Below are positions 1 to 64,000 of a stretch of 64,000 nt of DNA, piece after piece; the stretch's first letter is position 1, and the number at the start of each line of letters is the position of its first letter. The notes under the pieces are model-generated. The model saw nothing but the letters and a program-made list of their open reading frames with translations, was not told where the DNA came from and did no database searches. Source of the DNA: Marinifilum sp. D714 (GTDB lineage: Bacteria > Bacteroidota > Bacteroidia > Bacteroidales > Marinifilaceae). The stretch covers positions 124,001-188,000 of the forward strand of contig NZ_JALPNU010000005.1 of assembly GCF_030851345.1 (NCBI RefSeq). Reading direction: 5' to 3'. The position numbers and the translations under genes were made by a program.

Positions 1-876
1 CACAAAATTACTCTGATACAGATTGGTAAGGTAAATCTCAGCAATTTGCAATCGCCCTGATCCAACTGTTTCATAGGCCGACTTGTCCTCCTGTCCTGCT
101 CTATCGTCCATGATCCTTCTTCGGAATCCTTCATTGGTTTGAAACAATACCGACAAGCCGATTGCCATCAGCACTCCAAAAGCTGCAATTTTCCCTAAAT
201 TTTTAAAAGATACTTTTCTGGCAAACAATACGATAACACCAACCAAAAACATCATCCAACCTGTTCTTGTATAGGTTTTAAAAAGAAAAAATACACCTAT
301 AATCAGTATGGGAATCACAACAAGGTTCACTCTAAAATTCCCTCTTTTGTTAGCCACAAAGTCAAGAAGAACAACACTTGCAACTGCCAATACTGCAGAC
401 GAATAATGTGGTGCTCCCAGCATTCCAATCAATCCGTCAATTTGTGTGTCTTCCATCCACAACATAGTGGTTACTGGCGCTGCAAACACACCAAAATAAT
501 ATGGTATATTGCACACTATAAAAAAGGCTGCCATGTAAACTGGAACCAACCTTAACTTTTTTAAAGCAGTTGCGCTATTAATGTTTAGGTAAATCCAATG
601 AATAAATACTGGAATGGTTAGGTACTTTATAAAATTGATAATTGAGTCTACTGGAAACTTAAAGAATGATACATTCACCAAATTCTTAGCTGCAAACAAA
701 TAAGCCAAAATCAAGAATGCATATCCTGTTTTTTGACCCACTACTCTTGATATCAAGAACAATAGTAAAGGTAGTTTCCATAAATAAACCAACTCCTGTC
801 CACCTACTGTATATCCTTTTAGGTAAAAAGCTACAAAAAAGATGAGAAACCAGAATGCGATTTCGATATACTTCAT
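1..876 (-). CDS. O-antigen polymerase/ligase-like membrane protein (partial)
   Basis: Open reading frame of 292 codons that starts with ATG at 876 and runs off the left edge without a stop, so the C-terminus is missing. The translation is almost continuously hydrophobic, with at least six predicted membrane segments. It carries a YTRTGW motif followed by a hydrophobic stretch, as seen in Wzy/WaaL-type (PF04932-like) O-antigen polymerases and ligases. The start overlaps the stop of the upstream gene by four bases (ATGA), so it is translationally coupled and the last visible gene of the polysaccharide operon. Being inside a Wzx-type cluster, polymerase (Wzy) is more likely than ligase, but the two cannot be separated from a fragment. 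Confidence 0.75.
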   Translation of the reverse strand, partial: MKYIEIAFWFLIFFVAFYLKGYTVGGQELVYLWKLPLLLFLISRVVGQKTGYAFLILAYLFAAKNLVNVSFFKFPVDSIINFIKYLTIPVFIHWIYLNINSATALKKLRLVPVYMAAFFIVCNIPYYFGVFAAPVTTMLWMEDTQIDGLIGMLGAPHYSSAVLAVASVVLLDFVANKRGNFRVNLVVIPILIIGVFFLFKTYTRTGWMMFLVGVIVLFARKVSFKNLGKIAAFGVLMAIGLSVLFQTNEGFRRRIMDDRAGQEDKSAYETVGSGRLQIAEIYLTNLYQSNFV

Positions 877-1832
877 TGTTTCAACAATTGTATGATCAGT
901 TTACAAATCCTATCCATATCTAATAATCCATAGCGCTGATCAACAGGAAGTGGAATCAGATATTTGGCTAATTTGTATTCCAGCTTATCTGATTTTATAT
1001 TTTGGATTACACTTGGCCAACAACTTGCAGTATATATTTCCTGTAGCATCAACTCTTTTCGCAAATCATCATGTTCCAGATAAAAAGGATAAACCATTGG
1101 TCCATCAATATCCGTATCATTAATGCTTAATCCATTATAAGCTTTCAACTTTAAGTGTAGATATTGAAAATTACGATTCCTTCTACTTTTAACTGCAGCA
1201 TAGTCAATGCTGGAAAGAATTCTGTAGGTCAAATCCGACATCAACTTTATCTCTTGTCCACACAAATATTCTTCATTTCTCTTAAATGCCGGATATCCAT
1301 CATTAGGACCATTCTCCAGTCTTCGTAGCAAGTGCTCACTTCTTTTCCAGGATACTTCTTGCTTAAAATCCATGTATGGTGCACTATCGGTACTCAAATA
1401 AGCTCCATCACTTACACCAAAAAACTTTCTTGCCGAATAAAAGGTATCAAAACCTTGCACTGGGGCTTCAAAAAAAGCCTGAGAATTGTCCACTATTAAA
1501 TTGTGCATGCCCCTTGTCAAAAAGTTAACATATCTCCCTTTTAACCCAAAGTAATTGATTACCAAAAAGGCTTCATCCTTATCAGGATAAATGCGTTGAT
1601 CGGATTCTAACTGCATATTAATTGGATACTTCTCATATTCCAACCCCAATTTTAAAATGGGTTCCATAATTGCATCACAAGAATATTCCGGCAAATAGAT
1701 TTTTTTATAGGAACGAGCTCTTAAGATGTATTCCAAGCAGTTTCGTCCGGTATTCAAACGAATTAAATTCGGATAGTACTCCGATTCGAATCGGTTCTCC
1801 AACTCGAAATATCCACCAATCGCCCTAACCAT
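873..1832 (-). CDS. Divergent short DegT/DnrJ-like PLP-fold protein
   Basis: 319 residues, shorter than the usual 370-400 of DegT/DnrJ/EryC1 sugar aminotransferases, but the fold signature remains. VDNSQAFF (Asp115) sits where the family has its DAAHA segment, and FYSARKFFGVSDGAY (Lys136) matches the Schiff-base lysine region followed by Gly/Asp. The N-terminal third is poorly conserved. It lies 3 bp downstream of the ATP-grasp gene and overlaps the polymerase start by 4 bp, so it is firmly in the operon. A second, canonical DegT protein is encoded at 4804-5988, so this copy may have another substrate or may not be a classic transaminase. The function is inferred from motifs only. Confidence 0.6.
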   Translation of the reverse strand: MVRAIGGYFELENRFESEYYPNLIRLNTGRNCLEYILRARSYKKIYLPEYSCDAIMEPILKLGLEYEKYPINMQLESDQRIYPDKDEAFLVINYFGLKGRYVNFLTRGMHNLIVDNSQAFFEAPVQGFDTFYSARKFFGVSDGAYLSTDSAPYMDFKQEVSWKRSEHLLRRLENGPNDGYPAFKRNEEYLCGQEIKLMSDLTYRILSSIDYAAVKSRRNRNFQYLHLKLKAYNGLSINDTDIDGPMVYPFYLEHDDLRKELMLQEIYTASCWPSVIQNIKSDKLEYKLAKYLIPLPVDQRYGLLDMDRICKLIIQLLKQ

Positions 1833-1835
1833 AAC

Positions 1836-3041
1836 TTATTCGAGTTCAACTGATATAAATTCTTCAATCTTATCCATCATCTTGTTGCGTATCTCAAGGT
1901 TCGGAAATTCGAGCAGACCAATTCCTACTGTACAGTTCGAACCCTTGAATTTGAAGACATCTTCTCCCTTTTTAACCATCAACCTGATGTCAAGAACATA
2001 GTCGCTTATATTTTCATGAACTTTAATCGATTTAAATTTTCCATCCTTATTGGAATGAATCACATATGTCGTGTAAAACTTATCAATATCCTTACGGTTG
2101 TGTATTTTTGGTTCTTCTCCCATACAAGCATCCACACTCATTTTAATCATATCTACATTACTGGCACACTTGATGATGTCCGGTATGCAATTGCCACCGT
2201 TTCTTGCGCCAATCTCAATTAAATACACCTCATCACTTTCATCAACAATTACCTCAATATTAAAGCCGCCAAACTTTATTTTCAGCAAATCAATAGCTCG
2301 CTGCAACTCCGATTGAATTTTAGCATGAATGTGTTCTGGTAACAAGGATGGATAATTTATACTGGAAGGAACAAATGGGTTTACCTCAACATCATTCCTC
2401 TGATCTCCCAGGTAATAGGCAATAATTTTACCATCATACACAAAAACATCTCCATCCAATTGCGGATATTTCTTCTCTATAAACTCTTCTACAATAAACC
2501 TTTTACATCGGGAAAATTTCATGGCATAATCAATTGCCTTATCCATTTGCCAAAAATCTTTTACTGCACTTATGCCTTTACTCCCACTAGAATCAACTGG
2601 CTTTACAATTATAGGATATTTGAACTCATCGCTGGAACCTGCAAAATCTTTCAAGCTTCCATATGCTCCATACGATGGAGTATTAAAATTCTTTAATCTT
2701 AAAAAACTTTTATACAAATCCTTTTCCGATAGCGTTTTAACCGATTTGTAAGAATTTCCTGGCAAACCCATTTTCTCTGCTACAAAAGCTGCGGTAGGTG
2801 CTGCCGGATCTGATGCATAAGCCAAAATCCCATCTATTTCTAACTTTCGTCCCAATTTTAAAACTGCCTTCAGATCCGTGGTGCTAACATTATAAAACTC
2901 ATCGGAATATTTGTGTCCAGGATTATCTGGATTATAATCACAAGTAATCACATGATACCCCTTTGACTTTGCATATTTTATGCACGGAATTTGAAAGGAT
3001 GTTCCTCCAAGAATTAGTATTTTCTTTTTTTGATTTTGCAT
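1836..3041 (-). CDS. ATP-grasp domain ligase in polysaccharide locus
   Basis: 401 residues. The N-terminal KILILGGTSFQIPCIKYA segment resembles the pre-ATP-grasp fold of PurK/PurT/carbamoyl-phosphate-synthase-like ligases. The central ATP-grasp region includes IVKPVDSSGSKGI (about 146-158), and EIGARNGGNCIPDII is the metal- and phosphate-binding end. Such enzymes activate a carboxylate with ATP and join it to an amine. In this locus, beside aminotransferases and a WbqC protein, a plausible job is attaching an amino acid or other acid to an amino sugar; that is inference. It is 19 bp downstream of the WbqC gene and 3 bp upstream of the divergent DegT gene. Confidence 0.75.
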   Translation of the reverse strand: MQNQKKKILILGGTSFQIPCIKYAKSKGYHVITCDYNPDNPGHKYSDEFYNVSTTDLKAVLKLGRKLEIDGILAYASDPAAPTAAFVAEKMGLPGNSYKSVKTLSEKDLYKSFLRLKNFNTPSYGAYGSLKDFAGSSDEFKYPIIVKPVDSSGSKGISAVKDFWQMDKAIDYAMKFSRCKRFIVEEFIEKKYPQLDGDVFVYDGKIIAYYLGDQRNDVEVNPFVPSSINYPSLLPEHIHAKIQSELQRAIDLLKIKFGGFNIEVIVDESDEVYLIEIGARNGGNCIPDIIKCASNVDMIKMSVDACMGEEPKIHNRKDIDKFYTTYVIHSNKDGKFKSIKVHENISDYVLDIRLMVKKGEDVFKFKGSNCTVGIGLLEFPNLEIRNKMMDKIEEFISVELE

Positions 3042-3060
3042 GATGTCATCAGAAATTTAT

Positions 3061-3825
3061 TCATCCGATATCGAAATTATTCAACAATTCAATTACCGAA
3101 GATTTATCATTAAACATCAACACATCAATAATTGAAAGGTATGGAACAAAATCATTTTCAAATTGCTTATAATTCACTATTCCCGATTCTATAAACCCCA
3201 ATTCGATCCCATGTTTTGCAAAGTAATCTTTGTGGTAAAGAGATTTTCCTCCAACCGGATTGATATAAGTATCACATTCTAGCATTTTACTTATACAAAT
3301 CAATCTATCAGCTTTTGCCTGACCTTTTGTTTGGCAAAACTCTTCGGATGATTTCACCCAGTTCAAATCCAAATTTATATACCTGAAAATAGCAAGAATA
3401 CTTGCAATGGCAAGGTCTCCTATGCTTGAATACTCATCTACAAAAACAGATTCAATTACATCTTTAACCTCTGCATAATAAGGTGCTTTTTTGTAGGCTG
3501 CTTCTAATTGCTGACGAAATTTTTGAATAAACAATTGCTTTTCTACCAGCCTAATTTCATTGATTAATTTGTTTTGACTTGCTTTTTGTAATGGAATGGT
3601 AAACATGAATTCCTTTCCATTCAAGAGTATTTTGTTTCTGTTGATCCAACCTCTCTTAATATAACTTACATCATCATAAAAAACTACATTCTCAACAGAG
3701 TAGAGCAATTGAAAATATCCCAAATAAGGAAATACATATGGTTGTATGATTGCAACACTACCAGGAATGGGAAATTCACAGTTTCTTACCTGCTTCTCCA
3801 ATCTTTGATACGAACTTGGTCTCAT
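3061..3825 (-). CDS. WbqC family protein
   Basis: 254 residues. The N-terminal half has the typical WbqC-family (PF08889) signature: VAIIQPYVFPYLGYFQLL, then a DDVSYIKRGWINRNKILL block and FTIPL. These proteins are recurrent in O-antigen loci and linked to modification of amino sugars, but the reaction is not well established. There is no signal peptide or membrane segment, so it is cytoplasmic. It follows the GT2 gene with a 6-bp gap and precedes the ATP-grasp ligase, which supports joint action of the two. The family assignment is confident and the function is open. Confidence 0.8.
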   Translation of the reverse strand: MRPSSYQRLEKQVRNCEFPIPGSVAIIQPYVFPYLGYFQLLYSVENVVFYDDVSYIKRGWINRNKILLNGKEFMFTIPLQKASQNKLINEIRLVEKQLFIQKFRQQLEAAYKKAPYYAEVKDVIESVFVDEYSSIGDLAIASILAIFRYINLDLNWVKSSEEFCQTKGQAKADRLICISKMLECDTYINPVGGKSLYHKDYFAKHGIELGFIESGIVNYKQFENDFVPYLSIIDVLMFNDKSSVIELLNNFDIG

Positions 3826-3831
3826 AAGGAA

Positions 3832-4794
3832 TCAAACTACCATTTTAAGTTTTCTACGGGTATTATATACAAAGCAGTACAGTGAATCAAATATTGGATA
3901 TTGCGAAAGCATAAGGTATGGAAAGTTTTCACCAATCGATGAATCCTTAAAATACTGAAAACATTTTTCTCTTAAATCTCCATCCTTCAAAAATATTGCA
4001 AACTTTAGCAATTCACGATGATACATCTTGTTGATAAATGGTTCTAAATCCTTACATCCAAATTTCTTAATGTAATGCCTCTTAATATCATATCGATCAC
4101 TAAAGAATCTGAAATCTCCCATTACATCTAATCCATGAGTAGCAGAAGTTCCATGAATACGATAGGTAATGGTATCATCCTCTAAATAGTGAACTTTCAT
4201 TCTTGCTGCAGATTCTATCCACAAAGGGTAATCCCCCATTCTCCAGTTGTGTTTCCTGATTGGTTCTCCTATTCGAATGGACTGTAACAAATCATTTCGC
4301 ATACAAACCGATGCTGTAGCAATATGATTCCCTCTTATCAAATCTAAAAGAATATTTCCACTTGGCAGAATCTGACCATCCCTAATGCCTTTTAAGAATT
4401 TATCTCCTTTTTGACACGAAAAATTGGTGTGAACCAATCCATAATCCGGATTTGCTTCCAGAAAATCAACCTGTTTTTGAAGTTTGTAAGGGTCAGTCCA
4501 ATAATCATCACCTTCGCAAAAAGCAACATATTTCCCACGGCATGCATCATCGGTTCTTTGATCGTTAACTGTTGCTCCTACATTTTCTTCACTCGTTATT
4601 ACTCGAATAATATTTGGATATTTTGCAGCATATTCCTGGATTACCTCCATAGTTTTATCCGTACTGCAATCTTCGCCAATAATATATTCGAAATCAAAAT
4701 CTGTTTTCTGATTCAAGATTCCTTCAATACACTGAGCAATGTATTTCTCATGATTGTAGGTTATGGTTTTTACACTTACCAAGGGCTTATCCAT
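3832..4794 (-). CDS. Glycosyltransferase family 2
   Basis: 320 residues. It begins PLVSVKTITYNHEKYIAQCIEGIL, the usual GT-A opening. EDCSTDKTMEV is the nucleotide-sugar binding segment and CEGDDYWTDPYKL carries the DxD-like acidic motif that binds the metal and donor. It probably adds one sugar of the repeat unit to the undecaprenyl-linked oligosaccharide at the inner membrane face. It is the only recognisable glycosyltransferase in the visible part of this locus, so others must lie beyond the left edge or elsewhere. It starts 9 bp after the upstream aminotransferase stop. Donor and acceptor cannot be read from sequence. Confidence 0.85.
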   Translation of the reverse strand: MDKPLVSVKTITYNHEKYIAQCIEGILNQKTDFDFEYIIGEDCSTDKTMEVIQEYAAKYPNIIRVITSEENVGATVNDQRTDDACRGKYVAFCEGDDYWTDPYKLQKQVDFLEANPDYGLVHTNFSCQKGDKFLKGIRDGQILPSGNILLDLIRGNHIATASVCMRNDLLQSIRIGEPIRKHNWRMGDYPLWIESAARMKVHYLEDDTITYRIHGTSATHGLDVMGDFRFFSDRYDIKRHYIKKFGCKDLEPFINKMYHRELLKFAIFLKDGDLREKCFQYFKDSSIGENFPYLMLSQYPIFDSLYCFVYNTRRKLKMVV

Positions 4795-4803
4795 AGGACT
4801 CGT

Positions 4804-5988
4804 TTATTTTTCTTTAGGGAATTTTCTCTTCTCCTTATGGTTTTTCAGAACTTTTACTGATAGTTTATCCGTATCAACTTGTACCATTTCGGAAATAATG
4901 GAAATGATCAAATCAACGATCTCGTCTGCCAAATCAGGATACAAAGGCAAGCAAATAATCTGTCTTGATACTTCATAAGCAATATCTAAACCTTTGGCCG
5001 AAGGCAATCCTCTATAGGTTGGAAACTCACTTATTAATGGGTAAAAATATCTACGCCCATAAATTCCATGTTTCTTTAATTCTTCAAACAAATCATCTCT
5101 ACTCCTACCAAACTCCGACTCATCTATGAATATTGGAAAATAGGAATAATTGTAATCCACATCCTGTGGTTCATCCAAATATCTTACTCCAGGAATATTC
5201 TCCAATCCTTGCTTGTATTTTTCTGTAATATGCTTACGCCCATCAATTACCGTATCAAAATATTTCAATTGTAACAATCCGTAAGCCGCCTGTAATTCGT
5301 TCATTTTTGCGTTAATTCCTGGAGCAACTACGGTGGTTTCGTTTGCAATTCCAAAATTCTTAAGGTAATCCAATCGCTTTTTGGTCTTGATATCATGACA
5401 GATTATCGCTCCACCTTCAATGGTATTGAATACCTTGGTAGCATGGAAACTAACAATTGATAAGTCACCATAATTGAGAACACTGGATCCCTTTAATCGA
5501 ACACCAAAAGCATGAGCTGCATCATAAATCACCTTTAAACCATAGTAATCTGCTAAATCCTGGATCTTGTCTACCTCACAAGGATTACCATATACATGAA
5601 CCGGAAGAATGGCTGTAGTTGCCGGTGTTATAGCAGCCTCAATTCTCTCTGGGTCCAAATTGCAGTAATCAGGCTCAATATCTACAAAAACAGGTTTGAT
5701 ATCGTTCCACCATAAGGAATGCGTTGTGGCCACAAAGCTATAAGGCGTGGTAATTACCTCTCCCTTTATTCTTAAACACTGAAGCGCAGCCATTAAAGCC
5801 AAAGTGCCATTTGCAAACAATACAACATAAGGAACGCCCAGATAGTTTGCCAATGCCTTTTCAAATTCCTGATGATACTTTCCATTATTGGTAAGCCACC
5901 TGCTATCCCAAATATCTGCTAATAAAGGAATAAACTCGTTAAGAGGTGGCAATTGTGGTCTTGTTACTAATATTTTACGTTTTTCCAT
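4804..5988 (-). CDS. DegT/DnrJ/EryC1/StrS sugar aminotransferase
   Basis: 394 residues, standard family length. VIYDAAHAFGV (Asp156 region) contacts the PLP ring nitrogen, and VSFHATKVFNTIEGGAI holds the Schiff-base Lys185 and the GG turn. Other family segments include YSFVATTHSLWWNDIKPVF and ILPVHVYGNPC. The enzyme should transaminate a 4-keto or 3-keto nucleotide sugar to an amino sugar precursor of the glycan; which position is not visible. Its first 22 bases overlap the end of the Wzx flippase gene, showing coupling. No 4,6-dehydratase lies in this locus, so the keto-sugar substrate is probably supplied from genes elsewhere. Confidence 0.88.
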   Translation of the reverse strand: MEKRKILVTRPQLPPLNEFIPLLADIWDSRWLTNNGKYHQEFEKALANYLGVPYVVLFANGTLALMAALQCLRIKGEVITTPYSFVATTHSLWWNDIKPVFVDIEPDYCNLDPERIEAAITPATTAILPVHVYGNPCEVDKIQDLADYYGLKVIYDAAHAFGVRLKGSSVLNYGDLSIVSFHATKVFNTIEGGAIICHDIKTKKRLDYLKNFGIANETTVVAPGINAKMNELQAAYGLLQLKYFDTVIDGRKHITEKYKQGLENIPGVRYLDEPQDVDYNYSYFPIFIDESEFGRSRDDLFEELKKHGIYGRRYFYPLISEFPTYRGLPSAKGLDIAYEVSRQIICLPLYPDLADEIVDLIISIISEMVQVDTDKLSVKVLKNHKEKRKFPKEK

Positions 5989-7427
5989 CTTCGTGTCGGT
6001 ATAATTTCTTTAAGAATTAAAATACCATCGCTAACTGCTTCTTGTTTTGTAGCACAAGCCAATAGTAGGTATGTTCCGATACCTGCTAGTATCTGAAAAG
6101 AGAGTGAAAGAATCTGATTTTGTATCAACCAACCAATGCTCATAACTGCAGCAGTCACAAGTGTGATTAAAAAGGTTTGACTTACGTCTTTAATTTGGTC
6201 TATGGTTGAGTAGGAAATTAATTTCCCGGTATAATACGCATTGATAAAAAAGCTTATGAAAGAGGTTACAATTTGTCCAACAACTAATCCCATAATACCC
6301 CATTGCAAACCAATAACAATTGCCAATACGACAAATACTTTTTTAATGATTTCCAGGTAGAGAAATAAATCTGATCGTCCTTTTACCTTAAGAATGTTCA
6401 AGTTTGAAGAATGCAATGTGTACATCATTCCAGCTATACACAAGAGTTGAAAATAAGGAACAGAAGGCATCCATTTTGCACCCAAAACAATTGAGAATAG
6501 CGGTTCGGCCATTACAGCCAGTCCAATCATCAAAGGAAAATTGATAAAGACCAAAAGCTTAATGAGTTTTCTGAATCCCATTCGAAGGCGTTCATTCTCA
6601 TCCTGAATTTTAGAAAAAGCAGGAAATGTGACGTTGCCAACAACCTGCGCTAAAGTAGCAACGGGTACTTGCTGAAACTTTTTGGCTTGATGGTAAAAGC
6701 CTAATGCTGTTGCTGAAAACATTCTACCAATTACCAACAAATAAATGTTTTCAAATGTCTGACTAATCAATCCAGACAGTAACAATTTCGATCCAAAATT
6801 GAATAAACCTTTAAATGATTTGATTGAAAAAACCATACTTGGTCGCCAGGAACTCCTGATCCAAAACAATAGGGTTCTAAATACATATATACCCATTACC
6901 TGTGCAGCCAAAGCCCATACTCCAAAATTCAATAATGCCAAACTAATTCCCAATACTGCAGACAGAATATTTGCTGCTACAACCACTTGTGCAATGGCTT
7001 TAAAATTCATTTCGATCTTGAATTTCACAAACTGAATCAAGCCAAAAGAGTTGATCACCAAAATCAAACAAACTACTCTTGTAAGATCTACTAGTTCCGG
7101 AGTTCTAAAAAAATCAGCAATTAGTGGAGCTGCAAAAAACAATATCAGATACAAAACAATTCCAATGCTGATATTAAAGAAGAACACAGTAGAAAAATCT
7201 GTCTGATCTGCATTCTTTTTCTGAATCAAAGCATTGTCAAAACCACTATCAATAAAAGCCTGCGATACCGCGATAAAAATGGCAAGCATCCCAAGTAAAC
7301 CAAAATCCCGGGGCTCTAACAATCTGGCCAAAATAATTTGCGATATCAAAAGGATAAATTGACTCCCAAACTTTTCCAAAAAGCTCCAGAAAACACCTTT
7401 TATGGTCTTGCTCTTTAAATCAGACAT
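5967..7427 (-). CDS. Wzx-type lipopolysaccharide/O-antigen flippase
   Basis: 486 residues, almost wholly made of 12-14 hydrophobic segments. The N-terminus (KGVFWSFLEKFGSQFILLISQIILARLLEPRDFG) is typical of the MOP-superfamily polysaccharide exporters (PF13440/PF01943 type, WzxC/TuaB-like). It would move the undecaprenyl-diphosphate-linked repeat unit across the inner membrane. Together with the polymerase at the left edge it defines a Wzy-dependent pathway. It sits 12 bp after the epimerase gene and overlaps the aminotransferase by 22 bp. Confidence 0.88.
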   Translation of the reverse strand: MSDLKSKTIKGVFWSFLEKFGSQFILLISQIILARLLEPRDFGLLGMLAIFIAVSQAFIDSGFDNALIQKKNADQTDFSTVFFFNISIGIVLYLILFFAAPLIADFFRTPELVDLTRVVCLILVINSFGLIQFVKFKIEMNFKAIAQVVVAANILSAVLGISLALLNFGVWALAAQVMGIYVFRTLLFWIRSSWRPSMVFSIKSFKGLFNFGSKLLLSGLISQTFENIYLLVIGRMFSATALGFYHQAKKFQQVPVATLAQVVGNVTFPAFSKIQDENERLRMGFRKLIKLLVFINFPLMIGLAVMAEPLFSIVLGAKWMPSVPYFQLLCIAGMMYTLHSSNLNILKVKGRSDLFLYLEIIKKVFVVLAIVIGLQWGIMGLVVGQIVTSFISFFINAYYTGKLISYSTIDQIKDVSQTFLITLVTAAVMSIGWLIQNQILSLSFQILAGIGTYLLLACATKQEAVSDGILILKEIIPTRRWKNVKY

Positions 7428-7439
7428 GCTTTTGTAAAG

Positions 7440-8675
7440 CTAGGCAACAATACGTTCCCGAATGGATGATGCTTTTTTCAATTCCTGTACAATCCGGATG
7501 CAAGCTTTCCCATCACCATATGGATTGATGGCCTGAGCCATTTTTCGATAAGTTGCATCTTCAAGAAACAACAAGTCAACCGATTCTATGATTTTCTGAG
7601 AGTCAGTGCCAACCAACTTTACTGTGCCAGCGGTTAAAGCTTCTGGTCTTTCGGTTGTATCTCTCATTACAAGAACTGGTTTGCCCAAGAAAGGAGCTTC
7701 TTCTTGTATGCCTCCCGAATCTGTAAGTATCAAGTATGATAAATCCATCAGGTAAACAAATGGCAGATAATCAATCGGATCAATCAAGAAAATATTGTTA
7801 TTTGTCTTGCCTTCCGAATCTGCTCCTTGTCCTAAAATATCATAAACTGGTTTTTGAACATTTGGATTCAAATGAACCGGATACACAAAATCCACTTCAG
7901 GATGTTTCTCAGCCAAAAACTTAATTGACTCACATATATTTAGAAATCCTCTTCCAAAATTTTCTCTTCTATGTCCAGTTATCAGTACCATTTTACGGGT
8001 TCTATATACCCACTCTGCAACTCGACCTGTAGAAATTCCTTTGGCTTGCAAAACATTCACAATATCCATAACCACTTTCGAAGAGCGATGTATTTTTGTT
8101 AGCGTAAGCTGAAGCGCATCAATCACAGTATTGCCAGTAACTACAATTCTGCTTTTTGAAATTCCTTCATCCATTAAATTCTTTTGTGCCATTATGGTTG
8201 GTGCAAAGTGCCATTGAGCCAAACGACCCGTAATTTGTCGATTTGCTTCTTCGGGCCAAGGAGAATATAAATTATTGGTACGCAAACCTGCCTCGATATG
8301 AGCCACAGGAATTTGCTGATAATAGGCCGCCAAGGCCGTTGTGGAGGATGTGGTAGTATCGCCGTGAACCAGAACCAAATCAGGATCAGCCACTTTTAAT
8401 ACATCTCTCATACCAATTAATACACGACTGGTAACATCATATAAATCCTGGCCTGATTTCATGATTTGTAAATCATATTCAGGTACGATTTCGAAAAGAT
8501 TCAAGACCTGATCCAACATCTCGCGGTGTTGACCCGTAACGCAAACTATGGTTTCGAACTGCTCCGGATATTTCTGAAACTCCTTCACCAGGGGAGCCAT
8601 TTTAATGGCTTCTGGCCGAGTTCCAAAAACCAACAGTACTCTATATTTATTATTCTCACTCATATGCTTAATCAT
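7440..8675 (-). CDS. wecB: UDP-N-acetylglucosamine 2-epimerase (non-hydrolysing)
   Basis: 411 residues. The family signature RVLLVFGTRPEAIKMAPLV opens the protein. HGDTTTSSTTALAAYYQQIPVAHIEAGLRT and the GHRRENFG segment carry substrate- and UDP-binding residues. It converts UDP-GlcNAc to UDP-ManNAc. The next upstream gene, WecC, oxidises that product, so the pair yields UDP-ManNAcA for the glycan. The annotated ATG at 8675 gives MIKHMSENN; an internal ATG at residue 5 is an equally good start. It is 31 bp after wecC. Confidence 0.93.
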   Translation of the reverse strand: MIKHMSENNKYRVLLVFGTRPEAIKMAPLVKEFQKYPEQFETIVCVTGQHREMLDQVLNLFEIVPEYDLQIMKSGQDLYDVTSRVLIGMRDVLKVADPDLVLVHGDTTTSSTTALAAYYQQIPVAHIEAGLRTNNLYSPWPEEANRQITGRLAQWHFAPTIMAQKNLMDEGISKSRIVVTGNTVIDALQLTLTKIHRSSKVVMDIVNVLQAKGISTGRVAEWVYRTRKMVLITGHRRENFGRGFLNICESIKFLAEKHPEVDFVYPVHLNPNVQKPVYDILGQGADSEGKTNNNIFLIDPIDYLPFVYLMDLSYLILTDSGGIQEEAPFLGKPVLVMRDTTERPEALTAGTVKLVGTDSQKIIESVDLLFLEDATYRKMAQAINPYGDGKACIRIVQELKKASSIRERIVA

Positions 8676-8706
8676 TAGATGGTAGAAAAGTTAAAGTTGT
8701 ATAATC

Positions 8707-9987
8707 TTACTTATTCCGTTTTTTCTCCTTTGGCTTAAGAATCTCTATCGGAATTTCATTAAAGGTTTTCTCCTGATGATTGGTAACTCCACAGAAATCA
8801 AGAATTACTTTCTCATCGGAAAAAGGAAGGTTTTTGAACTCATTGTGTGCCACCAAATAAACAATCATATCAGCCATATCGAAAGCAATCTGGTAATCAC
8901 AAATCTGGAAACTTGAATGTTCTTCAATATTTGGTTCAACAATTAAATAATCATCCTGATGCGATTGCGTAATTTTATTGGCGATATACATTGCAGGCGA
9001 TTCTCTTAAATCATCAATATTGGGTTTAAAAGCCAATCCCATTATTGCTATTTTTGGCTCATATCCGCGATCCAATTGGAATTGCAATCGTACATTTTTA
9101 ATTTTCTCTACACACCAAAATGCCTTGTAATTATTTATTTCTCGTGCTTTTCCAATGATTTGACTCTCCAAAGGATACTCAGAAACAATAAAGTAAGGAT
9201 CAACAGCAATGCAATGACCACCTACTCCGCACCCCGGACTTAAAATATTCACCCTCGGATGCTTGTTGGCCAATTCAATTAATTCCCAAACATTGATCCC
9301 CGCTTTATCACAAATCACTGAGAGTTCGTTGGCAAATGCGATTTGAACGTCTCGAGAAGAATTCTCAACCAACTTACACATTTCGGCGGTTCGAGAGTTT
9401 GTTTTGTGAAGTTCACCTACCACAAAGTTTCGGAAGAATTCGCATGCCATTTCTGTTGACATTTCATCAATCCCACCAATTACCCTATCGTTATGCTCCA
9501 ACTCATAAATGATATTCCCTGGAAGTACACGCTCCGGACAATAGGCGATAAATAATCTATCTTTCAAATCAGGGCGCTTGACATATATTAGATCTCGCAC
9601 CTTCTCGGTAGTTCCAACCGGTGAAGTGGATTCTATAATGAATAAATCTCCTTCTTTAAGCAATGGAATTGCCGCATTGGTAGCATCCAACACATAGGAA
9701 ATATCTGGTTCGTGGTTGCCTTTAAAAGGAGTTGGAACCGCAATGGTATAAACATCTGCCTCCTGAACTTCTGTATGAGCGGAAAGTAAATTATCTTCTA
9801 CAACCTGATGCACCAACTCATCTAAATCGGGTTCTACAATAATAATTTCACCCAAATTTACTGCCTCTACTACTTTTGGATTTACATCTACTCCTTGAAC
9901 ACGAATCCCACTTCTAGCAATAAGTGAGGCCGTAGGAAGCCCGATATACCCCAATCCAATTGTGGTAACTACTTTAAACTTACTCAT
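8707..9987 (-). CDS. wecC: UDP-N-acetyl-D-mannosamine dehydrogenase
   Basis: 426 residues. An NAD-binding GLGYIGLPTA motif lies at 11-20, TSPVGTT at 121-127, and the catalytic cysteine region PGCGVGGHCIAVDPYF has Cys259. The C-terminal UDP-binding domain contains MGLAFKPNIDDLRESPA. The family (UDP-glucose/GDP-mannose dehydrogenases) oxidises the C6 hydroxyl to a carboxylate in two NAD-dependent steps. Adjacency to WecB makes UDP-ManNAc the most likely substrate, giving UDP-ManNAcA. It is 34 bp downstream of the UpxY gene. Confidence 0.92.
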   Translation of the reverse strand: MSKFKVVTTIGLGYIGLPTASLIARSGIRVQGVDVNPKVVEAVNLGEIIIVEPDLDELVHQVVEDNLLSAHTEVQEADVYTIAVPTPFKGNHEPDISYVLDATNAAIPLLKEGDLFIIESTSPVGTTEKVRDLIYVKRPDLKDRLFIAYCPERVLPGNIIYELEHNDRVIGGIDEMSTEMACEFFRNFVVGELHKTNSRTAEMCKLVENSSRDVQIAFANELSVICDKAGINVWELIELANKHPRVNILSPGCGVGGHCIAVDPYFIVSEYPLESQIIGKAREINNYKAFWCVEKIKNVRLQFQLDRGYEPKIAIMGLAFKPNIDDLRESPAMYIANKITQSHQDDYLIVEPNIEEHSSFQICDYQIAFDMADMIVYLVAHNEFKNLPFSDEKVILDFCGVTNHQEKTFNEIPIEILKPKEKKRNK

Positions 9988-10021
9988 AAATTTTCTGATT
10001 TATGCGATACTGTAACCAGTA

Positions 10022-10546
10022 TCAAGCGACGGGTTGAACTTGTTTAATCTTGTCTAACGAAATATCAGTATAAACACAAGTTCCCAAAGAATCGAATCGA
10101 ATAACAATACGATCCTTGCCTTTTATTTGTATGATCTCGCCCTTAATTCCTTTGAAAGGACCACCCATTATCTCTACCAATTCTCCTTTTTCCAGATTCT
10201 CATGACTTAAATCTACTTTGCGATTTTCATCATCCAGAAAAATTCGAAGGGCCTGAATCTGATGTTCAGGTATGGGCACAGCTTTGCCACCAAAAGTTAC
10301 ATATCCAACAGCGTAAACAGAATTGATTACGTTGTAATACTCCCTTTCACTGACTTTCACAAACAAATAAGATCGAATCAATGGCTCTTCAACCCACTTG
10401 GTTCGATCGCTCCACTGACGAAGCTCTTTTTTTAAAGGAAGGTAGCACTCAATATTCTTTGAGCACAATTCTTTGTACAGCCTCTTTTCTGCACGCGATT
10501 TGGTATAAATCGCGTGCCAAAGATAAGGCCTTTTTAAAGCTTGCAT
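10022..10546 (-). CDS. UpxY-family transcription antiterminator (NusG paralog)
   Basis: 174 residues. The NusG N-terminal (NGN) domain spans about 8-110, opening LWHAIYTKSRAEKRLYKEL and including the LIRSYLFVKV strand. A KOW motif follows at about 120-150 (GELVEIMGGPFKGIKGEI). UpxY proteins in Bacteroides are encoded first in capsule operons and let RNA polymerase read through the long leader and operon. This gene is likewise first in the locus, preceded by a leader of roughly 360 nt with a strong hairpin. I see no adjacent UpxZ-like gene. Confidence 0.9.
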   Translation of the reverse strand: MQALKRPYLWHAIYTKSRAEKRLYKELCSKNIECYLPLKKELRQWSDRTKWVEEPLIRSYLFVKVSEREYYNVINSVYAVGYVTFGGKAVPIPEHQIQALRIFLDDENRKVDLSHENLEKGELVEIMGGPFKGIKGEIIQIKGKDRIVIRFDSLGTCVYTDISLDKIKQVQPVA

Positions 10547-10747
10547 GGTTGATTGAGTTTAAGGTTTATACTCGTGAATTAAAAGATCTTGCCTCTAATA
10601 TGATTCTGGTTGAAGGGTGGTTGAAGCCCTAAAATCATTTTATCAGCGTATAGCGCTCTGGTTTATATCATATGATGTCTCGGCACAGCTTCGCTTCCTC
10701 GGTCACAGAAACATTTATGCCGATTCATTTTTTAAGCATTAAAATTC

Positions 10748-10768
10748 GAAAAAGCTCAAAGCTTTTTC
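10748..10768 (-). promoter_or_regulatory. Leader hairpin upstream of UpxY gene
   Basis: Perfect 9-bp inverted repeat (GAAAAAGCT and AGCTTTTTC) with a 3-nt loop. It lies in the presumed 5' leader between the promoter near 10915 and the UpxY start at 10546. Read on the minus strand it is followed by a mixed AT tract rather than a clean U-run, so it could be a pause or attenuation hairpin acted on by UpxY. That role is inference from the family. Confidence 0.4.
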
Positions 10769-10914
10769 TGGGCGGATGATAGTTATTTGGGTAGTAATTC
10801 ATTTTATTACATAAAGCTGGGTCGTATCTTCATGTAAACCGCAAAAACACCAGACTTTTCCTTCTCACATTTTCGAAACGGTAAATAAAATTTCGTAAGA
10901 TTTTCTGAGTTGAA

Positions 10915-10954
10915 CAAATATACTCCTCTATTACTTAGATTGAGTCTAAGTAAT
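10915..10954 (-). promoter_or_regulatory. Candidate promoter with overlapping palindrome for polysaccharide operon
   Basis: On the minus strand a TATATTTG (10915-10922) matches the Bacteroidota -7 consensus TAnnTTTG exactly. No TTG is present about 20 bp upstream. Instead a perfect 10-bp inverted repeat (ATTACTTAGA, 5-nt loop, TCTAAGTAAT; 10930-10954) covers the -33 position. This layout fits an activator- or repressor-controlled promoter. The rest of the 10547-11214 spacer shows only the leader hairpin, a 15-bp palindrome at 11136-11150 (TTCAAAC-G-GTTTGAA) and the maeB terminator. Confidence 0.4.
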
Positions 10955-11150
10955 TTTGGTAAGAGTACATTCTCGCATGATCAACCTACACTTTCACCTG
11001 ACTATCAATAGATAAGAAAAATTAAACACACTATGTTGTTTTATTTTTTCTTAAACTATATGTGTATTAACAATTCTTAAACCCACTATTTATCACGACT
11101 TTAGACCGTTTATCCATAATATTTTTCAAATAAGATTCAAACGGTTTGAA

Positions 11151-11190
11151 AATAAAAACCTGTTAGAAATGGATATTCCAACAGGTTTAA
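11151..11190 (-). terminator. Rho-independent terminator of maeB
   Basis: On the minus strand, AAACCTGTT and AACAGGTTT form a 9-bp stem around a 15-nt loop, followed by a TTTATTTT run. It begins about 25 bp past the maeB stop at 11215. Confidence 0.8.
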
Positions 11191-11214
11191 ATAATATTAA
11201 TGGGCCAAATCACT

Positions 11215-13473
11215 TTACTGTGCATCTACCACCGCAATGGTTACCATATTTACAATCTCGCGAACCGAACTTTCCAATGGTACAATATGAATGGATTTAT
11301 TCATGCCCAAAAGAATTGGACCAATGGCCTCGGCACCACCGATTTCCTGCATCATCTTATAGGCAATATTACCAGAACTCAGATTTGGAAAAATAACCGT
11401 ATTCACCCTACGCAATCCCAATTTTGAGAAAGGAAACATTTTGGTTCTTAACTCAGAATTTAAAGCAAAATTCATTTGAATATCACCATCTACAATCAAC
11501 TCTGGATGTTCGTGATGCAGCATCTCAACTGCTTTTTGCACTCGAACGGGACTGCCATCACGAATTGAACCAAAATTGGAATAAGAAACCATTGCAATTA
11601 CTGGCTCAATATTAAACTTACGGACTGCCTCTGCGGTAAGCAATGTGGTATCCACCAAAGTTTTAGCATCAGGACGTGGATTTACCGTTGTATCCGAGAA
11701 GAATATTGGACCTTGCCTGGTCATCAATAAATACATACCAGCAATATGATTGATATCAGCCTTAATACCAACCGTTTGAATTGCAGGTTTTATGGTATCG
11801 GCATATTTGGATGTTGAGCCACTAATAAAGGCATCGGCCTCACCAGTTTCTACCATCATGGCACCAAAATAATTACGATTGGTCATTTTATCAACCGCCT
11901 CGTTGTAAGTAAGTCCTTTTCGGTTGCGCTTTCGGAACAATATTTTAGCATACTCTTCTCTTCTTGATCGCTCTTCCGCCCCTCTCCAATTGATAATTGG
12001 TACACCATCCAGATCCAAATCATTCTCTCGAATTACTTTGTGGATGTGCTCAGGATTACCCAAAAGTATTGGCACTGCAATACCCTCTTGAAGCACTGTT
12101 TGTGCAGCTTTTAGCACTTTAAAATTAGCCCCTTCGGCAAATACAACACGTTTCGGATTTCGTTTGGCTTTATCAGTTAAAGCTCGCAGCAACTTGTTGT
12201 CCCTACCCAATCTTTGTTCCAGCAGAGTTTTGTACTCCTCCCAATTGTGAATTGGAGATTTTGCAATACCAGAATCCATAGCAGCCTTGGCCACAGCAGG
12301 AGCAACCACAGTCAGCAATCGTGGATCCAGAGGTTTTGGAATAATGTAATCCTTACCATAGCTAAGATTCATTTCGTGATAAGCCGTGTTTACAATATCA
12401 GGAACATCCTCTTTGGCCAGTTTTGCCAATGCTTTAACGGCAGCAATCTTCATTTCCTCATTGATACCCGTTGCTTTAACATCTAATGCGCCACGGAAAA
12501 TGAATGGGAATCCCAGCACATTGTTTACCTGGTTTGGATGATCCGATCGACCGGTTGCCATTACCAAATCCTTGCGTGTTTTCATTGCCAGTTCGTAGGC
12601 GATTTCAGGATTAGGATTGGCCAGTGCAAATACAATGGGTCTATCAGCCATTTTTTGCACCATACTTGGTTTAAGCACATTGGCTACCGATAATCCCAAA
12701 AACATATCGGCTCCATCCATGGCATCTTCCAGGGTTTTCACATTAACCGATGTAGCAAATTCCTTTTTGATATCACTTAAATCAGTGCGCGATTTGTGAA
12801 TTACCCCTTTGCTATCGAGCATGATGATGTTCTTTTTTTTCACACCCAATGCAATATAAAGGCGAGTGCAGGCAACAGCCGATGCTCCTGCTCCATTCAC
12901 TACAATTTTTATATCACTTAGCTTTTTCTTTTGTATCTCAACCGCATTCAACAATCCGGCTGCCGATATGATAGCCGTACCATGCTGATCGTCGTGCATG
13001 ATCGGAATATCCAACTCCTTTTTCAACCTATCCTCAATGGCGAAACATTCTGGTGCTTTAATATCTTCCAGGTTAATTCCTCCAAAAGTAGGAGCAATTC
13101 CTTTTACAATTTTCACGAACTCATCTACATCCTTGCTGTCAACCTCAATATCGAATACATCAATATCTGCAAAAATTTTAAACAGCAAGCCCTTCCCTTC
13201 CATCACTGGCTTGCCGGCTTCGGCACCAATATCACCCAAGCCCAAAACGGCTGTACCATTCGATATTACAGCTACCAGGTTACCTTTTGCAGTGTACTTG
13301 TAAACATCGTTTGGATTTGCCTCGATTTCCAAACAAGGCTCTGCCACCCCTGGAGAGTAAGCAAGCGATAAATCCAATTGTGTGGAATGTGGTTTGGTTG
13401 GGATCACCTCGATTTTCCCGGGACGTTTGCCTTCGTGATAACGAAGCGCATCCTCTTTGGTAAATTTTGCCAT
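11215..13473 (-). CDS. maeB: NADP-dependent malic enzyme fused to phosphotransacetylase-like domain
   Basis: 752 residues. The malic enzyme part (about 1-400) includes LAYSPGVAEPCLEI, GDIGAEAGKPVMEGK, and the metal and substrate segment IPIMHDDQHGTAIISAAGLLNA. The NAD(P)-binding region follows (IVVNGAGASAVACTRL). The C-terminal PTA/PTB-like domain (about 430-750) starts near PKRVVFAEGANFKVLKAA and contains ADAFISGSTSKYADTIKPA. It decarboxylates malate to pyruvate. The C-terminal domain in MaeB proteins is generally regulatory, binding acetyl-CoA-type effectors, rather than catalytic. It is monocistronic by appearance, with its own terminator. Confidence 0.94.
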   Translation of the reverse strand: MAKFTKEDALRYHEGKRPGKIEVIPTKPHSTQLDLSLAYSPGVAEPCLEIEANPNDVYKYTAKGNLVAVISNGTAVLGLGDIGAEAGKPVMEGKGLLFKIFADIDVFDIEVDSKDVDEFVKIVKGIAPTFGGINLEDIKAPECFAIEDRLKKELDIPIMHDDQHGTAIISAAGLLNAVEIQKKKLSDIKIVVNGAGASAVACTRLYIALGVKKKNIIMLDSKGVIHKSRTDLSDIKKEFATSVNVKTLEDAMDGADMFLGLSVANVLKPSMVQKMADRPIVFALANPNPEIAYELAMKTRKDLVMATGRSDHPNQVNNVLGFPFIFRGALDVKATGINEEMKIAAVKALAKLAKEDVPDIVNTAYHEMNLSYGKDYIIPKPLDPRLLTVVAPAVAKAAMDSGIAKSPIHNWEEYKTLLEQRLGRDNKLLRALTDKAKRNPKRVVFAEGANFKVLKAAQTVLQEGIAVPILLGNPEHIHKVIRENDLDLDGVPIINWRGAEERSRREEYAKILFRKRNRKGLTYNEAVDKMTNRNYFGAMMVETGEADAFISGSTSKYADTIKPAIQTVGIKADINHIAGMYLLMTRQGPIFFSDTTVNPRPDAKTLVDTTLLTAEAVRKFNIEPVIAMVSYSNFGSIRDGSPVRVQKAVEMLHHEHPELIVDGDIQMNFALNSELRTKMFPFSKLGLRRVNTVIFPNLSSGNIAYKMMQEIGGAEAIGPILLGMNKSIHIVPLESSVREIVNMVTIAVVDAQ

Positions 13474-14026
13474 GATAAGTGTTAGTTAGGGGCAATTGAT
13501 CGTAGACCAATTGTTGTTTGTTAGTTGTTTTTTGCTTTTGGGTGGAATACCCTTTTAGAGGACTAATAGACGAAGCTATGAGGTACACTCGTAAAACGAC
13601 TCAACTTCACGGTCCTTTCTTAGGTGGGTTTTACTCTATTAAAATTCCGACATTCTGCCATCAATGGAAAGATGTAAATTCATGTTGTTCAACATGGTTT
13701 ATAAAACCAGTTAATCATTATACTTTCTTCTGTAATACCGCTCAAGCCACATGGGCTCTTACTTTCTCCATTGATGAGAAAGTAAGCAAAGAATCTACGG
13801 CGCACCTACTCGGTGACCCATAACGGCTCAAAAGCGAATAGAAATAGATAGTCTCACTCCTTCCTCGCTCGACAGCATTTCTATTTTACGCTTTCTTCAC
13901 CTATGGGACCTCACCTGCGTAGCTGATGCCGAAAACTACTAAAATTAAGGGTGCATTTAAAAATTTAGACAGAGGCAATAGATATTAAAAAGAAGAGCTA
14001 GAACTGCCACGTTTTTGCAGTATACT
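13474..14026. other. Intergenic spacer with dispersed repeat material
   Basis: About 550 bp with no convincing gene between maeB and the S41 peptidase terminators. It holds a long hairpin at 13758-13786 that has a relative at 20015-20043, and loosely repetitive text around it of the kind dispersed in Bacteroidota genomes. Short open frames here have no recognisable protein content. Confidence 0.5.
13758..13786. repeat. Dispersed hairpin element, copy 1
   Basis: Perfect 11-bp stem (CTTACTTTCTC / GAGAAAGTAAG) around the loop CATTGAT, preceded by GGGCT and followed by CAAAGAATCTACGGCG. Copy 2 at 20015-20043 keeps the loop and flanks while three stem pairs change in a compensating way. Confidence 0.65.
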
Positions 14027-14031
14027 CCCCT

Positions 14032-14051
14032 TCTCCTGCAGGAGAAGGAGG
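14032..14051. repeat. Perfect 20-bp palindrome (REP-like)
   Basis: CCTTCTCCTGCAGGAGAAGG reads the same on both strands. The flanking text (CTCC before, AGGTAGGG and AGGTGAG after) resembles small dispersed intergenic repeats common in Bacteroidota. No function is assigned. Confidence 0.6.
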
Positions 14052-14074
14052 TAGGGAATAAGGTGAGTGCAAAC

Positions 14075-14112
14075 AAAAAAAACCGCCAAAGCATCAAATC
14101 TTGTGGCGGTTT
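14075..14112 (-). terminator. Second terminator downstream of S41 peptidase
   Basis: AACCGCCA and TGGCGGTT form an 8-bp GC-rich stem. On the minus strand it is followed by an eight-T run. It backs up the terminator at 14127-14165. Confidence 0.8.
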
Positions 14113-14126
14113 CTTAGAGCAATATC

Positions 14127-14165
14127 ATAAAAACATGCCTAGCATCTTTGAGAAGCTTGGCATGT
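14127..14165 (-). terminator. First terminator downstream of S41 peptidase
   Basis: ACATGCC and GGCATGT form the stem; the minus-strand transcript then has TTTTTATG. It lies 8 bp past the stop codon at 14173, so the gene ends with two tandem terminators. Confidence 0.8.
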
Positions 14166-14172
14166 CCCTATA

Positions 14173-15531
14173 CTAAAGGATATCTTTATACGCAAAATCT
14201 TGAATCAATACATCAGGCTCAACTCCCTGGTTCAGGTTTGTACCACCATATTGTATAAATTCTTTTGGAGAAACATAGAAAGTGATTTTGGTGTTGGGCA
14301 GTTTGTACATCAGAAAATCACCATAGTAGCGTATGTTTTCACCTGTAGCTTTGTTGCCTACAATGGTTCCCAAATGATTCTCTTTAACCACTCCTGCAAA
14401 GGTTGCTGCAGCACTATTCGACCGCTCATTAATTAGAACATATACCTCCCCGGTAAAGGCTGATTCCTTGTAGTTGGGTTTGTATGTGTAGGCAGTGCTA
14501 TCCATGTAAAATAAAGTATCATTAGGCAGTTTATCGATACGAGCATATAATTCAGGGCGCTTTTGCTTGTAGTTTGCTTTCAGTTCCTCGCTTACCCTAA
14601 TTCCTATGCTTTTGTATTGGGAGTAAGATTTATCCGTTAAATAATTCAGCAAACTATCTACTGCACGACTTCTTCCCCCCGGATTATTTCTAACATCAAT
14701 AATCAACTGCTTGCTGCCTTTGCTTTTGATCTCTTGGAAAGCATCTTTCAAAAATTGATTGTATTGCTCATCCCCATAAAAAGAGGCAATGCTCATTTTT
14801 GCCAGTTGTTGATCATCAGAAAAAGCCAAGCGATACTTCTCTGGATTTTGCCGAGAGCCGTATTTTTTCTTCAATTCGAAGTATTTGGCATTGCTAACTC
14901 CATTTATGACAAGCGGCGTATCCTCTCCCATTAACTTTAAGCGATAAACATTGGTTTCGCCATACAAAGCCCAAAAAGACATGGCAAATAACATCTCCAC
15001 AGATCGATCTCCACATTCCCGATTTTTTATTCCAACCACATTTCTCATGTCCTGCAGGATTTGATCAGAATCAATGTTATTAATGGCCAATATTTGCTTG
15101 CCTGCAATGTCATGCGAACGATCTTCAGCAAAATATTCGTTTACATACAACCTATGATCCTTGACTGTTATGGAAAAAGGCATGCCTACACCTCCTCCAT
15201 CAATCATGTACTTTTTTCTTTCGCTGTATGGGAATGAGATGCCAGTATGAGTATCCTCCAATTCGCCCAACAACTTTGCCATGTGCACATAGAATTGGTT
15301 AATCGACATACTATCGGGCATTTGTTTTTCCACAATATTGCCATACAAACTCCATTGTAAAGCGAAAGCCTCATCCAATAACATGGGATGCATTGTTTCC
15401 ACTTTCTCCTGCATAAAATACAGATCTTCTATCAGTTCTGCCATTTGAAAGTAAGTGGGTTTGTATTTTTGGGCTATTGCGGATTGAAATAGCAGTATAG
15501 ATATAAGAATTGTTAGGGTTGTTGATTTCAT
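14173..15531 (-). CDS. S41 family peptidase (tail-specific protease-like), exported
   Basis: 452 residues with an N-terminal signal peptide (STTLTILISILLFQSAIA, cut near residue 20). The S41 protease core shows IIDVRNNPGGRSRAVDSLLNYL and NERSNSAAATFAGVV with the candidate nucleophile Ser373, then VGNKATGEN with Lys394 as general base. A PDZ-like region with a LAINNIDSDQIL segment precedes the core. It probably acts in the periplasm or on the outer membrane on an unknown protein substrate. It is flanked by the unrelated DUF262 gene and two terminators, and appears monocistronic. Confidence 0.85.
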   Translation of the reverse strand: MKSTTLTILISILLFQSAIAQKYKPTYFQMAELIEDLYFMQEKVETMHPMLLDEAFALQWSLYGNIVEKQMPDSMSINQFYVHMAKLLGELEDTHTGISFPYSERKKYMIDGGGVGMPFSITVKDHRLYVNEYFAEDRSHDIAGKQILAINNIDSDQILQDMRNVVGIKNRECGDRSVEMLFAMSFWALYGETNVYRLKLMGEDTPLVINGVSNAKYFELKKKYGSRQNPEKYRLAFSDDQQLAKMSIASFYGDEQYNQFLKDAFQEIKSKGSKQLIIDVRNNPGGRSRAVDSLLNYLTDKSYSQYKSIGIRVSEELKANYKQKRPELYARIDKLPNDTLFYMDSTAYTYKPNYKESAFTGEVYVLINERSNSAAATFAGVVKENHLGTIVGNKATGENIRYYGDFLMYKLPNTKITFYVSPKEFIQYGGTNLNQGVEPDVLIQDFAYKDIL

Positions 15532-15609
15532 TAAAAAATTATAGTAATTGAACCTTTATTGATTGATGATTAGGTTTAAGTTGATACATAAATTAAATGC
15601 TTATTAATG

Positions 15610-17703
15610 TCAATTGACACTAAATAAAGTCTTCTCACAAATATCTTCACGCCATTTTATATACAACTCATCATCGAAACCAAATTGTTCCAAAGCTAAC
15701 TTCATCCTACCTATTTTATTTTCATTACTAAGATTTGTTTCAACAAAATAAGTATCATTCAATTCAATGCCTCGTCTCATACCTTCATTTGATTTTGACA
15801 ATTGGAGTTTCTGGTGTAAATCTGAACTAAAGAAAGTTTCAGGTTGTAATTCTAATAATGTTTTTAACAAGTGAAGATATAAGTCACTAATAGTATGGAA
15901 AACTAATTTTTGATCAAAAAGGATAGCGTAATCTAACTTTTTCCCTGTAGAATCCTGAACTTCAAAAATATTAATTTCATCCTCTTTATTTTTAACAGTT
16001 GGTAATTCTGGGTATCTCCAAATTTCAATAAATCTTTTAGACAATATTTTATGACGTTCCATTAGTTTATCCACATTCCAAACATCTATTTCAGAAAGAT
16101 ATCGATTCAACCAAAGTCTACTGTATCTATATCCCTGTTCACCTCCATCCTTATTCATATTCTTCTTATTAAGAAACCTTTGATTACCTAATGATCCATT
16201 ATTTCCAGAAAGAGTAAGGTTTGCCATTGTATTCAAATAATTCTCTTTTAATTCTTGCATCTCTTCTGCTGTCAAGTCATTAAACCAAGAATCATCGGGA
16301 TTTTGGGGAAATATATGCTCAATAGTAATATTAGAATTACCATCAACCTGAACATACTCCTTATTATTATGATTTTCTAACTTTTCAAGAAAATATAGTC
16401 TATTCTTCGATTTTATACTGTAAATATCTTTTTCTTTCAACGTATTAAGAACTTCATTATTTGAAGGGAATCTTTGACTTCCTCTTTTCTTCAATAATGC
16501 AAACTCAAGAGATTTAATATAATCTGTTGTATCAATATCTGAGTACAATGTCATAAAAATTTTATTCAAAGCATTAGTTCCAAGCCCAATTATAAACCTT
16601 CTCCACGCAAATGACTGAATAATTTCTAAGACTTCTATAAATTCCTCCTTAGTTACAATATCATTTTCATAATCATCATAGACTTGCATTAAAAAAGGAT
16701 ATGAAACATTTACTTCAAGCCTATTTATATATTCAAGATGTTTTCTTATTAGTTTATTAGGTTCATTAATCGGATTCAGAATTTTATTATAATGCTTAAC
16801 TAACTTTTTTAGTTTTGCTAAATTCTCTTCTAAGGATAAAAGTGTGGAGGTAGGATATTTTAACTTAAACTCCTGATAAACTTTACTTTTATTTGGTATC
16901 TTTTTGTTTTCCAAGGTCAAAAAATCTCGAACAAAGCTGGATACTTCACTTGTATTTGTAGAAATAATTTTAGCATTATTCTCTATTACTTCCCAATATT
17001 TTTCATATATCTTGATTTGATTAACTCTACTTAAACTCATTAATATATAATTACGAATTAAGTCAGCCTGAGATAATTCTAATCCTGTTGAATTTAAACT
17101 TTCAAAAATTCGTTGTGGATCATCTTTATCTCGATCCAAAGATATTTCAACAAACATTAGTTTACTTAAACCTTTAAGAATAACATCCAAATTTTCTGAA
17201 TCAATTCTTTTTTTAAAAAAATCGTAATTTTCAATTAATCTTGAATAGCTTTTAAACTCCTCATTCTTATCATTCCTTAATAAAAATTTAAGTGCTAAAT
17301 CATTGTTTTCTGTAGGCCTAAGCTTTAACTTCTCCTCATTTTGAGCAAATTTATTTATTAAATACGTTTCGTTTATTCTATTCTTTAACGCTTCATTTCC
17401 TAACTCCTCAGCAAATGCAAATAATGCCACATATAATAAAGTAACAGTTGTTAATCTTTGCTGTCCATCAATTATGGATAACTCCCTTATACCTGATGCA
17501 TGATATACATCATCATGTACATATACAATACTACCGATAAAGTGAGCGTTCATTTCATTCTTTGTCCCCACTTCAATAATATCCTCAAATAACTGAAGAC
17601 ATTGAGCTGAAGTCCAATCATAATTTCTTTGATACACTGGTATAATGAACTGTGTATCACTTTGAGATAAAAATCGATTTAAATTTATTTCGTTAGCTTT
17701 CAT
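15610..17703 (-). CDS. DUF262-DUF1524 protein (GmrSD-like nuclease family)
   Basis: 697 residues. The DUF262 (GmrS-like) domain opens with IIPVYQRNYDW (20-30) and has the NTPase/ParB-like DGQQR motif at 79-83. DUF1524 (GmrD-like, HNH-type) has IEHIFPQNPDDSWF with His463 and then asparagine-rich MANLTLSGNNGSLGNQRFLNKK at 493-514. A C-terminal extension of about 120 residues is not recognised. GmrSD enzymes are type IV restriction systems that cleave modified DNA, and single-chain fusions like this are widespread and often defence-linked. The gene is visibly more AT-rich than its neighbours and stands alone without methylase or mobile genes, so acquisition by transfer is possible. Confidence 0.8.
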   Translation of the reverse strand: MKANEINLNRFLSQSDTQFIIPVYQRNYDWTSAQCLQLFEDIIEVGTKNEMNAHFIGSIVYVHDDVYHASGIRELSIIDGQQRLTTVTLLYVALFAFAEELGNEALKNRINETYLINKFAQNEEKLKLRPTENNDLALKFLLRNDKNEEFKSYSRLIENYDFFKKRIDSENLDVILKGLSKLMFVEISLDRDKDDPQRIFESLNSTGLELSQADLIRNYILMSLSRVNQIKIYEKYWEVIENNAKIISTNTSEVSSFVRDFLTLENKKIPNKSKVYQEFKLKYPTSTLLSLEENLAKLKKLVKHYNKILNPINEPNKLIRKHLEYINRLEVNVSYPFLMQVYDDYENDIVTKEEFIEVLEIIQSFAWRRFIIGLGTNALNKIFMTLYSDIDTTDYIKSLEFALLKKRGSQRFPSNNEVLNTLKEKDIYSIKSKNRLYFLEKLENHNNKEYVQVDGNSNITIEHIFPQNPDDSWFNDLTAEEMQELKENYLNTMANLTLSGNNGSLGNQRFLNKKNMNKDGGEQGYRYSRLWLNRYLSEIDVWNVDKLMERHKILSKRFIEIWRYPELPTVKNKEDEINIFEVQDSTGKKLDYAILFDQKLVFHTISDLYLHLLKTLLELQPETFFSSDLHQKLQLSKSNEGMRRGIELNDTYFVETNLSNENKIGRMKLALEQFGFDDELYIKWREDICEKTLFSVN

Positions 17704-18209
17704 ATTCTAATATTTACGCTTTTAATAAACCATCCCTAAGTTAACCATATAAACAAAAACACCCAATACCATTTATCAATCCATCCTCATTCCAAATAAG
17801 TCCATTCTGAAAGCAACCCACCAATTCGCACTTTACAGATAAATCCATAAAATACAAACACTACAAAACACTTTAATCAGGAATTATAAATTATTTATCA
17901 TTTATTAAGAATCATTTACTCCACTTCAATACATATTAACTCCAATCATGAACTTTACCATATCAATAACATTTTTTTCAAAGAAATTCAAATTCTCTCT
18001 ACGCCTTTAAATTCGCAGGAAGAGGTGGAATTCAATACGCAGTATAAACTTAATTCCTTATCAATTAATCATCATATTGTTTTTAATTTTCGATATTGTT
18101 TCATAAATTCATTATCGATTTGTCAACCATGAAAGCAAAATAATCAGAGCAGAAATTAATGTAGAAGGATTAGTGCGGAGGAAATTATTAACCTTTAAAC
18201 ATTATTAAA
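17704..18209. other. AT-rich spacer, no gene seen
   Basis: 506 bp between the divergently transcribed DUF262 gene and the unknown plus-strand gene. It must contain both promoters, but I found no clear TTG-N20-TAnnTTTG pair. No RNA gene, repeat or meaningful open frame was recognised. Confidence 0.5.
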
Positions 18210-18974
18210 ATGTCTGAACAACAAAACTATGACGACAGCTTGGTAGAAATTAAAGCTGTGAAAAACGAAAATGTAAAACATTGCAGTATGCCTGTTGGAA
18301 TATACATTCAAGAGATTAAAGCAATGATTCATGTGGCAAAAGAAGACTTGCCTTTGTTGACCCCTGTTGGTTATACAGCAGAAAACCTTACCAAACTTGA
18401 AGTTCTAACAGGAGCACTTTCTATTGCTCAGGCCATTTGGGATACCCAATTAACGGCGCAGAAAGATGCTCAGAAAAAATGGCAAAAGGATGCACCTGCC
18501 ATGTTTGAACTAATTCGTGATTTAAATGATAATATGCGTTTTGCATATCGCAAGAACGATGAATTACAAGAAATTCTTGATGAAATAAACGAAGGTGACT
18601 CCAACGCAGATGCTGTAATGGACCTATTAAGGCTAGGGACACTAGGAAATAATAATCAAGAACCATTAACAGGTATTGGATTCGATATCGAAAAATGTAA
18701 TACTGCAATTAGCGAATCGGAACGCATGGGAGCTCTCTTGGCTGAAGTAAACGGCTCGTTGTATGTTGACGATGACAGAAAGGTAATCCGCGACAAAGCA
18801 TACTCTTTGGTGAAGCAATATGCCGATGATTTGAAGGAATACGGACAATTTGTATTTAGAGACGAAGAGGAACATGCAATGCTTTATTCTAGTAAGTACC
18901 TGAGAAACAAGAAAGCTGAATACCGCCGTAAGAAAAAAGAAGAAGAAAATACACAAGAAGAAACAGTAAGTTAA
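18210..18974 (+). CDS. Conserved-looking hypothetical protein, helical and charged
   Basis: 254 residues with no signal peptide and no membrane segment. The sequence is dominated by predicted amphipathic helices, with a strongly basic then acidic tail (KKAEYRRKKKEEENTQEE). I do not recognise the family. The segment around residues 70-100 (VLTGALSIAQAIWDTQLTAQKD) and the QEILDEINEGDSN stretch suggest a helical bundle. It ends with a strong terminator 35 bp later, so it is monocistronic. It converges on the M23 gene and is divergent from the DUF262 nuclease; no functional link can be shown. Confidence 0.75.
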   Translation: MSEQQNYDDSLVEIKAVKNENVKHCSMPVGIYIQEIKAMIHVAKEDLPLLTPVGYTAENLTKLEVLTGALSIAQAIWDTQLTAQKDAQKKWQKDAPAMFELIRDLNDNMRFAYRKNDELQEILDEINEGDSNADAVMDLLRLGTLGNNNQEPLTGIGFDIEKCNTAISESERMGALLAEVNGSLYVDDDRKVIRDKAYSLVKQYADDLKEYGQFVFRDEEEHAMLYSSKYLRNKKAEYRRKKKEEENTQEETVS

Positions 18975-19007
18975 TATTCATAAATACGGGTTTTGAGTTT
19001 TACACTT

Positions 19008-19037
19008 GAGAGGGAATCTGCGGATTCCCTCTTTTTT
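19008..19037 (+). terminator. Terminator of the 18210-18974 gene
   Basis: AGAGGGAATC and GATTCCCTCT form a perfect 10-bp stem with a TGCG loop, followed by a T-run. Confidence 0.9.
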
Positions 19038-19092
19038 ATGGCGGCAAGACAGGAAATAAGATGAAAAAGACAAAAGTAGTTTCCAGTCTTCG

Positions 19093-19270
19093 GTCTTGGA
19101 AAGTGTCAAACCTGTCTTGGAGGCTTCACCCACCTGTCTTTTTGCACCTGCCTCCTGTCTTGGAGAAGGTTCTTCTATGTCTTGGAGCGCCTTACGGCAG
19201 TCTTGGAGCTCTTTTTTTGTGTCTTGGAGCAACTGACTGCCTGTCTTGTTGATGTAGGCTTTTGTCTTGC
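19093..19270. repeat. Degenerate tandem repeat, 21/22-bp period
   Basis: The word GTCTT (mostly GTCTTGG or GTCTTGGAG) starts at 19093, 19114, 19136, 19157, 19179, 19200, 19221, 19243 and 19264. Spacings are 21, 22, 21, 22, 21, 21, 22 and 21 bp, while the sequence between the words is barely conserved. The array occupies the space between two converging genes, just after the plus-strand terminator. The 22-bp steps break any single reading frame. Confidence 0.75.
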
Positions 19271-19294
19271 TAAAGCTTTCTATCTATAAAACAA

Positions 19295-19969
19295 TCACTT
19301 CAGTTTCAAAATCAAATTGGGATCAGGACAGGTGTTAAGGTAATTTTCGCGATCGGCCTGGTTGGATACGCCTGGAAAATCTCCCTCTCGTCCATTCATA
19401 TCGGCCATGATTTGAAAATGCAGATGCGTTGGCCAATTGCCATTCTCCTGATCGTTGCCCAGTTCGGCAAACTTCTCACCTTGCTTTATCTCTTGCCCTA
19501 CACTTTTCCCTTTTAAGGAATCTACAGATAGATGTCCGAAAAGAGTATAGAATGTAGTATTCTCAATACAATGTTCGAGTATGATGGTTGGGCCGTAATC
19601 GCCAAAAGCATCGTTGTTTTTAAAGCTATGGATTTTACCATCCAAAGGTGCAGAAAGGCTGGTATTGGCTGCCAACCAAACGTCGGTTCCCAAGTGAATG
19701 CTTCGTGCATCTTCTCCCTCGCCAAAGTGTTTGCTCTTGCGATAAATCAGCCTGTCCTCGTTGTATCCGCCAATGGCATATTTGGCGCCAGTCTGCCTTA
19801 AGCAATCCGAAATGTATTGCTGCAAAGCCTCCACCGAACTTAAATCGATGGAATACAGGGCTTGATTATCGATGGAAAGATCGAGCTTGTGATGCTTCTC
19901 TTGATTTAAGTTGAATGGGAAAATATCGGTAAAGAAGTGTTGATTGTTTTTAAGTAGTTGTGATAACAT
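19295..19969 (-). CDS. M23 family metallopeptidase (LytM domain), no signal peptide
   Basis: 224 residues. The LytM core shows SIHLGTDVWLAA (the HxxxD zinc ligands), APLDGKIHSF, YTLFGHLSVDSL and THLHFQIMAD (the HxH motif), all expected of an active peptidase. Unusually there is no signal peptide or membrane anchor. Similar stand-alone M23 domains in Bacteroidota occur fused to or next to kinase/aminotransferase proteins, so the substrate need not be peptidoglycan. It lies about 280 bp downstream of the M20 gene, with a dispersed hairpin between them. Confidence 0.85.
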   Translation of the reverse strand: MLSQLLKNNQHFFTDIFPFNLNQEKHHKLDLSIDNQALYSIDLSSVEALQQYISDCLRQTGAKYAIGGYNEDRLIYRKSKHFGEGEDARSIHLGTDVWLAANTSLSAPLDGKIHSFKNNDAFGDYGPTIILEHCIENTTFYTLFGHLSVDSLKGKSVGQEIKQGEKFAELGNDQENGNWPTHLHFQIMADMNGREGDFPGVSNQADRENYLNTCPDPNLILKLK

Positions 19970-20014
19970 TATTGTGTTGGTTTAGTTATTTATAGTCCTC
20001 TAGCCGGACAGGCT

Positions 20015-20043
20015 CTGACTTTTTTCATTGATAAAAAAGTCAG
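20015..20043. repeat. Dispersed hairpin element, copy 2
   Basis: Perfect 11-bp stem (CTGACTTTTTT / AAAAAAGTCAG) around loop CATTGAT, preceded by AGGCT and followed by CAAAAAATCTAGGGCG. It is homologous to the element at 13758-13786, with paired changes in the stem. Confidence 0.65.
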
Positions 20044-20248
20044 CAAAAAATCTAGGGCGTGTAAGCCCAAACTTCTTCTACTTGAAAACCTTAAGTGCGG
20101 CGGGGTGATCATCTCTCCCGATTATGAATTTTGTTGCATTTGGCTCCCAAATGCTTACAAATTCTATTTCGGGACGAAGCTTCCTCTTCTTTCTAAAGGT
20201 TTTCTGCGGATAAGCAGCTTGTCCTTCCAATGCCCCATTGATCTGATA

Positions 20249-21379
20249 TCATTTTCCATTTATTTTTTGGTACAGACCTGTAAAGATCGTGAGTCCTGTT
20301 TCGATAATTTCGTCGGGAAAATCGTAATCGGGATGGTGCAGGGCTGCCTGATCGAGGCCAGCTCCTAGGCCAAAAAATCCGCAAGTGTATTTCTGAGAGA
20401 AATAGCCAAAATCTTCGGACCACTTGAAGGGTTTATCCAGGTATTGATACGATAGATTGTGCTCTTCGGCCAAAGTTTGTAGCATGTCCACACATTCATC
20501 TTGATTTACCGTTGCCGGAAATTCTTCGTGGTAGGCAATGCCGCATTCCAGATTTTCTTCGGCAGCAATTCGATTTACAATCTCCTCCGATTTTTGAGTT
20601 AGAACCTTCATATCGGCATTCTCGAAAGAACGCAGGGTAATGCCCATTTCGCCACTCCCTGCCGAGGTTCCAAAGGACTGCTCCCCCATACGGATGTAGA
20701 TAAAAGTAAGTAGGGTAAGATCGGAAAACAGGGCTTTGTTGTTAAGCAAATCGTTTAACTCACGACTGATTTTTGAGATGGCTATGGCCGGGTTTCTTCC
20801 CTTCTCAGGCTCTGCAGCATGCGATGTTTTTCCTTTCAATCGAATGGTCATTCCTTTCGATGCCGCAGAAAAACTTCCGCGTCGCAACAATATGGTATTG
20901 GTTTCCTGCCCAGGTACGTTGTGCAGGGCAAACATGTAATCGGGATTCAGATCGGCAAATTTAGGATGAAACAGTACATCTTTTGCTCCCTGTTCTACCT
21001 CCTCGGCAGGTTGAAAGAGCAGAATTACCTTGCCCTTTTGTGGTGGATTTTCTGCCAGCTGCTGTGCCAATCCAGCCAGTATGGCCATATGTCCATCATG
21101 TCCGCAGGCATGTGCCACTCCGTTGTAAATTGAGGCATACTTTACCCTCGTTTTTTCCTCTATTGGCAATGCATCCAATTCTGCACGAAAAACGGTAGTC
21201 TTGCCCGCCTTGGCTCCTTTAAATACAAATGCTCTTCCCGTATCTCCCAAATGGATGACTTCATGAGGTTGATATTCGTCCATAAAATCGACAATGGTTT
21301 GAGCAGTTTTGTATTCTTTGTTCGATAATTCGGGTTGTGAATGCAATTGGTGCCTTAAAGCAACAAGTTTTGTCTTCAT
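20249..21379 (-). CDS. M20 family amidohydrolase (N-acyl amino acid hydrolase-like)
   Basis: 376 residues. Metal-ligand motifs are present: AELDALPIEE, GVAHACGHDGHMAILAGLAQQL, and LFQPAEEVEQGA with the catalytic glutamates. A dimerisation domain lies in the middle (SAASKGMTIRLKGKTSHAAEPEKGRNPAIAI). Members (AmhX, hippurate or indole-acetyl-amino acid hydrolases) release an amino acid from an N-acyl conjugate. The specific substrate is unknown. There is no signal peptide, so it is cytoplasmic. Confidence 0.88.
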   Translation of the reverse strand: MKTKLVALRHQLHSQPELSNKEYKTAQTIVDFMDEYQPHEVIHLGDTGRAFVFKGAKAGKTTVFRAELDALPIEEKTRVKYASIYNGVAHACGHDGHMAILAGLAQQLAENPPQKGKVILLFQPAEEVEQGAKDVLFHPKFADLNPDYMFALHNVPGQETNTILLRRGSFSAASKGMTIRLKGKTSHAAEPEKGRNPAIAISKISRELNDLLNNKALFSDLTLLTFIYIRMGEQSFGTSAGSGEMGITLRSFENADMKVLTQKSEEIVNRIAAEENLECGIAYHEEFPATVNQDECVDMLQTLAEEHNLSYQYLDKPFKWSEDFGYFSQKYTCGFFGLGAGLDQAALHHPDYDFPDEIIETGLTIFTGLYQKINGK

Positions 21380-21445
21380 TTTATGAGGTTTGTGTTAAGG
21401 TAGGTGAAAGATAGTGATAAATTGGGTTAAGTCCTCACATCTAAA

Positions 21446-21811
21446 CCTCACCCTACCCCTCTTCTTGAGCTATTCTTTATATACAAATTGTGAATAAATA
21501 TTTTGATTAGGTAATGATGAATCATTTATAGCATTTGCATGTTGAATGTTTCCCTTTTAGGGAACCGTAGCGGAGCGAAGCTCGTGAACACAATTGAAAA
21601 TTGAGTTTAATGTGAACAAACTGTCGACGGACTAAAGGGTGAGAAAAGAATAATTTTATCCAAAATGCACCCCTCTGGCTGTCGCCATCTCCCCTAAAAG
21701 GGGAGAGCATGGTAATTAGGTGATTGTATATCTCATTCTTTGTCAAGTTATATTCACGAAAATAAATGTGTATAAAGAGTAGCTTCTCAAGGAGACGGCT
21801 GGAGGATGAGG
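21446..21811. repeat. Composite inverted-repeat element
   Basis: The left arm (21446-21484, starting CCTCACCCTA) and right arm (21767-21811, reverse complement starting CCTCATCCTC) are homologous in inverted orientation with small gaps, including shared CTTGAG and TCTTTAT words. The interior contains further palindromic text such as CTCCCCTAAAAGGGGAG. It looks like a non-coding dispersed repeat remnant filling the 21380-21868 spacer; no protein-coding content was recognised. Confidence 0.5.
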
Positions 21812-21819
21812 TATAAGCA

Positions 21820-21848
21820 CAAAAAAGCCCCACATAAAATGCGGGGCT
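21820..21848 (-). terminator. Terminator of yidC
   Basis: AGCCCC and GGGGCT stem extended by wobble and CAT/ATG pairs; followed by six Ts on the minus strand, 20 bp after the yidC stop. Confidence 0.88.
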
Positions 21849-21868
21849 GTATATAGAATCTAATGATC

Positions 21869-23719
21869 TTATTTTTTAGGAGGCTTGTAACCTCTTTGCT
21901 TTGCAGCTTCTTCCAAACGCTGTTGGAATTTCGATTTCTTAACTGGCTTCTTCTTGTTTGCCTCGATAGTTGCCAATACTTTGTCTTCGTCAACCATGTA
22001 CTTACGGATTGCCCAAGTTTGAGCTACAGTAAATAATGTTGCAATAAAGTAGTAATACGAAAGACCTGATGCATAACCGTTAAACCAGAATAGGAACATT
22101 AGCGGCATTAAGTACATCATGGTTTGCATACCCGGCATTTGCTGCGATGACTGCATTTGGCTGTTCATACGAGTGTATACCAAGTTGGTAATTGCCATCA
22201 GCAAACAGAATAAACTGATGTGATCTCCATAGAATGGAATGTTGAATGGTAAATCAAGAATTGAATCGTATGATGATAAATCCTCAGCCCATAAGAAGCT
22301 CTTCTGGCGAAGCTCGATAGACGATGGGAAGAATCGGAACAGTGCAATCAGGATTGGAAACTGTACCAACATTGGCAAACATCCACCCATTGGGTTTACT
22401 CCTGCCTTTTTGTACAATGCCATGGTTGCCTGCTGGCGCTCCATTGCTTTATCCTTAGGGATTCTTTCGTTGATTTCATCGATTTGTGGTTTTAATACCT
22501 TCATCTTAGCAGTCGACATGTACGACTTGTAAGTTAATGGTGCTAAAATCAGCTTGATAATGATTGTTAAAATCAGAATGATGATACCATAGTTTGCAAT
22601 GTGATTTTCCAAGAAGTTGAAAATTGGAATTACAAACCACTTGTTTACCCAAGCAAACATTTTCCATCCCAAATCAACCAATGCGTGCAATTCAATGTCT
22701 TTACCATACTTTCTCATGGTCTTGTACTTGTTCGGACCAAAGTAGAATTCCATTGGGTAGTTCTCTAATTGAGATCCCTGGTATGGTAATGAAATTGCAG
22801 CATCAAAATTCTTCAAGATAGGATCATCTTCTCCCATGTCAACAGATTTTAATTCAATCCCTTTGAATGAATCATCAGCAATCAGCACAGATGAGAAGAA
22901 TTGTTGCTTAAAGCCAACCCACTTTACTTTTGTAGATAAGCTTTCCTCATCTTCTCCTGAAGGAGACATGTTATCTACATCATCTTCGAAAAACTTATAG
23001 TAGATATTGGTATACTGATTTTCGAACTTGCGACCCTTTTCCTGGCTAGGAATATCAGCTGCCCAGTTGAAAGTCAAATCTCTTTGATTCAAAGAAATTA
23101 CATCCTGCATACCTACTACATTGATATCGAATGATACCATGTAAGAATCTGGCTCTAATGTATACTTGTACTCGATATACTTTCCTTCGCCTGCCATTAA
23201 ACGCATGCTAACCATCTGCTGAGCAGTTGAAGCATCAACAGTTTTTACCGAGTTTACCGGAGTAAAAAACAAGTCCTGAGTATTCATTGGCTTGTTTTCA
23301 GCATAGAAAGTCAATCCGAATTTGGAATTTTTCTCACCCCAAAGCATCAACTTCTCTGCATCGTGAGTTTTGTAATCTTTCAACTCAACATTAGCGATCT
23401 TACCCCCTAAAGTATTGATGCTTAATTTCACCAATTTGTTTTCCAGGGTAATAATTTCCTCTTTTTGCTGAACTGCTCCGGCAAATGCTCCATATTCACT
23501 TTGAAGTGCTGCAGTATCTTGTTTCTTTTCTGCGTACTGCTTTTTCAAGGCCTCGACTCTTTCTGCTTCCAATTGCTCATTACGCAATCTTTCAACACGG
23601 GCAATCGAATCTCTGGTCTTCATGGCTTTGATTTCTTCATCTGATGGTTTTGTCAGGTATGTATACCCGATCAAAATCGCACCGATGATCACCAAGCCCC
23701 AAATCGAATTTCTATCCAT
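21869..23719 (-). CDS. yidC: Membrane protein insertase YidC
   Basis: 616 residues. One N-terminal membrane helix (NSIWGLVIIGAILIGYTYL) is followed by a long periplasmic beta-domain (about 60-350). Five C-terminal helices hold the conserved insertase core: LAPLTYKSYMSTAKMKVLKPQIDEI, then GGCLPMLVQFPILIALFRFFPSSIELR. The C-terminus is basic (KKKPVKKSKFQQRLEEAAKQRGYKPPKK), as in ribosome-binding YidC tails. It inserts inner-membrane proteins with or without SecYEG. It is 46 bp downstream of pyrG with no terminator between, so the two are probably co-transcribed. Confidence 0.96.
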   Translation of the reverse strand: MDRNSIWGLVIIGAILIGYTYLTKPSDEEIKAMKTRDSIARVERLRNEQLEAERVEALKKQYAEKKQDTAALQSEYGAFAGAVQQKEEIITLENKLVKLSINTLGGKIANVELKDYKTHDAEKLMLWGEKNSKFGLTFYAENKPMNTQDLFFTPVNSVKTVDASTAQQMVSMRLMAGEGKYIEYKYTLEPDSYMVSFDINVVGMQDVISLNQRDLTFNWAADIPSQEKGRKFENQYTNIYYKFFEDDVDNMSPSGEDEESLSTKVKWVGFKQQFFSSVLIADDSFKGIELKSVDMGEDDPILKNFDAAISLPYQGSQLENYPMEFYFGPNKYKTMRKYGKDIELHALVDLGWKMFAWVNKWFVIPIFNFLENHIANYGIIILILTIIIKLILAPLTYKSYMSTAKMKVLKPQIDEINERIPKDKAMERQQATMALYKKAGVNPMGGCLPMLVQFPILIALFRFFPSSIELRQKSFLWAEDLSSYDSILDLPFNIPFYGDHISLFCLLMAITNLVYTRMNSQMQSSQQMPGMQTMMYLMPLMFLFWFNGYASGLSYYYFIATLFTVAQTWAIRKYMVDEDKVLATIEANKKKPVKKSKFQQRLEEAAKQRGYKPPKK

Positions 23720-23765
23720 ATTCTATTATTTAATCTTTTCTAAGTAATGTATTGTAGTCTAAAGA

Positions 23766-25437
<1,672 letters not shown>

Positions 25438-25497
25438 TTCAATGTTTCAAACTATCATTTGTTGATTTCTTTGCGTAAATAATAAATTCTCAAACAT

Positions 25498-25530
25498 GAA
25501 AAAAGCATTCCCGCTTCGAGAAATGCTTTT
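25498..25530 (-). terminator. Terminator of the DUF349 gene
   Basis: AAAGCATT and AATGCTTT arms with an inner wobble-paired extension; a T6 run follows on the minus strand. Confidence 0.8.
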
Positions 25531-25553
25531 AAACGTACATATGTAATACAAAT

Positions 25554-27476
25554 TTAAGAAACCAAACCGTCAATAACTTTTAGCTTTTCATTCAGGATAG
25601 CAAGGTTTTGTTTTCCTCTCTCAATCTTCTCTTCAATTTCGTTTACAACACTCGAATTCTTTGATGAAGAGAAAAATCCAACATTGTTTTCCCAAAGGGC
25701 AATATCACTCTCCAATTGCCTAATTTTATTTACAATCTTATTTCTCTCGATAATGATCTTATCCTCGGAATTACTCATAGTCAAGAAAGTATCAATCTTC
25801 GATTTAAATTTCTGAACCTCCTTGTTGTCACTATCCATATTCATTCTATCATACAAACCATTAATGGCTTTTCTGAAAGCTTCTTGCACCTTATCCTTCT
25901 TCTTGTATGGCACATGACCAATTTTCGACCATTCTTTTTGGAACTGACGCAAAGCATTTAAATTGCTATCGTTATCCTCTCCAAGTTCGAAAGCTTTTAC
26001 TTTTTCGATTAATGCTTCTTTCAGTTTCAAGTTCTCTACTTGCCCGGCATCTGCATTATCGAAATGTTCCGATTTGTTATTAAAAAACTTATCGCAAGCA
26101 GCACGGAAACGAACCCAAAGATCCTCGGAAACTTTTCTTGGCACAGGACCAATATGTTTCCATTCTTTCTGTATGGCAATCAATTTATTTGTAGTCTCTT
26201 TCCAATCCTGACTATCCTGTAAATTTTCCGCAATGGCACAAAGCTCCTTCTTTTTCACCAAATTCGCATTTAACTTCTCTTTCAAAACCATGTAAAAGTC
26301 GCGCTTCCTGTCGAAATATAGATCACAGGCCGCTCTAAATCTTTGATAAATTCTGTTGTTATCTTTCTTAGGAGCGAAACCAATGGTTCTCCATTCTTTT
26401 TGGAGATCAATAATTTCTTTCGAACTGGAATTCCACTCTTTATGAGAACCAATCGCTCGATTGGCTATTTCTTCCGCTTTTTCGCAAAGAACTGTCTTTT
26501 TGGCCAAATTATTTTTCTGCTCAGATTTTAAGCCTTCGTAATACTCTTGATGCTTACGATTGATAACTGTTGTGGCTTCTTTAAACCTTGCCCATAATTT
26601 TTCTTTCTCTTCACGTGGCACCGGCCCAATCTCCCTCCACTGTCCATGGTACTTTTGAAGTGTGTTAAATGCCTTCACCGCTGAGGATTCATTCAATAAC
26701 TTCTCCGCTTCTTCGCAAAGTTTAATTTTGGAAGCCATGTTCTTTTTGAGATCCAAGTCACGAAGTTCTTTGTTGATTTTAATGTAATCGTAGAAGTTCT
26801 CTACATGATGGTGGTAATTATCCCACAAGTTTTTTAATGCTTGTTGTGGTACCATTCCAATTTCATGCCATTTCTTTTGTAAAGCCCTAAATTCATGGAA
26901 AGTTTTATCGAATGATTCTTTTCTGTTTACCAGCTCTTTTATATCCTCAATTATCTGGTATTTCTTTTTTAGGTTATCTTCCTTTTCCTGTTCTATATTG
27001 CGGTTTAATTCTGACTTTTTCTCTTTAAACTTTTGCAACATTTCACGAACCTGAACTTCTAACTCATCCGTGCCAAAATCAAATTCCTCTTCAACACCGC
27101 CATCTGCAATAAACTTTTGCTTTGCAGCTTCAACCTCTTCTTTGTGCTTTTTATAAAAGTTTCGTTTTATTGCCTCTACTTTTTCTTTTATTGCTGATAG
27201 GGATTCATTTTCGAGAAGTAATGTCAAGCGATTCTTCAATTCACCTTTCTCCATTAATGTGTAGTCAGGTTCTTTTTGAAGTTCAGAACCCTTTTTTGAA
27301 GCAGATTCAGAATTATCATCTGTATCGCTGTCTAGTTTCGATTGCGAAGATTCTCCACTAACATTATCTTCTTTTAAATTTTCGGTTTCATGAGAATCTG
27401 CAACATTATCTTTCGCTTCTAAATTTTCATTCAATTCATTCTCATGTGAGGGATTTGACAGGTCTGGTGCTTTCAT
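25554..27476 (-). CDS. DUF349 domain protein
   Basis: 640 residues. The first ~90 residues are acidic and low in complexity (repeated S/E/D/K). At least five DUF349 repeats of about 70 residues follow, each with a W..IG.VP...... LW.RF pattern, for example WHEIGMVPQQALKNLWDNY, WREIGPVPREEKEKLWARF and WKHIGPVPRKVSEDLWVRF. Long coiled-coil helices link them. There is no signal peptide. DUF349 proteins are widespread in Bacteroidota, but I know of no established biochemical role. It has its own terminator and appears monocistronic. Confidence 0.88.
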   Translation of the reverse strand: MKAPDLSNPSHENELNENLEAKDNVADSHETENLKEDNVSGESSQSKLDSDTDDNSESASKKGSELQKEPDYTLMEKGELKNRLTLLLENESLSAIKEKVEAIKRNFYKKHKEEVEAAKQKFIADGGVEEEFDFGTDELEVQVREMLQKFKEKKSELNRNIEQEKEDNLKKKYQIIEDIKELVNRKESFDKTFHEFRALQKKWHEIGMVPQQALKNLWDNYHHHVENFYDYIKINKELRDLDLKKNMASKIKLCEEAEKLLNESSAVKAFNTLQKYHGQWREIGPVPREEKEKLWARFKEATTVINRKHQEYYEGLKSEQKNNLAKKTVLCEKAEEIANRAIGSHKEWNSSSKEIIDLQKEWRTIGFAPKKDNNRIYQRFRAACDLYFDRKRDFYMVLKEKLNANLVKKKELCAIAENLQDSQDWKETTNKLIAIQKEWKHIGPVPRKVSEDLWVRFRAACDKFFNNKSEHFDNADAGQVENLKLKEALIEKVKAFELGEDNDSNLNALRQFQKEWSKIGHVPYKKKDKVQEAFRKAINGLYDRMNMDSDNKEVQKFKSKIDTFLTMSNSEDKIIIERNKIVNKIRQLESDIALWENNVGFFSSSKNSSVVNEIEEKIERGKQNLAILNEKLKVIDGLVS

Positions 27477-27620
27477 GTAAATTGAGTTAGATTAAGTTTC
27501 GCACAAGGCAAAACTCGCGTTAACAATACCACCTAAAAGAAAACTTTTAAGCCTACTCTTACGAATTTAACTAATTAAGTGCTAATCCTCAAAGATTTTA
27601 AATATTTTCTTATCCTTTTA

Positions 27621-27656
27621 AAATAAAGAGGTTCATGCAATACATGAACCTCTCAA
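27621..27656 (-). terminator. Terminator downstream of hsp20
   Basis: AGAGGTTCATG and CATGAACCTCT form an 11-bp perfect stem, loop CAATA, followed on the minus strand by TTATTTTAAAA. It is about 115 bp past the hsp20 stop; no other gene lies between. Confidence 0.75.
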
Positions 27657-27771
27657 CCAAAACAAACTAATTAACCGAGCTAAATTTCTCCTCTTATTCG
27701 GAAAAATTCTTCTTCTTTAAACCTTACTATTTATTATGAATATTACCTACTCTAGCCATTTATCACTTCCT

Positions 27772-28209
27772 CTATTTGATCTCGATATTATGAACTTCAG
27801 GCTTATTTTCTTCAATTTTTGGAAGCACAATATTTAACATCCCATTTACTACTTCAGCAGAAATATTCTGTTGATTGATTGTATCAGCCAACTTGAAACT
27901 ACGCTCGAATTTGTATACTCCAAATTCTCTTCTTAAGTACTTTTTATCTTCTTTTGTCTCTTTCTTTTCTGCCGAGATTTTAATTGAACCATTTTCTACC
28001 TTAATACTCACATCTTCTTTTGCAAAACCCGGAATAGCAACCTCTATCAGATAGTAATCTTCCTCTTCGATAACGTTAGTTGCCGGACGAAAACCACTTT
28101 CTCTTTCAACAGCAGATTTAAAACTATCCTGAGTTTCTTTAAACAATTGATTCATTAATTGATTTGTAAAAAAATCATTTTGTCTTTTTCCATATCTTAA
28201 TAATGTCAT
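27772..28209 (-). CDS. Small heat-shock protein, Hsp20/alpha-crystallin family
   Basis: 145 residues. The alpha-crystallin domain covers about 40-140: YLIEVAIPGFAKEDVSIKVENGSIKISAEKKE, then YLRREFGVYKFERSFKLADTINQQNISAEVVNGMLNIVLPK. The LNIVLPK beta-strand and a short C-terminal tail with EVHNIEIK follow. It is an ATP-independent holdase for unfolding cytosolic proteins. Divergent from trmD. Upstream lie a possible sigma-54 promoter and two direct repeats, which would fit stress-controlled expression. Confidence 0.93.
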   Translation of the reverse strand: MTLLRYGKRQNDFFTNQLMNQLFKETQDSFKSAVERESGFRPATNVIEEEDYYLIEVAIPGFAKEDVSIKVENGSIKISAEKKETKEDKKYLRREFGVYKFERSFKLADTINQQNISAEVVNGMLNIVLPKIEENKPEVHNIEIK

Positions 28210-28290
28210 AACTCTAATCTCCTATACTTTTTATTAATTCTTCGGTTCCGGATTCCGATTCCTTACTTTTTCAAATTCGATGACTAATCT

Positions 28291-28394
28291 TCAAACGGCA
28301 TACCATCACTAAAAACAATTCAAATCGTCAGCTTTCCTCTTATTATCTCATGTCACATTGTCTTTATTTACACAAAACCACCTGTCATATTGTC
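28291..28394 (-). promoter_or_regulatory. Candidate sigma-54-like promoter with two upstream direct repeats (hsp20)
   Basis: On the minus strand TGGTATGCCGTTTGA (28291-28305) resembles the -24/-12 sigma-54 pattern, with GG and the last G at the right spacing but A instead of C at the end. Two near-identical 12-mers, TGTCACATTGTC (28351-28362) and TGTCATATTGTC (28383-28394), lie 32 bp apart and upstream, where an enhancer-binding protein would sit. The reading is by motif only. Confidence 0.3.
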
Positions 28395-28431
28395 CACATT
28401 GAATGATTTATCATCTTCATTTTCTATTTTC

Positions 28432-28462
28432 TTGCATCACTTGCAAGTGATATATACTTTTA
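28432..28462 (+). promoter_or_regulatory. Candidate trmD promoter with spacer palindrome
   Basis: TTG at 28432-28434 and TACTTTTA at 28455-28462 are 20 bp apart and fit the Bacteroidota consensus with one mismatch. The 16-bp perfect palindrome ATCACTTGCAAGTGAT (28436-28451) fills the spacer. Transcription would start near 28469, just ahead of the ATG at 28480, which supports that start codon. Confidence 0.45.
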
Positions 28463-28479
28463 CACAAAATTTAGAATTA

Positions 28480-29157
28480 ATGAGAATCGATATATTAACT
28501 GTTGTTCCAGAATTATTGGAAAGTCCTTTGAATCATTCAATAATTCAACGAGCAAAAGATAAAGGCGTAGTTGAAATACACATTCATAACATCCGTGATT
28601 TTTCGGAAGACAAACACAATAAAGTTGATGATTACGCATTTAGTGGCGGAGCTGGCATGGTAATGCGATTAGAGCCAGTTGTTAAGGCAATTGAACATTT
28701 AACCGATCAAAGAGAGTATGATGAAATCATTTTCACAACTCCAGATGGTGAACAGTTCGAACAAAAAACTGCAAATACGCTATCGCTAAAGGAAAATATT
28801 ATAATACTTTGTGGTCACTACAAAGGAATTGATCAAAGAATCAGAGATCATTTTATTACCAAAGAAATTTCGATAGGAGACTTTGTTCTTACCGGAGGTG
28901 AACTTGCAGCTGCAGTAATTACGGACAGTGTTGTTCGTTTGATTCCCGGAGCAATGAACGATGAAACGTCTGCTCTTACCGACTCTTTCCAGGATAATTT
29001 GTTGTCACCACCAATCTATACCAGACCTGCTGAGTTTAGAGGATGGAAAGTACCGGAAATTTTACTTTCGGGAGACCATAAAAAAATTGAGCAATGGCAA
29101 GAAGAACAAGCCTATTTAAGAACTAAAAAATTACGTCCTGATTTATTGGATGAATAA
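28480..29157 (+). CDS. trmD: tRNA (guanine37-N1)-methyltransferase
   Basis: 225 residues from the ATG at 28480. A longer frame from a TTG at 28390 exists, but the predicted promoter lies inside it and the family normally begins MRIDILT, so 28480 is chosen. SPOUT knot motifs: [34 protein letters not shown], and [29 protein letters not shown]. It methylates N1 of G37 in tRNAs to prevent frameshifting. It shares a bidirectional terminator with the rubrerythrin gene. Confidence 0.96.
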
Positions 29158-29189
29158 GAAAGGCTCCTTAAAGGAGCCTTTTCTTTTTA
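29158..29189. terminator. Bidirectional terminator between trmD and rubrerythrin
   Basis: AAAGGCTCC, TTAA loop region, GGAGCCTTTT with A/T-rich tracts on both sides. It sits exactly between the two convergent stop codons. Confidence 0.85.
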
Positions 29190-29762
29190 TTAATAGTTTT
29201 TCGCTTTTTTCTCGAAATATGCTTGAGGATGTTCACAAGCAGGACACATATTTGGAGCTTTAGTACCTTCATGAACATAACCACAGTTACGACAATACCA
29301 TTCTTCCTTTTCTTCTGATTCAAATACTTTTTCAGCTTCAAGATTACTTAAAAGCTTTAAGTATCTTTCTTCATGCATTTTTTCAACCTTTGAAATCAAT
29401 TTAAAAGCAGTAGCAACTTTTTTAAAACCTTCTTCTTCAGCGATTCGTGCGAACTCTGGATACAATTCAGTATACTCTTCATTTTCTCCGCTAGCAGCTG
29501 CTTTTAAGTTTTCGGCAGTGGTTCCAATAACTCCCGCTGGAAATGCTGCAGTAATTTCAACTTCTCCCCCTTCTAAAAATTTGAAGAATCTTTTTGCATG
29601 CTGCATTTCTTGCTCAGCTGTTTCCATAAAGATTGCAGAAATTTGCTCATAACCTTCTTTTTTAGCTTGCTTTGCAAAGTAAGTATATCTGCTTCTTGCC
29701 TGAGATTCTCCAGCAAACGCTTTCAATAAATTCTTCTCGGTTTGTGTTCCTTTTATGCTCAT
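29190..29762 (-). CDS. Rubrerythrin
   Basis: 190 residues. The N-terminal four-helix diiron domain carries FAGESQARSRYTYFAKQAKKEGYEQI, ETAEQEMQHAKRFFKFLE, EYTELYPEFARIAEEEGF and EKMHEERYLKLL with the Glu and His iron ligands. The C-terminal rubredoxin-like domain has WYCRNCGYVHEG and APNMCPACEHPQAYF (two CxxC). It reduces hydrogen peroxide using NAD(P)H-derived electrons and is typical of anaerobes and microaerophiles. It is monocistronic. Confidence 0.95.
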   Translation of the reverse strand: MSIKGTQTEKNLLKAFAGESQARSRYTYFAKQAKKEGYEQISAIFMETAEQEMQHAKRFFKFLEGGEVEITAAFPAGVIGTTAENLKAAASGENEEYTELYPEFARIAEEEGFKKVATAFKLISKVEKMHEERYLKLLSNLEAEKVFESEEKEEWYCRNCGYVHEGTKAPNMCPACEHPQAYFEKKAKNY

Positions 29763-30058
29763 AATTATTATTTATTGATTTTGATTTTTGATATACAAAT
29801 ATCTTGATTTTTTACCACAACATAAAAGCAATCTAATACTAATCAAACAATTTATACTGATTACAAAATAGGTTAACATTCAAATCAAGCTTAATTTGAA
29901 GCAAAGTTAGCACGGAAACACGCAAGATATTATTATTAAGTCTTTCAAAAATAAAGACACTTTCCACAAAAAAAATCACTTTTACCCAAACACCCCCTAA
30001 ATTTAAAACCTTTACGCAGTTTTTTTTAGTGTTTTTATTAAAAACACCCCTGTTTTTA

Positions 30059-30091
30059 TTTGTCATTTTGAATATTTTTTGATTATTTTTG
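30059..30091 (+). promoter_or_regulatory. Promoter upstream of outer-membrane protein leader
   Basis: TTTG (30059-30062), a 21-bp spacer and TATTTTTG (30084-30091) match the Bacteroidota promoter consensus well. The predicted start is about 30098, giving a roughly 160-nt leader before the ATG at 30256. The region 29763-30058 contains only the upstream area of the rubrerythrin gene and AT-rich text. Confidence 0.5.
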
Positions 30092-30145
30092 ATTCGCACC
30101 CCCAGTTCGTTAGGGTTAGAATTAGAAATTAGTTGATTTGCACCA

Positions 30146-30183
30146 GCACTTACCCCTTTACAAAAGGGGTAAGTGTTATTTTT
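30146..30183 (+). terminator. Strong terminator-like hairpin inside the leader
   Basis: CACTTACCCCTTT and AAAGGGGTAAGTG form a perfect 13-bp stem with a 3-nt loop, followed by TTATTTTTTT. It lies between the only recognisable promoter and the coding region of the outer-membrane protein. It is therefore either an attenuator or the end of a small RNA of about 85 nt. No plus-strand gene precedes it. Confidence 0.7.
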
Positions 30184-30255
30184 TTAGTAAAAACCACAAT
30201 TTATTTAATCGAGATATTACTATTTACCTTAATTATTAATCTAAAACCCATTATT

Positions 30256-31005
30256 ATGATGAGAACTAAAAAGTTAATTACATTACTTATTGGAGTTACT
30301 ATAAGCACAAGCTCCTTATTCGCTCAAAATAAAAAAGGTGAAATTTCCTTGGGGGCTGACCTTATGAGCAGATACATTTGGAGAGGTACTCAATTTTCAA
30401 CTGGTCCTGTAATTCAACCAGGAATTGAATACAGTAAGGGAGCATTTGCAATTGGCGCATGGGGGTCGTATTCCTTCAACGGTGATAATGACGGAGCAGA
30501 AGCAGACATGTACATTTCGTATCGTTTTGCAGACAATTTATTTACTGTAAGCCTTACCGATTATTTCTTCCCAAATGATCAAATTGCAGCAAACAACTCT
30601 TATTTCGATTTCAAAAAAGAATCAACAGGTCATATTCTTGAAGGAAGTATTGTCTTTAATGGCACCAAAAGCTTTCCCATTAGCATTATGGCAGCAATGA
30701 ACTTTTGGGGAGCAGATCAAGATGTAAATGGTGATCAGCAATATTCCTTATACATTGAACTAGGACATAGCTTTATCTATAAAGATGTTAATATTGACTT
30801 ATTTGCGGGTCTCACTACTTTCGATGCAGATGAGGACGAAGGAGAATCCGGTTTTTACGGGGATACAGCTGGCTTTGTAAACTTAGGATTTACAGCATCA
30901 AAGGAAGTAGCAATTACAGAAAAGTTTTCACTTCCACTTTCAGCTTCCGTTATTGCTAACCCAATGGCCGAAAATCTATTTTTAGTGTTTGGAGTATCAT
31001 TTTAA
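30256..31005 (+). CDS. Outer-membrane beta-barrel protein, putative porin
   Basis: 249 residues from ATG 30256 (the next codon, 30259, is also ATG). A frame opening 123 bp upstream runs through the leader hairpin and is rejected. Signal peptide RTKKLITLLIGVTISTSSLFAQ, cut after about residue 23. The mature part alternates short amphipathic beta-strands (GADLMSRYIWRGTQFSTGPVIQPGIEY, FAIGAWGSYSF, DMYISYRF) and ends in FLVFGVSF with a C-terminal aromatic. The RYIWRGTQFS motif is reminiscent of TorF/Gcw_chp-type putative porins. The substrate is unknown. Confidence 0.8.
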   Translation: MMRTKKLITLLIGVTISTSSLFAQNKKGEISLGADLMSRYIWRGTQFSTGPVIQPGIEYSKGAFAIGAWGSYSFNGDNDGAEADMYISYRFADNLFTVSLTDYFFPNDQIAANNSYFDFKKESTGHILEGSIVFNGTKSFPISIMAAMNFWGADQDVNGDQQYSLYIELGHSFIYKDVNIDLFAGLTTFDADEDEGESGFYGDTAGFVNLGFTASKEVAITEKFSLPLSASVIANPMAENLFLVFGVSF

Positions 31006-31046
31006 TCGCAATATTCTTCCAATTATTTAATTGATTAGCTTAGGAC

Positions 31047-31083
31047 AAAGAAGGGCATTCAAAATTTTGAATGCCCTTCTTTC
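31047..31083. terminator. Bidirectional terminator between the porin gene and queE
   Basis: AAAGAAGGGCATTCAAAA and its complement form a near-perfect long stem, with T-runs readable on both strands. Confidence 0.85.
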
Positions 31084-31102
31084 TTGTTCTTCTATATATC
31101 CT

Positions 31103-31738
31103 TTATGGTATTCTCATAAACTTATGAGACTGTAAAGAAATATTCCATCTCGGATTATTCTTCACGTACTCAACTATTGGTTTCACATTGTGAACATACT
31201 GACTCCATTCGGACTGTAGATACAATAAGCAATCATCACCTACATTTTTAGCCAACTCTTCTGCCCATTCGAAATCTTTTTCCAAATCGTAAATAATGAC
31301 TTTAAGCTCATTAGCCTTTTGATAAGACGATGGTACCGGCAATTTATTTCTCTTTGGCGATAAACAAATCCAATCCCATTCTCCACTAATTTCGTATGCC
31401 CCTGAAGTTTCAAGGAAATTCTCAATATTGTGTTTCTTCAGTTCCGTGCATAAAGGCTCCAAGTTATATAAAGATGGTTCTCCACCAGTTACAACTACCG
31501 ATTTAGCAGGAGATTCAACGGCTTTTCTTACCACCTCTTCAACTGAAATTAGTCTATGCTCGGCAGGATTCCATGAGATTTTACTATCACACCAACGACA
31601 TCCAATATCACAACCACCAATTCGAATAAAATATGCAGGCTTACCAGTATGATACCCCTCACCTTGGATGGTATAGAAATCCTCAACCAGAGGCAAATCT
31701 GTTCCTTTGTCGAATATTTCTTTGTATTTATCTTTCAA
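31103..31738 (-). CDS. queE: 7-carboxy-7-deazaguanine synthase
   Basis: 211 residues. It opens with LPLVEDFYTIQGEGYHTGKPAYFIRIGGCDIGCRWCDSK; Cys43, Cys47 and Cys50 form the radical-SAM CxxxCxxC. VVVTGGEPSLYNLEPL is the SAM-binding GGEP region and NFLETSGAYEISGEWDWICLSPK follows. It converts 6-carboxytetrahydropterin to CDG in queuosine synthesis. No other que gene is adjacent. The start context is ordinary. Confidence 0.94.
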   Translation of the reverse strand: MKDKYKEIFDKGTDLPLVEDFYTIQGEGYHTGKPAYFIRIGGCDIGCRWCDSKISWNPAEHRLISVEEVVRKAVESPAKSVVVTGGEPSLYNLEPLCTELKKHNIENFLETSGAYEISGEWDWICLSPKRNKLPVPSSYQKANELKVIIYDLEKDFEWAEELAKNVGDDCLLYLQSEWSQYVHNVKPIVEYVKNNPRWNISLQSHKFMRIP

Positions 31739-31866
31739 AACCTTCTTCCTTTCTTATAAAACAATCTTAAAACTGTGGTTGTTTAGCAAATTGGGCTACA
31801 AAATTAGAAGCTTTTTAAGGAATTCAAAATCAAAGCAAGAGATTATTTGATACATCAACCCAAAGG

Positions 31867-32793
31867 TTAGTTCTTAATCCATTTCTTCCATTCAATTTTA
31901 TATACAGCTTGTGCCTGCTTGGTTGCTTCTGTATTAATAAGCAATTCATTGGTATCAGTAAAAACAACACCTTCTGTTTGAGCTCCTCCCAACGAACTCA
32001 AATCCAATCGAACATGTTCTCCTCCAAAGAAGTCAGAATCGATAAAGTTGAAATAAAGAATCATGTAGGTCCTATAGTTTTTATAGCCTATCAAAGCTAC
32101 AATCTTACCATCCTGACTAATATCCGCTCCCGTAACCATAAAATCGGTATCAAATTCAGCTTTTGGACTCAAATCGTGATGCTTTACAGATTTTTCCATC
32201 ACATACATTCTGGTTTTCTGATTTTTCCAATTTTTAGTAAAGAAATACAGAGAATCTCCATAGGATAAGAAAGCTTCACAATCAAAATTATGATTGTGCT
32301 TTTTACGCTTGAACTCCCTTTGGTCAGCCCATGCAAAACTAATCACATCAGCTGAAACACTTACCTCTGCTCTATCATCAATTTCAGATTTGTCTACCCT
32401 GAAAAGTTTTAGATCCTTGCGAGTTCCATTGTTATTTCCAAATTCACCAATGTAAAAATACTTCTGGTCTTCAGCCAATGCCTCCCAATCCTGATTCGAA
32501 ATCCCCTCGATATTCAGTTGCTGTTTTAACTCTCCATTTTTATTGTAAGCATATAAAGTGGCAGCTCCTCCACTATCATTATTTACCCAAATCAAATCGT
32601 TGTGCCAAATCATTCCCGATTGTTCATCCACCTGATTTGGCAATTGGTCCGAAATTAAAATTGGATCGTATTTTACCAAGTTGTAATTTTCTCGTTCACT
32701 ACTGATGAATTCCTCCTTATTTACTTGAGAAGAGTGACGACAAGAGATTAGTAGAATAACTAACAGGCTTAATGTGTAGGTATAGTGTTTCAC
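31867..32793 (-). CDS. Lipoprotein with propeller-like repeats, function unknown
   Basis: 308 residues. The lipoprotein signal LLVILLISC places the lipidated Cys at about residue 18. The rest shows blade-like strands: EQSGMIWHNDLIWVNNDSGGAATLYAYNKNGELK, YFYIGEFGNNNGTRKDLKLFRVDK, GADISQDGKIVALIGYKNYRTYMILYF. The pattern of an observed value per blade resembles SdiA-regulated or NHL-type beta-propellers. Probably periplasmic or outer-membrane anchored. No partner gene indicates its role. Confidence 0.7.
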   Translation of the reverse strand: MKHYTYTLSLLVILLISCRHSSQVNKEEFISSERENYNLVKYDPILISDQLPNQVDEQSGMIWHNDLIWVNNDSGGAATLYAYNKNGELKQQLNIEGISNQDWEALAEDQKYFYIGEFGNNNGTRKDLKLFRVDKSEIDDRAEVSVSADVISFAWADQREFKRKKHNHNFDCEAFLSYGDSLYFFTKNWKNQKTRMYVMEKSVKHHDLSPKAEFDTDFMVTGADISQDGKIVALIGYKNYRTYMILYFNFIDSDFFGGEHVRLDLSSLGGAQTEGVVFTDTNELLINTEATKQAQAVYKIEWKKWIKN

Positions 32794-32865
32794 AATATAT
32801 TGTTTTTAGTGAGAAACAAATCTGTGAAATTTAAATGAATATTAAAAATATTTAGAATAAGTCCA

Positions 32866-35800
32866 CTAATTATCGGCTATATGGCTTTGCAACAACTCAA
32901 ACAACTTAATTCTATCGATAGGCTTTGTAATATATGCAACACAACCTGAATCTATAGCTTTCTGCCTATCTCCTTTTAATGCATATGCCGTTTGTGCAAT
33001 AATTGGCAAGCTTGGTTTTTGTTCCAATATCTTTTTAGTAGCATGATAGCCATCCAAATGAGGTATTTTAACATCCATTAAGACCAAATCAATTTCTGGA
33101 TGTGATTGCACCATGTCCACAGCAGAAACACCATTCTTTGCCCAGAATACATTTGCATTAGTAGGCATTAAAATCTCTTCCAGTAAATCGTAATTTATCT
33201 CAACATCCTCAACTATCAAAATACTTTTCCCCTTCAAATTCGGTGTTTGTATAGAGCTTAGCATTTCACATTCCTTAGAATCAGGTATAGTTACTACATC
33301 ATTTAATTTGAAATAGAAACACGATCCCTTGCCTTTTTCAGATTCCAGCCAAAGTTCGCCATCCAGCAAATTTGCTATCTCTTTACAAATTGCCAAACCA
33401 AGACCAACACCAGACTGCAATCCCCAATACGGCTCTTCCACCTGGCGGAAAATATCAAATATCACTTCTTTATGCTCGTTAGAAATACCAATCCCAGTAT
33501 CCGAAACAAAGAATACAATATTATTATCATGAATTTTGCATCCGTAATCAATTTGTCCTGCATCTGTGTACTTGATGGCATTATTTAAAAGATTAGTTAT
33601 CAACTGCATTACTTTGGTCCTGTCTGAAGTGATGAAAATATCGCATTCGCTGCAGGATTTAAAGTTGGTTTCTACTTCTTTTTTATTATACTTTTTTACC
33701 TCAGCTTTTACATACTGCTGGATAGTATTAAACATTTCGAGCAACGAGAACTGATTAACATTTAATTTCACCTCCTTGGCTTGCAGTAACGAAACTTCGA
33801 AAATGGATTCAATAATTCTTAACAGATGCTTTCCACTTGCTTTCACAATACCATTCCACTTTTCTATTTTACCGGGTGGTGATTCTGGCTTTAACAATGT
33901 ACTAAAGCCAATTATTGCATTTAAAGGTGTTCTTAACTCATGAGACATGGACGCCAAAAATGTTGATTTTAGCTGATCACTCTCTTCCGCCTTTTCTTTT
34001 GCAAAAATCAGTTCCTGTTCATATCGCTTTCGGCTGAGAACACCAGCCAACATATCTGTAAAAGTTTTGATGTGAATCACATCGGTCTTATTCCATTTTT
34101 TAAAATTAGTTACGGCATCAAAAACAACACAACCAAGTATATTTTCTTGGGTAATTAATGGAAATACCAAAAGGGATTTCACCACTTTCCTTGGATCATA
34201 TTCGAAATTGCCAAAAGCATGAGCTGGTAGTTTTTTAATATCATCCACTACAACGCTTTTATGCTTCTTAAACCTTTCAATCCACCAAGAAAACCCTTCA
34301 CTTAGCATTAGTTTTGGATTATCAAATCGAGCGACTTTCTCATTAGCAAACCACTCATGAGTCCTTTCAAGGTATTTTTGATTATTGCTTACCAAAAACA
34401 TATAGGCCCTATCGGCCTTTGTATGTCTGGCAATTTTCTCTAATGCGGAATCAATCGCACTATCAATATCCTCAACTGGAGCACTCACCAAATCGGCAGA
34501 TATTTTACTGAGTAGTTTCTCAATCCTCGCTTTTCGGGCCAATTCAGTTTCTGCTTTTTTCTGTTTGCTAATGTCTCGAACCACGGTTTGAATGTATTTT
34601 TCTCCTTTGAGGTTGATTAAGTTCGCCGTCAACTCAACAGGAAACTCTACACCTTCCTTCGTACGATGCCATGTGCGCATAAAGAAACTACCCAACTCTT
34701 CGATAATTTCTTTTATCTCGTCAACTTTCTCTTTGTTTAGTACACCTTTGCGAGCAATATCCTTTGGATTAAGATTTCTGAACTCCTCTTTTGTATATCC
34801 ATACCGATCAACAGCAGTATCATTCACCTCAATAAAGTTCTGTAAATCCTCACCTTTCCAAGGATACACAAAAACCGCTTCGTTTAGAGAATTGAATAGC
34901 AATCGAAACTTACTTTCACTTAATGCAAGCTTCTGTTCCGCATGCTTTCTTTCAGTAATGTCTGTGATGTAACCTTCAATAAAAAGTGGTTTATCCATCC
35001 TGTCTTTTATGGTAAGACCTTGCTCAAACACCCACCTCTGCTTGCCTGATTTGGTGACAATTCTGTATTCTATAGAAAATCTTTCATCCTTATCACTTGC
35101 TGTAAAAACCTCCTGGGCTACATAATCTCTATCATCGGGATGAATAATATCATTAAAAGCCAAACTGGCATTGTAATTTAGTTCTTCTGCAGTATAGCCA
35201 GTAAGCTCATTTACCCCCTCACTAACAAATAGCATTGTCCAGTATTCATCAGCCAGGCAGCGGTAGGCCATACCTTTGAGGTTTCCAATTAAAGTAGTTA
35301 ATCTTCTTGTAGCTTCAATTACTTTTCGCTGCGAACGCTTTTGCTCTGTTACATCACGAATAATTACAGTAACTTCTTTTTCTCCAATCGAACTTAGGCG
35401 AAATTCGTAGAAACAAACACCTTTATTCTCTACATTTTTTCGATAATCAAATATTTGAACTTGCCTTGAATCAAAAGCCTCTTCCATTGCATCCGAAAAT
35501 TTTTCTCGCAATTCCTGGTCAAACAAATTCCTAATATTAACATTATCCATGCCTTGAGGATATACAAATAGTCCATTGGGTTTTTCGTGTAGGTCAATGA
35601 TCTTACCATCACGTGTAACTCGAATGATTAAATCAGGTATGGTTTCAAGTAGTGCTTTGGCTTTTGCTTCTCCATTTTTTATCTGTTGATCCGCTTCAAT
35701 TTTAGCCGTAATGTCTTCAAAAATGGTAAAAACCTTTGTGGGTTTGTCGGTCTGTTTGTCCAACATTGGCGTTGCAGTTACACTTAGCCAAATGTAATCC

Positions 35801-36282
35801 TGCTTTTCAAGGTTAAACACTCCTAAAGTAGAATTTGAAACTTCCTTTCTTGTATCTAATGCTACTTTTGCAGGATGGGTATTTACATCCATTAATGTAC
35901 CATCGGGCAAAATATTCTTCATTCTGGGTTCAAAGCTGTCTATCCCAAGTAAATCTTTAATAGGTTGACCCAATATTTTCGATGCTGCTGGATTTGCATA
36001 GCTTATTTTCCCATCCGCATCTCTAATAATTATACCCTGTCCTGTAGATTTAAAAAGCAGATTGTATTCGTCGCTGGTTCTGGTATTTTTAAGCTCATTT
36101 GCCAAATAAGTATTTTCAGAATCTAGAGCAGATATCTGCTTTTGCAATTGCTCTATCTGTTCCTGATACTCAAACAGTCGCTTTTCAAATTCATCCGGCG
36201 ATATATTCTCAAAACTTTCCGTCATTCCTGATCTTACATTAAATACCAAATTCGCAATCCATACTAAGTTAATAAAAATCAC
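32866..36282 (-). CDS. PAS/GAF hybrid sensor histidine kinase
   Basis: 1138 residues. Order: N-terminal coiled coil (about 25-70), four PAS modules (about 75-575; NILPDGTLMDVN and WLSVTATPMLD lie in the first), and a GAF domain (about 590-745, DRAYMFLVSNNQKYLER). HisKA follows with His781 (SMSHELRTPLNAIIGFS), then HATPase (DTGIG about 928-932, GVGLGL about 958-963) and a receiver with phospho-acceptor Asp1070 (DLVLMDVKIP) and Lys1120. No periplasmic sensor is evident, so it likely reads cytoplasmic cues. The first 19 residues (MIFINLVWIANLVFNVRSG) are hydrophobic and may be an over-extension; ATG at 36225 (MTESFENI) is an alternative start. It has no adjacent response regulator. Confidence 0.93.
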   Translation of the reverse strand: MIFINLVWIANLVFNVRSGMTESFENISPDEFEKRLFEYQEQIEQLQKQISALDSENTYLANELKNTRTSDEYNLLFKSTGQGIIIRDADGKISYANPAASKILGQPIKDLLGIDSFEPRMKNILPDGTLMDVNTHPAKVALDTRKEVSNSTLGVFNLEKQDYIWLSVTATPMLDKQTDKPTKVFTIFEDITAKIEADQQIKNGEAKAKALLETIPDLIIRVTRDGKIIDLHEKPNGLFVYPQGMDNVNIRNLFDQELREKFSDAMEEAFDSRQVQIFDYRKNVENKGVCFYEFRLSSIGEKEVTVIIRDVTEQKRSQRKVIEATRRLTTLIGNLKGMAYRCLADEYWTMLFVSEGVNELTGYTAEELNYNASLAFNDIIHPDDRDYVAQEVFTASDKDERFSIEYRIVTKSGKQRWVFEQGLTIKDRMDKPLFIEGYITDITERKHAEQKLALSESKFRLLFNSLNEAVFVYPWKGEDLQNFIEVNDTAVDRYGYTKEEFRNLNPKDIARKGVLNKEKVDEIKEIIEELGSFFMRTWHRTKEGVEFPVELTANLINLKGEKYIQTVVRDISKQKKAETELARKARIEKLLSKISADLVSAPVEDIDSAIDSALEKIARHTKADRAYMFLVSNNQKYLERTHEWFANEKVARFDNPKLMLSEGFSWWIERFKKHKSVVVDDIKKLPAHAFGNFEYDPRKVVKSLLVFPLITQENILGCVVFDAVTNFKKWNKTDVIHIKTFTDMLAGVLSRKRYEQELIFAKEKAEESDQLKSTFLASMSHELRTPLNAIIGFSTLLKPESPPGKIEKWNGIVKASGKHLLRIIESIFEVSLLQAKEVKLNVNQFSLLEMFNTIQQYVKAEVKKYNKKEVETNFKSCSECDIFITSDRTKVMQLITNLLNNAIKYTDAGQIDYGCKIHDNNIVFFVSDTGIGISNEHKEVIFDIFRQVEEPYWGLQSGVGLGLAICKEIANLLDGELWLESEKGKGSCFYFKLNDVVTIPDSKECEMLSSIQTPNLKGKSILIVEDVEINYDLLEEILMPTNANVFWAKNGVSAVDMVQSHPEIDLVLMDVKIPHLDGYHATKKILEQKPSLPIIAQTAYALKGDRQKAIDSGCVAYITKPIDRIKLFELLQSHIADN

Positions 36283-36330
36283 ATCAAGTATTTAATCTAA
36301 TCGGCAAAAGAATTCTGAAATTAAATTAAA

Positions 36331-36792
36331 TTAAATGTAATATTCAGAAGTATGCTTTATCTCTTTAATTACAAATGTACTATTCAGTACACCAATATTC
36401 TTTATTTTAGACAGTTTATAACGAACAAATTCGTGATATTCTTCAAGACTCTTTACGTGAATTTTTAAAATAAAATCGACTTGACCTGCCATGTGGTAAC
36501 ACTCCTGAACTTCCTTTAAATCCTGAATTTGCTCCTCAAATTCATCAATAAAAGTCTCATCATGATAGCGCATGGAAACCTGACAAATGGCTGTTACACT
36601 TCGTTCAATTCTTTTCTTATCGAGAATGGCCACGTACTTTTTAATGAATCCCTGATTCTCCAACCTTCTGATTCTTTCATACACTGGCGAAGGAGTTAGA
36701 TTCAACATACTAGCAATCTCTTTTGCTGTTTTCTTTGAGTCGGTTTGCAATATTCTAAGAATGGTTTTATCAGTCTGATCAAGCTTATCCAT
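36331..36792 (-). CDS. Lrp/AsnC family transcriptional regulator
   Basis: 153 residues. Winged HTH at about 1-60: LDQTDKTILRILQTDSKKTAKEIASMLNLTPSPVYERIRRLENQGFIKKYVAIL. RAM/ligand-binding domain at about 65-145: VTAICQVSMRYHDETFIDEFEEQI, ECYHMAGQVDFILKIHV. Such proteins respond to amino acids or related metabolites and form octameric discs. Its own promoter region carries a palindrome over the predicted start of transcription, consistent with autoregulation. It is 49 bp upstream of the hybrid kinase and the two could be co-transcribed. Confidence 0.93.
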   Translation of the reverse strand: MDKLDQTDKTILRILQTDSKKTAKEIASMLNLTPSPVYERIRRLENQGFIKKYVAILDKKRIERSVTAICQVSMRYHDETFIDEFEEQIQDLKEVQECYHMAGQVDFILKIHVKSLEEYHEFVRYKLSKIKNIGVLNSTFVIKEIKHTSEYYI

Positions 36793-36818
36793 AAAAGAAA
36801 TTTTTACTCTGATTTATA

Positions 36819-36864
36819 ACGTTTGCGGAAACGTAAAAGTAGTTTTATCTATAAAGTGTCACAA
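36819..36864 (-). promoter_or_regulatory. Promoter and operator-like palindrome of Lrp/AsnC gene
   Basis: On the minus strand TTG (36862-36864), a 20-bp gap and TACTTTTA (36834-36841) fit the Bacteroidota promoter. The inverted repeat ACGTTT-GCGG-AAACGT (36819-36834) begins at the -7 box and covers the predicted start site near 36827. Confidence 0.5.
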
Positions 36865-36899
36865 TATCGGTAAATTTTACTCATTTGAACAAAAACACT

Positions 36900-37010
36900 A
36901 TGTTTTTTATCGGAAAGACCTTTACTTTGTCAGTATATAACACTGGAAACAACAACAAATACTCATATAATGTCAGCTATTTAATAGCTAAACAAACACA
37001 ACACACTTAA
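36900..37010 (+). CDS. Possible 36-aa small ORF upstream of a terminator
   Basis: ATG at 36900 opens a 36-codon frame (MFFIGKTFTLSVYN...) ending TAA at 37010, 21 bp before a strong plus-strand terminator. There is no clear promoter or Shine-Dalgarno sequence and the composition is not distinctive. It is offered because a plus-strand terminator here otherwise has no gene to serve. Confidence 0.15.
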   Translation: MFFIGKTFTLSVYNTGNNNKYSYNVSYLIAKQTQHT

Positions 37011-37030
37011 CTAACAATTAGGGTTAATAT

Positions 37031-37067
37031 AAACACCTTTATTCTCTCAGGATAAAGGTGTTTTTTT
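37031..37067 (+). terminator. Plus-strand terminator with no known upstream gene
   Basis: AACACCTTTAT and ATAAAGGTGTT form an 11-bp perfect stem, 9-nt loop, then TTTTTTT. The flanking annotated genes are both on the minus strand. Confidence 0.75.
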
Positions 37068-37070
37068 ATG

Positions 37071-37370
37071 CACTTCCAATTTGGGAAAGGCTATATTTTT
37101 CCATTTTAAACTTCCCCAGTCTGGGGAAGGACTCTTTTTTTTCATTTTGCATTTCCCCAAGCTGGGGAAGGCTTTTTATTTTCAATTGGAGCTTCCCCAA
37201 GCTGGGAAGGGCTCTCTTTTTTCGTTTTCTCCTTTTCCCAAACTGGGGAAGCCTTTCTTTTTTCAGTTCGAGTTTCCCCAAGCTGGGGAAGGTCTCTTTT
37301 TTTTAAACGGGCTTTCCCCAACTTGGGGAAGGCGTTTTTTTTCAAAATTGACTTCCCCAAAATCCAAAAC
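37071..37370 (+). repeat. Tandem array of terminator-like hairpins, 40-bp period
   Basis: Seven hairpins of the form CTTCCCCA-AGC-TGGGGAAGG plus a degenerate eighth half-unit. Their centres are near 37081, 37120, 37161, 37201, 37242, 37282 and 37322, so the period is 40-41 bp. Each is followed on the plus strand by a T-run of about 5-8, so each unit looks like a rho-independent terminator. Open frames through it (repeating SLPQLGK/FPKLGE) are by-products of the repeat. The array occupies most of the 36793-37453 spacer. Confidence 0.85.
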
Positions 37371-37395
37371 TTGTCTTTTTTTCCAAAAAAAATCA

Positions 37396-37434
37396 CTGCA
37401 TAAAAAAATGCGCCTCAAAACTGTGACGCATCCT
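37396..37434 (-). terminator. Terminator of the S9 peptidase gene
   Basis: ATGCG and CGCAT arms around a 14-nt loop; followed on the minus strand by TTTTTTTATGC. It lies about 20-50 bp after the stop at 37454. Confidence 0.7.
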
Positions 37435-37453
37435 TCTATATTAATTTCAGGTT

Positions 37454-40255
37454 CTATTTCTTTAATTCATAACCATCCATTTTTCCTTTTTTAACTGCAG
37501 GAATCCCATCAGTCATCCAAACCGGAGCAGGTTTTCCCTTCAAATAATAATCGAAGAATTGCATGGTTCTAATCGATAAGTCCATTCGGTTAGGACGTTT
37601 TCTTAAGTTATGCTCCTCGTTGTTATAGGTTAGCATCCAACATGGTTTTTGCAAACGGCGCATTGCTACAAACAACTCGATTCCCTGATACCATGGTACC
37701 GCACCATCGTTATCGTTGTGCATAATTAAAAGCGGAGTTTTAATTTTTGGCGCGAAGAAAACCGGCGAATTTTCGATGTACTGCAAAGTACTGTTCCAAA
37801 GCGTTCCTCCAATTCTACTTTGAGTACGTTCGTACTGGAACATACGGCTCATACCGCTCCCCCAACGGATTCCACCATATGCTGATGTCATATTACTTAC
37901 AGGAGCTCCCGCCATTGCACATTTGTACAAATCGGTTCTGGTTACCAGGTAAGCAATTTGATATCCACCCCAGCTTTGTCCTTGCAAGGCAACATTTTCT
38001 TTATCGATAAAATCATAACGATCCATCATTGCCAATGTTCCTGTAACAATTGAGCTATAAGCCGATTCTCCAGGATATCCAACCTTGTGATAAGTGATAT
38101 CTGGCATGAAAATAAGATAGCCATTGCTTACACAATAACTTGGATTAATGATAGACCAATTTGGCTGTGGCACATGATAATTGTGTAATCGATCAGATGT
38201 TCTTTCGTAGAAATACACTAACATCGGGTATTTTTTGTTGGGATCGAAATCTTCTGGCTTGTACAATAAACCTTGTAATTTCTCCCCATCTCCTGATGTC
38301 CAATCAACCAATTCAACATTACCCCAGTTGATATTCTTTTGCTGTGGATTCGCATCAGACACTTTAGTTTGATTCGAAAAATTCAATTTACTGGTCCAAA
38401 GGTTTGGATAATCAACGAAAGTTGATCGTTTGAACATGATTTGTTCAGCAGTTTTTGCCTTTTCCACACCATATAACTTGGCATCTTCGAACACAATTTG
38501 TTTCGGATCATCCTCTCTTTTCAGTTGATAATAGCCCGATTTTTTATTGAACTCATGAAATGCACTTAAAAGAACTGGCTTTTTCAAATCAATAAACAAT
38601 TCCTCATCATCCAATTTCACGTAATCAAAACAGATATTGTTTCTGCGACCAAAACCATTAGTCAAATTCACTGCCGGTTTCATCCCCGCCGGATCAATCA
38701 TCCAAAAATCGTAACGGTCTTGAATGATTACATTCTTATCGCCTTTGGTCCACCCTACTATTCCATATGGATTTGGATCGTTTGGAGTATCGTGAGTTTC
38801 GCTGTAGAAATTCGCATTGATTTTTTTGGTTAAAGCAACTGTTTTTTTGCTTTCAATCTGGTAAGAATACCAGATGCTATCTTGAGTTTCGTACCACAAT
38901 AAATATTTCTGAGCTGGAGAAATACGAACATCTGAATTTTTCTTTTCCAGAATCAATTCTCTCTTACCCGTACTGGTATTTACAAGATAATAATCGGAAT
39001 ACCAATCGTCCCACGAAGTTAATTGCTGATATGGAAGAGGTGAATTACCCAATGCCAATTCAGAGTTTCCATGATCATACAATTCAACACTACGCATATC
39101 TTTATCTGCCAGCTGAACCAGTTTATTGTTTTTAGTGTGATATACAGCCATCCAAGTTCGCTTTTTCTCTTTCTCGGCCTGCACTTTTTGTTGTGGCTGC
39201 AACAATGGATCTTTCCAGTTCCATACATCAACATGGTATTTTTCCTCATCCAACAAGCTATCTTTCACCTCTTTTTCTGGCTTTGGAGCAACGCCAAAGT
39301 ACAGTTTCTCGCCATCTCTCGAGAAAGAAATTCTTCCATTTTTGCTTACTGTCCAATTCTCCTGAATTTCACGAGACAAAGTATCAACAATACGTTTGCT
39401 ATTGCTAGCTAGATTGCCATAATACAATTCGTAACATTTGTTTTTAGTTGTATCGGCAGTAAAAATAAAAGAAATCTGATCTCCGTTCGCCGAAATGGTC
39501 GCTTTATCTGCCTCTCCCACTTTCTCGAAAACCTGGTTTATTTCCTCTGCTTTTCCATCAAAGGTTTTAACCATTGCAGTTTGTGTGCTATCTCCAACCG
39601 ACTGAATAAAATTTACAGCATTTCCATTTATGGATAGTGCATAATCGGTTACATCTTCAAAGTTAAATTCCTTACCATTTACAAAGTTCTTGACAACAAG
39701 CTTACCCTTTTTAATCTTGTCTTTCCCATTCTTTTTCTTAGGCTTTTTAACTTCTACCGAATCCTTTGCCAAACTATCTTTTTCTTCCTTTGGCATTTCC
39801 AAATAGTAAGCCATCCATTCCCCTTTTTCCTCTGGCATTTGGAAAGATTTTAACTCCGGTAATTTCACCAATTCCTTATTGCTTAAATTCCAAATCCCAA
39901 TAGAATCTTTTGGCATATCCTTCTTATCAACTTTATCTAATTTGGCCTGACGAACTGTGTCATATTGAGCTTTAATTTTAAAAGTTAAGATTTCTGATTT
40001 TGGTGAAAATTCAGCCTGAAATCCTCTGGCTATTGAGTCCAATTTTTTCGTTTTTACCTGGTACAGATAAAGAAATCCATCCCCCTTTTGTGGATTTACT
40101 TCATAGGTTATCCATTCTCCATTGGCAGAAATCTTCTGATTCTTTAAATTTTTCCATCCATCATAATCAGTATGCTTCAATGGTACTTTTTGCGCATAGG
40201 CTGTTACTTGAATCATAAGCAAACAGACCAATACGGCTTTTAATAAATTTCTCAT
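37454..40255 (-). CDS. S9 family serine peptidase (prolyl oligopeptidase-like), exported
   Basis: 933 residues with a signal peptide (NLLKAVLVCLLMIQVTAYAQ, cut near 22). A beta-propeller domain spans about 30-640. The alpha/beta-hydrolase domain follows, with the nucleophile in GQSWGGYQ (Ser761), Asp850 in HNDNDGAVPW and His882 in NNEEHNLR. A Lys- and Asp-rich insertion around 160-190 (KKPKKKNGKDKIKKGK) is unusual. It probably trims peptides in the periplasm. Last gene of an apparent operon with cysQ (45 bp upstream) and the SLC13 permease, though no functional link is obvious. Confidence 0.92.
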   Translation of the reverse strand: MRNLLKAVLVCLLMIQVTAYAQKVPLKHTDYDGWKNLKNQKISANGEWITYEVNPQKGDGFLYLYQVKTKKLDSIARGFQAEFSPKSEILTFKIKAQYDTVRQAKLDKVDKKDMPKDSIGIWNLSNKELVKLPELKSFQMPEEKGEWMAYYLEMPKEEKDSLAKDSVEVKKPKKKNGKDKIKKGKLVVKNFVNGKEFNFEDVTDYALSINGNAVNFIQSVGDSTQTAMVKTFDGKAEEINQVFEKVGEADKATISANGDQISFIFTADTTKNKCYELYYGNLASNSKRIVDTLSREIQENWTVSKNGRISFSRDGEKLYFGVAPKPEKEVKDSLLDEEKYHVDVWNWKDPLLQPQQKVQAEKEKKRTWMAVYHTKNNKLVQLADKDMRSVELYDHGNSELALGNSPLPYQQLTSWDDWYSDYYLVNTSTGKRELILEKKNSDVRISPAQKYLLWYETQDSIWYSYQIESKKTVALTKKINANFYSETHDTPNDPNPYGIVGWTKGDKNVIIQDRYDFWMIDPAGMKPAVNLTNGFGRRNNICFDYVKLDDEELFIDLKKPVLLSAFHEFNKKSGYYQLKREDDPKQIVFEDAKLYGVEKAKTAEQIMFKRSTFVDYPNLWTSKLNFSNQTKVSDANPQQKNINWGNVELVDWTSGDGEKLQGLLYKPEDFDPNKKYPMLVYFYERTSDRLHNYHVPQPNWSIINPSYCVSNGYLIFMPDITYHKVGYPGESAYSSIVTGTLAMMDRYDFIDKENVALQGQSWGGYQIAYLVTRTDLYKCAMAGAPVSNMTSAYGGIRWGSGMSRMFQYERTQSRIGGTLWNSTLQYIENSPVFFAPKIKTPLLIMHNDNDGAVPWYQGIELFVAMRRLQKPCWMLTYNNEEHNLRKRPNRMDLSIRTMQFFDYYLKGKPAPVWMTDGIPAVKKGKMDGYELKK

Positions 40256-40300
40256 TTCTTCTTAGTTGTAGGTTGATTTATAGGTTAATTTCCAATGAAT

Positions 40301-41110
40301 CTAGCGAGTGCAAATAAAACTCGGATTCATCAAGTCCTTTTTGTTATATTTTAATTCTAAATTGGTATTGTACTGCAATACTTTACCTCCCGAAGCTTTA
40401 ACGATAGCATGACCAGCAGCTGTATCCCATTCCATTATCGGACCAAACCTAGGATAAACATCTGCTTTATTTTCAGCAATCATGCAAAGTTTCAGCGAAC
40501 TTCCTTTCGAAATCAGCTTCACCTCGTTTTTATCTTGCTTCCATTTCTCGATAAACTGTTTGGTTTCTTCGTTCATATGCGATCGGGAACCAACAATAAG
40601 CGTTTCATTGCGTTCATTCTTCAAAGGTAGTCTATCGGCTTTGTGAACCAACGCATCTAAATCTTTATCCCATTCACTTATTTTATCTATTCGATAAGCT
40701 CCTAATTCCACATCGGCAAAATACAGCTGCTCATATACGGGAACGTAAATCACACCTGAAACTGGTGTTTCTTTATCTACCAGTGCAATATTTACCGTGA
40801 ACTCATCATTTCGTTTTATGAATTCTTTGGTTCCATCAAGCGGATCAACAATCCAGCATTGTTCCCATTTCTGCCTCTCTTCATAATTCAAATGTTCACC
40901 TTCCTCGCTTAAAATAGGAATTCCCAAATTATCGATAACAGAAACAATGGCATTATGAGCCCTCTGATCAGCTATGGTTAAAGGTGTATTATCCGATTTT
41001 AATTGTACCTGAAAATCTTCGGATTCGTACACATCCAGAATTTCTTTTCCTGCCAATAAAGATGCCGAAATTGCATCAACCAAAAGCTTTTTTCTTCTAC
41101 TAAAATTCAT
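40301..41110 (-). CDS. cysQ: 3'(2'),5'-bisphosphate nucleotidase
   Basis: 269 residues of the inositol-monophosphatase-like superfamily. Metal-binding motifs are ILSEEGEHLNYEER and WIVDPLDGTKEFIKRNDEFTVNIALV (the DPLDGT signature); GPIMEWDTAAGHAIVKASGGKVL is the second conserved block. It hydrolyses PAP/PAPS released in sulfate assimilation and sulfotransfer. It lies 43 bp downstream of an SLC13 permease gene, an arrangement seen in Bacteroidota sulfate-assimilation clusters. Confidence 0.92.
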   Translation of the reverse strand: MNFSRRKKLLVDAISASLLAGKEILDVYESEDFQVQLKSDNTPLTIADQRAHNAIVSVIDNLGIPILSEEGEHLNYEERQKWEQCWIVDPLDGTKEFIKRNDEFTVNIALVDKETPVSGVIYVPVYEQLYFADVELGAYRIDKISEWDKDLDALVHKADRLPLKNERNETLIVGSRSHMNEETKQFIEKWKQDKNEVKLISKGSSLKLCMIAENKADVYPRFGPIMEWDTAAGHAIVKASGGKVLQYNTNLELKYNKKDLMNPSFICTR

Positions 41111-41153
41111 GAATAGATTGTCGAAATATTACTTTATTCTATGCGCTTATCTA

Positions 41154-42935
41154 TTAATAAAAATAAATGTATGATAGAATCAAAACTGTAAAAATCATGT
41201 AAATGATTGTTAGGGGGAACCCTATTTTGAAGAAATCTTTAAACGAATACCCACCTGGGCCGTAGACCATAATATTCGTTTGATATCCAATAGGTGTCAT
41301 AAAATTAGCTGCAGCCGCAAAAGCCACAATTAGTACAAATGGTTCGGGATCCAAATGCAAGCTTAAGGCCATTGTTAACGAAATAGGGAAAACAATTGCC
41401 ACAGCTGCTTTATTGGTAATGTAAGCAGCCAAAACAGAAGTAATCAAGTAAATTCCAAATAGAACACCCACCTTACCCAATGGAAGAAATACGGATATCA
41501 ATAAATCCGCAATAATCTCCGCCAATCCTGATTTTATCATGGCAGTGCCAAAAGCCAGTGAGAGGGAAATGATAAGTGCCAAATTAAAATCTACCATTCT
41601 GGCAATATCCTTAGGATTGGATATCTTCAAGCCCAAAATTACAATGATCATTACAATCAGTGTCATAAAGAGTGGTACAATATTTAAAGCGGATAATATT
41701 ACTGCCACTACTGTACCTCCCAGCAATAAGCCAATTTTATATCCTTCTTGCTTTCTGAATTCTTTTACTTTCGAGATAAAGTAAAAATCTTGAATGCGAT
41801 GCGTTCTTTCCACAAAATCATCACCTCCAAGCAATAACAATACGTCACCAGCACGTAGCTTCACTTCTCCTATTTTTCCACTTACCCTGCCTCCATTTCT
41901 GTGGATTCCAATAACCGCAGCATCAAATTGACCTCTAAAGTTAGCCTCTTTCACCGTTTTTGAAATCAGGGTTGAATTGTGAGAGATTACAATTTCAACA
42001 ACCTCGATATGCTTTTTATGGGTAAGCATGCCTACCGTTGGAAGCGTTAATCCAGAATTTGGCAGCACCAAATCTGCAATGGTTTCCGTATCGCCAGCAA
42101 ATAATAGTCTATCTCCTTCTTCCAATCTAAATTCATGCGAAACCGCTGCAACTCTTACTCCACCTCTATTAATTTGGAAGAGATAAAGCCCTTTTAAGTT
42201 TCTAAGATCGGCTTCTTCAATTGATTTCCCAATTAAATCGGAATTGGGTTTAACGTGTGCCTCTACAATATATTTCCTGGTATTTTCCGAAAAATCTCCT
42301 AAAATATCCTCCTTATCAGGAAGTAATTTTTTACTTACAAACAATAAATAAGCTGACCCAATAAACATCATTGGCACACCCACATAAGCAAAACTAAACA
42401 TGCTTAAGGATTCCAAACCGGTAACAATGGTTTGGTCTTTCACCATACCGTTTACAATTAGATTTGTTGATGTTCCGATAAGAGTTATACAACCACCCAA
42501 AATGGCTGCATACGAAAGAGGAATTAGTAATTTTGATGGAGAAATATTGTTTCGCTTGCTCCAGGAATGCACATATGGCATCATTACAGCAACCAAAGGT
42601 GTATTGTTTAAAAATGCCGAAAATCCACCAACCAAAAGCATCATTCGGGCCATAAATGCTTTGTAGCCATTCGCCCGTTGAAACACTTTATCAAAGAGAG
42701 TTTCAACAATCCCCAAATCTCTAATAATGTCACCAATAAGTAATAACATTAGAATTACAACAACCTGATCGTTGGCAAAACCACTAAGAATTTCTGATGG
42801 TGTTAAAATCCCACTTATCCCTAAAATCACCACACCTATTAAGAATGTAAAGGCAGGACCAATCCATTCTTTATAGAAGGAGATAAGAATAAAAACCAAT
42901 ACGATTAATACAATGATCGCATCAAGTGAGAGCAT
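41154..42935 (-). CDS. SLC13 family permease with two RCK/TrkA-C domains
   Basis: 593 residues. Membrane halves occupy about 1-205 and 400-593 (for example FAAAANFMTPIGYQTNIMVYGPGGYSFKDF, with the conserved second NxxP-type substrate loop; the first is ILGGCITLIGTSTNLIVNG). Between them lie two TrkA-C/RCK domains: GVRVAAVSHEFRLEEGDRLLFAGD and GEVKLRAGDVLLLLGGDDFVER. Linkage to cysQ suggests sulfate uptake; this is inference. Upstream on the minus strand a TATTTTTG -7 box (42973-42980) is present but lacks a matching TTG. Confidence 0.88.
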   Translation of the reverse strand: MLSLDAIIVLIVLVFILISFYKEWIGPAFTFLIGVVILGISGILTPSEILSGFANDQVVVILMLLLIGDIIRDLGIVETLFDKVFQRANGYKAFMARMMLLVGGFSAFLNNTPLVAVMMPYVHSWSKRNNISPSKLLIPLSYAAILGGCITLIGTSTNLIVNGMVKDQTIVTGLESLSMFSFAYVGVPMMFIGSAYLLFVSKKLLPDKEDILGDFSENTRKYIVEAHVKPNSDLIGKSIEEADLRNLKGLYLFQINRGGVRVAAVSHEFRLEEGDRLLFAGDTETIADLVLPNSGLTLPTVGMLTHKKHIEVVEIVISHNSTLISKTVKEANFRGQFDAAVIGIHRNGGRVSGKIGEVKLRAGDVLLLLGGDDFVERTHRIQDFYFISKVKEFRKQEGYKIGLLLGGTVVAVILSALNIVPLFMTLIVMIIVILGLKISNPKDIARMVDFNLALIISLSLAFGTAMIKSGLAEIIADLLISVFLPLGKVGVLFGIYLITSVLAAYITNKAAVAIVFPISLTMALSLHLDPEPFVLIVAFAAAANFMTPIGYQTNIMVYGPGGYSFKDFFKIGFPLTIIYMIFTVLILSYIYFY

Positions 42936-43054
42936 AGATAAATTTTTGGGTACAATTCAAGATACGAATATACAAAAATACCTTCAGGTACGGATGTCTT
43001 TCTCACACCTTTGCATAAATGTTATACAAGCTATTTTTATGAAAGCAATTATTA

Positions 43055-43062
43055 TACTTTTG
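43055..43062 (+). promoter_or_regulatory. Candidate -7 box of DUF2284 gene
   Basis: TACTTTTG fits TAnnTTTG exactly; only a TTTT lies at the -33 distance. The predicted start near 43069 supports the ATG at 43082 rather than an upstream TTG at 43070. Confidence 0.35.
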
Positions 43063-43081
43063 TGATAAATTGAATATTACA

Positions 43082-43657
43082 ATGATAGAGGTAAAGACAG
43101 ATACAATTGTTAAGCATTTTAAAAATCGGAAAATCCAAATTGAAAGAAAGGTATTGGAAATTCAAAAATCTGAAATATTACATTTCCTGAACAAAGAAGA
43201 GTTCAATTCGCATTGTAGAAGTTCTTGCCCAAACCATAATGGCAAATGGACTTGTCCGCCCAATTGTCCAAATTTTGATGATTACTCCAAACCTTATTCA
43301 AAAGTCCAATTGCTTTTATTCGTTACTTCAACAAAACAATTTGATTTTCTGCCTCAAGAAGAATGCTCACTTGAAACGTATAATTTTACCAAAGAAGAGC
43401 TACAAAATTATTTACGCATAAATGAACCCATTGATGGTAAAATGATAGCAGCCAACAGTTGTGAAATTTGTGCTACCTGTTCAATAATCAAGGGAAAACC
43501 ATGCTATTTCCCTGAACAAATGCGCTATAATTTGGTTGCTTTCGGATTTAACGTAGGAAAAATATTAGCTGAATTGTTTCAACATGAATTAAAATGGTCA
43601 GCAGAAAATGTCATTCCCGAATATGTAAGTAGTGTTGGAGCAATCTTAAAAAAATAA
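43082..43657 (+). CDS. DUF2284 cysteine-rich metal-binding protein
   Basis: 191 residues from ATG 43082. A cysteine cluster HCRSSCPNHNGKWTCPPNCPNFDDY (about residues 40-64) and a second one, NSCEICATCSIIKGKPCYFPEQMRYN, match DUF2284 proteins, which are thought to bind Fe-S or zinc. There is no signal peptide, so it is cytoplasmic. No genuine function is established for the family. Monocistronic, ending in a bidirectional terminator. Confidence 0.85.
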   Translation: MIEVKTDTIVKHFKNRKIQIERKVLEIQKSEILHFLNKEEFNSHCRSSCPNHNGKWTCPPNCPNFDDYSKPYSKVQLLLFVTSTKQFDFLPQEECSLETYNFTKEELQNYLRINEPIDGKMIAANSCEICATCSIIKGKPCYFPEQMRYNLVAFGFNVGKILAELFQHELKWSAENVIPEYVSSVGAILKK

Positions 43658-43667
43658 TCTGATAGAA

Positions 43668-43703
43668 ATAAAAAAAGCTCCCAATTGAGGAGCTTATTAT
43701 TAC
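43668..43703. terminator. Bidirectional terminator
   Basis: AAGCTCC-CAATTG-AGGAGCTT stem between the convergent DUF2284 and MORN-lipoprotein genes, with A-run before and TTATTATTA after. Confidence 0.75.
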
Positions 43704-43710
43704 AATTTTT

Positions 43711-44517
43711 CTATTGTGGATTCCGAACCGAAATTGGCACGCTTACCGATAATACTCTTTTGTTTTTATAGGATGTAGATTCTATGGCAATAAGATTCAC
43801 GTCCTTTATCAGCTGAGTTCCTTTACCAATTTTAAATTTGCATTCTGCTATGCCATTTTTAGACGGCAGCTCCATAAACCCCTTTCCATCTGCAGGAAAA
43901 TATTTTCCCTCTATTAGTTCTCCAACATAGTAAACTACTCTTTTTCTGCCGTTACTTAATCTAAATTTTAAAATATACTCACTGGTTGTTCTTACTCTAT
44001 CAACCTTATCAACAAGGATTTTTGGCGTTGATTTAACCTTATTGGAATTGTTGATTTCTTTTAATCCTGTCGAAAGCATATTATCCTTATATACCATCTC
44101 GGATTTTAAGTTTCCAGATTCCCAATATTTCCTTTGATATCCATCCTTCTTACCAAATTTATAATCTGTTTCTCTATAAACTTTTCCACTTTTGTAATAC
44201 CAAATCACCTTACCATGCTTTTTTCCTTCCTGATAAGGGATATCGTATTGTTTTTCTCCACTCTTGTAAAACGTATTACTTACCCCCACTTTTTTACCAT
44301 CCTTAAAAGTGACAATGGATTTGATATTTCCATTATCGTACTTGTATTTCTTGACACCATTTTTAGGTTGCTTGTAAATAACTTCGTTTTCCTTTTTTAC
44401 TTCTTCTTGCTTTTTTGTTTCCCGATTAATGGTCTTAATTGAATCTACTGCCGAAACAATTAGATCACATGAGCTAAACATGATGACCACAAGGGACAAA
44501 AGAATTATTTTTCTCAT
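43711..44517 (-). CDS. Lipoprotein with MORN_2/YwqK-type repeats
   Basis: 268 residues. Lipoprotein signal IILLSLVVIMFSSC with lipidated Cys near residue 17. MORN-variant repeats of 20-23 residues run from about 55 to 150: KKYKYDNGNIKSIVTFKDGKK, NTFYKSGEKQYDIPYQEGKKHG, IWYYKSGKVYRETDYKFGKKDG, KYWESGNLKSEMVYKDN. A C-terminal beta-rich domain of about 110 residues is not recognised. The family is sometimes labelled YwqK antitoxin, but here it is an envelope protein and no toxin is adjacent. Function unknown. Confidence 0.82.
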   Translation of the reverse strand: MRKIILLSLVVIMFSSCDLIVSAVDSIKTINRETKKQEEVKKENEVIYKQPKNGVKKYKYDNGNIKSIVTFKDGKKVGVSNTFYKSGEKQYDIPYQEGKKHGKVIWYYKSGKVYRETDYKFGKKDGYQRKYWESGNLKSEMVYKDNMLSTGLKEINNSNKVKSTPKILVDKVDRVRTTSEYILKFRLSNGRKRVVYYVGELIEGKYFPADGKGFMELPSKNGIAECKFKIGKGTQLIKDVNLIAIESTSYKNKRVLSVSVPISVRNPQ

Positions 44518-44574
44518 TTAAATGTTAGTTGGTTAGTTGGCTTCACAAGTTAACTAAAATTATCATAAATAAAA

Positions 44575-47500
44575 CTAAACACTTACTATTTCAGATAATT
44601 TTCCATACAATACATATCCTTCAACCTGATTGAAACCTAAGGATTCAACCAGTTTTTTATATACCGCAACTTGCTTTACGTGAGATTTTAATTTCTTTTT
44701 TCCAAACTTGTAATCAATCACAATGGCATTTTTTCCTTTTCGGATCACCCTATCAGGACGGTAGACTTCACCATTCCCTTTTAGAATATCTCTTTCATTC
44801 ACAACTTCCCAATCTTTGGAAAACCATTTTGAAACCTGATCATCAGCCAACAATGTTTTTGCAAATGCCAAGACCTCTTCAGCCTGTTTTTCATCTAACT
44901 TTCCTTCAAATTGAAGTTGTGAAACTGCTTGGTCCAAATCTTCGGCATACTCTATTAATTGGAAAAGCTGATGCAAAATATTACCCCTACTTACCGGAGA
45001 AAAAGACTCCACTGATTCAGCTTCGGAAAAATCAAAATAATCGGCAGAATGAGATCTCAATTTTAACCTATCATCCAATAGCGAAGCAGGATATTCCATC
45101 GACTTTTCTTTTGGAGTAGGAATACTTTTATTCTCCAGACTTGGCAAATTCCCCATCCCAAAACATTGATCCTCTTCGTTCCAAAACTCAGCAAGAGATA
45201 CTATTTTTTCGCCATAAAAATCAGTTGAAAACTCATTTGCTTCCTTAAAAACAAAATGTAACAAATCTGCTACTGTTTTTAGCTCTTTGTTTTTATTTAT
45301 TGGCGAGTAGCTAATAAATACCTCTTCTGCCCTGGTTTGAGCCACATACAATAAATTCAGATTATCAATGTATGACTGCAGCTTCTCCTCGAAGTATTCC
45401 TGATAATATATCGTTTCGCGTAACGAACTGCTGTAGCGAACTGGCAATACATCTAAAATATCAAAACCTTCAACTTTAGGCTGACACCATAAAATATTTG
45501 TATGTCGGGTATTATCTAAATCCCAATTTGCAAAAGGCAATATTACAGCTTTAAATTCCAAACCTTTAGACTTATGAATCGTCATGATTCGGATGGCATC
45601 TTGTTCATCGGACACCGAAATTACTTCTTTGTCTTTTCTCTCCTCCCAATATTGTACAAAGGAATTCAAATCCGGAGAATCACTTTTTGTAAAGCCTAAA
45701 ACCAAATCTTGAAATGCTTCCAGGAAAGGGTAATCATCCGAGTTTTGATTCAAGCCAAATATCTTAATCAACTTCTCAGTTAAATCGTATAATGGTTGGC
45801 GTTTTAACTCTCTAATATGATCTTGAAATTCCTGTGGGAAAATAGAATTAAACTGATCCTCATCGGTAATAACATACAAATCATCAGTACTTGTTTTCTC
45901 AGATTCCTGAACATACAAACTATACTCTTGCTTTAAGAAACCAATGTTAATTTTGTCATCAGGATAAACCAAATAATGAAGCAGATGAACTAGAAAATTA
46001 ACCACTGATGAGTTCTTTAGATAAAGGGAGTCGTTGGAAATAACATCGTAATTGACATTTTCCTTTGCATTTTCGCTTGCACGATAAGCCATTAAGGTAT
46101 CGGCTACCAAACCTCCTTCTTTTCCATTTCTTACCAAAATTGAAATGTCTCTTGCTTTGTAACCACTAGATTGTAATTCTTCTATTTTAAGGGGCAAATC
46201 TTCCAACACTTGCTCAATCCAATCCAATTCATTTTCCTTTTCAAGAAAATGTGCTTTAACATATCCCGAGGCTCCTTCCCCCTTATCAGGGATATGCTGA
46301 TATACATCGCGGTAGGCACTCACAATTTTTTGCTTCTCATCCTCCATTCGATCAGAAATCTCGGCAGGAATCGATTCATTGTAGTGATTTTGAATGATTT
46401 GAGCTCCCAATGCGAAAGTGGCATTGTTAAAATCAATCACATTCTTGCTACTTCTCCAATTGTAATTTAAACTTAGGCCATTTACTCCATAACCGCTAAA
46501 GTCTGTATCCAACTGATTTGCCAGCAATTTCCAATCTCCATTTCTCCATCGGTAAATCGACTGCTTTACATCACCTACTACAAGTGAATGTTGATCTTCA
46601 GCCAAAGAATTTCCAACCAATGGTCTGAAATTATCCCACTGCATAGACGATGTATCCTGAAACTCATCAATCATGAAGTGCTTGTAGACATTACCAATTT
46701 TCTCGTAAATAAAAGGAGAATCATTGTTTCCGATAATATCTCTTAACAACCTACTTGCATCTGATAAGAGAAAAATATTCTCCTCTTCGGAGTACTCACG
46801 AACTTTCTTCGAAAGGTCTGTAAGAATTCCCAAAGTATAGATGTAACTTAGTGTCTTTTCTGTTGAATTGTACAACATCGATTGCTCATCGTAATAACTT
46901 ACTACAGCTTTAAGAATATCATTTAGGCCTGCTGAAACAGCTGTTTCAACAGCCATCTTGATTTCTCTTCCAGCTTTACCAGCAACCCATTTATTAGGTG
47001 TATCAATGGCTGCTCTGGCTCTTGCGCCAGGTTCATACTTTCCTCCTTTTCCCAATCGTTCCAAATAGCCAGCTACTCCTGTTTTGCCATATGAAAAATC
47101 GGCAACACTTAAAGTATGACTCTCCATAATTCTTGCTGCCTCTTCACCTTTTGAAGCAAAAAATTGTTCAAACTCCTCCTTAATCTCATTCAGGATTTTT
47201 CGGTAAGAGCTTAAAAACTTTTTATCTGATAATTTATCAATCAAGTTGCCCGAGAAATTTTGAAAATCCTCCTTGAATACTTCACTTCCTAGCGTTAAAA
47301 TATCCTGCTTAAAATTCCAGGTTTTTCCATCTCTGATTTTCGATTCCGCAAAGGACGATAGCCAGTTTCTCAACTGTGAATCCTTATCAACATCTTGCAA
47401 CAAAAGATCCACAACATCACTCAAAACAGAGTTTTGATCCAGCTCGATATTGTACCCCATTTGTAAACCAATCTCGCGGGTAAATGAACGCACAACCTTT

Positions 47501-47835
47501 TGAAAAAAACTATCAATTGTAGTTATTGAAAATCTTGAATAATCATGAAGCATTCGATTCAAAATCTCATTTGCTCTCCTCTTCAACTCTTCAGAATTAA
47601 GTTGATTTGCCTCACACAGTTGCTGCTCGTATGGCGATTTTTTTCCTGATGAAATGATATGAATCTCTTTTAAGATCCGTGATTTCATTTCATCGGTGGC
47701 CTTATTGGTAAAAGTAACCGCTAAAATATTCTTATAACTTAAAGGATCGCTGAATACGATGCTTAAAAACTCACCAGTAAGAGTATACGTTTTTCCCGAG
47801 CCTGCTGAAGCTCTATATATATTAAGTTGTGACAT
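44575..47835 (-). CDS. AddA-like UvrD helicase-nuclease
   Basis: 1086 residues. Walker A ASAGSGKTYTL (9-19), Walker B MIDEFQDTSSMQWDNFRPLV, motif III VVGDVKQSIYRWRNGDW, and motif V/VI segments VISVSDEQDAIRIMTIHKSKGLEFKAVILPF and LLYVAQTRAEEVFISY. The C-terminus has a PD-(D/E)XK nuclease signature (YRPDRVIRKGKNAIVIDYKFGKKKLKSHVKQVAVYKKLV). Role: double-strand-break resection for recombination, like AddA or RecB. The expected AddB partner is not next to it; neighbours are unrelated and divergent, so AddB must be elsewhere. Confidence 0.9.
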   Translation of the reverse strand: MSQLNIYRASAGSGKTYTLTGEFLSIVFSDPLSYKNILAVTFTNKATDEMKSRILKEIHIISSGKKSPYEQQLCEANQLNSEELKRRANEILNRMLHDYSRFSITTIDSFFQKVVRSFTREIGLQMGYNIELDQNSVLSDVVDLLLQDVDKDSQLRNWLSSFAESKIRDGKTWNFKQDILTLGSEVFKEDFQNFSGNLIDKLSDKKFLSSYRKILNEIKEEFEQFFASKGEEAARIMESHTLSVADFSYGKTGVAGYLERLGKGGKYEPGARARAAIDTPNKWVAGKAGREIKMAVETAVSAGLNDILKAVVSYYDEQSMLYNSTEKTLSYIYTLGILTDLSKKVREYSEEENIFLLSDASRLLRDIIGNNDSPFIYEKIGNVYKHFMIDEFQDTSSMQWDNFRPLVGNSLAEDQHSLVVGDVKQSIYRWRNGDWKLLANQLDTDFSGYGVNGLSLNYNWRSSKNVIDFNNATFALGAQIIQNHYNESIPAEISDRMEDEKQKIVSAYRDVYQHIPDKGEGASGYVKAHFLEKENELDWIEQVLEDLPLKIEELQSSGYKARDISILVRNGKEGGLVADTLMAYRASENAKENVNYDVISNDSLYLKNSSVVNFLVHLLHYLVYPDDKINIGFLKQEYSLYVQESEKTSTDDLYVITDEDQFNSIFPQEFQDHIRELKRQPLYDLTEKLIKIFGLNQNSDDYPFLEAFQDLVLGFTKSDSPDLNSFVQYWEERKDKEVISVSDEQDAIRIMTIHKSKGLEFKAVILPFANWDLDNTRHTNILWCQPKVEGFDILDVLPVRYSSSLRETIYYQEYFEEKLQSYIDNLNLLYVAQTRAEEVFISYSPINKNKELKTVADLLHFVFKEANEFSTDFYGEKIVSLAEFWNEEDQCFGMGNLPSLENKSIPTPKEKSMEYPASLLDDRLKLRSHSADYFDFSEAESVESFSPVSRGNILHQLFQLIEYAEDLDQAVSQLQFEGKLDEKQAEEVLAFAKTLLADDQVSKWFSKDWEVVNERDILKGNGEVYRPDRVIRKGKNAIVIDYKFGKKKLKSHVKQVAVYKKLVESLGFNQVEGYVLYGKLSEIVSV

Positions 47836-47973
47836 TCAAAATTGCTTTATGCCGAAAATACAAATAATCTTTTCAGTAAAATAATCAGGTATTGTAAATT
47901 CTCATGGCAACTACATTTTATTATTCGTAACTTTTTGCTTTTCACAACGTTTCTACAATACAGTCTCTGTCAA

Positions 47974-47990
47974 TATTGATTCAATCAATA
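47974..47990. promoter_or_regulatory. 17-bp palindrome upstream of DUF6146 gene
   Basis: TATTGATT-C-AATCAATA is a perfect inverted repeat between the divergent AddA-like and DUF6146 genes. It could be an operator; no matching promoter box was identified. Confidence 0.3.
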
Positions 47991-48026
47991 CTATAGATGT
48001 TCTTTTAACATTAAAACGAATGAATT

Positions 48027-48440
48027 ATGAAACATTTATTATTTATTCTAGTTGCTTTCTTTACATTAGCGGCTTGCAGTTCATACACTTCATTCAATCA
48101 ACCTGAAATTGTAAATGACGATACAACTGAGCTTACAACAAAAGAATCTACAGATAGTACAGAATACGAGTTATTAATTTTAGATATTGGTTTCGAGAAC
48201 TGGTTTGCAACACGAAATATGCCTGCTACAGCGCATTCCAATAGCTATTATAAAAATTGGAATCAAAGGTATGTTATAGAATGGAATATAAAACATTCAC
48301 AAGGACATCCATATTTCGAGAATCACATTTACTACGATCCTTTTGAGGATTATGGTTTTGATATCAATTACAAGTTGTATCACTATTTTCAGTTTGTTGA
48401 AGAAAAAACTGGCGTTATTTTAGTTCAAAGGGGCAAATAA
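48027..48440 (+). CDS. DUF6146 family lipoprotein
   Basis: 137 residues. Lipoprotein signal LLFILVAFFTLAAC with Cys at about 17. The mature part (ELLILDIGFENWFATRNMPATAHSNSYYKNWNQRYVIEWN) matches small Bacteroidota proteins of the DUF6146 type. Aromatic-rich, probably outer- or inner-membrane anchored. Function unknown. Short leader, own bidirectional terminator downstream. Confidence 0.75.
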   Translation: MKHLLFILVAFFTLAACSSYTSFNQPEIVNDDTTELTTKESTDSTEYELLILDIGFENWFATRNMPATAHSNSYYKNWNQRYVIEWNIKHSQGHPYFENHIYYDPFEDYGFDINYKLYHYFQFVEEKTGVILVQRGK

Positions 48441-48447
48441 GTGTACA

Positions 48448-48485
48448 AAAAAGCGGAAGACTGATCGTCTCCCGCTTGTATTTTG
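48448..48485. terminator. Bidirectional terminator
   Basis: AAGCGG-A-AGACTGATCGTCT-CCCGCTT hairpin between the convergent DUF6146 and DUF3078 genes with AT-runs on both sides. Confidence 0.75.
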
Positions 48486-48499
48486 TATCAATTCGGTGA

Positions 48500-49384
48500 T
48501 TAAAACTTGTAAGCTAAACCTACTCCGATAATCTCTTTAAATTGAATTCTAGGACCTCTATTGTTTCCTCCTACATCGTAATAATCAATATCATCATCGT
48601 AAACTAGCGAAGTGTTTACCGTTGCAGTAAGGAAACTATTAACTTTCATATTCAACAATACTTCCCAAGTCACATCAATATTCCCAAAACTATCCGAATA
48701 GCTGGTGAATAAATCCAGAGTACTTTTTAAATTTACATTTTCCATGATGTCTTTATTCAATGACAATTTGGAAAACGCACCAAACTCACTTCTAAATTTA
48801 TCACCAGGGTCAACACCAAAAGCACCTTTGTCTGAAAGATCATCATCATTTACCACAGTCATTTTTCCAGTAACTGGTGAAATGTATGCAGAAAATACAT
48901 CACTTGGTTTGTAATCCATACCAATTGATAAGTTCATGTAGGCAGGAGCAAGAAAATTCGAAATTTTCACATCATCCACTCCTTCCTCACTACTGTAATT
49001 GTAACCTTTGGCAAACTGAGTCTTAAAATCAAAAAGAGCTGTATAATACCAATGTCCGCCATTTTTATAACCGTACTTGGTGAAGTATTCCAGTTTATCT
49101 ATACTCTTACGAACTCCTTCGTCGCCTTGCTTTACCAAACCATATTCCAGGTTCAATTTGTTCTCCCAACTGTTTTTCCCTTTGTTATAATTGGCGAATA
49201 AATTTAACTGCGAGTTTGTTGAAATCGCATTATCACCACCACCAGACCAATTGGTTAAAGATGTTTGCGAAAATGATATCGAAATCATCCCACCTTTTTT
49301 CCAGTAAGACGTATCTTGTTTTTCCTGAGATATTGCAACAAAACAAATCATTGCAACAATAAGTGTTAAACCTAGTTTCTTCAT
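48500..49384 (-). CDS. DUF3078 outer-membrane protein
   Basis: 294 residues, signal peptide LGLTLIVAMICFVAISQ. Mature beginning SYWKKGGMISISFSQTSLTNWSGGGDNAIS is the DUF3078 signature, followed by repeated amphipathic strands (SQLNLFANYNKGKNSWENKLNLEYGLVK, SFLTATVNTSLVYDDDIDYYD) ending in GVGLAYKF. It is predicted to be an outer-membrane beta-barrel. Function not established. Confidence 0.85.
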   Translation of the reverse strand: MKKLGLTLIVAMICFVAISQEKQDTSYWKKGGMISISFSQTSLTNWSGGGDNAISTNSQLNLFANYNKGKNSWENKLNLEYGLVKQGDEGVRKSIDKLEYFTKYGYKNGGHWYYTALFDFKTQFAKGYNYSSEEGVDDVKISNFLAPAYMNLSIGMDYKPSDVFSAYISPVTGKMTVVNDDDLSDKGAFGVDPGDKFRSEFGAFSKLSLNKDIMENVNLKSTLDLFTSYSDSFGNIDVTWEVLLNMKVNSFLTATVNTSLVYDDDIDYYDVGGNNRGPRIQFKEIIGVGLAYKF

Positions 49385-49581
49385 GTATTAAATTTTAGCT
49401 TTGTTTATTAGTTAGTCAATAGAGAGTTATTTTAATTTATAAACGAATTTAACGCAATTTGTGGATCAAAAAAAATTCATAAGAAATTTTATCATCGAAA
49501 TTTACAATTGCTTATTAAAGAATATCTATGATCGATTTAAAACTAGTTATTGCATATTAACAACTCCTTAAAATTTGATTG

Positions 49582-49613
49582 TTTGCCACATCTGTAAAAA
49601 ATGAATACTTTTG
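49582..49613 (+). promoter_or_regulatory. mnmA promoter
   Basis: TTTG (49582-49585), 20 bp, TACTTTTG (49606-49613): a full match to the Bacteroidota sigma-A consensus. Start of transcription would be near 49620, with AAGGAG at 49629-49634 as ribosome binding site, about 9 bp before the ATG at 49644. Confidence 0.7.
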
Positions 49614-49643
49614 CTCCTTGAAAAAACAAGGAGATTTTATTTA

Positions 49644-50816
49644 ATGAAGAAAAAAGTTGTAATCGGACTGTCGGGAGGAGTAGATTCAAGTGTTGCTGCT
49701 TATTTGCTTAAAGAGCAAGGTTATGAAGTGGAAGCACTTTTTATGCAAAACTGGAATGATACAGTCGGATTAAAATCAGAAGAATGCCCTTTTGAAGAGG
49801 ATGTTTTGTTTGCTCAAATGGTAGCAAAAAAACTGGATATTCCTTTCCACTTTGTGGATTTGAGTACCGAATATCGCGCACAAGTAATTGATTACATGTT
49901 TGCCGAATACGAAAAAGGGAAAACTCCTAATCCTGATGTATTGTGTAATCGTGAAATTAAATTCGATGTTTTCTTAAAGAAGGCATTGGAATTGGGTGCC
50001 GATTACGTTGCAACGGGACATTATTGCCAGAAAGAAACCATTGTTAAAGATGGCAAAGAAGTTTATCGTTTAATTGCTGGTGAAGACAACAACAAAGATC
50101 AGTCTTACTTCTTGTGTCAACTATCGCAAGAACAATTGTCGAAGGCGATGTTTCCAATCGGACATATCGAAAAACCTGAGGTAAGAGAAATTGCCCGAAG
50201 AGAGAAATTGGCATCGGCCGAGAAGAAAGATTCACAGGGAATCTGCTTTGTGGGTAAGGTTGATTTGCCGGTATTTCTTCAGCAAAAACTAAAGGCGAAA
50301 AAAGGAAGAATTATCGAAATATCTGCCGACAAGGCAAAAGATATCATTCCTCAGTCAGAGGATTTAAAAGACATTGCTCAACCCTATCAATTTTCTCCTG
50401 AAATGGGAGAAGAAGTGGGAACTCACAATGGAGCTCACTTTTTTACCGTAGGTCAGCGTAAAGGACTAAATGTTGGTGGAAAAGCAGAACCTCTATTTGT
50501 AATTGGTACCGATGTAAAGGAAAACATTGTTTACGTGGGAATGGGACACGAACATCCACTACTTATGCGCAAGGCTTTGTTTATTCCGAACGAAGACATT
50601 CACTTTATTCGCGAAGATTTGCGTCCGACCGAAAACTGTGAAAGAAGATACAATATCAGAATTCGTTATCGCCAACCTTTACAAGGTGGGACTATTCATT
50701 TTAAAGAAGAAGGATTGTACATCCATTTCGATGAGCCACAACGTGCCGTTGTTTCAGGGCAGTTTGCTGCCTGGTACGATAAAGGCGAATTGATTGGTTC
50801 GGGTGTGATTGATTAA
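49644..50816 (+). CDS. mnmA: tRNA-specific 2-thiouridylase
   Basis: 390 residues from ATG 49644, chosen because the promoter and AAGGAG precede it (a frame opening at 49611 overlaps the promoter). The PP-loop is [19 protein letters not shown]; the catalytic cysteine regions are [14 protein letters not shown] and [36 protein letters not shown] and [14 protein letters not shown] are conserved tRNA-binding blocks. It thiolates U34 of Lys, Glu and Gln tRNAs. Terminator directly downstream. Confidence 0.95.
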
Positions 50817-50831
50817 ATTCTACTACAATAT

Positions 50832-50868
50832 TTTAAAGCCATTCATTTTTTGAGTGGCTTTTTTTATG
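50832..50868 (+). terminator. Terminator of mnmA
   Basis: AAAGCCA-T-TCA and TGA-G-TGGCTTT stem, then TTTTTAT. Confidence 0.85.
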
Positions 50869-50975
50869 GAAATAATCTGCTGAATCAATTCAGGAGCTTA
50901 TTTTTTGAGAAAATAAACCTCTCACAATCATTCATGCACAAACTAATATCAAAAGTACTAAATCAAAATCTATAT

Positions 50976-51010
50976 CATAAAAAAAGCACACCATAAAGTG
51001 CACTTTAAAT
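50976..51010 (-). terminator. Possible minus-strand terminator below the 51132-51761 gene
   Basis: AAAGTGCAC and GTGTGCTTT (two wobble pairs), then seven Ts on the minus strand. It lies past a REP-like element, about 120 bp from the stop codon. Confidence 0.5.
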
Positions 51011-51025
51011 TATATTCTTTAGTGA

Positions 51026-51130
51026 TTTTAACCACGAATTACACAAATTTCTCAAATGGTAAATTGCTTTGCAATTCACAATAATTTATATAAATCAATC
51101 TGTGTTAATTCGTGTAATTTGTGGTTAAAA
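51026..51130. repeat. 105-bp element with 19-bp terminal inverted repeats
   Basis: The ends TTTTAACCACGAATTACAC (51026-51044) and its complement at 51112-51130 match at 18 of 19 positions. An inner palindrome AATTGC-TTT-GCAATT lies at 51062-51076. It resembles the dispersed AACCACGAATTACAC-type intergenic repeats seen in several bacterial genomes. It abuts the stop codon at 51132. Confidence 0.65.
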
Positions 51131-51131
51131 T

Positions 51132-51761
51132 TTATTCTTTCAGCTTTTTCGAAACATACACAAAAAACTCAATTGCTGCAATAAAAAGCAAGGTATATCC
51201 AAACAACTCACTTCCCTCTTCAACTGCATTTTTTACCCAACGTTGCACTGGTTCTAATTTCTCAACGTCGAACAAGGCGCGCCATACTTTCTTGGTTCCA
51301 AACAAACGCGAGAAAACAAATACACTTAAAAAACCAGCAATGAAAGTTCCGAAAGCTGGTGTTGTAAAAAACTCCTCAAGGTTTTCCCAAATTTGCTGAC
51401 GTTTGCGATATACCAAAAAGATGGAAAGCAACAATACAAACATTGCAAATGGGAACCACGCTCCATGATATATTTTATCGAAATAAACATCGAACTCGCG
51501 AATTAAGGCTACCAAAGCACCACCACCAAATAGATAGGAAATGGCTTGATGTCCTCTGGAACGAATCCCTGCCAAAATAAACACGAGACTGGTTAGCAAC
51601 AAGTACAATTGCTGCATCCATTCGGTTTGGGAACCTTCACCAAATTTTCCCCCATCGATAAGAATACCTGCATCGCTTTTAATTATTAATGCCGATGCTA
51701 CTACAGGAATGGCATATAGAATCACCCTAACTGCAGCAAAAATAATTGGTTTTAAATTCAT
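51132..51761 (-). CDS. Integral membrane protein, unknown
   Basis: 209 residues with about six hydrophobic segments (PIIFAAVRVILYAIPVVASALII, LYLLLTSLVFILAGI, FPFAMFVLLLSIFLVY, FGTFIAGFLSVFVFSRLFG, LFGYTLLFIAAIEFFVYV). No family recognised. Last gene of the apparent cell-wall sugar operon, 58 bp after the nucleotidyltransferase gene; whether it takes part in that pathway is unclear. Confidence 0.7.
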   Translation of the reverse strand: MNLKPIIFAAVRVILYAIPVVASALIIKSDAGILIDGGKFGEGSQTEWMQQLYLLLTSLVFILAGIRSRGHQAISYLFGGGALVALIREFDVYFDKIYHGAWFPFAMFVLLLSIFLVYRKRQQIWENLEEFFTTPAFGTFIAGFLSVFVFSRLFGTKKVWRALFDVEKLEPVQRWVKNAVEEGSELFGYTLLFIAAIEFFVYVSKKLKE

Positions 51762-51819
51762 CTGTCTATATTTTTTAAGTCTTAAAGTCTAATAGTCGAA
51801 CCGTTAGAAAGTTCAATTT

Positions 51820-52554
51820 TTATTGTTCGTTATTCTTAATTAATGTCTCTGCTTTTTGCAGTTGCTCCGGTTTTCCCAAATCGAACCACAAATCTGATTG
51901 ATCTTTGTAGGCCAACATTTTTTCAGTTTTTGCCAATCGCAGATACAAATCGATAATGGAGAATTTTCCATCCTCCTCTATCAAATCAAAAAGTTTGGGA
52001 TCAACTAAATGGATACCACTAAACGCCAATGGCTCTGATTCATTCATATCAGCTCTAGCTTGCTTTACCTCTCCGGTCTTACAATTCTTCCACCCTGTTA
52101 GCTGCTTCTCTTTGTTAAAAAACAAATACCGACTGCTTTCACGCTTTCGCATCACCATGCTAACCAAAGCTTTTGCTGATTCGTGTTGTTGAATCAATTC
52201 ATTCAAATCAATTGAAGAAAGAATATCCACATTATAAATTAACACAGGAACATCAGGGATAAATAAACCTTTTGCCTTCTTTAATCCTCCACCTGTGTCT
52301 AAAAGCTCTTCTCTTTCATCTGAAATGCGAATGTCTGCTCCAAAATAATTCTTCTCCTTCAGGAAATTCTCAATCAAATCTGCAAAATGATGTACGTTTA
52401 TCACAATACGATCAACGCCTAAATCTATTAATTTTATAATCGCTCTTTCAAGCAGAGGTTTGCCTGCAAGTTTAACCAAAGCCTTTGGTTTGGTATTGGT
52501 ATAAGGCTTTAACCTTGTGCCCAATCCTGCGGCAAATATCATTGCATTCAACAT
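51820..52554 (-). CDS. MurU-like sugar-1-phosphate nucleotidyltransferase
   Basis: 244 residues. GT-A nucleotidyltransferase motif AMIFAAGLGTRLKPYTNTKPKALVKLAGKPLL, metal-binding LIYNVDIL, and AFSGIHLVDPKLFDL. It belongs with the short sugar-phosphate nucleotidyltransferases. The gene two places upstream encodes an AmgK-like anomeric sugar kinase. The pair AmgK/MurU is the known route by which MurNAc (or GlcNAc) is made into UDP-sugar without degradation, so the substrate is likely MurNAc-1-P. Inference from neighbours. Confidence 0.78.
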   Translation of the reverse strand: MLNAMIFAAGLGTRLKPYTNTKPKALVKLAGKPLLERAIIKLIDLGVDRIVINVHHFADLIENFLKEKNYFGADIRISDEREELLDTGGGLKKAKGLFIPDVPVLIYNVDILSSIDLNELIQQHESAKALVSMVMRKRESSRYLFFNKEKQLTGWKNCKTGEVKQARADMNESEPLAFSGIHLVDPKLFDLIEEDGKFSIIDLYLRLAKTEKMLAYKDQSDLWFDLGKPEQLQKAETLIKNNEQ

Positions 52555-52598
52555 TCTTTTCAGTTAACAGTGATCAGTAAACAATTATCAGTGAACAG

Positions 52599-52763
52599 TT
52601 ACTTGTAAAATATTCTGTCTTTATCTACTTCTATCTTTTTCGCCTTGCAAAGTTTCTTGGCACTTTTCGCTACTCTATTGCATTTCGGACAAACAAATTG
52701 TTCCGTTTTACAAACCTTCTCCGCATACTCCTCTGGTGACAATTTACAACGCTTCTTACTCAT
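52599..52763 (-). CDS. 54-aa cysteine- and lysine-rich small protein
   Basis: ATG at 52763, stop at 52599-52601. The translation opens MSKKRCKLSPEEY and contains a CPKC zinc-ribbon-like pair (Cys25, Cys28) with Cys6, Cys18 and Cys39 around it, so it may bind zinc. Only one base separates its start codon from the stop of the AmgK-RapZ gene (52765), and codon choice matches its neighbours, so it is very probably translated. Its length hides it from usual cut-offs. I do not recognise a family. Confidence 0.65.
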   Translation of the reverse strand: MSKKRCKLSPEEYAEKVCKTEQFVCPKCNRVAKSAKKLCKAKKIEVDKDRIFYK

Positions 52764-52764
52764 T

Positions 52765-54204
52765 TTAATTCCCCTCTATTTCTCTTTCAATATGTCGCAA
52801 ACTAATATTCACATCAAATTTTTCACGTAAATGCTTAGCTAAACTTTCTGCTGAAAACACAGAACGATGTCGACCTCCTGTACAACCAAAACTCACCTGC
52901 AAATTGGTAAATTTTCGTTTGATGTACTTGTCAACACTCATATCTACAATAGCGCAAACCGATGTAAGGAATTCATCCATTTCACTTTTTTTCTTGAAAA
53001 AGTCAATTACCGGCTGATCTTTTCCTGTCATTTCCACATATTCCTGATACCTTCCCGGATTATGAATGGCACGACAATCAAATACGAATCCTCCCCCATT
53101 GGTTGACTTATCCAAGGGGATTCCCCTGCGATAGGAGAAACTGTTGATTTCTACATGTAGTTTTACCTCTTCTTCCTGGCCTACTTGCTGTAAAAATTCA
53201 GAATCTACCACTTCATTTAACGCTTTGGTTAACTCTGGTAGTTCCACAGGCATATCCAATCGACCTAATATGGTTTTCAGGTTCTTTAGTGCATATGGAA
53301 TCGATTTTAGGAAATGTTCCTTTCTCTCGTAAAATCCACGAAAACCATAAGCTCCCATGGCCTGCATAATGCGAATCAACACGTATCCCTGGAAGAATGA
53401 TTCGAATGCTTTCAAATCGACTTCTTGTACTTTCTTAATCTCCTGAAGGTAATGATCAAACAATTCATCTCTTACTTCTTGCGGCAAATCGGCCTTTGCA
53501 TCATAAAGCAATGATGCCAAATCGTATTGCAAAGCTCCTCTTCTACCTCCCTGATAATCGATAAACCATGGCTCACCATTCACCAACATGATATTTCTTG
53601 ACTGAAAATCGCGATACAAAAAATAATCTCTTGGCGCATCCAGAAGATAATCTGAGAACTTTTGAAAATCATTTTCCAGTAATTGTTCATCAAAAGGAAT
53701 CTTAGCCAATTTTAGGAAGTAGTATTTAAAATAATGTAAATCCCAAATCATCGACTGTTTATCGAAGCTATCACGTGGATAACATGCCGAGAAATCCAAT
53801 CCTTCTCCACCTTCAACTTGAAAACGCACCAATTGACTAATGATTTTCTTGTAAATCAAAACCAAATCGGTAGCGAATCCTTCACCAACACGAAGGTTCA
53901 ATATGTAATCAAACAAGGTTGTTTTTCCTAAATCCTGTAATAGGTACAATCCATTTTCATCATCTTGATGATAGATTTCAGGAACTGGTAAATTTTTAGA
54001 TAAAAAATGCTTGCTAAAACTTATGAAAGCATGATTTTCTTTTAAGTCGGCATTATAGGCTCCAAGTACTGTTCTCTTTTCACCAATGATTCGTATATAT
54101 TCTCTGTACGAACCAGACTGTGGGAGAAGCTCTGTTTCAATTACTTTATCCTGAGCCCATTTTTCAAACAATCTGATTAACGCGTTTTTAATTTCTTGTT
54201 TCAA
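52765..54204 (-). CDS. AmgK-like anomeric sugar kinase fused to a RapZ C-terminal domain
   Basis: 479 residues. The aminoglycoside-phosphotransferase (APH) fold spans about 1-320, with YRDFQSRNIM (catalytic Asp199, Asn204) and FIDYQGGRRGALQYDLASLLY (Mg-binding Asp216). From about 347, SFSYRRGIPLDKSTNGGGFVFDCRAIHNPGRY, MTGKDQPVIDFF and VSFGCTGGRHRSVFSAE match the C-terminal domain of RapZ, which binds glucosamine-6-phosphate in enterobacteria. The RapZ P-loop N-domain is absent. The kinase probably phosphorylates MurNAc or GlcNAc at C1; the RapZ part may sense amino-sugar phosphate. Adjacent to MurU-like and DUF554 genes. Confidence 0.85.
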   Translation of the reverse strand: MKQEIKNALIRLFEKWAQDKVIETELLPQSGSYREYIRIIGEKRTVLGAYNADLKENHAFISFSKHFLSKNLPVPEIYHQDDENGLYLLQDLGKTTLFDYILNLRVGEGFATDLVLIYKKIISQLVRFQVEGGEGLDFSACYPRDSFDKQSMIWDLHYFKYYFLKLAKIPFDEQLLENDFQKFSDYLLDAPRDYFLYRDFQSRNIMLVNGEPWFIDYQGGRRGALQYDLASLLYDAKADLPQEVRDELFDHYLQEIKKVQEVDLKAFESFFQGYVLIRIMQAMGAYGFRGFYERKEHFLKSIPYALKNLKTILGRLDMPVELPELTKALNEVVDSEFLQQVGQEEEVKLHVEINSFSYRRGIPLDKSTNGGGFVFDCRAIHNPGRYQEYVEMTGKDQPVIDFFKKKSEMDEFLTSVCAIVDMSVDKYIKRKFTNLQVSFGCTGGRHRSVFSAESLAKHLREKFDVNISLRHIEREIEGN

Positions 54205-54248
54205 TTCTATATTTTTTAGAGGTTACCCTGACATGCGGATTTACAAAT

Positions 54249-54926
54249 TTATAAAAAGATATAACACAGAAGTATTTCAATTAGAATTGCTGGTAACATA
54301 TTCAAAACTTTAATTTTTTTAAGTTCCAAAATGCTTATCCCTAAAGCAATTATCAAAACTCCACCAATTCCAGTTATTTCATGGATTACAACTTGGGGAA
54401 TAATATCGCCAAACAATGCTGCCAAAAGGGTTAATCCACCTTGATAAATTAAAAGAGGAATAACTGAAAATAGAACTCCAATTCCCATTACTGCAGCCAA
54501 GGCAACAGAGGATATGCCATCCATTAAAGATTTGGTTAGCAACAAGGTTGGTTCTTTGCCCATTCCTTCCTCTAAACTCCCAACAATGGTCATTGCACCC
54601 ATACAAAAAAGCATAAAAGCAGTAAGCAAACCAGTTGAAAAGTTTGCATCTCCGCTGCCTACTCTTCTCTTCAAGCGTTCACTTAACTTCTCTACTCGTT
54701 CCTCCAACCGAAGCAATTCTCCCAGCAAAGACCCCAAAACCAAGCTAAATACCATAATAAGCAATTCGTTTGCTTTTAGCGCCATACTAATTCCCAGGTA
54801 AAGGGTAAATACACCAATTGCATGGAATACAATTTTAAACAAACGTTCAGGAATTTTTGCTCGAAATAAAAGTCCGATGCTTCCTCCAAGAATTATAGCA
54901 CCTACGTTGATCAGCGTTCCTATCAT
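54249..54926 (-). CDS. DUF554 membrane protein (YdfK/YqgA-like)
   Basis: 225 residues with about six membrane segments. It begins MIGTLINVGAIILGGSIGLLFRAKIPERL, the standard DUF554 opening, and contains FSTGLLTAFMLFCMGAMTIVGSLEEG. Role unknown in the family. It is first in the operon 54926-51132 (44 bp before the AmgK-RapZ gene), so a link with amino-sugar handling is possible but unproven. Confidence 0.88.
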   Translation of the reverse strand: MIGTLINVGAIILGGSIGLLFRAKIPERLFKIVFHAIGVFTLYLGISMALKANELLIMVFSLVLGSLLGELLRLEERVEKLSERLKRRVGSGDANFSTGLLTAFMLFCMGAMTIVGSLEEGMGKEPTLLLTKSLMDGISSVALAAVMGIGVLFSVIPLLIYQGGLTLLAALFGDIIPQVVIHEITGIGGVLIIALGISILELKKIKVLNMLPAILIEILLCYIFL

Positions 54927-55297
54927 AAATCTTCATTTTGATATCAAAACAACTAATTTAAATAAATTAATGAAAGCCAGGTATAGAATTACAAAAAGCT
55001 TTGCCAATGACAAAGCTTTTGTGCCCAAGGCGGGAACATTCCACCTTTATATTATTAGCTCATTTCCAGCCAATTAAAACAAATACTATTTCAACGGTCT
55101 CGATTTTGTCCCTCTAAATTAACAAGGCACTTTTACCACCCATTTCATCTTTGTTCAAATTTACAAAAGCTCAATCTTTTTTTCAAATTAAAAGCTAGAA
55201 ATTCAATGGTATTATGATCCTGGATTTACAATTCATGTTATAAACATTATTAGAGTGAGAATCCAAACTCATTACCTAATGCGAAAATCAAATCTAC
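54927..55297. other. Spacer with hairpin, no gene seen
   Basis: About 370 bp, AT-rich. A strong hairpin AAAAGCTTTG-CCAATGA-CAAAGCTTTT lies at 54993-55019 with short A/T tracts; it does not follow any recognised gene. A 35-residue frame runs across it but lacks support. Confidence 0.4.
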
Positions 55298-55347
55298 TTG
55301 ACAAACAAATACTCCCGGTTGACAACACCGATATACATCCTGACAAA
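55298..55347 (+). promoter_or_regulatory. Three direct repeats at exactly 21-bp spacing
   Basis: TTGACAAA (55298), TTGACAAC (55319) and CTGACAAA (55340) begin 21 bp apart, two helical turns, so all lie on one face of the DNA. They end 38 bp upstream of the -33 box at 55386. This is the layout of response-regulator or LytTR-type activator sites. Confidence 0.55.
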
Positions 55348-55385
55348 CAGTAAATCTATGTTAATAAATGAAAGCTTAACTATCA

Positions 55386-55415
55386 TTGTATCTATTGTAA
55401 AACAAGCTAACTTCG
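55386..55415 (+). promoter_or_regulatory. Candidate promoter of the secreted beta-helix/Ig protein gene
   Basis: TTG (55386-55388), 19 bp, TAACTTCG (55408-55415), one mismatch from TAnnTTTG. Predicted start near 55421. Confidence 0.4.
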
Positions 55416-55448
55416 ATTTGAATAACAAATAAGTTAAATAAACATTCT

Positions 55449-56306
55449 ATGAAGAAACATTTGACCCAAGGCTTCCTCAACTTAATCCTACTATTACTAT
55501 TTTCTCAAGCTTATGGAGAAACCATAAATAAAGGCGAAACTATAAGTCATGAAGGTTACTATACATACAACAGCAAAGAGGATTTAATTGTAAATGGCAC
55601 TCTGATTATTAATGGTACATTTGAGATGAAAAGTCAATCCAAATTGATTTTAGGATCAACAGGAGTGATCATTGTGTCAGGAGATTTTAAAGCAGCCAAC
55701 CAGGTAAACATCACCTCAGGGGGTATTTTTATTGTCCAAGGAAATTTCACAATAAGTGGTGAAGCGGGGAAAGGATCATTAATATACAGTGGAGATGAAG
55801 ATAAGGCCCAAGTATTTATAGGAGGGGATGTAAATGCTCCAAATACCGATACCAATTATCCTGTGTTGGATGAGGATACAGGTTCTCATGAATCATCCAA
55901 CCACAATTACGGAAACATTACCGATTTAAGCAATGAACAACCCGATGTTTGGGAGGAATACAAAGAGATTATTTGCGGTTCAGGAATTGATCCCGGAAAG
56001 ATCATTAGCCAATCCAACTCTTTTTGTGATTCGGGTAATCCGCTGGTTATCCTAGAAGATCCAAACTTCCCTTCGAGTGATCCTGTAAGCTATCAATGGT
56101 ATTATTCTACAAATAGCACAGATCCCAATGTTCCAACATGGACAGCAATTTCGGGTGCCAACAACAATACTTTTGATCCCAATATCATAACAAAAACTAC
56201 TACTTACTATCGAGAAGCCAAAAAGGGAAATGGATGCATTGCCAACTCTAATCCTGTACGCATCCAAATTAATCCCAAACCCAAACCTATTGGAATTTTC
56301 TTCTAG
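55449..56306 (+). CDS. Secreted beta-helix/Ig-like protein
   Basis: 285 residues with a signal peptide (FLNLILLLLFSQAYG, cut near 23). Residues 40-135 form regular strands rich in G/N/I (LIVNGTLIINGTFEMKSQSKLILG, GVIIVSGDFKAANQ, GIFIVQGNFTISGE), typical of a right-handed beta-helix or polymer-like adhesin. From about 205 an Ig/PKD-like segment has YQWYYSTNSTDPNVPTWTAISGANNNTF and TTTYYREAKKGNGC. It ends shortly after, without a T9SS sorting domain that many such proteins carry, so it may be shortened or use another anchor. Surface protein of unknown role. Confidence 0.75.
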   Translation: MKKHLTQGFLNLILLLLFSQAYGETINKGETISHEGYYTYNSKEDLIVNGTLIINGTFEMKSQSKLILGSTGVIIVSGDFKAANQVNITSGGIFIVQGNFTISGEAGKGSLIYSGDEDKAQVFIGGDVNAPNTDTNYPVLDEDTGSHESSNHNYGNITDLSNEQPDVWEEYKEIICGSGIDPGKIISQSNSFCDSGNPLVILEDPNFPSSDPVSYQWYYSTNSTDPNVPTWTAISGANNNTFDPNIITKTTTYYREAKKGNGCIANSNPVRIQINPKPKPIGIFF

Positions 56307-56338
56307 TAATTAGGAGTATTCCTTACAAAAAAACAAGG

Positions 56339-56463
56339 GTGTCCAAAAAGTAAGTTCAATCAAATATTTTGTCATGATGACCGAAGTAAAAACATCTGTA
56401 CATCAAATGAACAGATTCTTCGATAAACTCAGAATGACAATAATAATTGAACTTTTTGGACAC
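56339..56463. repeat. 125-bp inverted-repeat element (REP/MITE-like)
   Basis: Ends GTGTCCAAAAAGT (56339-56351) and its exact complement (ACTTTTTGGACAC, 56451-56463). The interior contains AGATTCTTCG and CTCAGAATGAC words of a kind widely dispersed in Bacteroidota intergenic DNA. It has no coding content and lies between the secreted-protein gene and the HAD gene. Confidence 0.6.
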
Positions 56464-56507
56464 TCTCGCTTTTCATGGTTCAACAGAACCTATATCAGTT
56501 GTGTATG

Positions 56508-56894
56508 TTATCCAAATAGCCTGAAGCCTTTTTTTTTCTTCGACTTACTATTTTTGCTTCTTCCCTGTATTCCTTCATAGATTTCACCCCAATCGGGTAA
56601 ACCGCCATAGTTCATGTCATCGATGTACATATCGGCCTTGATTTTACGGCTGATGGATTCGTCGAAAACCTCTTCAGGATAGTTCTTGTTGATGGCATAG
56701 AATTCCAAACCCTTAGAACGGCAAAACTCTACGGCATCCTCCAGTTCTTTACCTGCACGATAGGTCCACAGAATCAATCGATGCCCATCTTCCTGTAACA
56801 TTTTTAGGGTTGATGTGGCAAATGGAATCTCCTGCCCTAGTTTGGGGTATTTCTGTTCTACGATGGTTCCGTCGAAATCTACTGCTATAATCAT
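56508..56894 (-). CDS. HAD-like hydrolase, BT0820-type
   Basis: 128 residues from ATG 56894; ten residues upstream are dropped because the family begins MIIAVDFDGT. Motif I is DFDGTIVEQKYP, followed by LILWTYRAGKELEDAVEFCRSKGL. The C-terminus is FDESISRKIKADMYIDDMNYGGLPDW, with the DD of motif IV, then a basic tail. Small phosphatase fold; the substrate is unknown. It precedes the exopolysaccharide operon with a repeat-filled gap. Confidence 0.8.
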   Translation of the reverse strand: MIIAVDFDGTIVEQKYPKLGQEIPFATSTLKMLQEDGHRLILWTYRAGKELEDAVEFCRSKGLEFYAINKNYPEEVFDESISRKIKADMYIDDMNYGGLPDWGEIYEGIQGRSKNSKSKKKKGFRLFG

Positions 56895-56899
56895 GATAT

Positions 56900-57012
56900 A
56901 AAGTCTAAAAAGTCGAAGAGTCAAATAGTCGAAGAGTCAAATAATCGAAGAGTCAAATAGTCAAATAGTCGAAGAGTCAAATAGTCGAAGAGTCGAATTG
57001 TCGAAGGTCGAA
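56900..57012. repeat. Tandem 8-bp repeat (AGTCGAAG/AGTCAAAT)
   Basis: About 14 units of an 8-mer alternating between AGTCGAAG and AGTCAAAT, fading into GTCGAAGGTCGAAA at the end. It lies between the HAD gene start and the wzc stop. Related text occurs at 51776-51800, 59555-59590, 60843-60880 and 62920-63083. Confidence 0.75.
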
Positions 57013-57094
57013 AATCTGAGATCCAACTACATGATTCAAGGATAAAGGATGAAGTAAAAAGTTTCAAATCCCAAACTACAAATCCAAAATTAAA

Positions 57095-59494
57095 TTAGTT
57101 TTTGGAGAATTTTGATAGTAATCTTTTGCGCCAGTTGTGGTTTGCATGATCTTCGTCGTAATAACCATTGCCATAGCCATAGCTACCATAGTTATTGCCG
57201 TATCCATAACCATTGTAAACCGCATCGTTCAATACAATACCGATTTGTGAGATGCTTTCTTTCTCGGCCACCTGGTTGATGAACTTGATTTGACTCTTAT
57301 TGGAATAGCCCTGGCGCAATACAAACAGGTTGGCATCGGCATGCTTACCGGTTAATATCCCATCGGTTACCAAGGTCACCGGAGCATTGTCCAATACGAT
57401 ATAATCGAAATCATTTTTGGCTTCCTCAATAAATTTGGCAAACTCCTCTGTTCCCAACAATTCAGCAGGATTTGGTGGAATCGGACCTGAATTTACAAAA
57501 GAAAGATTTTTGATATCTGTAGGATGTACAATCTCTTTTATGGAATGAGAACCAATTAAGTAAGTAGACAAACCCGATTTGTTGTTCACATTAAAAATTT
57601 TGTGCAAACGAGGCTTACGAAGGTCACAGCCCACCAACAATACTTTTTTACTGTCCATGGCAATAATGGTTGCCAGGTTTACAGAATTGAATGTCTTTCC
57701 TTCTCCAGGAATCATGGAATGAAGTGCCAGCACTTTACAATCCTCCTGTTGTTTAAACATATACTGCAAATTGGTACGCAAACCACGGAATGATTCTGCA
57801 ATACCTGATCTTGGATGCGCCACAATAGCAAGTTCCGATTTGTAATTGTTGTGAGCAATTTCCCCCATGATCGGCAATTTGCTCTCCTTTTCGATGTCTT
57901 CTTTGGATTTTATCGAATCATTAAAGTAATCTCCGATCACAATAATTAGAAAAGGAAGTGCTAAACCTAAAATCAAACCAACCATTAAATTCAAAGCCGT
58001 CTTAGGTCCTACCTTCTTTGCAGTTCTCACACGTGCAGGATCCAAAACTCTTGCATCCGATACATTTGATGCCGTAGTAATGGCCGCTTCTGCTCTCTTC
58101 TTCAACAAAAAGGTGTACAATTCATTGTTCAAATCAAAACTACGTTTAATGTTCACCATCTGCTGCTGAGTTTCTGGCAATGCCGCCAACTGCATGCTCA
58201 CTTCATCAATCTTTCTCTTTAAGGCCTTGAATTCAATTTGCGTATTGTGAAGCAAGTTATTCACATTCTCTTCCAATACTGAAATCGCATTTTTAATTTC
58301 CTCATTCAACAAAATCAAACTCGGATTCTTTTCTTTGGCAATATGCGAAAGTGTTGATTTACGAGCGTACAATTCTCCCAGCTTTACAATCTGAGCATTC
58401 AATGCCGCATCAGCAATTCCCATAAAGGAAGGAGCAGCAATCTTATTCATGTTCTCCGCATCTTTCATGTAGGTCAGCAAGTTCTTGTAATATTCCAATC
58501 TCAGCTTCAAAGCAGTCTCCTGTGCATCCAGCTCACCAATCTTCTCCGAAACCATCTCAGCTTCCTTGCTCAAATCAATGGTCTTGTTCTTGGTACGGAA
58601 ATCTGTAAAGTTTTTCCCTGCAGTTTTCAAGGAATCAACAATTCCATCCAATTGCTCGTCAATAAAACGTACTGTATTTAAAGATGTCTGGTTCTTTTGT
58701 TGCAAACCAAACTGCATGTATACCTTGGTCAACTCATTCAAATAATCTACCTGACGTGCCGGTGTATTTCCCTGTATTTTCAGTTGGATCAATTCCGACT
58801 TTTTATCCACAAGACCTACATTCAAACGTCTTACATAGTCCAAAGCCATACCCTCTGCATCATTAAAAACAAAGTAATACTTCCCCGATGCATTTTGCTT
58901 CTTCTTATTGATGGTAAAAGAGAAATATTCATTCTCAAACAATTTTCCGAATTGTCCACTACCCGAGAACTCAATCTCTTTTAGCACTCCTTTCGAATAC
59001 GCTTCTCCCTTGGCACTAATTGCATAAGTACTTTCATTCTCTGGAGTAACATAAATGTGTAATCCTGTTGGATTCATAATCCCAACCGGGCTTTCAATTT
59101 CAAAAGGAGCATCTTTGTACAAATCAGTATCCACTAATGTTCCTTCCTTATACCAGGTAGTATTCCAATCCAGGTTTTTTAAAGTTTGTAGATTAATGGT
59201 ATAAGATTTCAAGATTCCAACATGATTTTGAATGTTGGTCTTGCTTCCCAAATCCATTCCTTCAAATAGGTTCTCCACCCCCATTCCCTTGGATTCTTCT
59301 TCCACCAACACCACCGATTGCACATCATAAACCGCTTTCGAATATTTACTAATGGTAAAACCCAGTGCAACTCCCAAAAATCCACACAACACAAACCAGT
59401 GCCACTTGGATAATAATCGGAATAAAAATTCTTTTATATTGGTTCCTTCTTCCATTTCGAAGAATTCCATCATTTCGTTCATGTTGTTATTCAT
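57095..59494 (-). CDS. Exopolysaccharide tyrosine autokinase (Wzc-type)
   Basis: 799 residues. N-terminal Wzz domain with membrane helix (WHWFVLCGFLGVALGF), long coiled periplasmic part, second helix near 505-525 (VGLILGLALPFLIIVIG). The BY-kinase domain has Walker A GEGKT at 597-601, Walker A' VLLVGCDLRKPRL (Asp624) and Walker B DYIVLDNAP. A tyrosine cluster with eight Tyr at about 759-782 (NGYGYGNNYGSYGYGNGYY) is the autophosphorylation tail. It controls chain length and export of a polysaccharide. Last gene of the right-hand operon; its partner Wza is two genes upstream. Confidence 0.93.
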   Translation of the reverse strand: MNNNMNEMMEFFEMEEGTNIKEFLFRLLSKWHWFVLCGFLGVALGFTISKYSKAVYDVQSVVLVEEESKGMGVENLFEGMDLGSKTNIQNHVGILKSYTINLQTLKNLDWNTTWYKEGTLVDTDLYKDAPFEIESPVGIMNPTGLHIYVTPENESTYAISAKGEAYSKGVLKEIEFSGSGQFGKLFENEYFSFTINKKKQNASGKYYFVFNDAEGMALDYVRRLNVGLVDKKSELIQLKIQGNTPARQVDYLNELTKVYMQFGLQQKNQTSLNTVRFIDEQLDGIVDSLKTAGKNFTDFRTKNKTIDLSKEAEMVSEKIGELDAQETALKLRLEYYKNLLTYMKDAENMNKIAAPSFMGIADAALNAQIVKLGELYARKSTLSHIAKEKNPSLILLNEEIKNAISVLEENVNNLLHNTQIEFKALKRKIDEVSMQLAALPETQQQMVNIKRSFDLNNELYTFLLKKRAEAAITTASNVSDARVLDPARVRTAKKVGPKTALNLMVGLILGLALPFLIIVIGDYFNDSIKSKEDIEKESKLPIMGEIAHNNYKSELAIVAHPRSGIAESFRGLRTNLQYMFKQQEDCKVLALHSMIPGEGKTFNSVNLATIIAMDSKKVLLVGCDLRKPRLHKIFNVNNKSGLSTYLIGSHSIKEIVHPTDIKNLSFVNSGPIPPNPAELLGTEEFAKFIEEAKNDFDYIVLDNAPVTLVTDGILTGKHADANLFVLRQGYSNKSQIKFINQVAEKESISQIGIVLNDAVYNGYGYGNNYGSYGYGNGYYDEDHANHNWRKRLLSKFSKN

Positions 59495-59592
59495 AGAGAT
59501 AACTTGTATAATATTTTTACCTCATTGAGAGGTAGATTGTAATTGAAAAAGAAAAGTCAAAAGTCGAAGATCAAAGATCTAAGATCCTGGAC

Positions 59593-59949
59593 CTATGACT
59601 GATTTAGATATTTGATAAAGCCTGCAATTCTGGATGAAAGTGATGTATATCTTGTGATCAATTCGTCACATACATTTTTATTGATATATTCCAATTCAAG
59701 CGCAAGTCTTAACATACTTCTCACTTCTCCTGACGATCCCTTAGCTATTTTCAAGAATCTTTGAAATTCCTTATCTAAGTTTCTTTCAAAGCCCTCTGCG
59801 ATATTATTCATTACAGAAACAGCAGCTCGACAAATTTGATCCCGAAAGCCATAGTCACTCAAAGCTCTGAAATTTTTGTAGACAAGAACTGATAAACCTT
59901 TACTCTCATTCCAAATGTCCAAATCCTCAAATTGCTTAATTGTCCCCAT
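59593..59949 (-). CDS. Four-helix bundle protein, S23/23S IVS type
   Basis: 118 residues from ATG 59949 (an upstream ATG at 59985 would add MTFSSNFKTFEV; the family normally begins near IKQFEDLDIW). Features: FEDLDIWNESKGLSVLVYKNF, GFRDQICRAAVSVMNNIAEGFER with the conserved AEG, and FLKIAKGSSGEVRSMLRLALELEYI. These four-helix proteins were named from 23S rRNA intervening sequences but also occur alone in many Bacteroidota loci. Here it sits between wza and wzc, not in rRNA. Confidence 0.85.
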   Translation of the reverse strand: MGTIKQFEDLDIWNESKGLSVLVYKNFRALSDYGFRDQICRAAVSVMNNIAEGFERNLDKEFQRFLKIAKGSSGEVRSMLRLALELEYINKNVCDELITRYTSLSSRIAGFIKYLNQS

Positions 59950-60003
59950 AACTTCAAATGTTTTAAAGTTTGAACTAAAGGTCATCGACCTTTGAACTTA
60001 ATT

Positions 60004-60783
60004 CTACAATACGTTTAAGAGTAATATTAGGGTTGATAATGTTGATAGAAATAGCGAATACATAGGTGAGTTCAATTTCACATTTTTGTATTTGTCTGGT
60101 TCCACATATACCACATCATTGGGTTGTAAGAAAAAAGCTCCCGACGATAAAAATTTCTTATTGGTCAAATCCAGTCTGTAGGTTTTAGCTCCTTTATCGG
60201 TTGTGCGCATTACCAATACTTTTTGAATTCTACCATAGTCGGTAATTCCATTGGCCATGGATATTCCATCCAGAACCGTCATGTTGTTGTTGTAATTGTA
60301 ATATACTCCCGGAGATTTTACCTCTCCCAGTACAGTCACTTTAAAGCTCAGCAATTTCACTTTTACTGTTGCATCCTTAAGGTATTCGGCTGCTTTTTCT
60401 TCAATGGCAGTTTGTGCCTGATGTAAAGTTTTTCCTGCTACTCCTACTTTACCAATAATTGGCAAACTGATATCTCCCGATAAATCAACAAGGAAACCGT
60501 TTAAATACTGTGAAGAAGGCTGTCCGAAATTCTGCTGAGTGCCGCCAGTGCTTCCTGCTGATTTTGTGGGATTAAACATGGCATCCACTTCGGGACTCAT
60601 CGACTGGATATCCACATACAAATTGTCGTTGGTTTTGATCACATATTCTGCAATTGCGCCAGGAATTCCTTCCAACAATTCTTCATCACTGGTATTGTTC
60701 AAATAAACCAGGTCTTTGCTGGTTTTGCAGGAAGAGAAAAATAATCCCACCACAAGTAGAATTAAAAGTAAATGTTTGTTCAT
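60004..60783 (-). CDS. Polysaccharide export lipoprotein (Wza-type)
   Basis: 259 residues. Lipoprotein signal HLLLILLVVGLFFSSC, lipid-Cys about residue 19. Poly_export domain VIKTNDNLYVDIQSMSPEVDAMFNP, then SLBB-like KVTVLGEVKSPGVYYNYNNNMTVLDGISMANGI. It ends in a hydrophobic segment (MYSLFLSTLSTLILLLNVL), which is unlike the amphipathic outer-membrane helix of E. coli Wza but common in Bacteroidota homologs. Forms the outer-membrane exit for the polysaccharide together with Wzc. Confidence 0.92.
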   Translation of the reverse strand: MNKHLLLILLVVGLFFSSCKTSKDLVYLNNTSDEELLEGIPGAIAEYVIKTNDNLYVDIQSMSPEVDAMFNPTKSAGSTGGTQQNFGQPSSQYLNGFLVDLSGDISLPIIGKVGVAGKTLHQAQTAIEEKAAEYLKDATVKVKLLSFKVTVLGEVKSPGVYYNYNNNMTVLDGISMANGITDYGRIQKVLVMRTTDKGAKTYRLDLTNKKFLSSGAFFLQPNDVVYVEPDKYKNVKLNSPMYSLFLSTLSTLILLLNVL

Positions 60784-60930
60784 AAATTATAGGATATAAT
60801 TTGAATGCAAAAATATAAAAAGTAGAAAAACAATTATTAATAAATAGTCGAAATGTCAAAAAGTCCAATGTCTAAGATCAATTCTCCTTCGTATAAAGAT
60901 ATGGCGGACAAGGAAAGTTGAAGAGTTAAT

Positions 60931-62844
60931 TTAGAGTACTTGTTTTTCCATTTGATTTTGGTCCAGCTTTTCGTAATCTGAATTTTTTGAAATAAATTCG
61001 GGTACCAAATCTTTCATGCGAGCCACTATTTCCAAATTGCTCTCGTGGTTCAAGTTTGACAACAAATCAGAGATTTTATGGTTTACCTCCATATAATCAT
61101 GTTTCCGCACCTTTCCAATCATGATTTTCTTGTTGTGTGTTGGCTTGGTATTTTCCTTGGTAGCCAGCAATTCTTCATAGAGTTTTTCTCCAGCCCTAAG
61201 GCCTGTATATTTAATGTCGATGTCTTCTCCTACTGTTAAACCAGATAGTCTTATCATTCGTTTGGCCAAATCAGCAATCTTAACAGGATCTCCCATGTCA
61301 AATACATAAATTTCTCCACCTTTACCCATGAATCCAGCTTCCAAAACCAATTGACAAGCTTCGGGTATGGTCATAAAATAACGAGTGATTTCTGGATGGG
61401 TTACGGTTACCGGACCACCTTTTTCAATCTGTCGTTTAAACAATGGTACAACCGATCCATTCGAGCCCAATACATTTCCAAAACGTGTAGTTACAAATGA
61501 AGTATTGGTCGCCATATTTTGCGATAAAGCCTGAATGTAAATCTCACACAATCGCTTCGAAGCTCCCATTACATTGGTTGGGTTAACAGCTTTATCGGTA
61601 GAGACCATTATAAACTTTTCCACCCCAAACCTTACTGATAAATCTGCCAGGATTTTTGTTCCCTTTACATTCACATTGAGAGCCTCATAAGGGTTTTCTT
61701 CCATCAAAGGAACATGCTTGTAGGCAGCAGCATTATATACTATTTTTGGATGAAAGTGTTCAAAAACCTTCTGCATGCGTTGCTTATTGGAAATGTCAGC
61801 AATCACCAACTCATAATCACAATTGATGCCTCGGGCGATTAATTCCTGCTGCAAATCGTATAATGCAGATTCAGCCTGATCAAGCAGTACCAGTTTTCGC
61901 AAAGGATATCTTACCAATTGACGAACCATTTCGGAACCAATGGATCCGGCTGCTCCCGATACCAAAACCACTTTATCAGTTAATCCTTTGCTAATGCGTT
62001 CCATGTCCAGCAAAATTTCATCTCGTCCCAGCAAATCCTCAATTTTTAATCGCCTGATTTTTTTTGCAGGTATTTTTTCATGAATCCAATTATTGAAGGC
62101 AGGAAGGATTTTAATTTCCAAACCATTCTCTAAGCACAGCTCCGTAATGATTCTTGTCTTTTCCTTTGGCAAATCGGCAATGGCCAGGATTAAAGTTTCC
62201 ACTCCTAGCTCTTCCTTCCTTTCCATGGCTTTCGGAAAACTAAATATTGGAACATCCCTCAACTTGGTTTTCCATTTGCGAGCATCATCATCAATAAAAC
62301 CAACTACCTGGTAGTTCTCTTTTCGTTCCTTTTTAATGGCCTCTAAAGCCAAAACGCCCAAATCGCCAGCTCCATAAATAAATACTCTTTTCTCATTTTT
62401 TTGTTGGGTTAAAAAAGCATAGGTTTCACGTACCAACATTCTAAATCCACCAAGAAAAAAGAAAGACAGGATAAAATGCAATACCACAACCAGGTGAGGC
62501 ACATGTACCAGACTACCTCCTATCCAATGGTTTATTTGATCGAAAATAAAAAGAATCAGCATGCCCGATGCTGTAGAATACAACAGCTTGATCAACTCTC
62601 CAAAATCGGTATGGCGAATTACCCCACGATAAGACTTAAATATCGTGTAAGAAATAATGTAAGCCAATAAACTTGCTCCTCCAATTTTCATAAATTGCAC
62701 AACAGAAATGTCAGGCAAACTAAAATTCATCCGAACTACATAGGCTATACTGAATGCCAATGAGGTTAATAACAGGTCGATGAAGAAGATCCACCAAGGG
62801 GATAATATTCTTCTTTGCACAGCTTTTAGGGCGCGTTTTTTCAT
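60931..62844 (-). CDS. FlaA1/PglF-like UDP-GlcNAc 4,6-dehydratase, membrane-bound
   Basis: 637 residues. Four membrane helices (about 17-38, 54-70, 87-103, 115-134), a CoA/NAD-like Rossmann domain with FIYGAGDLG (155-163), then the extended SDR with SGAAGSIGSEM (296-306). MVSTDKAVNPTNVMGASKR (413-431) has Met426 and Lys430 in place of the usual Tyr-xxx-Lys, as in the FlaA1/PglF group. It probably makes UDP-4-keto-6-deoxy-GlcNAc, the substrate of the DegT enzyme upstream. Confidence 0.9.
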   Translation of the reverse strand: MKKRALKAVQRRILSPWWIFFIDLLLTSLAFSIAYVVRMNFSLPDISVVQFMKIGGASLLAYIISYTIFKSYRGVIRHTDFGELIKLLYSTASGMLILFIFDQINHWIGGSLVHVPHLVVVLHFILSFFFLGGFRMLVRETYAFLTQQKNEKRVFIYGAGDLGVLALEAIKKERKENYQVVGFIDDDARKWKTKLRDVPIFSFPKAMERKEELGVETLILAIADLPKEKTRIITELCLENGLEIKILPAFNNWIHEKIPAKKIRRLKIEDLLGRDEILLDMERISKGLTDKVVLVSGAAGSIGSEMVRQLVRYPLRKLVLLDQAESALYDLQQELIARGINCDYELVIADISNKQRMQKVFEHFHPKIVYNAAAYKHVPLMEENPYEALNVNVKGTKILADLSVRFGVEKFIMVSTDKAVNPTNVMGASKRLCEIYIQALSQNMATNTSFVTTRFGNVLGSNGSVVPLFKRQIEKGGPVTVTHPEITRYFMTIPEACQLVLEAGFMGKGGEIYVFDMGDPVKIADLAKRMIRLSGLTVGEDIDIKYTGLRAGEKLYEELLATKENTKPTHNKKIMIGKVRKHDYMEVNHKISDLLSNLNHESNLEIVARMKDLVPEFISKNSDYEKLDQNQMEKQVL

Positions 62845-62919
62845 GATTAAAACAGGTTGAAAGTAAAAAAAGTTATAAGGTATTTCCAGCAGGACTGGAG
62901 TGAAAGATATAAAGTCGAA

Positions 62920-63083
62920 GATCGAAGGTCAAAGATCGAAGGTCAAAGATCGAAGGTCAAAGATCGAAGGTCAAAGATCGAAGGTCAAAGATCGAAGTCA
63001 AAGATCGAAGTCAAAGATCGAAGGTCAAAGATCGAAGGTCAAAGATCGAAGTCAAAGATCGAAGGTCAAAGATCGAAGTCAAA
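62920..63083. repeat. Tandem 13/14-bp repeat (GATCGAAGGTCAAA)
   Basis: Twelve units in a row. Unit lengths are 14 (five times), 13, 13, 14, 14, 13, 14, 13; the 13-mer lacks one G (GATCGAAGTCAAA). Units are otherwise nearly identical, so the array is young or actively homogenised. Open frames crossing it are translations of the repeat. It lies between the dehydratase start and the DegT stop; the rest of the 62845-63229 spacer has AT-rich text and a CCCCTAAAGGGG-type short palindrome near 63170. Confidence 0.9.
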
Positions 63084-63229
63084 GATCGAAAAGCCTAAGG
63101 TCTAAAGTGTAATTCTGAAATGTCGAGGTAAGTTACAAAAGAGACTTTTACTACAAATCACCCCTAAATCCCCTAAAGGGGACTTTGTAAACAGCACTGC
63201 ACCTTTAAGCCCTAGGGGTTTGGGGTAAA

Positions 63230-64000
63230 TTAATTTTTAATTAAAATGTCTTTAAGGGCTTTTTCAATACGATCCAAATCTTCTTGGTTCATGTTACTGC
63301 CAGATGGCAAACAAAGACCTTGCTTGAATAGTTTTTCAGAAACTCCCGTGCTGTAGAATGGACAATCGGCAAAAACCGGTTGCATGTGCATGGGTTTCCA
63401 AAGGGGACGGCACTCAATGTTCTCTTTTTCCAGGGCCAAACGGAGGTCCTCGCGGGTGATTCCTCCTGTTTGTTCCGGATCAACCAAAACGGAGGTCAGC
63501 CAATAGTTTGAATAGTAGTTGGAGTTGGGTTCGGTTTGGAAAGTGATTCCAGGTACATCTTTTAATAAATCCACATACCAGGCATTGATCTCTCTGCGAC
63601 GATTCACTCTATCCTCCAATACTTCCATTTGTCCACGCCCAATGCCTGCCACAATATTACTCATGCGGTAATTGTAGCCTACATGAGAATGCTGATAGTG
63701 AGGGGCAACATCTCTTGCCTGGGTAGCCAAAAATCTTGACTTTTCAATCAGTTCTCCATCATTCGACAACAAGGCACCTCCGCCAGATGTGGTAATAATT
63801 TTGTTCCCATTAAAAGACAACACTCCAAAATCACCCCAGGTGCCCAGCTTTTTGCCTGACAAATGACTTCCCAAAGCTTCCGCTGCATCTTCCACTACAG
63901 GAATATCATAAAACCTAGCAATCTCATTGATCTCTTTCATCTTGGCTGGCATGCCATAGAGGTGAACGGGTAAAATGGCTTTTGGCTTTTTCCCGGTCTG
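63230..64000 (-). CDS. PglE-like DegT/DnrJ sugar aminotransferase (partial)
   Basis: The frame continues past the right edge; the visible 256 residues are the C-terminal two thirds. The first visible residues include AILPVHLYG. VVEDAAEALGS and VLSFNGNKIITTSGGGALLS (Schiff-base Lys in GNK) follow, then YWLTSVLVDPEQTGGITREDLR and ECRPLWKPMHMQPVF. Next to a PglF-like dehydratase, it likely transaminates UDP-4-keto-6-deoxy-GlcNAc at C4, giving a bacillosamine-type precursor; a PglD-like acetyltransferase may lie beyond the edge. An internal ATG at 63952 is not the true start. Confidence 0.85.
   Translation of the reverse strand, partial: QTGKKPKAILPVHLYGMPAKMKEINEIARFYDIPVVEDAAEALGSHLSGKKLGTWGDFGVLSFNGNKIITTSGGGALLSNDGELIEKSRFLATQARDVAPHYQHSHVGYNYRMSNIVAGIGRGQMEVLEDRVNRRREINAWYVDLLKDVPGITFQTEPNSNYYSNYWLTSVLVDPEQTGGITREDLRLALEKENIECRPLWKPMHMQPVFADCPFYSTGVSEKLFKQGLCLPSGSNMNQEDLDRIEKALKDILIKN

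Follow-up and report, generated by a model that had tools for sequence, protein, structure and literature searches.

A tandem array of terminator-like hairpins occupies the intergenic region between an Lrp/AsnC-family regulator gene and an S9 (prolyl oligopeptidase) family peptidase gene of Marinifilum sp. D714, at positions 37071–37370 of the 64,000-nucleotide stretch of contig NZ_JALPNU010000005.1 that was analyzed (hereafter the window). The reading that we tentatively favor from sequence comparison is that the array is a redundant, dispensable terminator stack, termination being its most likely effect.

Results

The array comprises eight units, six of them full palindromes (37111–37331) and two of them degenerate end units; the "seven to eight" hairpins of the preliminary description thus hold as a count of units, exactly six of which are complete. 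The hairpins start at 37071, 37111, 37152, 37192, 37233, 37273, 37313, and 37352, giving steps of 40, 41, 40, 41, 40, 40, and 39 (range 39–41 bp), and the full palindromes read [C/T]TTCCCCA-nnn-TGGGGAAG or a near variant. On the + strand, unit 1 (37071–37089) is a degenerate hairpin, CACTTCCA-ATT-TGGGAAAG, followed by TTTTT. Next come hairpin 2 (37111–37129; CTTCCCCA-GTC-TGGGGAAG, then T8), hairpin 3 (37152–37170; TTTCCCCA-AGC-TGGGGAAG, then TTTTTATTTT), hairpin 4 (37192–37210; CTTCCCCA-AGC-TGGGAAGG, then T6), hairpin 5 (37233–37251; TTTTCCCA-AAC-TGGGGAAG, then T6), hairpin 6 (37273–37291; TTTCCCCA-AGC-TGGGGAAG, then T8), and hairpin 7 (37313–37331; TTTCCCCA-ACT-TGGGGAAG, then T8), whose stem extends to 37311–37333; all six were called by a terminator scan. 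Unit 8 (37352–37370) has the left half only (CTTCCCCAAAAT), without a right arm, followed by T7, and a similar right end was also found in arrays at other loci. A + strand T-run of 5–8 follows all eight units, with its onset at nt 3–7 past the 19-bp palindrome.

TRF reported period 40 over 37082–37360 (6.9 copies), period 41 over 37082–37304 (5.5 copies), and, with the top score of 271, period 81 over 37082–37360 (3.5 copies). The terminator scan of 36300–37800 made 10 predictions, all on the + strand, against 1.2 ± 0.9 in shuffled sequences; they correspond to seven distinct sites, six within the array and one just to its left at 37031. These results bore out the initial observations that the hairpins are spaced at 40–41 bp, that each is followed by a + strand T-run, and that the terminator-like units all lie on one strand. 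The RNA fold of the array had a z of −5.2, with none of 100 shuffles equally stable, and in its minimum-energy fold neighboring units pair long-range rather than forming one hairpin per unit. A 137-aa ORF running through the array on the + strand of the window was read as chance because 40–41 is not a multiple of 3 and the ORFs are not kept in genomes G001 and G003; the longest ORF across the array is on the opposite strand in G001, and G003 has none of at least 70 aa.

Both flanking protein genes, identified as ORFs, lie on the − strand: the regulator gene (lrp; 36331–36792; Pfam PF01037, PF13412, and PF13404) and the S9 peptidase gene (37454–40255; Pfam PF00326). Inspection of the 3′ end of the latter revealed a terminator-like stem with T7 on the − strand (37401–37431), which is absent from the scan calls (scan loop limit, 8). 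Directly upstream of the array, on the same (+) strand, we identified by conservation and fold an ncRNA-like unit (36921–37068) that is divergent from lrp and consists of a TTTACTTTG box (36921–36929), an A/C-rich body, and its own terminator, called by the scan (37031–37068; 15-bp stem at 37031–37063 plus T7). The box is presumably the Bacteroidetes −7 promoter element. The body is rich in CAACAACAA. The unit is present in all eight aligned genomes, representing five genera, and its TTACTTTG was found in 8/8 genomes when two alignments were combined, two rows of one alignment beginning inside or past the box. As read by eye from the alignment, the terminator stem differs in sequence among genera with its pairing kept, and the window copy of the unit folded with a z of −4.55. 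Between G000 and G001, 3/238 sites of the leader plus ncRNA class differ, and 13/208 sites of the array spacers. Rfam 15 gave no match at gathering score across the window, ncRNA-like unit and array included. We regard the unit as a candidate lrp-linked small RNA; if it is expressed, the locus would be convergent, with the ncRNA on the + strand and the S9 gene on the − strand. The initial remark that neither flanking gene is on the + strand needs correcting for this conserved ncRNA-like unit with its own terminator. Both flanking units of the array already carry terminators.

The array is present at the orthologous site in G000, G001, and G003, where its spacers match unit by unit, and the G001 array is longer than the others by one unit. 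At the orthologous site of G002, the array is gone, one half-site is left, and both flanking terminators are intact. By the nucleotide identities of the S9 gene (G001–G002,.925; G001–G000,.923; G000–G002,.896; G003 versus these three,.874–.879), G002 groups with G000 and G001, and the absence of the array therefore looks like a loss. The copy-number variation that the preliminary description proposed to look for among relatives takes the form of whole-unit differences among G000, G001, and G003 and total loss in G002, and conservation that of an array kept unit for unit in the former three. Fewer core columns than spacer columns differ, but not significantly so (G000–G001, 0/56 versus 13/208, p = 0.08; G001–G003, 5/56 versus 38/206, p = 0.10).

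Downstream of the S9 gene, the core palindrome was found in none of the 18 readable S9 loci in other genomes. This test covered 19 loci (18 outside Marinifilum plus G004), one of which had 26 nt after the gene, and the stretch searched ran up to lrp if that was less than 900 nt and was otherwise 700 nt. In seven of the 18 array-free loci, from four genera (G009; G011; G012 and G069; G055, G057, and G058), lrp adjoins S9 as it does in the window. In G004 the match is to a partial S9 gene of 56% identity that has no lrp in the surrounding 1.5 kb, and the conclusions on the orthologous site do not extend to this genome. Since the 18 other S9 loci are without the array, seven of them with the same lrp neighbor, the array at the window site was probably gained within Marinifilum. 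Its apparent loss in G002 and its absence from other genera at this site indicate that it is dispensable.

Further arrays of the same unit, which the preliminary description proposed to search for, were found elsewhere in Marinifilum genomes as well as in a sister genus and a third genus, and all loci examined are intergenic. Locus B, located 3′ of a different S9 peptidase, has an array unit like that of the window in G001, G003, M. breve, and G011; locus C has an array in G001, G003, and G011 and a truncated copy in G000; both loci are common to two genera. In G000, arrays occur on C61 and on C26, with weak matches besides, and locus D, in G001 and G002, is a two-unit form without a clear T-run. 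G015 contains three copies of a dispersed repeat (roughly 430–560 bp, 81–89% identity to the query copy) with an array inside, each in a different gene neighborhood; by eye they hold 6, 8, and 5 full hairpins (6, 6, and 5 by regex, which missed variant stems). A fourth G015 array, locus G, is also found in G062. The hairpin centre in G015 differs from that in Marinifilum, with the T-run position and the 41-bp step retained. The suggestion of a mobile repeat therefore fared unevenly: the dispersed repeats of G015 agree with it, but loci B and C are common to two genera.

A covariance model built on a pair of neighboring units, which favors a 41-bp step by design and was run under stricter search filters that drop weak matches, matched 14 of the 56 family genomes (E ≤ 0.01), some of these matches being other units (G004, G039, G050, and G053 among the 14), and 2 of 294 genomes besides the window's own in an even sample of 295 genomes of the order (E ≤ 1e-4). 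Searches of plasmid and phage collections gave no match to the array; viral contigs contained 10 stretches with single pattern matches. The three G015 loci had no Rfam match, which ruled out an rRNA-operon terminator at these repeated loci. The S9 peptidase of the window shares 29% identity over 283 aa with that of M. breve locus B, which argues against a recent gene-plus-array duplication. An in-place inversion of spacers between loci A (the window locus) and B was seen by eye at terminal units only and was dropped.

Several observations were made alongside these loci. Locus C (L322:5072-6843, L321, L319) is rearranged among species: in G000 the upstream genes differ and the array is truncated, and in G002 the locus is without the array and without the 248-aa gene downstream of it. 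Non-coding regions of more than 1 kb in G015 (L235:6014-7326 and L237:6962-9002) are made up of dispersed repeated segments, the array being just one of several. A contig end of G004 (L229:908-1285), a genome of the same genus, carries 9.2 copies of a different unit (GGGAAAGGCTTTGCATTTTTACATGGGGCTTTCCCAAAGCA) arrayed with a 41-bp period. Elsewhere in the window, an 8/16-bp repeat of the AGTCAAAT / AGTCGAAG type occupies 56902–57006, and a 14-bp tandem repeat of AAAGATCGAAGGTC that resembles it (about 13.7 copies, 94% matches) occupies 62903–63090.

Across three genera, 74 of 90 hairpins (67 from Marinifilum and G011, units under the score threshold excluded, and 23 from G015 and G062) have a T-run of at least 5 in the following 16 nt; the G011 array at locus C has poor T-runs in most spacers. 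The T-run strand is that of both neighboring genes at all five co-directional loci (one-sided p = 0.03), namely B, C, and the three G015 copies. The loci behind this count are few. G000_C26 and G011_C4 were merged as locus C, locus D was excluded for its unclear T-run, and the 76-aa ORF that lies on the opposite strand close to the third G015 copy was not treated as a gene. Of the two remaining loci, G is convergent, and so is A provided that the ncRNA-like unit is included. The initial idea of a fail-safe barrier fits the orientation insofar as the T-runs follow transcription at the co-directional loci and point the same way as the ncRNA-like unit, but at the window locus they oppose both flanking protein genes, which are on the − strand.

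In the C–G columns of the 67 hairpins, T·G (wobble on the T strand) outnumbered C·A by 63 to 28; in the 51 unique hairpins the counts were 47 and 25, with a p value of 0.013 that is optimistic because the hairpin rows are related sequences. This excess favors pairing in the RNA of the T strand. In stability the core hairpins of the T strand did not exceed those of the A strand (p = 0.65), and hairpins with flanks were more stable on the T strand (p = 0.036). Extended stems close the gap between palindrome and T-run in some units, but the flanks paired no better than swapped flanks (p = 0.28). The T-run often begins 5–6 nt past the palindrome, which is later than is known for canonical terminators. 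A 48-row alignment of Marinifilum and the sister genus gave no sign of compensatory covariation (score 0.112 versus 0.153 in shuffles, 500 of 500 shuffles scoring at least as high), and sliding the pairing partners reduced the paired cells from 92% to 34–74%. The core CCCA/TGGG is nearly invariant in the 67 hairpins. As judged from this alignment, what is kept within the Marinifilum/sister-genus clade is the core sequence, not compensating pairs. The preliminary description had set conserved hairpin pairing against random drift of the stems; the near-invariant core speaks against drift, but covariation is missing within the clade, and replacement of paired arms was seen in more distant arrays only.

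Such arrays were found in other Bacteroidales. G023 belongs to another family of the order, and its 41-bp arrays contain CTTGCCCAAGCTGGGCAAG, in which both arms are changed at one pair (CTTGCCC..GGGCAAG); they are without the Marinifilum-type T-run and, by eye, have a CAGTTCGAG stretch in common. G323 has a third version, again without that T-run. We ran TRF on 120 stretches, the matches listed for a loose CCCC-hairpin pattern in named genomes that allowed only steps of about 32–46 bp, and obtained 32 arrays, 14 from Bacteroidales (nine genomes) and 18 from other taxa. Among these listed matches, the period was 41–43 in 11 of the 14 Bacteroidales arrays (two others being about 3 × 41 and one 3 × 21) and in 1 of the 18 others; for arrays of at least three copies, the corresponding counts at period 41–43 were 10/11 and 0/7. 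A stricter detector retained four arrays only among the matches listed, all from Bacteroidales, with periods of 41.0–42.9. In a Tannerella MAG (L177), 20 units lie exactly 41 bp apart, the arms are paired in 19 of 20, and the stems are of two types (13 CCCC/GGGG and 6 CGCA/TGCG). An Odoribacteraceae MAG (L089) has paired arms in 8/9 units (3 CACT/AGTG and 5 CCCC/GGGG). Both arrays keep the hairpins and the period, and the Marinifilum-type T-run is missing; comparison of their units indicates that pairing is retained while the stem sequence of both arms is replaced. These distant arrays may be either homologous to the Marinifilum array or convergent.

Comparison with known systems

Like intrinsic (Rho-independent) and tandem terminators, the array presents hairpins followed by T-runs on one strand at the 3′ ends of transcription units. 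It differs from them in that its six to eight units are nearly identical and repeat at a fixed 40–41-bp step, in having stem cores that are conserved in sequence with the T-run set back 2–6 nt, and in having relatives without the Marinifilum-type T-run. REP/BIME elements with RAYT transposases also form arrays of regularly spaced intergenic palindromes. REPs are described as carrying a GTAG or CGTC tag beside the palindrome (PMC3733652), and the copy number of REP/BIME is given as usually more than 100 per genome (PMC2817692). Neither tag occurred in the 6 nt before and 8 nt after the palindrome of any of the 67 hairpins, and the array, in contrast to REP/BIME, is low-copy, G000 holding two array places plus weak matches. 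The Y1_Tnp domain was present in 14/17 genomes, array-bearing or not, and the core palindrome was found in none of the 19 Y1 neighborhoods examined, out of 66 Y1 matches. REP/BIME membership was thus rejected on tag, copy number, and missing RAYT association in the neighborhoods examined. Four Y1 neighborhoods (L281, L285, L286, and L289) contain repeated hairpins with a 7-bp stem (e.g. CCTCGGG..CCCGAGG) that look RAYT/REP-like and unrelated to the array.

BrickBuilt MITEs of Porphyromonas gingivalis, described with 23-nt direct repeats, a leader, a tail, and the TIR GAGACCTTTGCA (PMC4596501), are likewise intergenic tandem repeats of variable copy number in Bacteroidales, and the G015 copies also lie within a dispersed repeat. 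The array units are, however, palindromic and 40–41 bp long instead of 23 nt, and TIR-like matches in the window were at chance level (7 versus 5.5 expected), with none within the array; assignment to this family was rejected. In CRISPR arrays, too, a palindromic repeat alternates with short spacers at a fixed period, but there the repeats are identical and the spacers unrelated, whereas here the repeat varies and the spacers follow a consensus and reappear at other loci and in other species; CRISPR was rejected on this ground. A search of the open-licence PMC literature retrieved no description of such hairpin arrays.

Discussion

In the interpretation that we favor, the window array is a local copy of an intergenic palindrome-array family of Marinifilum and related genera. 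A unit of this family, which recurs at intervals of 40–41 bp, consists of a 19-bp palindrome (C/TTTCCCCA-nnn-TGGGGAAG) and some 22 nt more. Most units in the Marinifilum lineage carry a T-run 2–6 nt past the palindrome on one strand, and since the T-run follows the palindrome on that strand, the unit is an intrinsic-terminator-like hairpin there. The T-run strand is the one in which the upstream unit would be transcribed, in this case the conserved + strand ncRNA-like unit, and the array would most likely stop read-through past that unit's own terminator, including any that continued antisense to the S9 gene. The arrays change by whole units, which probably come and go through recombination or slippage. 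Because the array is dispensable and the hairpin and the 41-bp step occur without T-runs in the wider set, the arrays may exist for another, DNA-level reason or for none.

One such reason would be a phased array: spaced at about four helical turns, the palindromes would either be bound by a DNA-binding protein or extrude as cruciforms along a single helix face. The T-run would then be a lineage-specific addition, with spacing and palindromy conserved rather than termination. We consider this unlikely as an account of the window array, although several findings point to it: a period of 40–43 bp recurs in arrays of unrelated sequence, the 41–43-bp period is concentrated in Bacteroidales among the matches listed (11/14 versus 1/18 arrays), the 20 units of the Tannerella MAG hold exactly 41 bp across two stem types with 19 of 20 paired, G023 changed both arms and is without the Marinifilum-type T-run, and the CCCA/TGGG core hardly varies among the 67 hairpins. 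Against it, the binding protein is putative, the evidence on period comes from a pattern that allowed steps of about 32–46 bp and from 14 arrays in nine genomes, the stricter detector gave four arrays only among the matches listed, and the difference between core and spacer divergence is not significant (p = 0.08 and 0.10).

It is similarly improbable, in our estimation, that the array is a neutral or selfish tandem repeat of BIME- or MITE-like character, spreading between genes and sized by slippage, with its likeness to terminators incidental and tolerated at gene ends. The three dispersed copies in G015, which differ in gene neighborhood and hairpin number, are consistent with such a repeat, as are the absence of array A from other genera at the window site, its loss in G002, and the intergenic position of all loci examined; however, loci B and C are common to two genera, the T-runs follow transcription at 5/5 co-directional loci, and no link to a Y1 transposase emerged in the neighborhoods examined (0/19, of 66 matches). 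A functional array RNA, giving nested short RNAs or a hairpin sponge fed by ncRNA read-through, is very improbable, since, although a conserved ncRNA-like unit lies directly upstream and near-identical hairpins with variable loops are repeated, that unit's own conserved terminator precedes the array and the unit is kept without the array in G002 and four other genera.

Stacks in which six to eight nearly identical terminator-like hairpins follow one another at a fixed step are, to our knowledge, unusual in nature. If the arrays terminate transcription, as the terminator-stack reading proposes, the bacterium would insulate a convergent pair, the ncRNA and the S9 gene, with an expandable element, and a natural terminator part would be on offer. 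A broader proposal, possible but doubtful, is that these arrays belong to an undescribed class found between genes in Bacteroidales, with a palindrome every 41–43 bp (about four helical turns) irrespective of sequence. Stem, loop, and spacer would change, the stems being swapped on both arms at once, with spacing and pairing kept. The arrays would be built or maintained by an agent able to gauge a length of about 41 bp, be it a binding protein, a recombinase, or a replication feature, Marinifilum being a branch in which the array has turned into a one-strand terminator stack. If one agent does set the 41–43-bp period in arrays unrelated in sequence, it would represent a new chromosome-organizing or repeat-building activity in Bacteroidales, an order common in the gut and the sea.
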